NCBI GenBank assembly: GCA_029067895.1
Contig: JAIEDQ010000071.1
Coordinates: forward strand, 1-35,461
Reading direction: 5' to 3'
Origin: Oscillospiraceae bacterium
GTDB taxonomy: Bacteria; Bacillota; Clostridia; Oscillospirales; Ruminococcaceae
DNA length: 35,461 nucleotides
How positions within the stretch are numbered: position 1 is the first letter of the stretch; the number at the start of each line of letters is the position of its first letter. The translations under genes were made by a program, and so were the position numbers. Shown here piece by piece: positions 1-35,461 of the stretch. The notes under the pieces were generated by a model. That model was not told where the DNA came from. It searched no databases and worked only from the letters and a program-made list of their open reading frames with translations.

Positions 1-91
1 GTGCAAGGAATTTGATGATTGTTTGGTGATAATATGCCATTATTTTGACAAAATATAATGTGCTTAAAAATAAATTTTATATGCACCAAAC

Positions 92-126
92 AAAAACTGC
101 GGCCTTAGTCTAATGCCGCAGTTTTT
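92..126 (-). terminator. Intrinsic terminator of the Panacea/membrane-protein pair
   Basis: A perfect 12-bp inverted repeat (AAAAACTGCGGC / GCCGCAGTTTTT) with an 11-nt loop lies just beyond the stop codon of the minus-strand membrane-protein gene. Read on the minus strand it is a GC stem ending in a T run; being symmetrical it could also work on the plus strand. Confidence 0.8.
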
Positions 127-139
127 CTGATTAATAATG

Positions 140-1075
140 TTATTGTTCTCCAAAAATTTCAGAAATTGACTCCTCTGTACATTCATTTACGATTTCTTCA
201 GTGTAAGATGTTTCTTCTACAGTGTCCGTTACCTTGGTGTTTCTTTTCTCCACTAAGCCACAATACCACGAAATCATAGTAAACAGCATAAGCAAAATAA
301 AAATTATATTTGAAATAATAAGAGGAGCTTTTCTTGGCTCTTTGTTGACCAAGCGATCAATATAATAAAATAAACCAAACAGTACATTTACAGCAACAAG
401 GCCTATGACAAGTGCAACAATAATTATTCTATAAACACTTACGCCGGATATATTATTTAAAACAGACGTAGAAAAAGCAATCTCAGAAATAAATGCAATA
501 ACAACACCTGCAAAGATGCCGAGGATTGCAATATAATCTTTTTGTTGATTTGTTATTTGATTTTTTGTATTTTCAACATCATTTGTTAAGCTTTCTACGT
601 ATGGTTGAACGTCATTGAGTTTTGATTGAACATCATTAATCTGTGCTTTAAGTTCCAAAACATTTTCTTCACCAGAACTTTTATAGTTACAGGCTTCAGC
701 GTACTGTATTCTCGATATATCTAAGTTTACATGGTCACATAATTTCCGTATATTTTTACTGACATTTATTGGTTCATTATTTATGTCTTTATTTATTGAC
801 TGATAATTTTTTCTTAAATAGTCAAGATTTTGTCCAAGAACGTTTATATCACCAAGTGACGAATCTTGTTTTATTTGAGTAAGTACGGCAAAAATATCAG
901 AATAAAAATGGCGAAATCTTTCATCTGCATTTGAATTATGATAAAGCTCTTCAAGTCGACGATACATTTTTGAACGTTTTAAACGGTCTGCAAGTAGAGT
1001 TTGATCTTTTGCAAGGTCAAACAAAATACGTCGAAATTCTTCTCTTTTTTTATCCTCACTTGTAATGTCAGGCAT
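140..1075 (-). CDS. Coiled-coil membrane protein, possible toxin or effector paired with a Panacea antitoxin
   Basis: No family is recognised for this 311-residue protein. Residues 1-130 are soluble, charged and mostly helical. Residues about 136-180 look like a coiled coil (repeated DVQ/NDV heptad-like spacing). Three hydrophobic segments follow at about 181-203, 214-240 and 252-274, then an acidic tail rich in Glu and Thr. This suggests a long cytoplasmic N-terminal region on a membrane anchor. The gene starts 3 nt after the stop of the Panacea gene and its ribosome site (AGAGAGG) overlaps that stop, so the two are one operon, closed by the terminator at 92-126. Base composition is much more AT-rich than in the dcw genes, which fits element cargo. 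Panacea proteins are known antitoxins for varied toxins, some acting on membranes; calling this one the toxin is inference from position and topology. Confidence 0.6.
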   Translation of the reverse strand: MPDITSEDKKREEFRRILFDLAKDQTLLADRLKRSKMYRRLEELYHNSNADERFRHFYSDIFAVLTQIKQDSSLGDINVLGQNLDYLRKNYQSINKDINNEPINVSKNIRKLCDHVNLDISRIQYAEACNYKSSGEENVLELKAQINDVQSKLNDVQPYVESLTNDVENTKNQITNQQKDYIAILGIFAGVVIAFISEIAFSTSVLNNISGVSVYRIIIVALVIGLVAVNVLFGLFYYIDRLVNKEPRKAPLIISNIIFILLMLFTMISWYCGLVEKRNTKVTDTVEETSYTEEIVNECTEESISEIFGEQ

Positions 1076-1078
1076 ATT

Positions 1079-1504
1079 TTACCTCTCTGCTTTTATTAGT
1101 TCAATTGGTATTGTACAGCGATTGCCATTTCCATCTTTATATGTTTTATCCCAAGCTCCACCGCGTTTATGAGTTTCATTTACCATATCCCACGGATCCA
1201 ATGTTCTTTTGTTTTTAACGATATTATCAACTATTGCAGAGTCTTTGTCACTTAGGGGTGTGCCATATGAAAATGATGACGAAATAGGCATGGCACCAAA
1301 ACCGCAAAAATAGTAGTATACATTAGGAACAACAGGTCCAAACTGCCAAGCTTCAATGTCATCAAAAAACATAACTTCATTTCGGGTTTGCAGGCATTCT
1401 TTTTGTATATAATACAAAATCTTTTGAAGCTGCAAATTGCTGATAGGACAACCGTCGTTAACACACTTTGAAACAATATATTTAGATAAGTCAAGTGCTG
1501 TCAT
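1079..1504 (-). CDS. Panacea domain (DUF4065, SocA-like) protein, putative antitoxin
   Basis: The 141-residue product carries the Panacea/DUF4065 hallmarks: an N-terminal LQLQKILYYIQ helix (about residue 25), then DDIEAWQFGPVVPNVYYYF (about 50-70), matching the family pattern KLLYYaQ...f.d.IEAWryGPVVpeVY. The family includes the antitoxin SocA, phage proteins, and the promiscuous antitoxin domain PanA, which neutralises unrelated toxins encoded next door. The ORF track starts 10 codons upstream, but the ATG at 1504 has a good ribosome site (AAGGGAGG, 9 nt away) and begins MTALDLSKYI, the usual family N-terminus. It is followed after 3 nt by a membrane-protein gene, as in a two-gene toxin-antitoxin operon. 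The domain call is firm; the antitoxin role is inferred from family and context. Confidence 0.82.
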   Translation of the reverse strand: MTALDLSKYIVSKCVNDGCPISNLQLQKILYYIQKECLQTRNEVMFFDDIEAWQFGPVVPNVYYYFCGFGAMPISSSFSYGTPLSDKDSAIVDNIVKNKRTLDPWDMVNETHKRGGAWDKTYKDGNGNRCTIPIELIKAER

Positions 1505-1586
1505 GAATAACGACCTCCCTTCATAATAAAACATATCAGTGTATAATAATTTTATATTTATACTTTATGTTTTATTCTATATTATT

Positions 1587-1615
1587 ATAATACATCAAAT
1601 AATGTTAAAAATCAA
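1587..1615 (-). promoter_or_regulatory. Promoter of the Panacea operon
   Basis: On the minus strand TTGATT, 17 nt, TATTAT lies about 80 nt upstream of the ATG at 1504. An overlapping TATAAT is shifted by 3 nt. The whole 1535-1819 intergenic region is very AT-rich and otherwise holds only the divergent recombinase promoter. Confidence 0.5.
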
Positions 1616-1751
1616 TATTTTGTCATAAAATTTATTTTAATTGACGAATAATATAAAAAACATAATACAATTTTGGAGTTTTTATATAAAAATATATCGT
1701 TACGTACCGCTCCACAATGCTGCTCAAAAGATACATATTTTACTTTTCATC

Positions 1752-1780
1752 TTTACATTTTGATCCCTTAGTGATATAAT
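1752..1780 (+). promoter_or_regulatory. Sigma-A-type promoter of the recombinase gene
   Basis: TTTACA, 17 nt, TATAAT, 39 nt upstream of the recombinase ATG. This is a vegetative-type promoter. B. subtilis spoIVCA is instead transcribed by the mother-cell factor sigma-E, so the difference is of interest. Confidence 0.6.
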
Positions 1781-1801
1781 TGTTAATAGTATATATCACT
1801 A
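1769..1801 (+). promoter_or_regulatory. Palindromic operator candidate over the recombinase -10/start point
   Basis: A perfect 10-bp inverted repeat TAGTGATATA / TATATCACTA with a 13-nt spacer covers the -10 element and the expected transcription start. Further CCCTT / AAGGG complementarity flanks it. It could be a repressor site or a recombinase-binding site. Confidence 0.5.
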
Positions 1802-1819
1802 CGAAAGGGGATTTTAAAT

Positions 1820-3520
1820 ATGCCGAAAGATGACGCTCGCACAATAGCCATATACTCCCGCAAATCCAAATTCACAGGCAAAGGCGAAAGCATAGAAAAC
1901 CAGATCGAGCTGTGCAGACAATACATATCCTCGCACTACAGCCAAGAAGAAGCACTCGCAGCAGTCGTTTACGAGGACGAAGGCTTCTCAGGCGGGAATA
2001 CCGACAGACCGCAGTTCCAGCAAATGATGTCCGACGCAAGGGCGAAAAAAATCTCAGCAGTGGTATGCTACCGTCTTGACCGCGTAAGCAGAAATATCAG
2101 CGACTTTTCGGGACTTATTCAGGAGCTTGAACGGTTGGGCATTTCCTTTATCTCTATACGCGAGGACTTTGACACCTGCTCTCCCATGGGACGGGCAATG
2201 ATGTACATAGCTTCGGTTTTTTCACAACTTGAAAGGGAAACCATTGCCGAGCGCATACGTGACAATATGCATGAGCTTGCCAAAACTGGTCGCTGGCTCG
2301 GCGGCACAACTCCCACGGGGTACGCTTCGGAAAGCGTTTCTCATGTGACTGTGGACGGAAAATCCAAAAAAGCCTGCAAGCTTTCGCTTATCGAAAAGGA
2401 AGCGGATATTGTCAGGCTTATCTTTTCAAAATTTCTTGAAACAGGCTCTCTTACTCAAACCGACACATTCTTGCTTCAAAACCGCATTACCACCAAAAAC
2501 GGACGTGACTTCACCCGCTTTGCCATAAAAAATATTCTTACCAATCCCGTCTATATGATCGCGGACGAAGCTGCCTACAGATATCTTTCGGAAAGCGGCG
2601 CGGAGCTTTTCTCCGACAGAGCGGACTTTGACGGCATATGCGGGATAATGGCGTACAACCGTACCGAGCAGAAGCACGGCGAAGCTCACAAAATACGTCC
2701 CGAGGACGAATGGATAGTCGCCGTGGGAAAGCACCCCGGAATAATCAGCGGTTCGGACTGGATAAAGGCGCAGACTTACCTTGAACAAAACCGCTCCAAA
2801 AGCTTCCGCAAAACCCGCAGCAATACCGCTTTGCTGTCAGGTATACTTCTCTGCGGAAGCTGCGGGGACTATATGCGTCCCAAGCTTACCAAGCGCACAA
2901 ACAAGGACGGCGAGCTTGTCTACACATACCTCTGCAACACAAAGGAAAGAAGCCATTCCGAGCGCTGTGCAATTTCAAACATCAGCGGAAATCTTCTTGA
3001 CCGTATCGTCTGCACCGAAATCAAAAAGCTTTCCGAAGACGGTTCCGCTTTTGCAAAGTCTGTTGAAAAGGCAAAGAAAGATATTTTATCGGACAAAGGC
3101 GACTTTTCGGAGAATATTGAAGAACTGAAAAAAAGCTTTTCCGAAAACGAAAAAGCAATTGAAAATCTCACAAAAAGCTTGTCGGAGAATTCGGAAAGCT
3201 CCTCTGCGGTATACATTATAAAAGAAATTGAACGTCTGCACAAGAAAAACGACGGACTGAAAGTGCAGATAGACGAGCTTGAAAATATCAGAAAGCGGCA
3301 AATCATAAACGGCAGAGAGTTTGACATACTCAGGGATATGCTTTCAAGCTTTGCGGGCACGGTGGACATAATGTCCGCGGAACAGAAAAGAGCGGCGATA
3401 CGTGCCTGTGTGAGGAAGATAGTCTGGGACGGCGAAAACGTTCATATATATCTTTACGGCTCGGACGATGACGATACAAAGAATACTCTTGAAATTCCGC
3501 TGAGTGAGTATAGCAAATGA
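1820..3520 (+). CDS. spoIVCA: Large serine recombinase, SpoIVCA-like excisionase of a sigK-intervening (skin) element
   Basis: This 566-residue large serine recombinase would excise the element interrupting sigK. The N-terminal resolvase domain begins IAIYSRKS with the catalytic Ser inside YSRKS, followed by the conserved YRLDRVSR and SQLERETIAERI segments. A central recombinase domain (about 180-300) precedes a zinc ribbon near 340-395 (CGSCG ... C...C) and a C-terminal coiled coil (about 420-500). The family usually runs 450-600 residues. The start ATG has an AAAGGGG site. The last codons read YSK-stop, and that TGA lies inside the AATGAAATA sequence where the sigma-K frame resumes, so gene end and element end coincide. 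Serine recombinases of this class are also found on ICEs and phages; the skin assignment rests on the sigK junction, not on the protein itself. Confidence 0.85.
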   Translation: MPKDDARTIAIYSRKSKFTGKGESIENQIELCRQYISSHYSQEEALAAVVYEDEGFSGGNTDRPQFQQMMSDARAKKISAVVCYRLDRVSRNISDFSGLIQELERLGISFISIREDFDTCSPMGRAMMYIASVFSQLERETIAERIRDNMHELAKTGRWLGGTTPTGYASESVSHVTVDGKSKKACKLSLIEKEADIVRLIFSKFLETGSLTQTDTFLLQNRITTKNGRDFTRFAIKNILTNPVYMIADEAAYRYLSESGAELFSDRADFDGICGIMAYNRTEQKHGEAHKIRPEDEWIVAVGKHPGIISGSDWIKAQTYLEQNRSKSFRKTRSNTALLSGILLCGSCGDYMRPKLTKRTNKDGELVYTYLCNTKERSHSERCAISNISGNLLDRIVCTEIKKLSEDGSAFAKSVEKAKKDILSDKGDFSENIEELKKSFSENEKAIENLTKSLSENSESSSAVYIIKEIERLHKKNDGLKVQIDELENIRKRQIINGREFDILRDMLSSFAGTVDIMSAEQKRAAIRACVRKIVWDGENVHIYLYGSDDDDTKNTLEIPLSEYSK

Positions 3521-3947
3521 AATACTAATGCACTTCCGTTCTCTGAAAAAATCGGCGGGGGACATATACTTCGACGAACCGATCGACACCGATAAAGAGG
3601 GCAACCAGCTTACCCTGATAGACATTATTGCCGAGGACGACGGCATACTGGATAAGATCGACCTGAGCATAAAATCGGAGCAGCTTTACCGCTTTATAGG
3701 GGAATGCCTTGACGAGCGGGAGATCACCGTAATAAAACGCCGCTACGGACTTTACGGATGTATGCCGCAGACTCAGCGGGAGGTCGCGGACGCGCTGGGG
3801 ATATCCCGTTCCTACGTGTCGAGAATAGAGAAAAAGGCGTTGCAGACGCTTAAAAAGAAATACGACCGCACTTCGATCTTCAGTTCTTCGGGTTCGGCTG
3901 GTCAGACAGGTCAGGCAAAGGAGGGGGGAAAGAGTTCCGAAAAATAA
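3504..3947 (+). CDS. sigK: 3' half of sigK: C-terminal part of RNA polymerase sigma-K, interrupted
   Basis: Starting at NEILMHFRSLKK the frame matches the second half of the mother-cell sporulation factor sigma-K: DKEGNQLTLIDII in the linker/region 3, and a region 4.2 helix-turn-helix TQREVADALGISRSYVSRIEK. Whole sigma-K is about 230 residues; this piece holds the C-terminal ~140, with no region 2 for -10 recognition, so it cannot be a working sigma factor as it stands. The nominal GTG start lies inside the recombinase gene and is not a real start. The fragment corresponds to B. subtilis spoIIIC. SigE also has an IENEILM motif, but MHFRSLKK and DKEGN favour sigma-K. Excision of the upstream element would fuse it to a 5' half left of the window. 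The tail after the HTH (SSSGSAGQTGQ...) is low complexity. Confidence 0.85.
   Translation: MSIANEILMHFRSLKKSAGDIYFDEPIDTDKEGNQLTLIDIIAEDDGILDKIDLSIKSEQLYRFIGECLDEREITVIKRRYGLYGCMPQTQREVADALGISRSYVSRIEKKALQTLKKKYDRTSIFSSSGSAGQTGQAKEGGKSSEK
3510..3530 (+). other. Right attachment junction of the skin-like element within sigK
   Basis: The sequence AGCAAATGAAATACTAATGC joins the recombinase 3' end to sigK. In B. subtilis the excision crossover is a 5-bp AATGA inside the codons for Asn-Glu of the motif IENEILMH. The same AATGA is present here at the same protein position, immediately before ILMHF. The precise core cannot be fixed without the left junction, which is outside the window. Confidence 0.65.
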
Positions 3948-4004
3948 TTTTCGGGGATACCGTTACATATGGTTGTCCCATGGGGGTGAAAAAAATGAAG
4001 CCTG

Positions 4005-4041
4005 CCGTCCCGCCGTACAAGGTACGCCGGGACGGTTTTTT
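4005..4041 (+). terminator. Intrinsic terminator after sigK
   Basis: CCGTCCCG-C-CGTAC / GTACG-C-CGGGACGG forms a 13-bp stem with one internal mismatch and a 3-nt loop, followed by six T. It ends transcription of sigK. Confidence 0.9.
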
Positions 4042-4058
4042 GGCTCCTAAACGGAATT

Positions 4059-4085
4059 AAGCCGGTTTCCGAAGAACCGGCTTTT
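4059..4085 (+). terminator. Second terminator hairpin after sigK
   Basis: AAGCCGGTT / AACCGGCTT (9 bp, 7-nt loop) followed by a short T-rich tract (TTTTCCTTTT). It may back up the first terminator. Confidence 0.6.
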
Positions 4086-4178
4086 CCTTTTCAGTCCGTA
4101 AGATAAATCTTATTCGGACTTGTGTTTTCCGCATTCTGCATATTATGCAGGCTATGCGGAGTATTTGGCGGAGGTCAA

Positions 4179-4310
4179 TCAGCAGTTGCTGCAGCCGCAT
4201 CCGCAGTCGTTGTCATTGCTGTTGTTATTGCCGCAGCAGAACCAGAGAACGAGAAGGATAATGATGATCCAGCAGCAGTTATTGCCATTGCCAAAAATTC
4301 CACAGTTCAT
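4179..4310 (-). CDS. 43-residue Cys-rich, single-span mini-protein
   Basis: The ORF track gives 91 residues, but the ATG at 4310 has an AAGGAG ribosome site 9 nt upstream and starts a compact 43-residue protein: MNCGIFGNGNNCC, a hydrophobic stretch WIIIILLVLWFCC, then an Asn/Asp-rich tail ending CGCGCSNC. Nine Cys in 43 residues with one membrane-spanning segment resemble small Cys-rich or Gly/Asn-rich proteins common in clostridia and the short YjcZ-like sporulation proteins of bacilli, but no family is assigned with certainty. It lies beside sigK, on the opposite strand. A spore-coat or envelope role is only a guess. The plus-strand ORFs here are shadows. Confidence 0.55.
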   Translation of the reverse strand: MNCGIFGNGNNCCWIIIILLVLWFCCGNNNSNDNDCGCGCSNC

Positions 4311-4712
4311 AAAGATACGCTCCTTAAAATAATGTATTCTGAAAGCCGCGCCGCAGCCTGTTGCCGCGGGCTTCGGCTTTTCATAGTTCATTCTATGCCG
4401 CGGCATAATTTTGGTTACAGAAATTGAAGCGGAATTTTTTCCAGTTTGCGACAAATAATTTTAAAGTATCGTGCAATAATATAGGACAGAACCCCCATTG
4501 CGGAGCAGATACGGTATATCGGAGCTGTGATTTTTGCAGCAAATCTATAAAAATATAAGCATTTTTACAGGGACGGAGTTTTCCCCGACGTTAGGACGGG
4601 TAACACGTCCCACGAAAAATTTGTGCAAATATTTCAAGAGCAGCTGCAATTTTCGGCTTCCGATATCTGACCTCTGATTTCTAATTTCTAAAAGGGAAGG
4701 CAGATAAAGCTT
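4311..4712. other. Intergenic region between the mini-protein gene and clpC
   Basis: No gene is seen in these 402 bases. It holds the upstream regions of both divergent genes. Visible structure is a perfect 14-bp palindrome TATGCCGCGGCATA at 4394-4407 and a GC-rich imperfect hairpin at about 4343-4380 (AAAGCCG...CGGCTTT). The clpC promoter could not be fixed; no CtsR-type heptad repeat was recognised. Confidence 0.5.
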
Positions 4713-7085
4713 ATGTATAATCTGGAAAGCTTTACGAAAAAAGCGAATATTGTCATCAACAAGGCGTATATTCAGGCGGGACGGCTTGGACACATCTATA
4801 TGGGCAGCGAGCATCTTCTTCTGGCGCTTGTAAGCGAGCCCAACTGCACGGCTTCGGGTATTTTCAGAATGTGCGGCATAAGAGAGGAGACCGTCCTCGG
4901 CAGGATAACCGCTCTCGTCGGCAGGGGAGAGCCCTGCGCCGTAGACAGGGACGCGGCTACGCCCTCGGTGAAAAGGATAATCGAAAGAGCTTTTATTATC
5001 GCTTCGGAAAGCGGCGCGCGTCTGACGGGTACGGAGCATCTTCTGCTTGCCCTGCTTCGTGAGGAGCAGTGTACCGCGGTAAGCATTATCGAGGAGATAG
5101 GCGGAAATCTTTCGGGACTTTCCAGAGCCTGCTCCGCGACAACCGCAAACGATATTCCCGGTGGAATGACAAAAACGCCTACCCTTTTGAAGTACGGCAA
5201 AGACCTTACCAAAGCCGCCCGCGAGAAAAAGTTTGACCCGGTTTTCTGCCGCGAAAAGGAGATAGAGCGGGTCATACAGGTGCTTTCCCGCAGGACGAAA
5301 AACAATCCCTGCCTTGTGGGAGAAGCGGGCGTGGGAAAGACCGCCGTTGCCGAGGGTATTGCGGTCATGCTTGCGGAGGGACGTGTCCCCGAAGCGATAC
5401 GCGGGAAACAGCTTTTTTCGCTGAGCCTTACCTCAATGCTTGCGGGAGCGAAGTACCGCGGAGATTTTGAAGAGCGCATAAAGCAGTGTCTTGACGAGGT
5501 CGCCGCAAACGGCAGGATAATCCTTTTTATAGACGAGCTTCACACCGTCGTGGGAGCGGGCGCAGCCGAGGGTGCTATCGACGCGGCGAATATCCTGAAG
5601 CCTCAGCTTGCCCGCGGAGAATTGCAGATAATCGGCGCGACCACACTTGAAGAGTACCGAAGATTTATTGAAAAGGACAGCGCACTCGAACGCCGCTTTC
5701 AGCAGGTGCTTATAAAAGAGCCAACCGAGGAGGAAGCGTTAAGCATTATCGGCGGACTGAAACGCTGCTACGAGGATTTCCACGGGGTGACTATTACGGA
5801 CGGCGCGGTCAGGGCGGCGGTGTCAATGTCGGTTAGATATCTTCCCGACAGGTTTCTGCCCGACAAGGCTATCGACCTTATAGATGAAGCTTCCTCGCGG
5901 GCGAGAATGAAGTACGCCGAATCTCCGAGAACTCTCAGCGAGCTTGCGGAAAGTCTTAAAAGAATGCTTGAAAAGCAGACGGAAAGCTGCGCGGGACTGA
6001 ACTCCCAAGGCAGCAGTAAAGGCAAGCATGGGGATACAAGCTGGTACAGCGACAGTGAAGCCCCTGCCGTGGAGGTGACGGAGGAAAGCATTGCGGAGGT
6101 GGTCTCCCTTGCCACGGGCATACCTGTCACACGACTTACCGCCGACGAAAGCAAGCGTCTGCTGGAGCTGGAGGGCGAGCTGAAAAAGCGTGTTATCGGT
6201 CAGGACGAAGCTGTGGAAGCGGTTGCGGACGCTGTGCGCCGAAGCCGCGCGGGACTGAAAGACCCCTCACGTCCCATGGGCTGTTTCCTCTTTACGGGAC
6301 CGTCAGGAGCGGGCAAGACCGAGCTTTCAAAGGCGCTGGCGGAATGTCTTTTCGGCACGGAAAACGCCATGATACGTTTCGATATGTCCGAGTATATGGA
6401 GAAGCACAGCGTAAGCAAGCTGATAGGCGCGCCTCCGGGCTACATGGGCTGCGAGGACGGCGGGCAGCTTACCGAAAAGGTGCGGAAAAAGCCCTACAGC
6501 GTCATACTTTTCGACGAGATAGAAAAGGCTCACGGAGACGTGAGCAATATCCTGCTCCAGATAATGGAGGACGGCATCCTCACCGACAGCAAGGGCAGGC
6601 GGGTAAGCTTCCGCAGCACGGTGGTAATTCTTACCTCAAACGTGGGGGCGGAGCTGCTGGGAGACAAAAAATCCGTTGGCTTCTCACCTATAGACGCGGG
6701 GGACGAGGCTGTACGTTCGGACGTGCTTAAAGCCCTGCGGGAAAGATTTCGTCCCGAGCTTATCGGCAGGCTGGACGAGATAATCGTGTTCAAAAAGCTT
6801 GAAAAAGCCGAGCTTGGACAGATTGCAAGAAAGATGCTGACCGGTCTTTGCAGACGCGCGGAGGCTATGGAGATCGCCGTGGAATTCAGCGACGGAGCGA
6901 TAGACGCGCTGGTTTCCGACGGTCTTGACAGGACTGGCGCGCGAAAGCTGCGGAGAAAGATAACCTCCGAGGTGGAAAGTATGCTGTCGAAAAATATTCT
7001 GGACGGCACGGTCAAAAAGGGCGACAAGGCTGTGGTCATGGCTGAGAACGGCAAAATTTACCTGAAAGTCTCCCAAATGCAGTAG
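4713..7085 (+). CDS. clpC: ClpC-type AAA+ unfoldase, ATPase partner of ClpP
   Basis: This Hsp100 ATPase of 790 residues unfolds proteins and feeds them to the ClpP peptidase in the cytosol. Two Clp-N repeats fill about residues 1-145 ([20 protein letters not shown]). The first AAA+ module has Walker A GEAGVGKT (about 203) and Walker B ILFIDE (about 270); the second has GPSGAGKT (about 530) and VILFDE (about 600). A VGF tripeptide near 656 matches the ClpP-docking loop of ClpC proteins, which argues against ClpB. The middle region between the modules is short (about 60 residues), ends in a Ser/Gly-rich stretch and lacks the usual UVR-like motif; adaptors such as MecA or McsB bind there in Bacillus. 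The usual neighbours ctsR, mcsA and mcsB are absent. Start: ATG after an AAAGGGAAGG site. Confidence 0.85.
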
Positions 7086-7111
7086 ATTTTGCCGAAATCT
7101 GAAAAATACTC

Positions 7112-7140
7112 TTGACAAAAGTATACTAATGTGGTATACT
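7112..7140 (+). promoter_or_regulatory. Rubrerythrin promoter P1
   Basis: TTGACA, 17 nt, TATACT, an almost perfect sigma-A promoter. It is overlapped by a palindrome. Confidence 0.8.
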
Positions 7141-7142
7141 TT
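7118..7142 (+). promoter_or_regulatory. Palindromic operator in rubrerythrin promoter P1
   Basis: AAAGTATAC, 7 nt, GTATACTTT: a perfect 9-bp inverted repeat lying over the spacer and -10 element. Its position fits a repressor that blocks RNA polymerase. It does not match the classic PerR box (TTATAATnATTATAA), so the regulator is unknown; a redox- or metal-sensing repressor is the natural guess. Confidence 0.6.
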
Positions 7143-7159
7143 GACTGTGCAGAAAATAC

Positions 7160-7187
7160 TTGACAAAATTTCAGTAAATGCTATAAT
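7160..7187 (+). promoter_or_regulatory. Rubrerythrin promoter P2
   Basis: TTGACA, 16 nt, TATAAT, 48 nt downstream of P1 and 35 nt before the ATG. It lies outside the palindrome, so it could give constitutive expression. Confidence 0.75.
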
Positions 7188-7221
7188 TAATGTATCAGAA
7201 TTTTTAAGGAGGACGATCATC

Positions 7222-7776
7222 ATGAAGAAGTTTGTTTGCTCGGTTTGCGGCTATGTTTACGAGGCGGAAAGTCTCCCCGCGGATTTCAAATGTCCCCAGT
7301 GTAAAGCTCCCGCTTCCAAGTTCAACGAGGCAGGCGCGGACAAGCTGAACTGGGCTTGCCAGCACGTTATCGGTATCGGCAAGGAGGGCGCTGACGACGA
7401 GATCATCGAGGGTCTCAATCAGAACTTTACCGGCGAATGCACCGAGGTTGGTATGTACCTTGCTATGGCAAGAGTTGCTTACAGAGAGGGCTACCCCGAG
7501 ATCGGTCAGTACTATGAGAAAGCCGCTTACGAAGAGGCTGAGCACGCTGCTAAGTTTGCAGAGCTTCTGGGCGACGTTGTTACACCGTCCACAAAGAAGA
7601 ATCTTGAAATGCGCGTTATGGCTGAGAACGGCGCCTGCGAGGGCAAGCTGAAGCTGGCTGCAAAGGCTAAGCAGATGAACCTTGACGCTGTTCACGACAC
7701 AGTTCACGAAATGGCTAAGGACGAGGCTCGTCACGGCTGCGCATTCGAGGGTCTGCTTAAGAGATACTTTGGTTAA
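7222..7776 (+). CDS. rbr: Rubrerythrin with N-terminal rubredoxin domain (reverse rubrerythrin type)
   Basis: This 184-residue non-haem iron protein reduces hydrogen peroxide in anaerobes. Residues 1-35 form a rubredoxin-like site with Cys at 6, 9, 24 and 27 (CSVCG ... CPQC). The remainder is a ferritin-like four-helix domain with the di-iron ligands in [24 protein letters not shown] and DEARHG. Most rubrerythrins carry the rubredoxin domain at the C-terminus; this order is that of the reverse rubrerythrins of clostridia, which are strongly induced by oxygen. The ORF-track start at 7129 runs through the promoter; the ATG at 7222 follows AAGGAGG. It is monocistronic, with two promoters, one under a palindrome. 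Electrons probably come from an NAD(P)H:rubredoxin oxidoreductase encoded elsewhere. Confidence 0.93.
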
Positions 7777-7800
7777 TTTTACGCAGAGTATATTTACAAG

Positions 7801-7837
7801 AAAACGGTACGCAAAGTAATGCTGCGTACCGTTTTTT
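7801..7837. terminator. Bidirectional terminator between rubrerythrin and DUF1284 genes
   Basis: AAAACGGTACGCA / TGCGTACCGTTTT, a perfect 13-bp stem with T runs on both strands, sits between two convergent genes and can serve both. Confidence 0.9.
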
Positions 7838-7840
7838 AGT

Positions 7841-8224
7841 TTATTTCCCGCAGATGTAGAACCACGCGCAGTCCCCGCAGACCGTGCCCAGCTTTCCGAC
7901 GGAAATTATCTTCTCCCGCGCCGCTTTTTTCAGCTCCGACCATCGGGCGGTGTCGTTCTCGTGAAGTCCCAGAAGATCGAGTACCGCAAGGTCGTACCGA
8001 AGTACCTTTTCATATGTATCGCACCTGCCGTTTTTTTTGTGGGGACATTTTTCGCATACTATGTCCGTGTCTGCTGTAAGCCTGACCGTGGGGTCGGTAC
8101 GGTTAAGTTCGGCAATCACCGCGGACATATTCGCCGTGAAATCGTCGCTGTAACCGTACCCGCGGAAAAATTCCGTGCAGAGCAGGTGGTGGGGTCTAAG
8201 CGGGCTGTCTTTCCGTTCGGACAT
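7841..8224 (-). CDS. DUF1284 protein, predicted Cys-rich metal or Fe-S binding protein
   Basis: The 127-residue protein starts with the DUF1284 signature RPHHLLC, then FFRGYGYSDDF and NM, followed by Cys pairs C-EKCPH, GRCDTY and a C-terminal CGDCAWFYICGK. The family is described as a putative iron-sulphur binding protein of unknown function. The conserved RPHHLLC plus the spaced Cys residues fit metal binding. The ATG at 8224 lies inside the 3' end of bioY (29-nt overlap), so the two are translationally coupled in one operon under the same BirA-like operator. That makes a role linked to biotin or its uptake possible, but this is inference from position only. Confidence 0.82.
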   Translation of the reverse strand: MSERKDSPLRPHHLLCTEFFRGYGYSDDFTANMSAVIAELNRTDPTVRLTADTDIVCEKCPHKKNGRCDTYEKVLRYDLAVLDLLGLHENDTARWSELKKAAREKIISVGKLGTVCGDCAWFYICGK

Positions 8225-8750
8225 ACTTTGACACCCTCCCCGCCACGAAGATTGCCAGCGCGGCTTTTACGGCGTCGGGAATAATAAAGGGCAGCACGCA
8301 CCACTTCAACGCCGTAAGGAAGTCCATCGCCTCGGTGGTTTTGGTGTAGACCCACATGAACCAGAACGTCCCAAAAGCGTACAGCACGAGAAGTCCCACA
8401 GCCATTGAAGCGATAACAACGGGCAGGCTTTTTCCGAGGACTTTTTCGGCTGCCCAGTAGACCAGAGCCATTGGGATAAATCCGATTATGTACCCTCCCG
8501 TAGTGCCGAGGACTATTCCGAAGCCGCCTGTAAATTCAGCAAAAACGGGTATCCCCACCGTTCCGAGGATAACGTACAGCAAAATGGATATAGTCCCCAT
8601 TTTTCCGCCGAGTATGGCGAGAGAGCAGAATATCGCAAATGTCTGCATTGTGAACGGTACTGCCAGCGGAATATAAATTTGTGAACATACGGCGATTATT
8701 GCCGTAAAGATTGCGCATAAGGTCATGTCGCGCACGGTAAAATTTTTCAT
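8196..8750 (-). CDS. bioY: BioY, biotin-binding S component of an ECF transporter
   Basis: BioY captures biotin at the membrane and works with the shared ECF energising module (EcfA, EcfA', EcfT), which must be encoded elsewhere. The 184-residue product has about six hydrophobic segments and BioY-type features: FTMQTFAIFCSLAILGGKMGT (residues about 32-52), then a Gly-rich GGFGIVLGTTGGYIIGF and the closing FIIPDAVKAALA. Length is as expected (180-200). The ORF-track start at 8867 includes upstream DNA; the ATG at 8750 has GGAGG 6 nt away and begins MKNFTVRDM. Upstream is a strong promoter inside a BirA-like palindrome, consistent with repression by biotin-charged BirA. It overlaps the downstream DUF1284 gene. 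Confidence 0.92.
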   Translation of the reverse strand: MKNFTVRDMTLCAIFTAIIAVCSQIYIPLAVPFTMQTFAIFCSLAILGGKMGTISILLYVILGTVGIPVFAEFTGGFGIVLGTTGGYIIGFIPMALVYWAAEKVLGKSLPVVIASMAVGLLVLYAFGTFWFMWVYTKTTEAMDFLTALKWCVLPFIIPDAVKAALAIFVAGRVSKYVRTERQPA

Positions 8751-8813
8751 GGTATCCTCCTGTAAAAAGCAAGAATTTTTGAAGCAAAAGGCGGGGTCTC
8801 CTGCTTTAGTAAC

Positions 8814-8842
8814 AGTATACCACATATTTGCAGAATTGTCAA
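8814..8842 (-). promoter_or_regulatory. bioY promoter
   Basis: On the minus strand TTGACA, 17 nt, TATACT, about 64 nt upstream of the bioY ATG. The -35 element is part of the BirA-like palindrome. Confidence 0.8.
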
Positions 8843-8869
8843 CATAATTTTTGATATTGGTTGACAATT
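8834..8869. promoter_or_regulatory. BirA-type biotin operator
   Basis: AATTGTCAAC, 16 nt, GTTGACAATT is a perfect 10-bp inverted repeat. The Gram-positive BirA operator has the form TTGTTAACC, about 15 nt, GGTTAACAA; this is the same architecture with C in place of one T. It covers the bioY -35 box. Confidence 0.72.
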
Positions 8870-8876
8870 GCTTTCC

Positions 8877-8914
8877 GCAAAAATAACGGATACCGCACTG
8901 AAACGGTATCCGTT
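8877..8914 (-). terminator. Terminator of the HD-domain gene
   Basis: On the minus strand AACGGATACCG / CGGTATCCGTT (11 bp, 8-nt loop) is followed by ATTTTT, just after the HD gene stop codon. Confidence 0.85.
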
Positions 8915-8917
8915 TTG

Positions 8918-9463
8918 TTATTTTTCAGATACTTTGCCAAACCTTGCGCCGAGCCTCACAAACAGCGACGACAGCTTTTTCACTCTTGGGATCACTGTCT
9001 CAATCAGACCGCAGTATTTGTCCACAAGAACGATCACTAATGTCTCACGGTACTTTGGCAGAGCGGTTATGTTAAGGGGAAACATATGCTTTTCGATCAT
9101 ATCGCTCTCCAGATCGGAAACGTAAAAGTGTTCCCTGACGTTTTTCAAAGCGGTTTTTGCGTGGGTGAAGCCGTGAAGCCGTTCGCCCTTTTTCCGCTCG
9201 TAAGTATGCCAGTCGTATAAGAATAAATCATGCAGCAGCCCCGCCCGTGCGCCTGCGCGTGCGTTGAGGGAGAAAAATCTGCACACCTTATAATTATAGT
9301 ATGAAACGTTCAGACAGTGCTGAAAACAGGTTGTATCGCCGTGATGAATGTAGTCCTGCATCTGCTTTACAGTCTCGCTTTCAAGCAGATCCGCCACAAG
9401 GTAGTAGTAATCGGAGGCTTCTCCGTCGCTCAGGTCTATCCCCGAGCCTATAGCGTTAAGCAT
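8918..9463 (-). CDS. HD-domain phosphohydrolase family protein
   Basis: The protein contains the HD-superfamily metal ligands: a first His in TTCFQHCLNVS, the HD doublet in GLLHDLFLYDW, then HAKTAL and EKHMFP. This is the pattern of small HD hydrolases acting on phosphoester substrates; the substrate is unknown. The ORF track begins at a TTG (9523) immediately followed by TATAAT, which is the -10 box of a TTGCAA-17-TATAAT promoter, so that start cannot be used from this promoter. The ATG at 9463 gives 181 residues starting MLNAIGSG, with AAAAGGAG upstream, though at a long 14-nt spacing. It is monocistronic, divergent from mraZ, with its own terminator. Confidence 0.75.
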   Translation of the reverse strand: MLNAIGSGIDLSDGEASDYYYLVADLLESETVKQMQDYIHHGDTTCFQHCLNVSYYNYKVCRFFSLNARAGARAGLLHDLFLYDWHTYERKKGERLHGFTHAKTALKNVREHFYVSDLESDMIEKHMFPLNITALPKYRETLVIVLVDKYCGLIETVIPRVKKLSSLFVRLGARFGKVSEK

Positions 9464-9514
9464 TTTTTGCCGATCAACTCCTTTTTCGTCCGCTTCGGGA
9501 CGTTCGTTACAATC

Positions 9515-9543
9515 ATTATACAATACCTCGCGGCGTTTTGCAA
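9515..9543 (-). promoter_or_regulatory. Promoter of the HD-domain gene
   Basis: TTGCAA, 17 nt, TATAAT on the minus strand, about 50 nt upstream of the ATG at 9463. Confidence 0.65.
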
Positions 9544-9722
9544 TACGTCAGCAAAAATTGTCATACAAATTCCACAGGCATTTTTAGACATTTTGACCAA
9601 GTTCATATACAATATGTTAATCTACTATTTAAAAATACTTATAGTATTTCTTATATTGGCAAATTGCATAAAATCCGCCCCGAAATTTCTTTGTTTATTT
9701 TCATCACAATTTTTTTCAATTG
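9544..9722. other. AT-rich intergenic DNA upstream of the dcw cluster
   Basis: Between the divergent HD and mraZ promoters lies AT-rich sequence with no supported gene. ORFs drawn here have no ribosome sites and biased, low-complexity translations. Confidence 0.6.
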
Positions 9723-9751
9723 TTGCAATTTGGTTACAGTTGGTGTATAAT
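9723..9751 (+). promoter_or_regulatory. mraZ / dcw cluster promoter
   Basis: TTGCAA, 17 nt, TATAAT. It is the only good promoter seen before mraZ and probably drives much of the dcw operon. Confidence 0.75.
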
Positions 9752-9760
9752 ATCATTAAA

Positions 9761-9831
9761 GTGGTGAAAAATCTCCAGATTGGGGTGAAAAGTGGTGAAT
9801 TTCCACCGAACTTTCCACACACGGTGGAAAA
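9761..9831 (+). promoter_or_regulatory. MraZ-binding repeats
   Basis: Direct repeats GTGGTGAAAA (9761), GGGGTGAAAA (9782), GTGGTGAATT (9792) and a more degenerate CGGTGGAAAA (9822) lie just after the expected start point. Two GGTGA cores are 10 bp apart and the first is 21 bp away, so they face the same side of the helix. Known MraZ boxes are arrays of GTGGG/GTGGT-like repeats in front of mraZ, which autoregulates the cluster. Confidence 0.75.
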
Positions 9832-9913
9832 CCTATCCCCAAGGCGGTTGAAAAACAGGGCAAAAAACAGCTTAAATCGGCTGTACAAAAGGCTTGAAAG
9901 GCGGTGATAAAGC

Positions 9914-10342
9914 ATGGCGGGCAATTCCTTGATGGGTACTTACGAGCATACTATGGACGCAAAGGGCAGAATGGCGTTCCCCACAAAGCTCCGTGAGCGG
10001 CTCGGCGTCAGCTTTATCGTCACTATCGGTCTCGACGGCTGCCTGTATGTATATTCCGCCGATGACTGGGATATATTTACAGAGAAGCTCCGCACCCTTA
10101 CCGGCAGCAAGGCTAAGGCTGCTAAAATGATAATCGTAAACGCCTGCACCGTCGAACCAGACAAGCAGGGACGTATACTTATCCCACAGAATCTGCGGGA
10201 TTACGCGGGTCTCGACCACGACATCACCGTCCTCGGCGTTATCGACCGCGCCGAGATCTGGGACAGCGCACGCTTCAAGGCGTTCAGCGCGGAGATCACA
10301 AACGATATGCTTTCGGACGCTCTTTCCGATTTGGCATTCTGA
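9914..10342 (+). CDS. mraZ: Transcriptional regulator MraZ
   Basis: MraZ is the DNA-binding first gene of dcw clusters and represses its own operon. The 142-residue protein has two tandem SpoVT/AbrB-like halves, each with the conserved DxxGR turn: DAKGRMAFP near residue 16 and DKQGRILIP near 84. Length matches the family (about 143). The ATG follows an AAGGCGG site. rsmH begins 18 nt downstream. GTGGT repeats in its leader are the likely targets. Confidence 0.95.
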   Translation: MAGNSLMGTYEHTMDAKGRMAFPTKLRERLGVSFIVTIGLDGCLYVYSADDWDIFTEKLRTLTGSKAKAAKMIIVNACTVEPDKQGRILIPQNLRDYAGLDHDITVLGVIDRAEIWDSARFKAFSAEITNDMLSDALSDLAF

Positions 10343-10360
10343 TTTTTATAAAGGATAATT

Positions 10361-11287
10361 ATGGATAATAATTTTTACCACCTGCCCGTGCTTCTTGACG
10401 AGGTACTGGCGGGATTGGACATAAAACCCGATGGGGTCTACATCGACGGCACCTGCGGCGGAGGGGGACATTCCGACCAGATCGCAAAAAGGCTGTCGGG
10501 AGGGACTTTGGTCGGCATCGACAGAGACCCCGACGCGGTAAAAGCCGCTTCTGAACGGCTTGCTCCCTACGGCTTCAAGGTGGCAAGAGGGAACTACTCC
10601 GACATAACTGAGATCGCCCGCGAAAACGGAATTTCCGCCGCGGACGGCATACTTCTCGATCTGGGAGTATCCTCACATCAGCTTGACACCGAGGAAAGAG
10701 GTTTTTCATATCACGGAAACGCTCCGCTGGATATGAGAATGTCACAAGAGGGACAGACCGCCGCGGACTTGGTCAACACCCTTGCCGAGGAAGAGCTGAG
10801 CAGGATACTGTTCGAGTACGGCGAAGAGAAATTCAGCCGCCGCATTGCGGGAGAGATAGTCAGGCGGCGTACTGATAAACCCATAGAAACTACGGGAGAG
10901 CTTGCTGATATTGTAGGAAGCTCCGTTCCCGCCAAATTCAAAAGAGACAAGAACCCCTGCCGAAAGACCTTTCAGGCGTTAAGGATAGCTGTAAACTGCG
11001 AGTTCGAGCATCTTGACAGAGGTCTGGACGAAGCTTTTGAGCTTCTCAAAACAGGCGGCAGGCTCTGTGTGATAACCTTTCATTCCCTTGAGGACAGGAT
11101 AGTCAAGCAAAGATTTGCTTCGTTCTGCAAGGGCTGCATATGTCCCCCCGATTTTCCTCAGTGCGTTTGCGGACGTACTCCGCGGGGACGTCTGGTAAAC
11201 CGCAAGCCCGTTGAGGCTTCTCCCGACGAGCTGGAGAGAAATCCCAGAAGCAGAAGCGCAAAATTAAGAGTAATAGAAAAGCTTTAG
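10361..11287 (+). CDS. rsmH: 16S rRNA (cytosine-1402 N4)-methyltransferase RsmH
   Basis: RsmH (MraW) methylates N4 of C1402 in the decoding site of 16S rRNA using S-adenosylmethionine. The 308-residue protein begins HLPVLLDEVL, has the SAM-binding loop DGTCGGGGHS at about 29-38, the LDLGVSSHQLD motif near 99, the family signature FSYHGNAPLDMRM, and ends in GRLVNRKP...NPRSRSAKLR. Length and motifs are complete. The start ATG has AAGGAT upstream. It is followed 48 nt later by ftsL in the usual dcw order. Confidence 0.96.
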   Translation: MDNNFYHLPVLLDEVLAGLDIKPDGVYIDGTCGGGGHSDQIAKRLSGGTLVGIDRDPDAVKAASERLAPYGFKVARGNYSDITEIARENGISAADGILLDLGVSSHQLDTEERGFSYHGNAPLDMRMSQEGQTAADLVNTLAEEELSRILFEYGEEKFSRRIAGEIVRRRTDKPIETTGELADIVGSSVPAKFKRDKNPCRKTFQALRIAVNCEFEHLDRGLDEAFELLKTGGRLCVITFHSLEDRIVKQRFASFCKGCICPPDFPQCVCGRTPRGRLVNRKPVEASPDELERNPRSRSAKLRVIEKL

Positions 11288-11335
11288 AGAAAAAAACAAA
11301 GCTGAAAAGGATACGGACAAAAGAAAGGATAAAAA

Positions 11336-11797
11336 ATGAGTAAGAACAATCTTGCCTACGACCTTACCAAATACGAGGACGTAGCCCCCGAAAAAGCGCC
11401 CAAAATACGTGTCCGCAGACAGCGTGCGGAACACGTTGGCTCCGCGCCTAAGATGATAGTCTGTACGGCTGCGGCGGGACTTATCCTTGGAGCGGTCATT
11501 TACGGAAAAGTTGAAAACGCGTCTATCCACGCGGAAATAACGGCGCAGAACAAGGCTGTGGAAATGCTTGCCAGCGAAAACGTGAGAATGCAGTCGGAGA
11601 TAGAGGAGAAGACTGCGCTGAAATCCGTTGAAAGCTACGCCGAGGAGATACTCGGTATGCAGAAGCTGGACAAATCCCAGATAGAGTATGTCAGCATTTC
11701 CAACGGCAGCGTTGCGGATATTCCCGAAAGCGAGGATAATATTTTCCTCAAGATAAAGAACGCTTTCGGCGATTTTGTGGAATATATCCGCGGCTGA
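11336..11797 (+). CDS. ftsL: Cell division protein FtsL-like
   Basis: This 153-residue bitopic protein has a basic cytoplasmic N-terminus of about 40 residues, one membrane span (about 41-60, MIVCTAAAGLILGAVIYG) and an extracytoplasmic coiled coil (about 62-100) followed by a region containing GMQKLDKSQIEYV. That layout, and the place between rsmH and the division PBP, identify FtsL, which forms a coiled-coil complex with DivIC/FtsB and DivIB/FtsQ and activates FtsW-FtsI. Sequence identity in this family is low, so position and topology carry the call. A hairpin with four T follows before ftsI. Confidence 0.82.
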   Translation: MSKNNLAYDLTKYEDVAPEKAPKIRVRRQRAEHVGSAPKMIVCTAAAGLILGAVIYGKVENASIHAEITAQNKAVEMLASENVRMQSEIEEKTALKSVESYAEEILGMQKLDKSQIEYVSISNGSVADIPESEDNIFLKIKNAFGDFVEYIRG

Positions 11798-11812
11798 CGA
11801 AATAGTATGTTT

Positions 11813-11850
11813 TAGGGCGGCACCGTTCTGAAAACGGATCGCCCTATTTT
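11813..11850 (+). terminator. Attenuator-like hairpin between ftsL and ftsI
   Basis: TAGGGCG / CGCCCTA with an inner CCGTT / AACGG stem, followed by TTTT. A weak terminator here would reduce read-through from mraZ-rsmH-ftsL into ftsI and the mur genes. Confidence 0.55.
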
Positions 11851-11907
11851 GGACGAGGGGTATCGAATTATTGAGGGTAAAAAAATTCCCCGAAAGGAGC
11901 GGACATT

Positions 11908-14217
11908 TTGTCTTATCAGCCTACAAACAAAATGAGGTTCAAGCTTAATCTGGTGGTACTGCCTATCTTTCTGGCGTTTACCGGCTGGATACTGGTAAGC
12001 CTGTTCGAGACCTCCATTACAGATAATCTGAAATATCAGACCCTTGCCAACGACACTCAGTTCCAGAGCAAGACCGTCAAGGCGAACCGCGGCAGCATTT
12101 ACGATGCCAACGGAAAGATACTGGCTCAGTCCGCCACGGTGTATTCGATATGCGTTGACCCCAATATGATATATGTTCAGCAGCAGAAAGAGGCTAAGGA
12201 AAAAGCCGACGGAAAAGAGCAGGAGGGCATACCCAAATCTCAGCGCATGATAGACGCGGCGGCGACTATCCTCAGCGAGGAGCTGAACGTTTCCTATGAA
12301 TATGCGGTAAAGCAGCTTACCACAAACGGAGCGACCTCCCATTGGGCGAACATTGCCAAATCCATTGAAAAGCCGAAAGCCGACGATATTATGGCAAGGG
12401 TGAACGAGGAGGACATTTACGGGCTTATTTACCGCGAACTTGACACAAAGCGGTACTATCCGCAGGGTGAGCTTGCGGCGGCTGTGATAGGCTTTACAAA
12501 CTACGACGGAGACGGCATTTACGGTGTTGAGTCCAAATACAACGACTACCTGAAGGGCGTGGACGGAAAGGTCATCTCCGCGGTGGACGCTTTCCAGAAC
12601 GAAATGCCCTACAAGAACGACAAGATCTACGACGCGCAGGACGGCAATTCTCTTTACCTTACATTGGACATGAACCTGCAGTACTACGCGGAAAAATATC
12701 TCGAACAGCAGGTGGAGGCTCACGACGTACAGAACCGTGCCTGCGCCATAATTATGAATGTTAATACCGGAGCGATACTTGCTATGGCAAGTACACCGGG
12801 CTTCAATCTTAACGACAGAAATTCCCTTTATAACCCTGCGGATACAGCAAAGCTTTCGGGTATCCTTGACGACGAGGAATACAACACCATGTACGCGACC
12901 CTGCGTGAACAGCAGTGGAAAAACAAGGCTATCACGGAGCTGTACTACCCCGGCTCGGTTTTCAAGGTAGTAACGGGTTCGGCGGCTCTGGAGGAAAAGG
13001 CTATAAGCCTTAATTCCACTTTTAACTGCGGACAGGTAATAACCGTCGCCGATACAGACATTCACTGCTGGTCTACCTATTCCCACGGCACGCAGGACTT
13101 CACCACGGCGATGACGAACTCCTGCAACCCTGCATTTATCCAGATAGGACAGCTTCTGGGCAGGGACAAATTCTTTGAATACTTCAAAGCCTACGGCTTT
13201 ACAGAGCCTACGGGCATAGACCTGCCCGGCGAGGAAAACAGCATTTACGTCAACACCAGCGAGAAAGGTCCCGTTGAGCTTGCGTCCTGTTCCTTCGGAC
13301 AGACCAACAAGGTAACTCCGCTCCAGATGATAACCGCGTACGCCGCGGTGGTAAACGGCGGATATCTCGTTACCCCTTACGTTGTAAGCAAGATCGTCGA
13401 TCACAACGGCAACGTTATCAAGACAACCGAGCCGTCCATAAGGAGACAGGTCATCTCCGAGGAGACCTCCGCGGAAATGCGGGAAGTCCTTGAATCGGTT
13501 GTAAACAGAAAGGACGGTTCAAACGCCTACATCAAGGGCTACGCGATCGGAGGAAAATCGGGAACGTCCCAGAAAATCGACAAGAGCCGCGAAACCGGAA
13601 ACGACGATCTGTACGTTTCCTCATACTGCGCGTTTGCCCCTGCGGACGACCCGGAAATAATCATGCTGGTTATGGTTGACGAGCCTACTGCAAAGGACGC
13701 TAACGGTTCGCTGATGTACTACGGAAGCATTGTAGCCGTTCCTGCGGTGGTAAACGTTCTGAAAGAGGCTCTGCCATATATGGGCTACTACCCCGAATAC
13801 ACACAAGCGGAGCTTGAAGCTCTGGGCGTTACCCTCCCCGCAGTTGAGGGCGAGGCGGTAAGCATTGCCAAGGAGACCCTCGAAGCGCTCAGCTTAAAGG
13901 TAACCGTTATCGGAAACGGCGACAAGGTGGTTGCGCAGGTACCCGCAAGGGCAAGCTCCATACCGAGAAACGGACGAGTGGTTCTCTACACCGAGGAAAA
14001 TTATGAGACGGAATACACTACAGTCCCCAACATTATCGGCTACGGACTTTCCGACGTAAACGCCATTCTGACAAATGCCGACCTTAACTTCAAGGTTGGA
14101 GACGGCGCGGCTAACCATTCGGGCGCTAAAGCATACAGCCAGAATTACGCCGAGGGAAATATCGTACCCAAGGGTACTATTATAGAAGTTACCTTTGTTA
14201 TCAAGGACGAGGGATAG
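11908..14217 (+). CDS. ftsI: Division transpeptidase FtsI / PBP2B with two PASTA domains
   Basis: This class B penicillin-binding protein crosslinks septal peptidoglycan and is a target of beta-lactams. The 769-residue protein has a short cytoplasmic tail, one membrane span (about 14-33), a dimerisation region starting RGSIYDANGKILA, and a transpeptidase domain with the three motifs SVFK (about 350, catalytic Ser), SCN (about 404) and KSGT (about 549). Two PASTA repeats fill about 640-769 (TLPAVEGE..., VPNIIGYG...). Two PASTA domains are typical of division enzymes such as B. subtilis PBP2B; SpoVD, the sporulation relative, has one. The start is TTG with a GAAAGGAG site 8 nt away. It follows ftsL and precedes murE-murF, the standard order. 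Confidence 0.9.
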   Translation: MSYQPTNKMRFKLNLVVLPIFLAFTGWILVSLFETSITDNLKYQTLANDTQFQSKTVKANRGSIYDANGKILAQSATVYSICVDPNMIYVQQQKEAKEKADGKEQEGIPKSQRMIDAAATILSEELNVSYEYAVKQLTTNGATSHWANIAKSIEKPKADDIMARVNEEDIYGLIYRELDTKRYYPQGELAAAVIGFTNYDGDGIYGVESKYNDYLKGVDGKVISAVDAFQNEMPYKNDKIYDAQDGNSLYLTLDMNLQYYAEKYLEQQVEAHDVQNRACAIIMNVNTGAILAMASTPGFNLNDRNSLYNPADTAKLSGILDDEEYNTMYATLREQQWKNKAITELYYPGSVFKVVTGSAALEEKAISLNSTFNCGQVITVADTDIHCWSTYSHGTQDFTTAMTNSCNPAFIQIGQLLGRDKFFEYFKAYGFTEPTGIDLPGEENSIYVNTSEKGPVELASCSFGQTNKVTPLQMITAYAAVVNGGYLVTPYVVSKIVDHNGNVIKTTEPSIRRQVISEETSAEMREVLESVVNRKDGSNAYIKGYAIGGKSGTSQKIDKSRETGNDDLYVSSYCAFAPADDPEIIMLVMVDEPTAKDANGSLMYYGSIVAVPAVVNVLKEALPYMGYYPEYTQAELEALGVTLPAVEGEAVSIAKETLEALSLKVTVIGNGDKVVAQVPARASSIPRNGRVVLYTEENYETEYTTVPNIIGYGLSDVNAILTNADLNFKVGDGAANHSGAKAYSQNYAEGNIVPKGTIIEVTFVIKDEG

Positions 14218-14254
14218 CAGTACTGACAGGGTACATAAAGAGAGGATGATCTGA

Positions 14255-17137
14255 ATGAGACTTGACGAGCTTTTGAACGAAGCGGGCAAAGGAATGTCCG
14301 TAACAGCGTCGGTTAACAATATGAAAGCGGCGGTTGAGGGCATTACCGACAACACCGAGGAGGTAGCCGAGGGCTTTGTTTTCGTATGTATCAGGGGCGC
14401 GCATTTTGACGGTCACGACTTTGCGGAACAGGCTCTTGAAAAGGGCGCGCTGTGCGTTGTCACCGACTGCGACCTGTTTCTCGACAATCAGATCATTGTT
14501 CCCGACACGCGGGTCTTTTACGGACATCTCTGCGCCGCATGGTTCAATCACCCCGAACGGAGAATGAAGCTTATCGGCGTTACGGGTACGAACGGAAAGA
14601 CCACTCTCGCCACTATGATAAGGGAAATTTTAGCCGCAAAGGGACACCGTGTGGGCTTTATCGGAACGACCGGTTCTCTTATAAACGGAAAGCCCGTCCA
14701 GACCGACGGCTCGACACCTACGACCCCCCGCGTGTTCGAGCTCTACAAGCTTTGGTACGACATGGCGAAAAGCGGCTGCGACTGCGTTGTAATGGAGGTT
14801 TCCTCCTTTGCTCTTGCGCAGAACAGGATAGGTCCCGCAAAGTTCAGACTTGCGGTCTTTACAAATCTTTCTCAGGATCATCTTGACTACCACGGCGATA
14901 TGGAAAGCTACTACGAAGCAAAGAAAAAGCTTTTCACCGAGCACTGCGAGACCGCCGTAATCAATATCGACGACCACTACGGAATGCGCCTTTACAATGA
15001 GCTTGAGGGCAGCGGCGTGGAGAGAATATCCTGCTCCATAAGCGGTCAGGCTGCCGACCTTAAAGGCGACAAGATAAAGTTTGAAAACGGCATTACCCGC
15101 TTCTGGGTAAGCGCGGCAAATAAAAGTCACCCCTTTGCTCTGCCTATGATGGGTCTTTACAACGTCCTTAACGCGGTGGAGGCTATAGCCGTCTGTGTAA
15201 AGCTGAGCCTCCCCATAAACGCCATATCCTCCGCTTTGGGAGGATTTCCAGGCGTAAAGGGCAGGTGCGAGTTTATCCCCACGGGCAGGGACTTTATGAT
15301 AATATGCGACTATGCCCATTCTCCCGACGCGCTGGAAAATATGCTCCCCAACATAAAGGAAAACTGTTCGGGACGGCTCATATGCCTGTTCGGCTGCGGC
15401 GGAGACAGGGACAAGACAAAGCGTCCGCTTATGGCGCAGGCTGCGGAAAAATACGCCGACCTGCTTATCGTCACCTCGGACAATCCGCGCAACGAAGACC
15501 CCGAAGCCATTATCGACGATATCGTTGCGGGACTGGAGCATACCAAGCCCTATATAAGAATTACCGACCGCAAAGCCGCTATCCGCAGGGCGATTACAAT
15601 TGCGGAAAAGGACGACATAATCGTCCTTGCGGGAAAGGGTCATGAGGACTACCAGATACTTAAAGACGACGTGCATATACACTTCGACGAGCGTGAGATA
15701 GTGCAGGAAATAATGCAGAGCTACGTCCGCAGAAGATACGACCCCGAAATGTACGACATGATGACCATTAACGAGATAATGGACGTTACAGGCGGAAAGC
15801 CGTTCTCCATCAGGAATTACGAAAGAAAAATACCTATGCCTTGGTTTTTCTCTGATACAAGGGACGTTATTCAGGGCGGCGTTTTCGTTGCCTTAAAGGG
15901 CGAACGCTTCGACGGACATGATTTTGCCCGTCAGGCGGTGGACAAGGGCGCGGTGCTGGCTATAACCGAACGCACTATCCCGAACGTGCCGAGCGTTGTG
16001 GTGAAAAGCTGCCGCAAGGCGCTGCTCGACCTTGCACGCCATCACAGAATGAGATACGACCACGTTGTTGTGGGCGTTACGGGAAGCGTGGGCAAAACCT
16101 CCACAAAGGATATGATCGCTCTTGCGCTGTCCTGCAAGCACAGCGTTCACAAGACCGAGGGAAACCACAACAATGAAATAGGTCTGCCATTTACCGTATT
16201 CGGACTTAACAGAAGCTGTTCGGCGGCTGTTCTGGAAATGGGTATGTCCGACTTCGGAGAGATAGAAAAGCTTTCCAGAGCGTCCAAGCCGACGATATGC
16301 GTTATAACAAATATCGGATATTCACACATAGAAAATCTCGGCTCTCAGCAGGGCATTCTTGACGCCAAGCTTGAGATACTCAAGGGCGCGGAGAGACACG
16401 CTCCCATGATAATCAACGGCGACGACAAGCTGCTTGCTCCGCTGAAAGAGGAGTACGACGGCTACCGCGAAGTCATCACCTACGGCATAGACAATCCCGA
16501 CGCAGACTACAGAGCCACCGAGATATGCACATATCCCGACAGAATGTATTTCAACGTCAGACACGGAGACGAAATGATCTGCGACGTTGCGCTGTTCTGT
16601 CTGGGACGGCATCATATCTACAACGCCCTTGCGGCGATATGCACCGCGATAAAGGCAGGCTGCGACCCTGTTGCGGCAGCGGAAATGCTCAGCGGATTTC
16701 AGCCCGATTCGCTTCGTCAGCACGTCCAGAAGCGTGGCGAACAAATGATAATCGCGGACTGCTACAACGCTTCCCCCGATTCCATGAAAGCGGCGATAGA
16801 CGTGCTCTGCGAAATGAAGCCCAAGGAGGGCGGTAGACGCGTTGCCGTTCTGGGAGATATGCTGGAGCTTGGAGACAAATCCGAGGAGCTTCACAGACAG
16901 GTGGGCGAATACGTTGTGAAAAAGGGCGTGGACTTAATGGTCTGCTACGGCAAAAACGCCGCCGCCATTGCCGCACGCGCCGACGAGCTTGGTATGCACG
17001 CGGGCAGCTCCGACGACCCGAAAACGGTGCTGAACTTTATGAAATACAAGCTCAGACCAAACGATATCGTGCTCTTTAAGGCGAGCCGCGGTATGCATCT
17101 TGAAGAGATCATCGAGGAATTCTACAAGGATTGCTGA
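14255..17137 (+). CDS. murE-murF: MurE-MurF fusion: UDP-MurNAc-tripeptide synthetase and D-Ala-D-Ala-adding enzyme
   Basis: One 960-residue frame holds two complete Mur ligases that catalyse consecutive ATP-dependent steps of cytoplasmic peptidoglycan precursor synthesis. The N-terminal half (about 1-500) is MurE: ATP loop GVTGTNGKTT (about 108), STPTTP, HLDYHG, and DNPRNEDP near 409, the signature for adding meso-diaminopimelate. The C-terminal half (from MMTINEIMDVTGG, about 502) is MurF: FSDTRDVIQGGVFVALKG, ATP loop GVTGSVGKTS (about 606), EGNHNNEIG and DCYNASPDSM. There is no stop, frame change or ribosome site at the junction, so this is a true fusion. Both halves keep their catalytic motifs. 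Separate murE and murF genes are the rule; fusions are known, for example in Bordetella. The ATG at 14255 has AGAGGATGATCTGA upstream. Confidence 0.92.
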   Translation: MRLDELLNEAGKGMSVTASVNNMKAAVEGITDNTEEVAEGFVFVCIRGAHFDGHDFAEQALEKGALCVVTDCDLFLDNQIIVPDTRVFYGHLCAAWFNHPERRMKLIGVTGTNGKTTLATMIREILAAKGHRVGFIGTTGSLINGKPVQTDGSTPTTPRVFELYKLWYDMAKSGCDCVVMEVSSFALAQNRIGPAKFRLAVFTNLSQDHLDYHGDMESYYEAKKKLFTEHCETAVINIDDHYGMRLYNELEGSGVERISCSISGQAADLKGDKIKFENGITRFWVSAANKSHPFALPMMGLYNVLNAVEAIAVCVKLSLPINAISSALGGFPGVKGRCEFIPTGRDFMIICDYAHSPDALENMLPNIKENCSGRLICLFGCGGDRDKTKRPLMAQAAEKYADLLIVTSDNPRNEDPEAIIDDIVAGLEHTKPYIRITDRKAAIRRAITIAEKDDIIVLAGKGHEDYQILKDDVHIHFDEREIVQEIMQSYVRRRYDPEMYDMMTINEIMDVTGGKPFSIRNYERKIPMPWFFSDTRDVIQGGVFVALKGERFDGHDFARQAVDKGAVLAITERTIPNVPSVVVKSCRKALLDLARHHRMRYDHVVVGVTGSVGKTSTKDMIALALSCKHSVHKTEGNHNNEIGLPFTVFGLNRSCSAAVLEMGMSDFGEIEKLSRASKPTICVITNIGYSHIENLGSQQGILDAKLEILKGAERHAPMIINGDDKLLAPLKEEYDGYREVITYGIDNPDADYRATEICTYPDRMYFNVRHGDEMICDVALFCLGRHHIYNALAAICTAIKAGCDPVAAAEMLSGFQPDSLRQHVQKRGEQMIIADCYNASPDSMKAAIDVLCEMKPKEGGRRVAVLGDMLELGDKSEELHRQVGEYVVKKGVDLMVCYGKNAAAIAARADELGMHAGSSDDPKTVLNFMKYKLRPNDIVLFKASRGMHLEEIIEEFYKDC

Positions 17138-17189
17138 CGGGGAACCGTTTAGAAATGTATTAATTTAACTAAAAAGGAGATACTGATAA

Positions 17190-18200
17190 ATGCCGTTCTG
17201 GATAAATATGGCTGTTGCGCTGATAGCGTTCGGCATATCGGCGGTAACGGGAATTTTTCTCATTCCGCTGCTTAAAAAGCTGCATTTCGGTCAGACTATA
17301 TATGAGAAAGGTCCCGCATGGCACAAAAGCAAGCAGGGCACACCCATGATGGGCGGCTTTATGTTCATCATCGGCACGGTTATTGCCGTTGCCGCGGGAT
17401 ACGCGGTATTCCGCTTCAGACGGGCAAACGCGGTGGCAGTACCAGACAACACGGGACTGTACCGTCTCCTTGCGGGACTTGCCTTTGCGCTTCTCAACGC
17501 CTGCATAGGCTTTACCGACGACTACATCAAGGCGGTGAAAAAGCAGAACCTTGGTCTTAAAGCAAAGCAGAAAATGATAATGCAGCTTGTACTCAGTATT
17601 GCTTTTCTGTACGCGCTTTGGCTGCTGGGAGACCGCTCAACGGCAATCGAGTTTCCATTTTTCGGCGAGCTTGACTTCGGAATACTGTACTACCCGATCA
17701 TGGTGCTGTACCTGATATTCCTCACCAATGCGGTAAACCTCACCGACGGCGTGGACGGTCTCTGCGGCTCGGTAACGGTAATAGTGGGACTATCTTTTGT
17801 AATGCTTTGCGCGGCTATGGGCGAGTGGGAATACTCCATATTCGCAATGGCTCTTGCGGGAGCGTGTCTCGGCTTTCTTATCTGGAATCTCCACCCCGCA
17901 AAGGTTTTCATGGGCGACACAGGCTCGATGTTTCTTGGCGGAGCGGTCTGCGCTTTGGGATTTGCAATGCACAAGCATCTGCTGCTTGCCCTCATAGCAA
18001 TAGTGTACGTTCTGGACGCGCTTTCGGTAGTGATACAGGTCTTATACTTCAAGCTGACAAAGGGCAAGAGACTTTTCAAGATGTCTCCCATACATCACCA
18101 TTTTGAGATGTGCGGCTGGTCGGAATATAAAATAGTTATCGCATTTTCTTCCGCCGCCCTTATTGCGGGCGTTGCGGCAAATCTGATCTACAATCTTTGA
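17190..18200 (+). CDS. mraY: Phospho-MurNAc-pentapeptide transferase MraY
   Basis: MraY moves phospho-MurNAc-pentapeptide from UDP to undecaprenyl phosphate, making lipid I at the inner membrane face. The 336-residue polytopic protein has about ten hydrophobic segments and the catalytic Asp-rich motifs: GTPMMGG (about 50), FTDDYIK (about 107), NLTDGVDGL (about 183) and FMGDTGS, then the HHHFE loop near the C-terminus. Length is normal. The ATG follows AAAAAGGAGA. It lies 52 nt after murE-murF. murD, which usually follows mraY, is missing; a dispersed repeat and ftsW follow. Confidence 0.96.
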   Translation: MPFWINMAVALIAFGISAVTGIFLIPLLKKLHFGQTIYEKGPAWHKSKQGTPMMGGFMFIIGTVIAVAAGYAVFRFRRANAVAVPDNTGLYRLLAGLAFALLNACIGFTDDYIKAVKKQNLGLKAKQKMIMQLVLSIAFLYALWLLGDRSTAIEFPFFGELDFGILYYPIMVLYLIFLTNAVNLTDGVDGLCGSVTVIVGLSFVMLCAAMGEWEYSIFAMALAGACLGFLIWNLHPAKVFMGDTGSMFLGGAVCALGFAMHKHLLLALIAIVYVLDALSVVIQVLYFKLTKGKRLFKMSPIHHHFEMCGWSEYKIVIAFSSAALIAGVAANLIYNL

Positions 18201-18223
18201 TACAAACCCTAAACGGTATACCG

Positions 18224-18300
18224 AAAGGCTGAGCCTTTTTGCCTGCCGCCGTTTATAGTAAGTACATTCAATTTTGTTTCCGAGACGAAAGTTACTTCCG
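18224..18300 (+). repeat. Dispersed palindromic intergenic repeat, copy A
   Basis: Begins with the palindrome AAAGGCTGAGCCTTT and contains CTGCCGCCGTTTATAG and TTTCCGAGACGAAAGTT, shared with copies B, C and D. It lies 24 nt after the mraY stop, in the gap where murD normally is. This copy is shorter and less conserved in its second half. The T run after the first palindrome makes it terminator-like. Confidence 0.8.
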
Positions 18301-18334
18301 TATAATTATCATTTGCTAAAAGGAGGTGTCATTC

Positions 18335-19588
18335 ATGCAGAATGCGTCAAACGCCGTTCCCGACGGCAGAAGAAGAAAAACCGCCAATGCTGACAATGTG
18401 CGGCGAAAAAGAATAACGTCCGACGGGACCTCCAGAGGCTACCGTGAAAAGATAGCAACGGGACCTATAGATTATCCGTTCCTGCTGATAGTTATGATAC
18501 TGCTTGTAATGGGTATCATTATGATGTTCTCGGCGGGCTACGCATGGGCTATCCGCGAGGAGGGCGGCGACGGTACGGCATACGTACGCAATCAGATGGC
18601 AATGGCGGGAATAGGTCTGGTGGGAATGTTTTTCGCGTCGTTTTTCGACTACCACTGGTTCAGAAAGCCCATAATCGCATACGGCTTTTACCTGATGTGC
18701 GTGGTGCTGCTGGTACTGTGCAGGGTGGGACCGTTCAAGGATCCTCATAACGATTCGTACCGCTGGGTAAAGTTTGCGCCCGGTATACCCTCGTTCCAGC
18801 CGTCAGAGCTTATGAAGCTTGCTATCATCATGCTTTTTGCATACCTTATTTCGGTAAACTATTCCAAGATGAAATATTTCAATTACGGAATAGTTCCGTT
18901 TCTTGGCTTTTTGGGCGTGGTCGTTGCGCTGATGATGATACAGCCTCACTTATCGGGAACGATCATCATATGCGCCATCGGTATAATAATGATGTTCGTA
19001 GGCGGCTCGCGTGTAAAGCATCTGATCGTTCTGGGACTTTTAGGCGTGGCTGCGCTTGCGGTCGCACTGTTCATACTGATCGAGGTAAAGGATTTCAGCT
19101 ACTTTGAAAAGCGTATCATGTCCTGGACAGACCCGTTCGGCGCGGAGGCTTCCGACGCCACATGGCAGACGAAAAACAGTCTTATTGCAATCGGTTCGGG
19201 CGGACTTTTCGGTCTGGGACTTGGCAATTCCCGCCAGAAATTCCTGTACCTGCCCGAAGCAAAAAACGACTTTGTTTTCGCCGTTGTCTGCGAGGAGCTT
19301 GGCTTTGTGGGCGCGCTTATGGTAATAATCCTGTTCCTGCTCTTTATCTGCCGCGGAATGTACATTGCTTCCAAGGCTCCCGACAAGTACGGAATGATGC
19401 TTGCGGTGGGACTTACGGTGCAGATAGGCTTGCAGGCTTTGCTGAATATCGCCGTTGTAACAAATACCATACCCAATACCGGCGTTTCGCTGCCCTTTTT
19501 CAGCTACGGAGGAACAGCCCTTATCATGCAGCTTGTGCAGATGGGCATTATCCTGAATATATCACGGCAGTCAATTATTGAAACTTAG
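18335..19588 (+). CDS. ftsW: Septal peptidoglycan glycosyltransferase FtsW (SEDS family)
   Basis: FtsW polymerises lipid II into glycan strands at the septum together with FtsI. The 417-residue protein has a long basic cytoplasmic N-terminus (about 45 residues) and about ten membrane segments. SEDS features include FQPSELMKLA (about 157), SWTDPF, SGGLFGLGLGNSRQKFLYLPEAKNDFVF in the conserved large loop, and SLPFFSYGGTALI near the C-terminus. The ORF track starts at a GTG that directly abuts the Shine-Dalgarno; the ATG at 18335 sits 8 nt after AGGAGG and is the better start. RodA and SpoVE are close relatives; location in the dcw cluster favours FtsW. Confidence 0.92.
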   Translation: MQNASNAVPDGRRRKTANADNVRRKRITSDGTSRGYREKIATGPIDYPFLLIVMILLVMGIIMMFSAGYAWAIREEGGDGTAYVRNQMAMAGIGLVGMFFASFFDYHWFRKPIIAYGFYLMCVVLLVLCRVGPFKDPHNDSYRWVKFAPGIPSFQPSELMKLAIIMLFAYLISVNYSKMKYFNYGIVPFLGFLGVVVALMMIQPHLSGTIIICAIGIIMMFVGGSRVKHLIVLGLLGVAALAVALFILIEVKDFSYFEKRIMSWTDPFGAEASDATWQTKNSLIAIGSGGLFGLGLGNSRQKFLYLPEAKNDFVFAVVCEELGFVGALMVIILFLLFICRGMYIASKAPDKYGMMLAVGLTVQIGLQALLNIAVVTNTIPNTGVSLPFFSYGGTALIMQLVQMGIILNISRQSIIET

Positions 19589-19645
19589 CGGCAGGGGCAG
19601 ATACAAACGCTGTCCCTGCAATGACATACGGAAAGGAAAAATATC

Positions 19646-20797
19646 ATGTTAAAGGTTCTAATGGCGGGCGGAGGCACGGGGGGACACATAAATCCCGCTC
19701 TTGCCATAGCTTCGATAATAAAGGAACACCACCCCGACGCGGAGTTTCTCTTTGCTGGTACTCCAAACGGCATGGAGGCAAGGCTCATACCGAAAGCCGG
19801 GTACGAGTTTGCTCCCATAAAGGTAAGCGGCTTTCAGCGGAAGATAACTCCGAAAAACCTTGTGCGCAACGCACGCGCGGCGGCGTATCTCACCGCTTCG
19901 GGACACCGCTCAAAGCAGATAATCGACGGCTTCAAGCCCGATATTGTTATCGGCACGGGCGGATACGTCAGCTATCCCATTCTGGCAAAAGCCGTCCAGA
20001 TGGGCATTCCCGCGGCGATACACGAGCAGAACGCTTTCCCCGGAATAACAAACCGTCTGCTTGCAAAAAAGGTGGACGAGGTAATGCTCACCGTCGAGGA
20101 GGCTGCGGGACATCTTGACGCCTGCGCAAAATACACCGTAACGGGACTTCCCGTAAGAGCGGGCTTTTCCGCAGGAGCGTTAAGCCGCGCGGAAGCAAAA
20201 AAGAAGCTTGGTCTGGACGAGGGGCTGTGTATTTTCAGCTTCGGAGGAAGTCTTGGCGCGGGAGCGATAAACAACGGCGCGGCGGCTCTTCTGAAGTGGG
20301 AAAAGGAAAACAATATCCCCGTGAACCATATCCACGGCTTCGGAAAAATGGGTCACGAGACCTTTCTGCCGAAGCTTAAGGAGCTTGGCATAGATTACGA
20401 AAACGACAAGCGTCTTATCATAAAGGAATACTTCGACAACATGGACGTATGCACGGCTGCCGCCGATCTTATCATCTGCCGCAGCGGAGCGTCCACAATA
20501 TCCGAATTGCAGGCAATGGGCAGAGCCTCGGTTCTGATACCGTCGCCAAACGTTACCGCGAACCACCAGTACCACAACGCTATGGTTCTGGGACGTGCGG
20601 GAGCGGCTGTTGTCATTGAGGAAAAAAATCTCACCGACGAGCTTCTTATCGAAAAGGTGGGCGGACTTATCAAAGAACCCCAAAAGCTGGATTCCCTTGC
20701 AAGACGCGCCGCGGAGACCTACGTCAGCGACACTCCCGACAGGATATACGCGGTCATTGACAGACTGATAAATAAAAACCGTTCACAGGACCAATAA
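19646..20797 (+). CDS. murG: UDP-GlcNAc:lipid I N-acetylglucosaminyltransferase MurG
   Basis: MurG adds GlcNAc to lipid I to give lipid II at the cytoplasmic membrane face. The 383-residue GT-B enzyme has the N-terminal loop MAGGGTGGHINPALAIA (residues 6-22), GTGGYVSYP near 95, the acceptor motif HEQNAFPGITNR (about 126) and the UDP-GlcNAc-binding segment ICRSGASTISEL (about 277). Length is slightly above the usual 355-370. ATG after AAGGAAAAATATC. It follows ftsW by 57 nt, as in other clusters. Confidence 0.95.
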   Translation: MLKVLMAGGGTGGHINPALAIASIIKEHHPDAEFLFAGTPNGMEARLIPKAGYEFAPIKVSGFQRKITPKNLVRNARAAAYLTASGHRSKQIIDGFKPDIVIGTGGYVSYPILAKAVQMGIPAAIHEQNAFPGITNRLLAKKVDEVMLTVEEAAGHLDACAKYTVTGLPVRAGFSAGALSRAEAKKKLGLDEGLCIFSFGGSLGAGAINNGAAALLKWEKENNIPVNHIHGFGKMGHETFLPKLKELGIDYENDKRLIIKEYFDNMDVCTAAADLIICRSGASTISELQAMGRASVLIPSPNVTANHQYHNAMVLGRAGAAVVIEEKNLTDELLIEKVGGLIKEPQKLDSLARRAAETYVSDTPDRIYAVIDRLINKNRSQDQ

Positions 20798-20867
20798 ACA
20801 AAATTATTTGCGCGATTGTTCCCTAAACCGTTTAAAAAGCCGCCCTGCGGCTTGGCTTTCACAAAAT

Positions 20868-20907
20868 CTCCCCTACCGCATACTATAAACCAAAAACGGT
20901 AAGGGAG
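20868..20907 (+). promoter_or_regulatory. Hairpin that can mask the murA ribosome binding site
   Basis: CTCCCCTACCG pairs with CGGTAAGGGAG (11 positions, one mismatch, 18-nt loop). The right arm contains the murA Shine-Dalgarno AAGGGAG, 8 nt before the ATG. A further short hairpin AAGCCGC-CCT-GCGGCTT lies at 20837-20853. Whether it regulates is unknown. Confidence 0.45.
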
Positions 20908-20915
20908 CTGCCGAT

Positions 20916-22184
20916 ATGCATTTACAAAAGCTTGTTATAAACGGAGGCAAAAAGCTGAACGGAGAGATCCGTATTCAGGGAGCGAAAAACGCCGCGCTGC
21001 CAATAATGGCGGCGGCAGTACTTTGCGGCAAAGCGGGGGAAAAGGTCACGCTGCGGAACTGTCCGCGGATATCGGACGTTTACGCCGCAATGAGAATACT
21101 TACATATCTGGGCTGCAAGGCAAGCTTTGAGGACGGTACGGCGGTAATAATCCCCGAAAATGTTTCCCGTCCCGAAATTTCCGACGAGCTTATGCGGGAA
21201 ATGCGTTCCTCCATATTCTTCCTCGGAGCTATTCTCGGCAGGACGGGCAGATGCAGGATAACCCTCCCCGGAGGCTGCGATCTGGGTCCAAGACCGATAG
21301 ATATGCACATTTCCGCCCTTCGGAAGATGGGCGTTACAATAAAAGAAGAATACGGCGCGCTGGACTGCCGCGCGGAAAAGGGTCTGACGGGAGCGAAAAT
21401 TTCCCTGTCATTTCCCTCGGTGGGAACTACCGAAAACATCATGATGGCGGCGGCTCTTGCGGAGGGTACGACGATCATCGGCAACGCCGCCCGCGAACCC
21501 GAGGTGGCTGATCTTGCCGAATTTCTCAACCGCTGCGGAGCAAAAATAAGCGGCGCGGGCGGAGGAAAGATCATCATAAACGGCGTTAAGGAGCTTCACG
21601 GCTGCGACTATAAGATAATGCCCGACAGGATAGCCTGCGCCACATATCTTGCGTGTACGGCTTCGGCGGGGGGAGAGCTTGCGGTCACGGGCTGCCGTCC
21701 TTGGGACGTGGAAAGTATCCTGCCCGTTTTCGAGCAGATGGGCTGCTCGGTCTACACGCTGGACGACAAGATATTTTTCAGCGCAAACCGTCCGCTGAAA
21801 GCGGTAAATCCCATACGGACAATGGTGTACCCAGGCTTCCCCACTGACGCGCAGGCTCCCGTTATGGCTTCCCTGTGCAAGGCGAGGGGCACGTCGGTGT
21901 TTGTGGAAAATATCTTCGAGAGCCGTTACAAGCACGTTGCAGGACTTACCCGAATGGGCGCGGATATCCTCGTCGAGGGTAAAGTCGCGGTAATCGAGGG
22001 CGTGAACAGGCTTTACGGCGTAAAGACGGAGGCTCCCGACCTGAGAGGCGGCGCTGGACTTGTTGCAGCCGCTCTTGCGGCGGACGGCACAAGCGAGATA
22101 ACAAACATACAGTACATTGACCGCGGCTACGAGGAGATCGAGAAGGTGCTGTCCTCACTGGGCGCGGATATAAAAAGAGTATGA
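20916..22184 (+). CDS. murA: UDP-GlcNAc 1-carboxyvinyltransferase MurA
   Basis: MurA transfers enolpyruvate from PEP to UDP-GlcNAc, the first committed step of peptidoglycan synthesis, in the cytosol. The 422-residue protein has IQGAKNAALP near residue 20 (Lys and Asn contacting substrate), the catalytic loop LPGGCDLGPRPIDMH with Cys at about 121, and FPTDAQAP near 305 with the conserved Asp. The Cys is the residue alkylated by fosfomycin, so this enzyme is predicted sensitive. Clostridia often have two MurA copies; only one is here. The start ATG follows AAGGGAG, part of a predicted hairpin. ftsQ begins 16 nt after the stop. Confidence 0.96.
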   Translation: MHLQKLVINGGKKLNGEIRIQGAKNAALPIMAAAVLCGKAGEKVTLRNCPRISDVYAAMRILTYLGCKASFEDGTAVIIPENVSRPEISDELMREMRSSIFFLGAILGRTGRCRITLPGGCDLGPRPIDMHISALRKMGVTIKEEYGALDCRAEKGLTGAKISLSFPSVGTTENIMMAAALAEGTTIIGNAAREPEVADLAEFLNRCGAKISGAGGGKIIINGVKELHGCDYKIMPDRIACATYLACTASAGGELAVTGCRPWDVESILPVFEQMGCSVYTLDDKIFFSANRPLKAVNPIRTMVYPGFPTDAQAPVMASLCKARGTSVFVENIFESRYKHVAGLTRMGADILVEGKVAVIEGVNRLYGVKTEAPDLRGGAGLVAAALAADGTSEITNIQYIDRGYEEIEKVLSSLGADIKRV

Positions 22185-22200
22185 AAGGAACGGTCGTAAA

Positions 22201-23079
22201 ATGCAGAACGGCAAGTCACAAAAGCGAAAACGCAATATGTCGCTTCATTACAGCGCGGTCGTGCTGATTGTACTGATAATATTTTCCGTTCTTTCGGTAA
22301 CGGTTTTGTTCAATATCGAGACCGCTATGGTAATAGGCTCGTCGATCTATACCGCGGACGAAATAATCAGAGTCAGCGGAATAGAGGGCGGCGACAACAT
22401 GATACGCAAAAATCTCGGCAAGGCGGAAAAAGCCATTACCTCGGAGCTTATCTACATAGAAGAGGCAAGGATAAAGCGGAAGCTGCCGTCGTCGGTGGAG
22501 ATAGTGATAGTGCCCTGCGTTGAGACGGCAAGTCTCCAGGACGAGGGCGGCTTTATGATCGTGAGCGAAACGGGAAAAATACTCAGGATCTCCGAAGAGC
22601 CTGCCGAGGACACACAGGTGTTCTACGGGGCAAATCCCGCAGAGGAGCTTAAAATAGGCGATACATTCAGGTCGGAGGACGAAGCCAAAACCGATGTGGT
22701 CTACAGGCTGATGGAGCTTGCGGAAAACAAGTTCGTATCGGAGATAACAAGCTTTGACGTTAACGACCGTCTTAACATAAGCTGCATATACGATAACAGA
22801 ATAGACATAGAATTGGGAGTTATTACCGACGTAGACTACAAATTCAAGCTTGCAAACGAGATAATCTCCACAAGGATATCCCCCGACGCGGAGGGCAGGC
22901 TGAATATGCTGAAAAACGGCGGGCGGTTCCTCAGCAAAGCCGATCTGGAGCAGATAGATGCAACTTTCCAGCACAATTCCGAAATGGCTGCGGAAACTGT
23001 CACCGAAGAAACGGCTGCCGAAACCTCAGCCGAGCCGTCCGAGGATACGAACACGTCAACAAAACTCAATTTTGAGTAG
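22201..23079 (+). CDS. ftsQ: Cell division protein FtsQ/DivIB
   Basis: This 292-residue bitopic protein has a basic cytoplasmic tail (QKRKRN), one membrane span (about 19-38) and an extracytoplasmic POTRA domain beginning SSIYTADEIIRVSGIEGGDNM, followed by the beta domain. It ends in a Thr/Glu/Ala-rich low-complexity tail. This is the FtsQ/DivIB layout; the protein joins FtsL and DivIC in the divisome. The position between murA and ftsZ is normal for clostridia. There is no ftsA between ftsQ and ftsZ. Confidence 0.9.
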   Translation: MQNGKSQKRKRNMSLHYSAVVLIVLIIFSVLSVTVLFNIETAMVIGSSIYTADEIIRVSGIEGGDNMIRKNLGKAEKAITSELIYIEEARIKRKLPSSVEIVIVPCVETASLQDEGGFMIVSETGKILRISEEPAEDTQVFYGANPAEELKIGDTFRSEDEAKTDVVYRLMELAENKFVSEITSFDVNDRLNISCIYDNRIDIELGVITDVDYKFKLANEIISTRISPDAEGRLNMLKNGGRFLSKADLEQIDATFQHNSEMAAETVTEETAAETSAEPSEDTNTSTKLNFE

Positions 23080-23127
23080 CCTGCTTTAGTAATTTTTTCT
23101 AAAATATATGTTTTTTTTATAAAACCC

Positions 23128-23156
23128 TTGAAAAATAATTTAAAGTATGTTAAAAT
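23128..23156 (+). promoter_or_regulatory. ftsZ promoter
   Basis: TTGAAA, 17 nt, TAAAAT, about 130 nt upstream of the ftsZ ATG. It gives ftsZ its own transcript in addition to read-through. Confidence 0.65.
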
Positions 23157-23189
23157 AAATGTTGTATATGTGAAAGGTGTCCCTTTCGG

Positions 23190-23256
23190 CGTTTGCGCAA
23201 ACGTGAACGCGTGTTCGGCGGCATACCGTTTCGCTGTCGGCACAGGTATGGTTTTT
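23190..23256 (+). promoter_or_regulatory. Structured 5' leader of ftsZ
   Basis: The leader holds a perfect 14-bp palindrome CGTTTGCGCAAACG (23190-23203), GAAC-GCGT-GTTC, and CATACC / GGTATG (17-nt loop) followed by GTTTTT, which looks like an attenuator just before the ribosome site TAGGAGG. Function unknown. Confidence 0.45.
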
Positions 23257-23286
23257 CATGGAATTTAAAATAGGAGGACATTGTAA

Positions 23287-24375
23287 ATGGGATTTTCTGT
23301 CGATAACGAGGAAGTCTTTTCCGATATTAACATAAAAGTCGTCGGCGTCGGCGGCGGCGGCGGAAACGCGCTGAACTGCATGGCGACCGAGGGTATTTTC
23401 GACGTTGAATTTATCGCCGTTAATACCGATGCGGCTGCTCTGCGTGCTTCAAAGGCGTCCACAAAGGTACAGATAGGCGAAAAGCTTACAAGAGGACGCG
23501 GCGCGGGCAACAAACCCGAAATAGGCGAGCGTTCCGCTCAGGAAAACCGCGATGAGATCGCCGCTGCTCTCAAGGGCGCGACTATGGTGTTCATCGCCGC
23601 AGGTATGGGCGGAGGCACAGGCACGGGCGCGGCTCCTGTTGTTGCCGAGGTCGCAAAGGAAATGGATATACTTACCGTCGCTGTTGTAACAAAGCCTTTC
23701 AATTTTGAGCAGAAAGCCAAAATGGTTCAGGCTGAGCGCGGCATAGGCGAACTTATGAAAAACGTGGATTCCCTTGTGGTTATCCCTAACGAGAGACTTA
23801 TTTCCACCAGCGAAAAGCCCCTTACCATGAAGGAAAGCTTCGCTATGGCGGATAATATACTTAAAACAGGCGTAAAGTCAATTGCTGAGCTTATCACGGT
23901 TGACGGCTTCATCAACCTTGACTTTGCGGACGTTGAGACCACCATGAAGAACGCGGGCTATGCGCACATGGCTATCGGTCACGGTTCGGGCAAGGACAAG
24001 GCTGCCGAGGCGGCAAACGCCGTTATCACCAGCCCGCTGCTTGAGACCTCTATCAGCGGCGCTACAAGACTGCTGGTAAATATCGTTATGTCCGAGGACG
24101 CTCTTTCCACCGATATCGACACGGCTACAAAGCTTATTACCGAGGCTGCCGATCCCGATGTTGAGCTTATCTTCGGCGCAAGCTTCAACGACCAGATGGA
24201 GGACGAGATCAACCTTACCGTAATCGCTTCGGGCTTCAAGGATTTCGGTGCAGGAAACGTTGTAAAGGCGGACTCTCCCGTGGAAGCTGCTGCGGAAGCA
24301 GAGGCTGTTCCCGCTCCGTCGTCGGCTATCGACGATTACAGCGCGCTGCTTGGTATCTTCAACGACAGAACATAA
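23287..24375 (+). CDS. ftsZ: Cell division GTPase FtsZ
   Basis: FtsZ polymerises into the Z-ring at midcell. The 362-residue protein has the tubulin-like core with KVVGVGGGGGNAL (about 17), the GTP signature GGGTGTGAAP (about 107), NFEQKAKM and the T7-loop segment NLDFADVETTM. The core is complete. The C-terminus is unusual: after a short Ala/Pro linker it ends DDYSALLGIFNDRT rather than the common DIPxFLR peptide bound by FtsA, SepF and ZapA-type partners; FtsA is absent from the cluster. ATG with a TAGGAGG site. Its own promoter and an intrinsic terminator flank it. Confidence 0.97.
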   Translation: MGFSVDNEEVFSDINIKVVGVGGGGGNALNCMATEGIFDVEFIAVNTDAAALRASKASTKVQIGEKLTRGRGAGNKPEIGERSAQENRDEIAAALKGATMVFIAAGMGGGTGTGAAPVVAEVAKEMDILTVAVVTKPFNFEQKAKMVQAERGIGELMKNVDSLVVIPNERLISTSEKPLTMKESFAMADNILKTGVKSIAELITVDGFINLDFADVETTMKNAGYAHMAIGHGSGKDKAAEAANAVITSPLLETSISGATRLLVNIVMSEDALSTDIDTATKLITEAADPDVELIFGASFNDQMEDEINLTVIASGFKDFGAGNVVKADSPVEAAAEAEAVPAPSSAIDDYSALLGIFNDRT

Positions 24376-24389
24376 TAGCAAAGGAAATG

Positions 24390-24418
24390 ACCCGTCCCGA
24401 TATTTGGGGCGGGTTTTT
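24390..24418 (+). terminator. Terminator of ftsZ and of the dcw cluster
   Basis: ACCCGTCCC / GGGGCGGGT (9 bp with one G-T pair, 7-nt loop) followed by five T, 14 nt after the ftsZ stop. Confidence 0.85.
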
Positions 24419-24434
24419 ATGTACACAAAAACCG

Positions 24435-24467
24435 AACGTCCTCTGTCTTAAAAAGGCAGGGGACGTT
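24435..24467. terminator. Second hairpin downstream of ftsZ
   Basis: AACGTCCTCTG / CAGGGGACGTT, 11 bp with one G-T pair and an 11-nt loop. Few T follow, so it may be an RNA-end stabiliser rather than a terminator. Confidence 0.45.
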
Positions 24468-24563
24468 TGTGCAAACCTTATATCAAAGCTTTTTTTCTGT
24501 CTCGAAAGAAAAATTTGCCGCCATCACTATAGACGGCGGCATGGGTAAAGGCTCAGCCTTTTT
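24466..24563 (-). repeat. Dispersed palindromic intergenic repeat, copy B
   Basis: Read on the minus strand: AAAGGCTGAGCCTTT, then ACCCATGCCGCCGTCTATAG, GGCGGCAAATTT, CGAGAC, and GGTTTGCAC. It aligns over its length to copies C and D. Inside, TGCCGCC pairs with GGCGGCA (7 bp). Confidence 0.8.
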
Positions 24564-24880
24564 GGGGGGATTATGAGTAACTGCAAAACAAGGGGGAGGT
24601 CTTGCAGAATTGTAGGTGGACGCCGCCCGCGTCGGATTTCCGCGGACTCCGCAGTCTGAGCAAACGGAGACGAGGACGGCAAAATGAGCAGTCAAAATCC
24701 GCGCAGTCCGTTATTTTTTCCGAACTGCTCTGTAAGTCCGCTTCCATGCGGGCATAATTTTTTATGAACATGAAAATTTGTTTTTGACTATGGTTAAAGT
24801 ATACAGCCGCTTTGTGAAAACTGCATGAAAACCGTAGGAAAGTCCTATAAAAAAGTTGTACCAAAAATTCAAAAAAACTC
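24564..24880. other. Intergenic region downstream of repeat copy B
   Basis: No gene is supported. There is a short hairpin CTGCAA...TTGCAG at 24581-24607, an imperfect GC-rich inverted region around 24633-24708 (CGGACT ... AGTCCG) followed by a T run, and AT-rich DNA leading to the promoter at 24881. ORFs drawn on the minus strand have no ribosome sites. Confidence 0.4.
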
Positions 24881-24909
24881 TTGACAAGTTTTGAAAGATG
24901 TGATAAACT
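24881..24909 (+). promoter_or_regulatory. Promoter of a small transcript
   Basis: TTGACA, 17 nt, TAAACT, followed by a 25-codon ORF and a strong terminator, giving a predicted transcript of about 170 nt. Confidence 0.7.
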
Positions 24910-24944
24910 GTAAAAAGTTATTATTAAGAAAGGTGGTGAACAGT

Positions 24945-25022
24945 ATGACAATCAGAAATTTTTACGGGATACACAGGACCGACCGAGGCAGTACTGTTCA
25001 CATCTTATCCGTTCTTTTGTAA
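24945..25022 (+). CDS. 25-residue peptide ORF, or structured small RNA
   Basis: Below the ORF-track length limit. ATG 24945 follows AAAGGTGG and encodes MTIRNFYGIHRTDRGSTVHILSVLL, a basic N-terminal half with a hydrophobic end. It has its own promoter and terminator. The sequence GTGAACAGTA across the ribosome site and start codon pairs perfectly with TACTGTTCAC (24992-25001) inside the ORF, so the RNA could fold and hide the start. Next downstream are an XRE repressor and an ABC exporter. It may be a signal or leader peptide, or the unit may be a non-coding RNA; the sequence alone does not decide. Confidence 0.4.
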   Translation: MTIRNFYGIHRTDRGSTVHILSVLL

Positions 25023-25051
25023 AATTATGGTATAAGATTATGACTAAAGGC

Positions 25052-25086
25052 GCGCTCTTTCGGTTTATCCGGGAGAGCGCTTTTTT
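25052..25086 (+). terminator. Terminator of the small transcript
   Basis: GCGCTCT / AGAGCGC with inner CGG / CCG, followed by TTTTTTATTTTT. It lies 30 nt after the 25-codon ORF. Confidence 0.85.
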
Positions 25087-25090
25087 ATTT

Positions 25091-25330
25091 TTATTCGGTG
25101 AAAAAGTCTCCCACAGGTACGCCGAGGATACGGGAAAGTCCGTAAAGCTCGATATCGGAAACGGTTCGTGTACCGTCCTCAATGCGGGAGACTGAGCCGC
25201 GGCAGATGTACACGGCAATGGTCTCAAGCTTGTCCGAAAGCCGCTGCTGACTCATTTTCTTGGCGATACGGAACTCACGTACCTTGTTTCCCACAATATT
25301 TTTTCTTTCGCCGTCAATTATTCGCGCCAT
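25091..25330 (-). CDS. XRE-family helix-turn-helix repressor
   Basis: The 79-residue protein is almost entirely one Cro/C1-type HTH domain: NKVREFRIAKKMSQQRLSDKL, then GSVSRIEDGTRTVSDIELYGLSRILGVPVGDFF. There is no sensor domain. It is divergent from the ABC exporter operon, and two copies of a palindrome (ATTGTCCT-5 nt-AGGACAAT and a near copy) fill the intergenic space over the exporter promoter, so it most likely binds these and controls both itself and the exporter. The ATG follows AAAGGAG. The inducer is unknown; the short peptide ORF downstream is one candidate link. Confidence 0.85.
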   Translation of the reverse strand: MARIIDGERKNIVGNKVREFRIAKKMSQQRLSDKLETIAVYICRGSVSRIEDGTRTVSDIELYGLSRILGVPVGDFFTE

Positions 25331-25351
25331 AATTTTCTCTCCTTTGAATTA

Positions 25352-25372
25352 ATTGTCTTGACATAGGACAAT
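25352..25372. promoter_or_regulatory. XRE operator O1
   Basis: ATTGTCTTGACATAGGACAAT, a palindrome with one mismatched pair relative to O2. It overlaps the -35 box of the exporter promoter. Confidence 0.7.
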
Positions 25373-25386
25373 TATTATGATATACT
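25358..25386 (+). promoter_or_regulatory. Promoter of the ABC exporter operon
   Basis: TTGACA, 17 nt, TATACT. The -35 lies inside O1 and O2 lies 12 nt after the -10, a layout typical of tight repression. Confidence 0.8.
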
Positions 25387-25398
25387 TTTTTGAGAATA

Positions 25399-25423
25399 AT
25401 ATTGTCCTGTTATAGGACAATAT
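25399..25423. promoter_or_regulatory. XRE operator O2
   Basis: ATATTGTCCT-GTTAT-AGGACAATAT, a perfect 10-bp palindrome just downstream of the expected start point. O1 and O2 centres are 49 bp apart. Confidence 0.75.
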
Positions 25424-25525
25424 GGCGGTAAATTAAGGGGGTAATTAAAAAAATCATGATTAACTTTATAAGACGCTGCACTAAAAATTTTGTTACGAAC
25501 TCACCACTCAAAAAGGAGGCACAAA

Positions 25526-27418
25526 ATGAGCATATTCAGCAAACCCAAAAAAGAAGAAAATGCCGACGAATTTCACAGGGATTACGGTCTGTTCAGTAAT
25601 ATCGGCTACATTTTCAAAGCGTTCGCGCGGTATCGAAAATCCCTGTTTTTCGTGCTTATCGCGGGCGGTGTCGCGGGAGCGTCCATGTCCTACATCTGGA
25701 GCTTTATCGGAAAGCTTGTTATCGACATGATAGAACGGCAGGCGGGTTCTGCCGATAAGGACATAAAACCGCTTCTGTGGCTTGTTATCGGCGCGGTCGT
25801 AATAGAGCTGGTTTTTCTGTGCGTGAACAATATTTCCGCTCAGAAGCTAAGCGTCGGCTTTACCTATATCCGCATGATGCTGGTAAAGGAAAGAATTGCC
25901 AAAACACTGTCAATGGAGTACGAAACACTTGAAACCCCCGAAATGCTTGACCGTCTGCAAAAGGCGAAGCGAGCCACAAACGGCGACTGGCACGGCGTTC
26001 AGGGCATGATGACCTATATGCAGACTATGGCGACCTACGTTGTATCGGTCGTGGTCTCAACGGTTATCATGGCGACCTTTAACCCTTGGATCATTTTGGT
26101 AGTCGGCATACTGTCGGTGATACAGTTTCTGTTTTTCGACTATATCCGCAGAAAGGATAAAAGGGAAATGTGGGACGCAATGATGCCCCACTGGCGCAAG
26201 CTGGACTACATGACCCATGTTACAACGGATTTTTCCTTTGCAAAGGATATCCGTCTGTTCGGAATGAAAAAGTTTCTCACCAAACGGCAGAAAGAGGTCT
26301 ACGACGTGGAGCTTGAGCACTGGTGGAGATCGCGGCAGTTCTGGGTGTGGAACACCCTTTTCTCCCACGGCATAGCTTTTATCCGCAACATTATCGTGGT
26401 GGGCTGGCTGATCTGGAGCATGGTGGAGAACGGACTTTCCATAGGTAATTTTACGCTGTACTTTGCAAGCTCCATGGCGTTTTCAAACGCGGCAATGCAG
26501 GTTTTGACGGCAATTTCGGGACTTAAAGAGCGTTCCGCCCAGACGGACGATTTCCGAAGCTACATGGATATTCCCATAGGCGACGAGACTGCCGAGACCA
26601 TACCTATACCCGAAGCGGAGGAGTACGAATTTACTTTCGAGAACGTTTCGTTCCGCTACAAGGGACAGGAAAATTACGCTCTGAAAAACATAAACATCAC
26701 CCTTTCCCCGGGCGAAAAGCTTGCGGTGGTGGGACTTAACGGCGCGGGCAAGACCACCTTTATCAAGCTTCTTCTGCGGCTTTACGACGTTTCCGAGGGA
26801 CGTATCCTGCTGAACGGCACGGATATCCGCAGCTTTGACAGGGCTGAGTATTTCAGAATGTTCGCCCCCGCTTTTCAGGACGTTACGGTATTTGCGTTCC
26901 CCATGAGCGAGAACGTTTCCATGAGCGAGCCGTTCAACACCGACAAGGACAGGGCGGAAAAAATGCTCCGCAGCGCAGGTCTGGGCGAGAAGATAGATTC
27001 TCTGGAAAAGGGCGTTGACACCGAGCTTCTGAAAGTCCTGTACGACGACGGCGTAGACCTTTCGGGCGGCGAAAAGCAGAAGCTTGCTCTTGCCCGCGCA
27101 CTTTACAAGAATTCAAAAATAATCGTCCTCGACGAGCCTACAGCCGCTCTCGATGCTCTTGCGGAGTACCGCCTGTACCAGAGCTTCGACGGAATGATCG
27201 GCAAAAAGACTGCGGTCTATATTTCCCACAGGCTGTCGTCAACGCGTTTCTGCGACAGGGTCGCAATGTTTGCCAAGGGCGAAATGGTTGAGACGGGTAC
27301 TCACGAGGAGCTTATGGAGCTGAACGGCGAATATGCGGAAATGTTCCGCGTTCAGGCGCAGTATTATGTTGAGGACAAGGACATTATAGTATCGGAGGGA
27401 GTGATAGAAAATGGCTGA
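25526..27418 (+). CDS. ABC exporter half-transporter, first subunit
   Basis: A 630-residue fused exporter subunit: six membrane segments in about residues 35-330, then an ATPase domain with Walker A VGLNGAGKTT (about 402), Q-loop FQDV, signature LSGGEKQ, Walker B IIVLDEPTAALD (about 532) and H-loop ISHRLSS. All catalytic residues including the Walker B Glu are present. With the overlapping next gene (8 nt) it probably forms a heterodimer exporting drugs, peptides or lipids; the substrate is unknown. The ORF-track start is 12 codons upstream; the ATG at 25526 follows AAGGAGG. An XRE repressor and operators lie upstream, so expression is inducible, as for multidrug or bacteriocin-immunity exporters. 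Confidence 0.88.
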   Translation: MSIFSKPKKEENADEFHRDYGLFSNIGYIFKAFARYRKSLFFVLIAGGVAGASMSYIWSFIGKLVIDMIERQAGSADKDIKPLLWLVIGAVVIELVFLCVNNISAQKLSVGFTYIRMMLVKERIAKTLSMEYETLETPEMLDRLQKAKRATNGDWHGVQGMMTYMQTMATYVVSVVVSTVIMATFNPWIILVVGILSVIQFLFFDYIRRKDKREMWDAMMPHWRKLDYMTHVTTDFSFAKDIRLFGMKKFLTKRQKEVYDVELEHWWRSRQFWVWNTLFSHGIAFIRNIIVVGWLIWSMVENGLSIGNFTLYFASSMAFSNAAMQVLTAISGLKERSAQTDDFRSYMDIPIGDETAETIPIPEAEEYEFTFENVSFRYKGQENYALKNINITLSPGEKLAVVGLNGAGKTTFIKLLLRLYDVSEGRILLNGTDIRSFDRAEYFRMFAPAFQDVTVFAFPMSENVSMSEPFNTDKDRAEKMLRSAGLGEKIDSLEKGVDTELLKVLYDDGVDLSGGEKQKLALARALYKNSKIIVLDEPTAALDALAEYRLYQSFDGMIGKKTAVYISHRLSSTRFCDRVAMFAKGEMVETGTHEELMELNGEYAEMFRVQAQYYVEDKDIIVSEGVIENG

Positions 27419-29219
27419 TAAAGAAATTAAAACAAACAAAAAAGAAAAAAGCAAGGTAATTCCCGTGCTGAAATATTTCTTCCCCGACGCGTGGAGAAAG
27501 TCAAAGACGTACTTTATCCTGTCGGTGATAAACGTGCTGCTTACGGCGGCGGCTCCCATGTCTGACCTGATCTTCATGCCGCTGCTGGTGGACTCGCTTA
27601 TCGCTCCCGAAAAGGACATTCGTCTGATATGCCTTTACGGCGGACTTATGATAACGGTAAGTATTATTCTGAACGCTTCCTACAGCGCGCTGACAACACA
27701 TCTTGAAAAGTATGCGGACTTCTTCTACAACGCCACCGCGGTGGATATTTCAAGCAGGTGCATGGAGATCGACTTCGCTCTGACGGAAAACAAGGAGGCT
27801 CTGGAGCAGATCAAAAAAGCCCGCGACGGCATGGACTATTCCGGCGGGGTACACAATATTGCAAGAGCCTTTTTTAACACAATATCCAACGCGCTGAAAA
27901 TTTTCGGCGCGGCGGCAATTATGATCGCAAGCGCGCCGCTGCTGCTGATTCCCGTAGGCGTACTGCTTGCGGTAAGCGCGGTGATAAACAAGAAAAAGAA
28001 CGAGATCGACGTTAAGCAGTTCTCCGAGCTGTCGGGAATAAACCGTATCTTCGGGCACATTCTCTGGGAGATGGAGGACTACCGCGGCGGCAAGGACGTG
28101 CGTCTTTACAGCGCGGGGGGAATGATGATAGAAAAAGCGTCCCAGCAGATAAACCGCCTGAACGCTTACTGGGAAAAGATATACAGAAAGAAATTTCCCT
28201 ACAATATTCTGGACGCCGTAACAGCGGCGGCAAGGGATTTCGGCACATATCTCTATCTGGGTATTCTGGCGATAATCGGAAAGATCACCATAGGTACGTT
28301 CACACAGCTTGTAAATGCGTCGGGTACGCTTGGAAACGCCTTGCAGGGAGTTATTTTCGGACTTCAGGAGGTTGAAAAGGCAAGCGGCTACGCCTACGAG
28401 GTGGTTAAGTTCATGGAGTACCCGCCCTACATGGAAAAGGGCGACAAGCGGATAGAAAACCTTGACAAGGGTCACACCATTGAATTTAAGAACGTGAGCT
28501 TCTCATATCCAAACACTGGTGTAAAGGTTCTGGACAATGTTTCCATTACCCTGCACAGCGGCGAAAAGCTTTCCGTTGTGGGACTTAACGGCGCTGGCAA
28601 GACTACCTTTATAAAGCTTCTGTGCCGTCTTTACGACACCGACAGCGGAGAGATTCTCCTCGACGGTGTGAACATCAAAAGCTACGATTACGACGAGTAC
28701 ATGAAGCTGTTCGCGGTGGTGTTCCAGGACTTCCGTCTGCTGGCGTTTTCGGTGGACGACAACGTGCTTTTGGGAAATACCGAGCCGTCCGAGGTAATGG
28801 AGTCGCTGCTTGAAAAGGTGGGTCTTGACGAAAAGGTGCAGACCCTGCCAAAGGGTCGGGAGACCATGATGTTCAAGATGTTCGACAAGGAGGGCGTGGA
28901 GCTTTCGGGCGGCGAGCAGCAGAAGCTTGCAATTGCCCGCGCGCTCTACAAGGACGCTCCCGTGGTAATCCTCGACGAGCCCACAGCCGCTCTCGACCCA
29001 GTTGCGGAGTACGAAATCTACAAGCGTTTCGACGAGCTTGTGGGCGGAAAAACGGCGGTCTATATTTCACACAGACTGTCAAGCTGCAAGTTCTGCGACC
29101 ATATCGCGGTCTTTTCGGAGGGTACGATAAAAGAATTCGGCACTCACGACGAGCTGCTTCGGAAACAGGACGGTCTGTATTCCGAAATGTTCAAGGCGCA
29201 GGCGCAGTACTATATATAA
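27411..29219 (+). CDS. ABC exporter half-transporter, second subunit
   Basis: A 602-residue partner of the preceding subunit with the same plan: a basic N-terminus, six membrane segments to about residue 310, and an ATPase domain with VGLNGAGKTT (about 390), FQDF, LSGGEQQ, VVILDEPTAALD (about 520) and ISHRLSS. Both subunits keep the catalytic Glu, so both ATP sites look functional, unlike heterodimers with one degenerate site. Its ATG lies inside the 3' end of the first gene with GGAGGG upstream, implying translational coupling. The two ATPase domains are closely similar, suggesting an old tandem duplication. Confidence 0.88.
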   Translation: MADKEIKTNKKEKSKVIPVLKYFFPDAWRKSKTYFILSVINVLLTAAAPMSDLIFMPLLVDSLIAPEKDIRLICLYGGLMITVSIILNASYSALTTHLEKYADFFYNATAVDISSRCMEIDFALTENKEALEQIKKARDGMDYSGGVHNIARAFFNTISNALKIFGAAAIMIASAPLLLIPVGVLLAVSAVINKKKNEIDVKQFSELSGINRIFGHILWEMEDYRGGKDVRLYSAGGMMIEKASQQINRLNAYWEKIYRKKFPYNILDAVTAAARDFGTYLYLGILAIIGKITIGTFTQLVNASGTLGNALQGVIFGLQEVEKASGYAYEVVKFMEYPPYMEKGDKRIENLDKGHTIEFKNVSFSYPNTGVKVLDNVSITLHSGEKLSVVGLNGAGKTTFIKLLCRLYDTDSGEILLDGVNIKSYDYDEYMKLFAVVFQDFRLLAFSVDDNVLLGNTEPSEVMESLLEKVGLDEKVQTLPKGRETMMFKMFDKEGVELSGGEQQKLAIARALYKDAPVVILDEPTAALDPVAEYEIYKRFDELVGGKTAVYISHRLSSCKFCDHIAVFSEGTIKEFGTHDELLRKQDGLYSEMFKAQAQYYI

Positions 29220-29229
29220 TATAAATGAA

Positions 29230-29257
29230 GAAAGCGGGAAAGATTTTTCCCGCTTTC
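29230..29257. terminator. Hairpin after the ABC operon
   Basis: GAAAGCGGGAAA / TTTCCCGCTTTC, a perfect 12-bp stem with a 4-nt loop, 10 nt after the stop. There is no clean T run; its right arm merges with repeat copy C. Confidence 0.65.
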
Positions 29258-29349
29258 GTGCAAGCTTTATTTTCAAACCAAACTTTCGTCTCGGCAGAGA
29301 ATTACCCTTACCGTCAAAGTACGGCGGCAAGGGTAAAGGCTCAGCCTTT
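29252..29349 (-). repeat. Dispersed palindromic intergenic repeat, copy C
   Basis: Read on the minus strand: AAAGGCTGAGCCTTT, ACCCTTGCCGCCGTAC, CGGTAAGGGT, CCGAGACGAAAGTTT, GTTTGAAAATAAAGCTTGCACGAAAG. It lies between two convergent genes, and its first bases contain the stop codon of the 177-residue gene. Confidence 0.82.
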
Positions 29350-29881
29350 ATTTTTTTATATTGTTTATTGCGTCAATGATCCTGTCCGTCTGCTCCTTGT
29401 TGCCGTCTATCGCTCTGTCGGTATGAGTGCGGACGTTGGTATCGTCGATCCTCTCGGAGATCAGGGCGTTTATCATCGCTTCCGCCTGCGCCGCCTTGGC
29501 TCTGTCAAAAACGGTAAATGAGATCGTCATTACCCGACCCGAGGTAAGGTCTGTCACCAGATAGCACTGAGGCGCGCTGAGCACCAGTGTCACGCCCGCA
29601 AGCAGAATGATAAGACCGAGTAAGAACAGCTCGAATAAAAATGCAAAGCCGATAAAGGCTGCCAGAATTCCGAGAAGGAAATAAGAGAGCTTGAAAAACG
29701 ATCTTATTCCAACTGCGGATATCTGCGTTATCGGAATATTCTCACTGCTTGCACCCAACGGAATTACCATAAAGAGCGTGTTCGGCATTTTGAACTTTAC
29801 AAAGTTGCCATCCCGGGAAATTTCTCCCTTCATATAAAACGTAGGCACAGATGTCATAAATACGATTGGTTCCATTGCCAT
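29348..29881 (-). CDS. Membrane protein of unknown function, PH-like layout
   Basis: No family is firmly recognised in this 177-residue protein. It has a beta-rich N-terminus (about 1-60, including FVKFKMPNTLFMVIPLG), two closely spaced hydrophobic segments (about 65-104), a second beta-type stretch (QCYLVTDLTSGRVMTISF) and a charged helical tail. A domain split by a membrane hairpin resembles bacterial PH-domain membrane proteins, but this is a shape argument only. The ATG follows TGGGGG. It has its own strong promoter and ends in repeat copy C. Confidence 0.55.
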   Translation of the reverse strand: MAMEPIVFMTSVPTFYMKGEISRDGNFVKFKMPNTLFMVIPLGASSENIPITQISAVGIRSFFKLSYFLLGILAAFIGFAFLFELFLLGLIILLAGVTLVLSAPQCYLVTDLTSGRVMTISFTVFDRAKAAQAEAMINALISERIDDTNVRTHTDRAIDGNKEQTDRIIDAINNIKK

Positions 29882-29920
29882 AATACCCCCATATAATATT
29901 TTTATGTAAACACATTAAAC

Positions 29921-29949
29921 ATTATATCAGATTTTCCCGAAAATGTCAA
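29921..29949 (-). promoter_or_regulatory. Promoter of the 177-residue membrane protein gene
   Basis: On the minus strand TTGACA, 17 nt, TATAAT: perfect consensus boxes about 40 nt upstream of the ATG. Confidence 0.85.
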
Positions 29950-29997
29950 CCAATTCAGACAAAAACCGACTGTAGTCTTTATCCGCATATATTGTTT

Positions 29998-31116
29998 TTA
30001 GAAAGCAATATCGTTCATGTCGGCGATCTCCGCGCCGCCGTAGTAGTGGAGCAGGATCTCCTTGTAATCGCTGCCGCCGTTCGCCATTGCGTTTGCGCCG
30101 TACTGGCTCATGCCAACGCCGTGACCGCTGCCCTTTGTGGTAACGGAAAAAGTTCCGCCCTTTTCGGAGTACTCAACGGTGAAATTTGCCGAGCGCAGGG
30201 AGAATATGCGGCGGAAATCCGCTCCCGACAGCTCCGCGCCGCCTGCGGTCATTTTTGTCACCGTACCCGAAACGCTTCTTTCTTTTATGTCAATCCAATT
30301 TTCGGGACTGCCGCCGAAGTCAGTTTCCTCCAAAGCGGTCTCCAGACGGGCTTTAAGCTCCGCTTCGGTAAAGGTGTTCTCCTCCAGATAGGAGGGGGAC
30401 TTTTCGTCCTCGCTGCTGTCAACGGGGACAAGATACTCTACGGGACTTCCCCATACCACCTCTGCGCTTTCGGTCTTGCCTCCCGACGTGGAATGAAACG
30501 CCGCTACTATCGGCTCTCCGCCGTAAACAAGCACGTCCGAGCCTGTTGCGTCAACGGCGGCGGAAGCCTTTTCGAGGTACACCTCATAGCCGCTTCCGTA
30601 AAAGGCTTTCGCCTGTTCGGGGGTGAAATACGCCTGATATTTGGTGCTGTCGTTGGAAATATCCGCGCCCATGAGTTCGGGATCGGGGGAGAGACGCTGT
30701 TTTTCCCGCTGTCTTACGGCATAAGTCCGCGCCGCAACAGCTTGAGCTTTGAGGGCTTCCTCGTGGTAAGATGCGGGCATTTCCGCAAGCACTGCGCCTA
30801 TAACGTAATCGCGCAGGGACAGCTCCATGACTTGTCCGCTTGTGAAGTCAAGGACTTTGAGGGTATCGGATATGTCGGTATCGGCGGACTTGGACGGCTC
30901 GTCCGTATTGACAGCCGGGACGGCTTCGGGGGTATATGCTTCTGCGCCGGGGGCGGTCGTTTTTTTCGTAGCAGCGTCCCGAACGCTATTGGAAAGTCCC
31001 GCGGCTTCGGCGGTAAGGGGCGGGGAAATGCCGTCCCGCGGCTTTATAAAGGTTAGCATGGGTATTGCTGCAAGCAGCAGGGCGAACAGGGCGGCGGCTT
31101 TAAGTAATTCTTTCAT
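29998..31116 (-). CDS. spoIID: SpoIID/LytB-type stage II sporulation lytic transglycosylase
   Basis: SpoIID cleaves peptidoglycan glycan strands during engulfment of the forespore, together with SpoIIP and SpoIIM. The 372-residue protein has an N-terminal membrane anchor (about 6-24), an Ala/Pro/Thr-rich linker, then the SpoIID domain: YVIGAVLAEMPASYHEEALKAQ with the likely catalytic Glu at about 112, then RTYA, an HSTSGGKT segment, and the closing GHGVGMSQYGANAMA. The ATG has AAAAGGAG 9 nt upstream. It is monocistronic and divergent from gltA. With sigK it supports a spore-forming host. LytB-like paralogues with non-sporulation roles exist, but the membrane anchor and full domain fit SpoIID. 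The opposite-strand 354-residue ORF is its shadow. Confidence 0.9.
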   Translation of the reverse strand: MKELLKAAALFALLLAAIPMLTFIKPRDGISPPLTAEAAGLSNSVRDAATKKTTAPGAEAYTPEAVPAVNTDEPSKSADTDISDTLKVLDFTSGQVMELSLRDYVIGAVLAEMPASYHEEALKAQAVAARTYAVRQREKQRLSPDPELMGADISNDSTKYQAYFTPEQAKAFYGSGYEVYLEKASAAVDATGSDVLVYGGEPIVAAFHSTSGGKTESAEVVWGSPVEYLVPVDSSEDEKSPSYLEENTFTEAELKARLETALEETDFGGSPENWIDIKERSVSGTVTKMTAGGAELSGADFRRIFSLRSANFTVEYSEKGGTFSVTTKGSGHGVGMSQYGANAMANGGSDYKEILLHYYGGAEIADMNDIAF

Positions 31117-31179
31117 TTTGAACAGCTCCTTTTGGTTTTTGATTTTGGTTTTCCTGCGGCAGAACCAAATTTAATGTAT

Positions 31180-31278
31180 CCTAATAACCAATTAAAAAGT
31201 GTATAAAAAATCAAGCAAAAAATTTGCGTATATGATTTTTGTGCAGATTTTTTATCTACACTTTTATTTGTTATTAGG
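31180..31278. repeat. 99-bp imperfect palindromic element between spoIID and gltA
   Basis: About 33-nt arms: CCTAATAAC...AAAAGTGTA...AAAAAATC on the left and GATTTTTT...TACACTTTT...GTTATTAGG on the right, with small gaps and a 33-nt AT-rich centre. The outer 9 bp are perfect inverted repeats. It could be a miniature inverted-repeat element or a long bidirectional hairpin. No clear target duplication is visible. Confidence 0.6.
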
Positions 31279-31315
31279 ATTATAAGCGTTTTCCTCGTCC
31301 CAATGCAAAAAAATC

Positions 31316-31344
31316 TTGACAATGGCGCGTATCTGTTGTAAAAT
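31316..31344 (+). promoter_or_regulatory. gltA promoter
   Basis: TTGACA, 17 nt, TAAAAT, about 50 nt before the gltA start. Confidence 0.8.
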
Positions 31345-31393
31345 ATAAATATATGTATATGCTATTTTTATTACTGTAAAAGGAGAACACGCA

Positions 31394-32755
31394 TTGAACA
31401 GCATCGACTACGACAAGAACGTCTTTAAAAGCTTATGCGGCGAATTCGTGAAAAATAACAGGATTCCCCCCGAGCTTTATGAAAAATATCAAGTAAAAAG
31501 AGGTCTCCGCAACAGCGACGGAAGCGGCGTTATGGCGGGTATCACAAATATATGCAACGTTCACGGCTATATCGTGAACGAGGGCGAGCGCGAACCCGTG
31601 GAGGGCGAGCTTATCTACCGCGGCTACAGTATCGCAGATATCGTGGCGAACACCTCCGAGGTCGGACGCTTCGGCTTCGAGGAGACAGCTTACCTGCTTT
31701 TGTTCGGACAGCTTCCATCAGAGGAACAGCTTAAGGGCTTCAATAAAATGCTGTCCCAGTTCAGAGAGCTTCCCAAGGGCTTTTCCGAGGACATGATCTT
31801 CAAAGCCCCCTCGCGGGATATCATGAATAAAATGGCGCGTTCGGTGCTGGCTCTTTATTCCTACGATGAGGATCCGGAGGACAGAAGCCTTGAAATGGAG
31901 CTGCTCAGAGCGGTCTCCATAATAGCGAGACTTCCCTCGGCTATGGTGGACGCATACCAGATCAAGCGCAGGGTGTTCGATAACGAAAGCCTCTATATGC
32001 ACCCGCTTAATCCCGACGAGTGTACGGCGCAGAGCGTCCTGTCCACACTCAGACCCGACAGGCAGTACTCGGCAGAAGAGGCAAGACTTCTCGACCTTAT
32101 GCTCATACTTCACGCGGAGCACGGCGGAGGAAACAACTCCACCTTTACCTGCCGCACTCTTACCTCGGCGGACACCGACGCGTATTCGGCGTATTCGGCG
32201 GCGATAGGCTCTCTTAAGGGTCAGCGGCACGGCGGCGCGAACTTTAAGGTGATACGTCAGCTTGAAGAGTTCAAGACCAATATCTCCGACTGGGAGGACG
32301 ACGGTCAGGTTGCTGACTATATCGCCAAGGTCATCAGAAAGGAAGCGGGAGACGGAAGCGGTCTTATATACGGTATGGGACACGCGGTCTACACGCTTTC
32401 CGACCCGAGGGCAGTCATTCTCAAGCGCAATGCGGTAAGGCTTGCGGAGGGTACGGAGTACGAAAAGGAATTCCGTCTGCTGGACGCGGTGGAAAGGATA
32501 ACTCCCGAGGTCTTTGCAAACGTAAAGGGAAGCACAAAGACAATGTGCGCAAATGTAGATCTTTATTCGGGACTTGTCTACAGAATGCTGAAGATACCCG
32601 CAGAGCTGAACACGCCGCTTTTCGCGGTGTCCAGGATAGCGGGCTGGGCGGCTCACCGTATCGAGGAGCTTATCAACGGCAGGAGGATAATCCGTCCCGC
32701 GTATAAGGCGATAGCCAAAAGGAAAAAATATATTCCGATAGGCGAGCGCGTATAA
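31394..32755 (+). CDS. gltA: Citrate synthase
   Basis: Condenses acetyl-CoA and oxaloacetate to citrate. The 453-residue protein has the family body with ELIYRGYSIADI near 76, LHAEHGGGNNSTF (about 238) with catalytic-site His, GMGHAVYT (about 326) with the second His, and NVDLYSG (about 387) with the catalytic Asp. All key residues are present. In a fermentative clostridium it would feed 2-oxoglutarate and glutamate synthesis. The start is TTG with AAAGGAG 8 nt upstream. Strongly expressed from its own promoter. No aconitase or isocitrate dehydrogenase gene is adjacent. A 2-methylcitrate synthase role cannot be excluded from sequence. Confidence 0.93.
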   Translation: MNSIDYDKNVFKSLCGEFVKNNRIPPELYEKYQVKRGLRNSDGSGVMAGITNICNVHGYIVNEGEREPVEGELIYRGYSIADIVANTSEVGRFGFEETAYLLLFGQLPSEEQLKGFNKMLSQFRELPKGFSEDMIFKAPSRDIMNKMARSVLALYSYDEDPEDRSLEMELLRAVSIIARLPSAMVDAYQIKRRVFDNESLYMHPLNPDECTAQSVLSTLRPDRQYSAEEARLLDLMLILHAEHGGGNNSTFTCRTLTSADTDAYSAYSAAIGSLKGQRHGGANFKVIRQLEEFKTNISDWEDDGQVADYIAKVIRKEAGDGSGLIYGMGHAVYTLSDPRAVILKRNAVRLAEGTEYEKEFRLLDAVERITPEVFANVKGSTKTMCANVDLYSGLVYRMLKIPAELNTPLFAVSRIAGWAAHRIEELINGRRIIRPAYKAIAKRKKYIPIGERV

Positions 32756-32812
32756 TCAAGTAAATGCAAATCAGCCGTCCTGCGGCAATACTTTGAATAA
32801 GGGGATATCGAC

Positions 32813-33829
32813 ATGGGAAAGAAACCTTACAAGGCAAAGAAAGTAAAGCTTGACAAGAAATTTTCAATGGCGGCGTATACGCTTACGCTTGCCGCTGCCG
32901 TTGTGGCAAGGACAGTTCAGCTACAGAATAACGTCAATTTTGCAACAGGAAAGTATATCGACCCGTCGCCTGCGAAAAATTATGCTATGTGGGTGCTGAT
33001 AATCGGTTTTATACTCATCTCGGCAATAATGATAATGGGACAGTCGCGGGACAAGGCTATAAAGTCCTGTATACTTATAAATCCTATGCGTCTGCGTTCG
33101 GAAAGACTTGCCAAAAAGGTTTCCCCCGTGGCTGCGGCGGTCATGATCCTTATGGCGGGACTTACCGCATTTGACATCATTCTCGACCTTTCCGCCGTTG
33201 CGGAGAAGAACGCGAAAATATCCACCGAGGATAATCCCGTATTTGCCTTTGCGGGAATCCCGACCCTGACGTGGATAATCTATGTATGCGCAATTATCAC
33301 AATAATCACCTTTGTTTCAACGGCGTCCAACATTCTAAAGGGAGATGGCGTTACCAAGGGCAACTGCGTTTTCCTTATGTTTTTCCCGATATGGAAGCTG
33401 CTTGAGATCTTCTCCATGTTCTCGGAAAACCAGCTTGTGGGCGTTTATTCCGAAAAGGTCTACATCATGCTTACGGCAATGACCTCCTCCATGTTCTTTA
33501 TCTACGCGGCGAGAGTTTTTGCGGGCTTTGAAAAGAAAAACACACGTATTTTCATGTGCATCTTCGGATACGCCGCTTCGATCTTTGCGGCAGTGTCGGT
33601 TCTTCCCAGATATATTTCCTACTTTACGCTCAGCTATTACGAGCGTGAGGGAATGTCCGCGCCCGAAACGTCAGACGTGGGAATAGCCGTTGTGACGATA
33701 GCTGTTGTTGCTGTTTTCTGGAGCACCTACGTTTACAGAGTAATGCCCAAGCTGAACCTTACGGGCAAGCGCCGCTGGATGAAAACCACTATTGCGGTAA
33801 AAAATATGCAGTCCATTGAGGACGAATAA
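32813..33829 (+). CDS. Polytopic membrane protein of unknown function
   Basis: No family is recognised for this 338-residue protein. It has a very basic N-terminus (GKKPYKAKKVKLDKK) and about eight hydrophobic segments (near 18-35, 58-75, 103-125, 147-168, 182-200, 212-234, 243-262, 288-308), ending in a short charged tail. There are no obvious catalytic motifs. The ATG follows AAGGGG. It lies 57 nt after gltA on the same strand with no clear terminator between, so co-transcription is possible. Confidence 0.7.
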   Translation: MGKKPYKAKKVKLDKKFSMAAYTLTLAAAVVARTVQLQNNVNFATGKYIDPSPAKNYAMWVLIIGFILISAIMIMGQSRDKAIKSCILINPMRLRSERLAKKVSPVAAAVMILMAGLTAFDIILDLSAVAEKNAKISTEDNPVFAFAGIPTLTWIIYVCAIITIITFVSTASNILKGDGVTKGNCVFLMFFPIWKLLEIFSMFSENQLVGVYSEKVYIMLTAMTSSMFFIYAARVFAGFEKKNTRIFMCIFGYAASIFAAVSVLPRYISYFTLSYYEREGMSAPETSDVGIAVVTIAVVAVFWSTYVYRVMPKLNLTGKRRWMKTTIAVKNMQSIEDE

Positions 33830-33847
33830 GTATTTCAAATAATCAAA

Positions 33848-33895
33848 GCAGAGGATAGAGGATAGAAATGAACGAGTCTGTTCTCTATCCTCTGC
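33848..33895 (+). terminator. Hairpin after the membrane-protein gene
   Basis: GCAGAGGATAGAG / CTCTATCCTCTGC, a perfect 13-bp stem with a 22-nt loop, 18 nt after the stop codon. The left arm and loop contain a tandem GAGGATA repeat. Only a short pyrimidine tract follows, so termination strength is uncertain. Confidence 0.5.
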
Positions 33896-33930
33896 CCTCT
33901 ATTTTCTGAAAAAGGAAGTGAATCCCCGAA

Positions 33931-35247
33931 GTGAAAAAAATCAAGCTTGCGGCAGCGGTATTGTCCTGCTCGGTATTTATGTCAGGCTGTTCTTTCGGAG
34001 GCTCGGTGGATTCGCTTCTGTCTGCGCCGAAGCTGTCGGAGGAACAGAACGCCGTCTACGACGCGCTTATCAAGTCGGTGGGAAAGGATATCAGGCTTAA
34101 ATATCCCCGTTCGGGCGAGTACCGCTCGGCTTTCGTTTTCGCGGATATCGACGGCGAGCCCGACCGCGAGGCTGTGGTGTTCTACGAAAAGACGGGCGAG
34201 ACCGAGGGCGGCGGAAACGTGAGGATAAATGTTATCGACCGCCGCGGCGGCAAGTGGACAAGCGTCTACGACCATGCGGGAGCGGGTACGGGAATAGACA
34301 GGATAATCTTTGCCGAGCTGGGAGAAAGCGGCAGACAGAATGTTATTATCGGCTACACGCTGCTTTCGGGAGAAAGAAGCGTACAGATATACGGCTATGA
34401 AAACGGTCTGCTGAACACGGAGTATTCCGACAGCTACAGCACGATGTTTTCAGCGGACTTAGAACGGGACGGCAACAACGAGCTTATTCTTATCCGACCG
34501 GGAAATCAGATGAGGAAGGCTTCGCTCAGCTCCGTATCGACCGACCTTGAAAGCGGCAGCATAGCGGAGACGGGCAGCGTGGCTCTGGACGAGTCCGCGA
34601 CAGAGTTCGTCAGCGTCGCGGCGGGATACGTGGGAAAGGAAACCCCCGCTATCTTTATCGACGGTCTTTCGGGCGGACAGCTTACTACGGAGATAATCTA
34701 TTCCGTGGACGGTCAGCTTAGAAATCCCCTTTATCTGGGAGAGTCGGGTCTTATCGAAAGGACAAGGCGTCCCGCGGGTTATCTCTGTACGGACATAGAC
34801 CTTGACGGGGTGATCGAGATACCCACCTTGACGCTTTTTCCCGGATATTCCGAGGACTCGTCGGGGACAAAGCTGTACAGCACCGACTGGAACGTTTTCG
34901 ACAACTACAGCATTACGAAAAAATATTCAAGCTTCTATAACGTGAGCGAGGGATACTGCTTTATCCTGCCAAGCCGCTGGGACGGCGTTGTCACCGTCAA
35001 AAGAGACTCGGCGACGGGCGAGGCGGTGTTCTGCAAGTTCAAAGCGGATCTTGCGAACAGCACGGTGGAGCTGCTGAGGATAGCGGTAGCCTCCGAGGAG
35101 GAGACGGGAGCGCTTCTGGACGAGGGCTATATGGTGCTGAAAAGCAACAATAAAACCAACTATCTTGTGAAGTGTCCCGACCTGACGGACGAACCTCTGA
35201 CGCTTACGGGAACAGAGATCGGCAACAGCCTGTATCTTATGGCATAA
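33931..35247 (+). CDS. Secreted lipoprotein with FG-GAP/VCBS-like Asp-rich repeats
   Basis: The 438-residue product starts with a signal peptide and lipobox: MKKIKLAAAV...VFMSGC, with the lipidated Cys at residue 20. The mature part contains several stretches of the form FADIDGEPDREAVVFY, SADLERDGNNELILI and CTDIDLDGVIEIPTL, which resemble the Ca-binding loops of FG-GAP/VCBS beta-propeller repeats. No enzyme motif is seen, and no precise family is assigned. It is probably anchored outside the membrane. The GTG start has AAGGAAG 12 nt upstream, rather far; no better in-frame start precedes the signal peptide. Repeat copy D begins 2 nt after the stop. Confidence 0.72.
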   Translation: MKKIKLAAAVLSCSVFMSGCSFGGSVDSLLSAPKLSEEQNAVYDALIKSVGKDIRLKYPRSGEYRSAFVFADIDGEPDREAVVFYEKTGETEGGGNVRINVIDRRGGKWTSVYDHAGAGTGIDRIIFAELGESGRQNVIIGYTLLSGERSVQIYGYENGLLNTEYSDSYSTMFSADLERDGNNELILIRPGNQMRKASLSSVSTDLESGSIAETGSVALDESATEFVSVAAGYVGKETPAIFIDGLSGGQLTTEIIYSVDGQLRNPLYLGESGLIERTRRPAGYLCTDIDLDGVIEIPTLTLFPGYSEDSSGTKLYSTDWNVFDNYSITKKYSSFYNVSEGYCFILPSRWDGVVTVKRDSATGEAVFCKFKADLANSTVELLRIAVASEEETGALLDEGYMVLKSNNKTNYLVKCPDLTDEPLTLTGTEIGNSLYLMA

Positions 35248-35248
35248 A

Positions 35249-35349
35249 AAAGGCTGAGCCTTTACCCCTGCCGCCGTCTATAGCGGTGACGGCAAATTTC
35301 GTTTCCGAGACAAAAGTTCAGTTTGGAAATAAAGTTTGTACGAAAAGGC
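35249..35349 (+). repeat. Dispersed palindromic intergenic repeat, copy D
   Basis: AAAGGCTGAGCCTTT, ACCCCTGCCGCCGTCTATAG, GACGGCAAATTTCG, TTTCCGAGACAAAAGTT, GTTTGGAAATAAAGTTTGTACGAAAA. The best-preserved full-length copy, right after the lipoprotein gene. Confidence 0.82.
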
Positions 35350-35461
35350 GGAGGGTTTGCGGGTGGCGCGGGGGTGTGTTGGGTGGGGTGTGGGTTGTGG
35401 GGGGGGGTTGGGTTAAGGTGTGGGTGGGGGGTTGGGGGGGGGGGGGGGGGGGGGGGGGGGG
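35350..35461. other. G/T-only degenerate contig end (poly-G)
   Basis: From about 35360 the sequence is almost only G and T and ends in a long run of G. This is the usual look of failed two-colour sequencing cycles at a contig end and should not be read as biology. Confidence 0.85.

Follow-up and report, generated by a model that had tools for sequence, protein, structure and literature searches.

A skin-like element interrupting sigK in an Oscillospiraceae bacterium, and evidence that its integration may split the recombinase gene as well

The gene for a large serine recombinase runs directly into the C-terminal half of sigK in an Oscillospiraceae genome, and the initial annotation of this locus read the arrangement as a developmentally excised element like the skin element of Bacillus subtilis. 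Where is the missing half of sigK, can the two be rejoined, and what does integration do to the recombinase gene that ends at the same point? The window, i.e., the whole stretch of DNA that was analyzed, is the entire contig C201 (35461 bp).

The two halves of sigK

Positions 3519 to 3947 on the plus strand encode the sigK 3' part, from EILMHF to the stop, which matches model positions 109-226 of TIGR02846 with 137.6 bits. Its first codon is the one for E at 3519; the GTG at 3504 is only the mechanical start of the open reading frame, and genuine sigK sequence begins from the crossover core AAATG (3515-3519, plus strand). The recombinase gene (1820-3520, plus strand) overlaps this part. The bases TAT AGC AAA TGA close the recombinase, and the same stretch in the sigK frame gives AAT GAA ATA CTA ATG (N-E-I-L-M), so AAA TGA forms the end of one protein and AAT GAA the N-E of the other. 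The annotated junction, a recombinase gene ending where the C-terminal half of sigK begins, was thus found as described. The reported absence of a 5' half from the window was also confirmed, and is explained by the window being a complete contig whose left end falls within the element.

When the full assembly (2.68 Mb, 231 contigs, 89.5% complete) was searched with TIGR02846, the 5' part was located on contig C6 (4940-4593, minus strand, model positions 2-115), with the end that had been predicted for it and in an orientation that permits deletion. This part ends TGTATTGAAAATG, then CTATTGTACC, and AAATG is therefore common to attL and attR; the central dinucleotide of the core is probably AA (3516-3517). 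Joining the halves in silico gives an unbroken full SigK that reads CIEN-EILMHF across the junction. The rejoined protein is intact in both G000 and G002, the latter a sister species of the same genus. The right part of the element lies at 1-3517 of the window and the rest at C6:1-4592 (minus strand), with a gap of unknown size between the contigs. In the sister species, both halves are present on one contig (L046), 13.9 kb apart.

An intact sigK elsewhere would have refuted the initial interpretation. The same search found none in the assembly, within its completeness of 89.5%. The sole full-length TIGR02846 match scores as a SigE-like factor and adjoins another sigma gene; we take the two to be the sigE-sigG pair from their usual neighborhood, and their identity is otherwise unsupported. 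The dN/dS values of the two sigK halves against split and intact relatives are 0.03 and 0.008, the lower value being that of the 3' part against G002 and the intact G013. These ratios indicate strong purifying selection on each half. The locus meets the sequence criteria of a skin element, namely a split sigK, deletion orientation, an element-encoded serine recombinase, a frame restored in silico, and no other intact sigK. A skin-like element in a further clostridial lineage is hence supported to the extent that sequence allows, and the dependence of sporulation on its excision in this host is an inference.

The recombinase gene and its separated tail

The gene at 1820-3520 encodes a large serine recombinase of 566 aa with Resolvase, Recombinase, and Zn_ribbon_recom domains (Pfam) and a match to the PHROG 95 integrase. 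A candidate sigma-A-type promoter, TTTACA-17-TATAAT, can be read at 1752-1780 (plus strand). An inverted repeat with 10-bp arms (TAGTGATATA..TATATCACTA, 1769-1801) covers its -10 region and is a candidate operator. Both are conserved in G002. The repeat was also considered as a general trait of the family, and this was rejected, as only 11 of 59 upstream regions reached p<=0.05. At the other end of the gene, the TGA stop (3518-3520, plus strand) is made by the junction, which also supplies the stop in 57 of 74 distinct recombinases. The left arm of attP (3488-3517, plus strand) doubles as the coding sequence for the recombinase C terminus (PLSEYSK), and the arm is conserved in 71 distinct elements.

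When the excised circle is assembled in silico, the recombinase stop is lost (AAA TGA becomes AAA TGC TAT...) and the frame extends for 177 more codons, with SEYSK-CYCTISECK as the predicted peptide across the attP junction. This extension, generally about 180-200 codons long, lies at the opposite end of the integrated element from the recombinase (C6:4593-4060 in the present genome) and encodes two XRE-type helix-turn-helix (HTH_3-type) domains. The circle would carry a palindromic attP, ATAGCA-AA-TGCTAT; a long palindrome centered on AA is the form of attP in most elements. Among 74 distinct recombinases, 71 enter the core in the frame that matches the tail, and 68 are open right up to it. 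Between the conserved recombinase domain and the core lie 1 to 250 bases, a spacing that changes in steps of three. Eleven recombinase frames continue beyond the core and read sigK in a different frame; at these loci the sigK codons are mostly AAC GAR. On the other side, tails beside a sigK 5' half begin at the crossover in the matching frame at 34 of 35 loci (29 of 30 distinct), with further cases besides. In 14 of the 15 genomes for which both ends are available, the joined frame is open, and it measures 753-832 codons from stop to stop. Since the frames meet on both sides and the joined frame is open, integration appears to split two genes reciprocally, and attP, as far as in silico joining can tell, lies within the recombinase reading frame.

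The tails compared are under purifying selection (omega 0.08-0.19 overall), with weaker constraint in their first 30 or so codons (0.16-0.49, few sites). A fold search with a model of the tail (mean pLDDT 70.6) matched HTH folds of the Cro/CI type, in no case with E<=0.001. The tail is absent in L091, the L112 group, L149, L153, and L162, and G002 keeps only its first 18 codons; it is therefore dispensable for a persistent element. A few tails (L381, L388, L393) carry frameshifts or stops, and among the tails with a stop is that of Sporomusa ovata DSM 2662. When phages, plasmids, and 375 genomes of the order were screened with the tail, no uninterrupted recombinase-HTH gene turned up. A search for an intact natural attP (GATAGCRAATGCTAT) in 398 genomes of the family gave 6 matches, none beside a recombinase or sigK. 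The same pattern is too short to be specific in viral contigs, and across these searches no natural copy of an intact attP was identified.

The tail can be read in two ways. It follows the sigK 5' half immediately and on the same strand, and some tails contain TTG, GTG, or ATG codons able to start translation. It may be an independent gene behind the sigK promoter, transcribed with that half in the integrated state and encoding a mother-cell excision (directionality) factor, and the frame match with the recombinase would then be a by-product. A Cro/CI-like fold is compatible with such a factor, and no other directionality factor was recognised in the element. This reading leaves unexplained why the recombinase frame stays open to the core in 68 of 74 distinct elements. 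Moreover, the tail is read in a frame other than that of sigK; 17 of 29 tails have no ATG ahead of a conserved motif near their start, and 3 of 29 have no ATG, GTG, or TTG there. Given the 17 tails without an ATG, it is simpler to suppose that the tail is translated as part of a fusion. The same arrangement also occurs in an element outside sigK (L143). We thus regard an independent gene as unlikely, and production of the HTH part as a mother-cell excision factor from the sigK transcript is not excluded.

The explanation that we favor with good confidence is a skin-like element in which a single crossover splits both sigK and the recombinase gene, with short and long forms of the recombinase and control by the HTH tail. 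In one strand exchange, integration would remove the C-terminal half from sigK and the HTH tail from the recombinase, which usually gains its TGA stop from the AAT-GAA codons of the host. In the integrated state, the short form, a complete ordinary serine integrase, would be made from the sigma-A-type promoter. By analogy with CD1231 and CD1234 of Clostridioides difficile, it would excise the element in the sporulating mother cell once a directionality factor appears. As one cut splits both genes, an exact excision would repair the two together. The long form would exist only in the free circle. The Cro/CI-type HTH suggests, as an inference, that the tail binds DNA, most likely attP and/or the candidate operator in front of the recombinase gene. 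Such binding would limit expression or favor integration after transfer to a new cell, and integration would abolish the control by truncating the recombinase. Excision, its mother-cell timing, and what the tail does are all inferred, in the absence of expression or excision data.

Relatives, cargo, and the state of sigK

Relatives were collected by a recombinase-only search of named genomes, which gave 80 close relatives, and by a search of the family, which added 30 loci. About 105 of these 110 adjoin a part of sigK, though sigK was not used in finding them. They are spread across Oscillospirales and also occur in Lacrimispora, Sporomusa, and Holdemania; named hosts include Ruminococcus, Flavonifractor, Oscillibacter, Fournierella, Acutalibacter, Lacrimispora, Sporomusa ovata, [Clostridium] viride, and Holdemania. 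Among cultured carriers, Lacrimispora xylanisolvens DSM 3808 has the sigK split, and Acutalibacter sp. 1XD8-33 and Ructibacterium gallinarum DSM 107454 have elements with a tail. By similarity alone, homologues of the tail are found in 30 of 398 genomes of the family and also in other families of the order, and are 33-40% identical between lineages. Two more distant sets of recombinases were set aside. One, 51% identical, lies on plasmid pRUMAL01 of Ruminococcus albus 7 (L238, 373507-375377), with no sigK or HTH gene annotated alongside in the stretch examined. The others, 40% identical, are on IMG/VR contigs (L179-L204) with no sigK alongside.

Within the genus, the sister species G002 has a recombinase 97% identical in protein sequence to the present one, and G001 and G009 likewise carry a split sigK 5' half. 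An uninterrupted counterpart of sigK is present in 16 of 21 genus genomes searched, and genomes with and without the element are interspersed in a short sigK tree, which indicates that the element comes and goes. In Hominifimenecus (L143/L395), the same recombinase and tail lie near a tRNA gene instead of sigK and are split likewise; L376 is probably another such element outside sigK. The splitting therefore belongs to the element and not to sigK. Taken together, a widespread clostridial family of sigK elements, in which reciprocal splitting acts as a switch and the integrated and circular states encode short and HTH-tailed recombinases, respectively, is an extension that we hold to be somewhat better than an even bet. 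A minority class (L107, L145, L150, L160) has the recombinase beside an inverted sigK 5' half, and in L379 the tail appears to adjoin an inverted sigK 3' end.

The cargo of these elements varies. In the window, a 151-aa ORF with a SocA-like Panacea domain (1079-1534, minus strand; Pfam PF13274, E=1.2e-16) accompanies a 311-aa ORF (140-1075, minus strand), a predicted membrane/coiled-coil protein of unknown family with no Pfam match and marginal PADLOC matches only. The left part of the element, on C6 (L014), encodes a BnzB-like protein (PADLOC 4e-39) and a PDC-M09A-like protein at 3-2124 on the minus strand, and a WYL-type regulator at 2408-3418. These C6 genes are a candidate anti-phage island riding in sigK. 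The G002 element has the same recombinase end and wholly different cargo, a nucleotide-sugar/glycan gene cluster (L046, 3314-13983) read from ORF translations without a domain test. Thus, candidate defense genes in one case and a glycan cluster in the other ride at a developmental locus. The parts of the element examined contained no recognisable phage genes. Beyond sigK, a 790-aa ORF (4713-7085) reads as a ClpC-like ATPase from its sequence, again without a domain test, and the region that follows sigK shows 95% identity to its counterpart in G002, the sister with the split gene.

It could be argued that an ordinary genomic island simply killed sigK, leaving two dead halves in a host that no longer sporulates, as excision has not been seen and the host is known from its assembly only. 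In addition, the relatives include a record named Faecalibacterium prausnitzii APC923/61-1 (L137), a species regarded as asporogenous. Dead halves would not be expected to show dN/dS of 0.008-0.03 against both split and intact relatives or to rejoin frame-perfectly, and the genome retains sigE (taken by neighborhood), other sigma matches, and a BofA-like gene below the cut-off. We consider a dead sigK improbable. An assembly artefact, with unrelated contigs or a chimeric junction, can be raised only because the halves are on different contigs of a fragmented assembly, and is scarcely credible here and already refuted for the element family, since more than 70 distinct elements, cultured isolates included, share the architecture and several have both halves on one contig. 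The F. prausnitzii record (L137/L388) itself has a split sigK-like gene and a stop-bearing HTH tail; its sigK-like 3' part is only 37% identical, and its presence is odd for a species regarded as non-sporulating.

Among clostridia, skin elements have been regarded as exceptional (PMC5025042). Here, sigK is interrupted at the close relatives of a single recombinase across Oscillospirales and also in Lacrimispora, Sporomusa, and Holdemania; many of these hosts live in the gut, and programmed DNA excision during sporulation may therefore be common.

Comparison with known systems

The skin element of B. subtilis, with its recombinase SpoIVCA, likewise splits sigK, and there the serine recombinase excises the element in the mother cell to restore the gene. 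It is a 48-kb prophage-like element whose recombinase is under sigma-E/SpoIIID control (PMC5025042, PMC13141910), unlike the present element as far as phage genes are concerned. The skinCd element of C. difficile also splits sigK; its large serine recombinase gene lies immediately upstream of the sigK 3' part and has a sigma-A promoter with inverted repeats, as here. CD1231 is expressed constitutively, and excision needs the mother-cell factor CD1234 (PMC5025042), whereas no directionality factor has been identified in the present element. The cargo is unrelated, as far as seen. A reciprocal split of the recombinase and an HTH tail is undescribed there (PMC5025042); the ends of the C. difficile element were not compared. 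The gin (gerE, B. cereus, PMC5595907) and yin (yabG, PMC10747680) elements also interrupt sporulation genes, and some are not prophages; they use other target genes, and no reciprocal split is described in the portions of these reports that were available.

Outside sporulation, integration-dependent immunity in mycobacteriophages offers a parallel, as a junction truncates a phage protein and, in phage BPs, converts a Cys codon to TGA (PMC9262239). There, a repressor loses its degradation tag; here, a recombinase would lose its HTH tail. A literature search restricted to open-licence papers found no report of reciprocal splitting of a recombinase gene in bacteria.

Self-splitting (suicidal) integrase genes are said to be exclusive to archaea (PMC8371274). 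In the SSV-type integrases, attP lies inside the integrase gene, which is split on integration. These are tyrosine recombinases, and integration separates their catalytic part and inactivates the enzyme (PMC8371274). The present bacterial serine recombinase would retain all catalytic domains and lose the HTH tail only. Of the criteria for a suicidal integrase, attP within the frame is met in silico, and a tyrosine recombinase inactivated by integration is not; the enzyme works partly like a suicidal integrase and is not a member of that class. If the reciprocal split is real, it would represent a bacterial serine recombinase whose own integration remodels its gene, previously described only for archaeal tyrosine integrases. 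It also suggests, in a form open to testing, how a single integrase could act differently before and after integration, which bears on serine-integrase tools. The element may thus be a bacterial serine-recombinase counterpart of the archaeal self-splitting integrases, in which the truncated enzyme stays complete.
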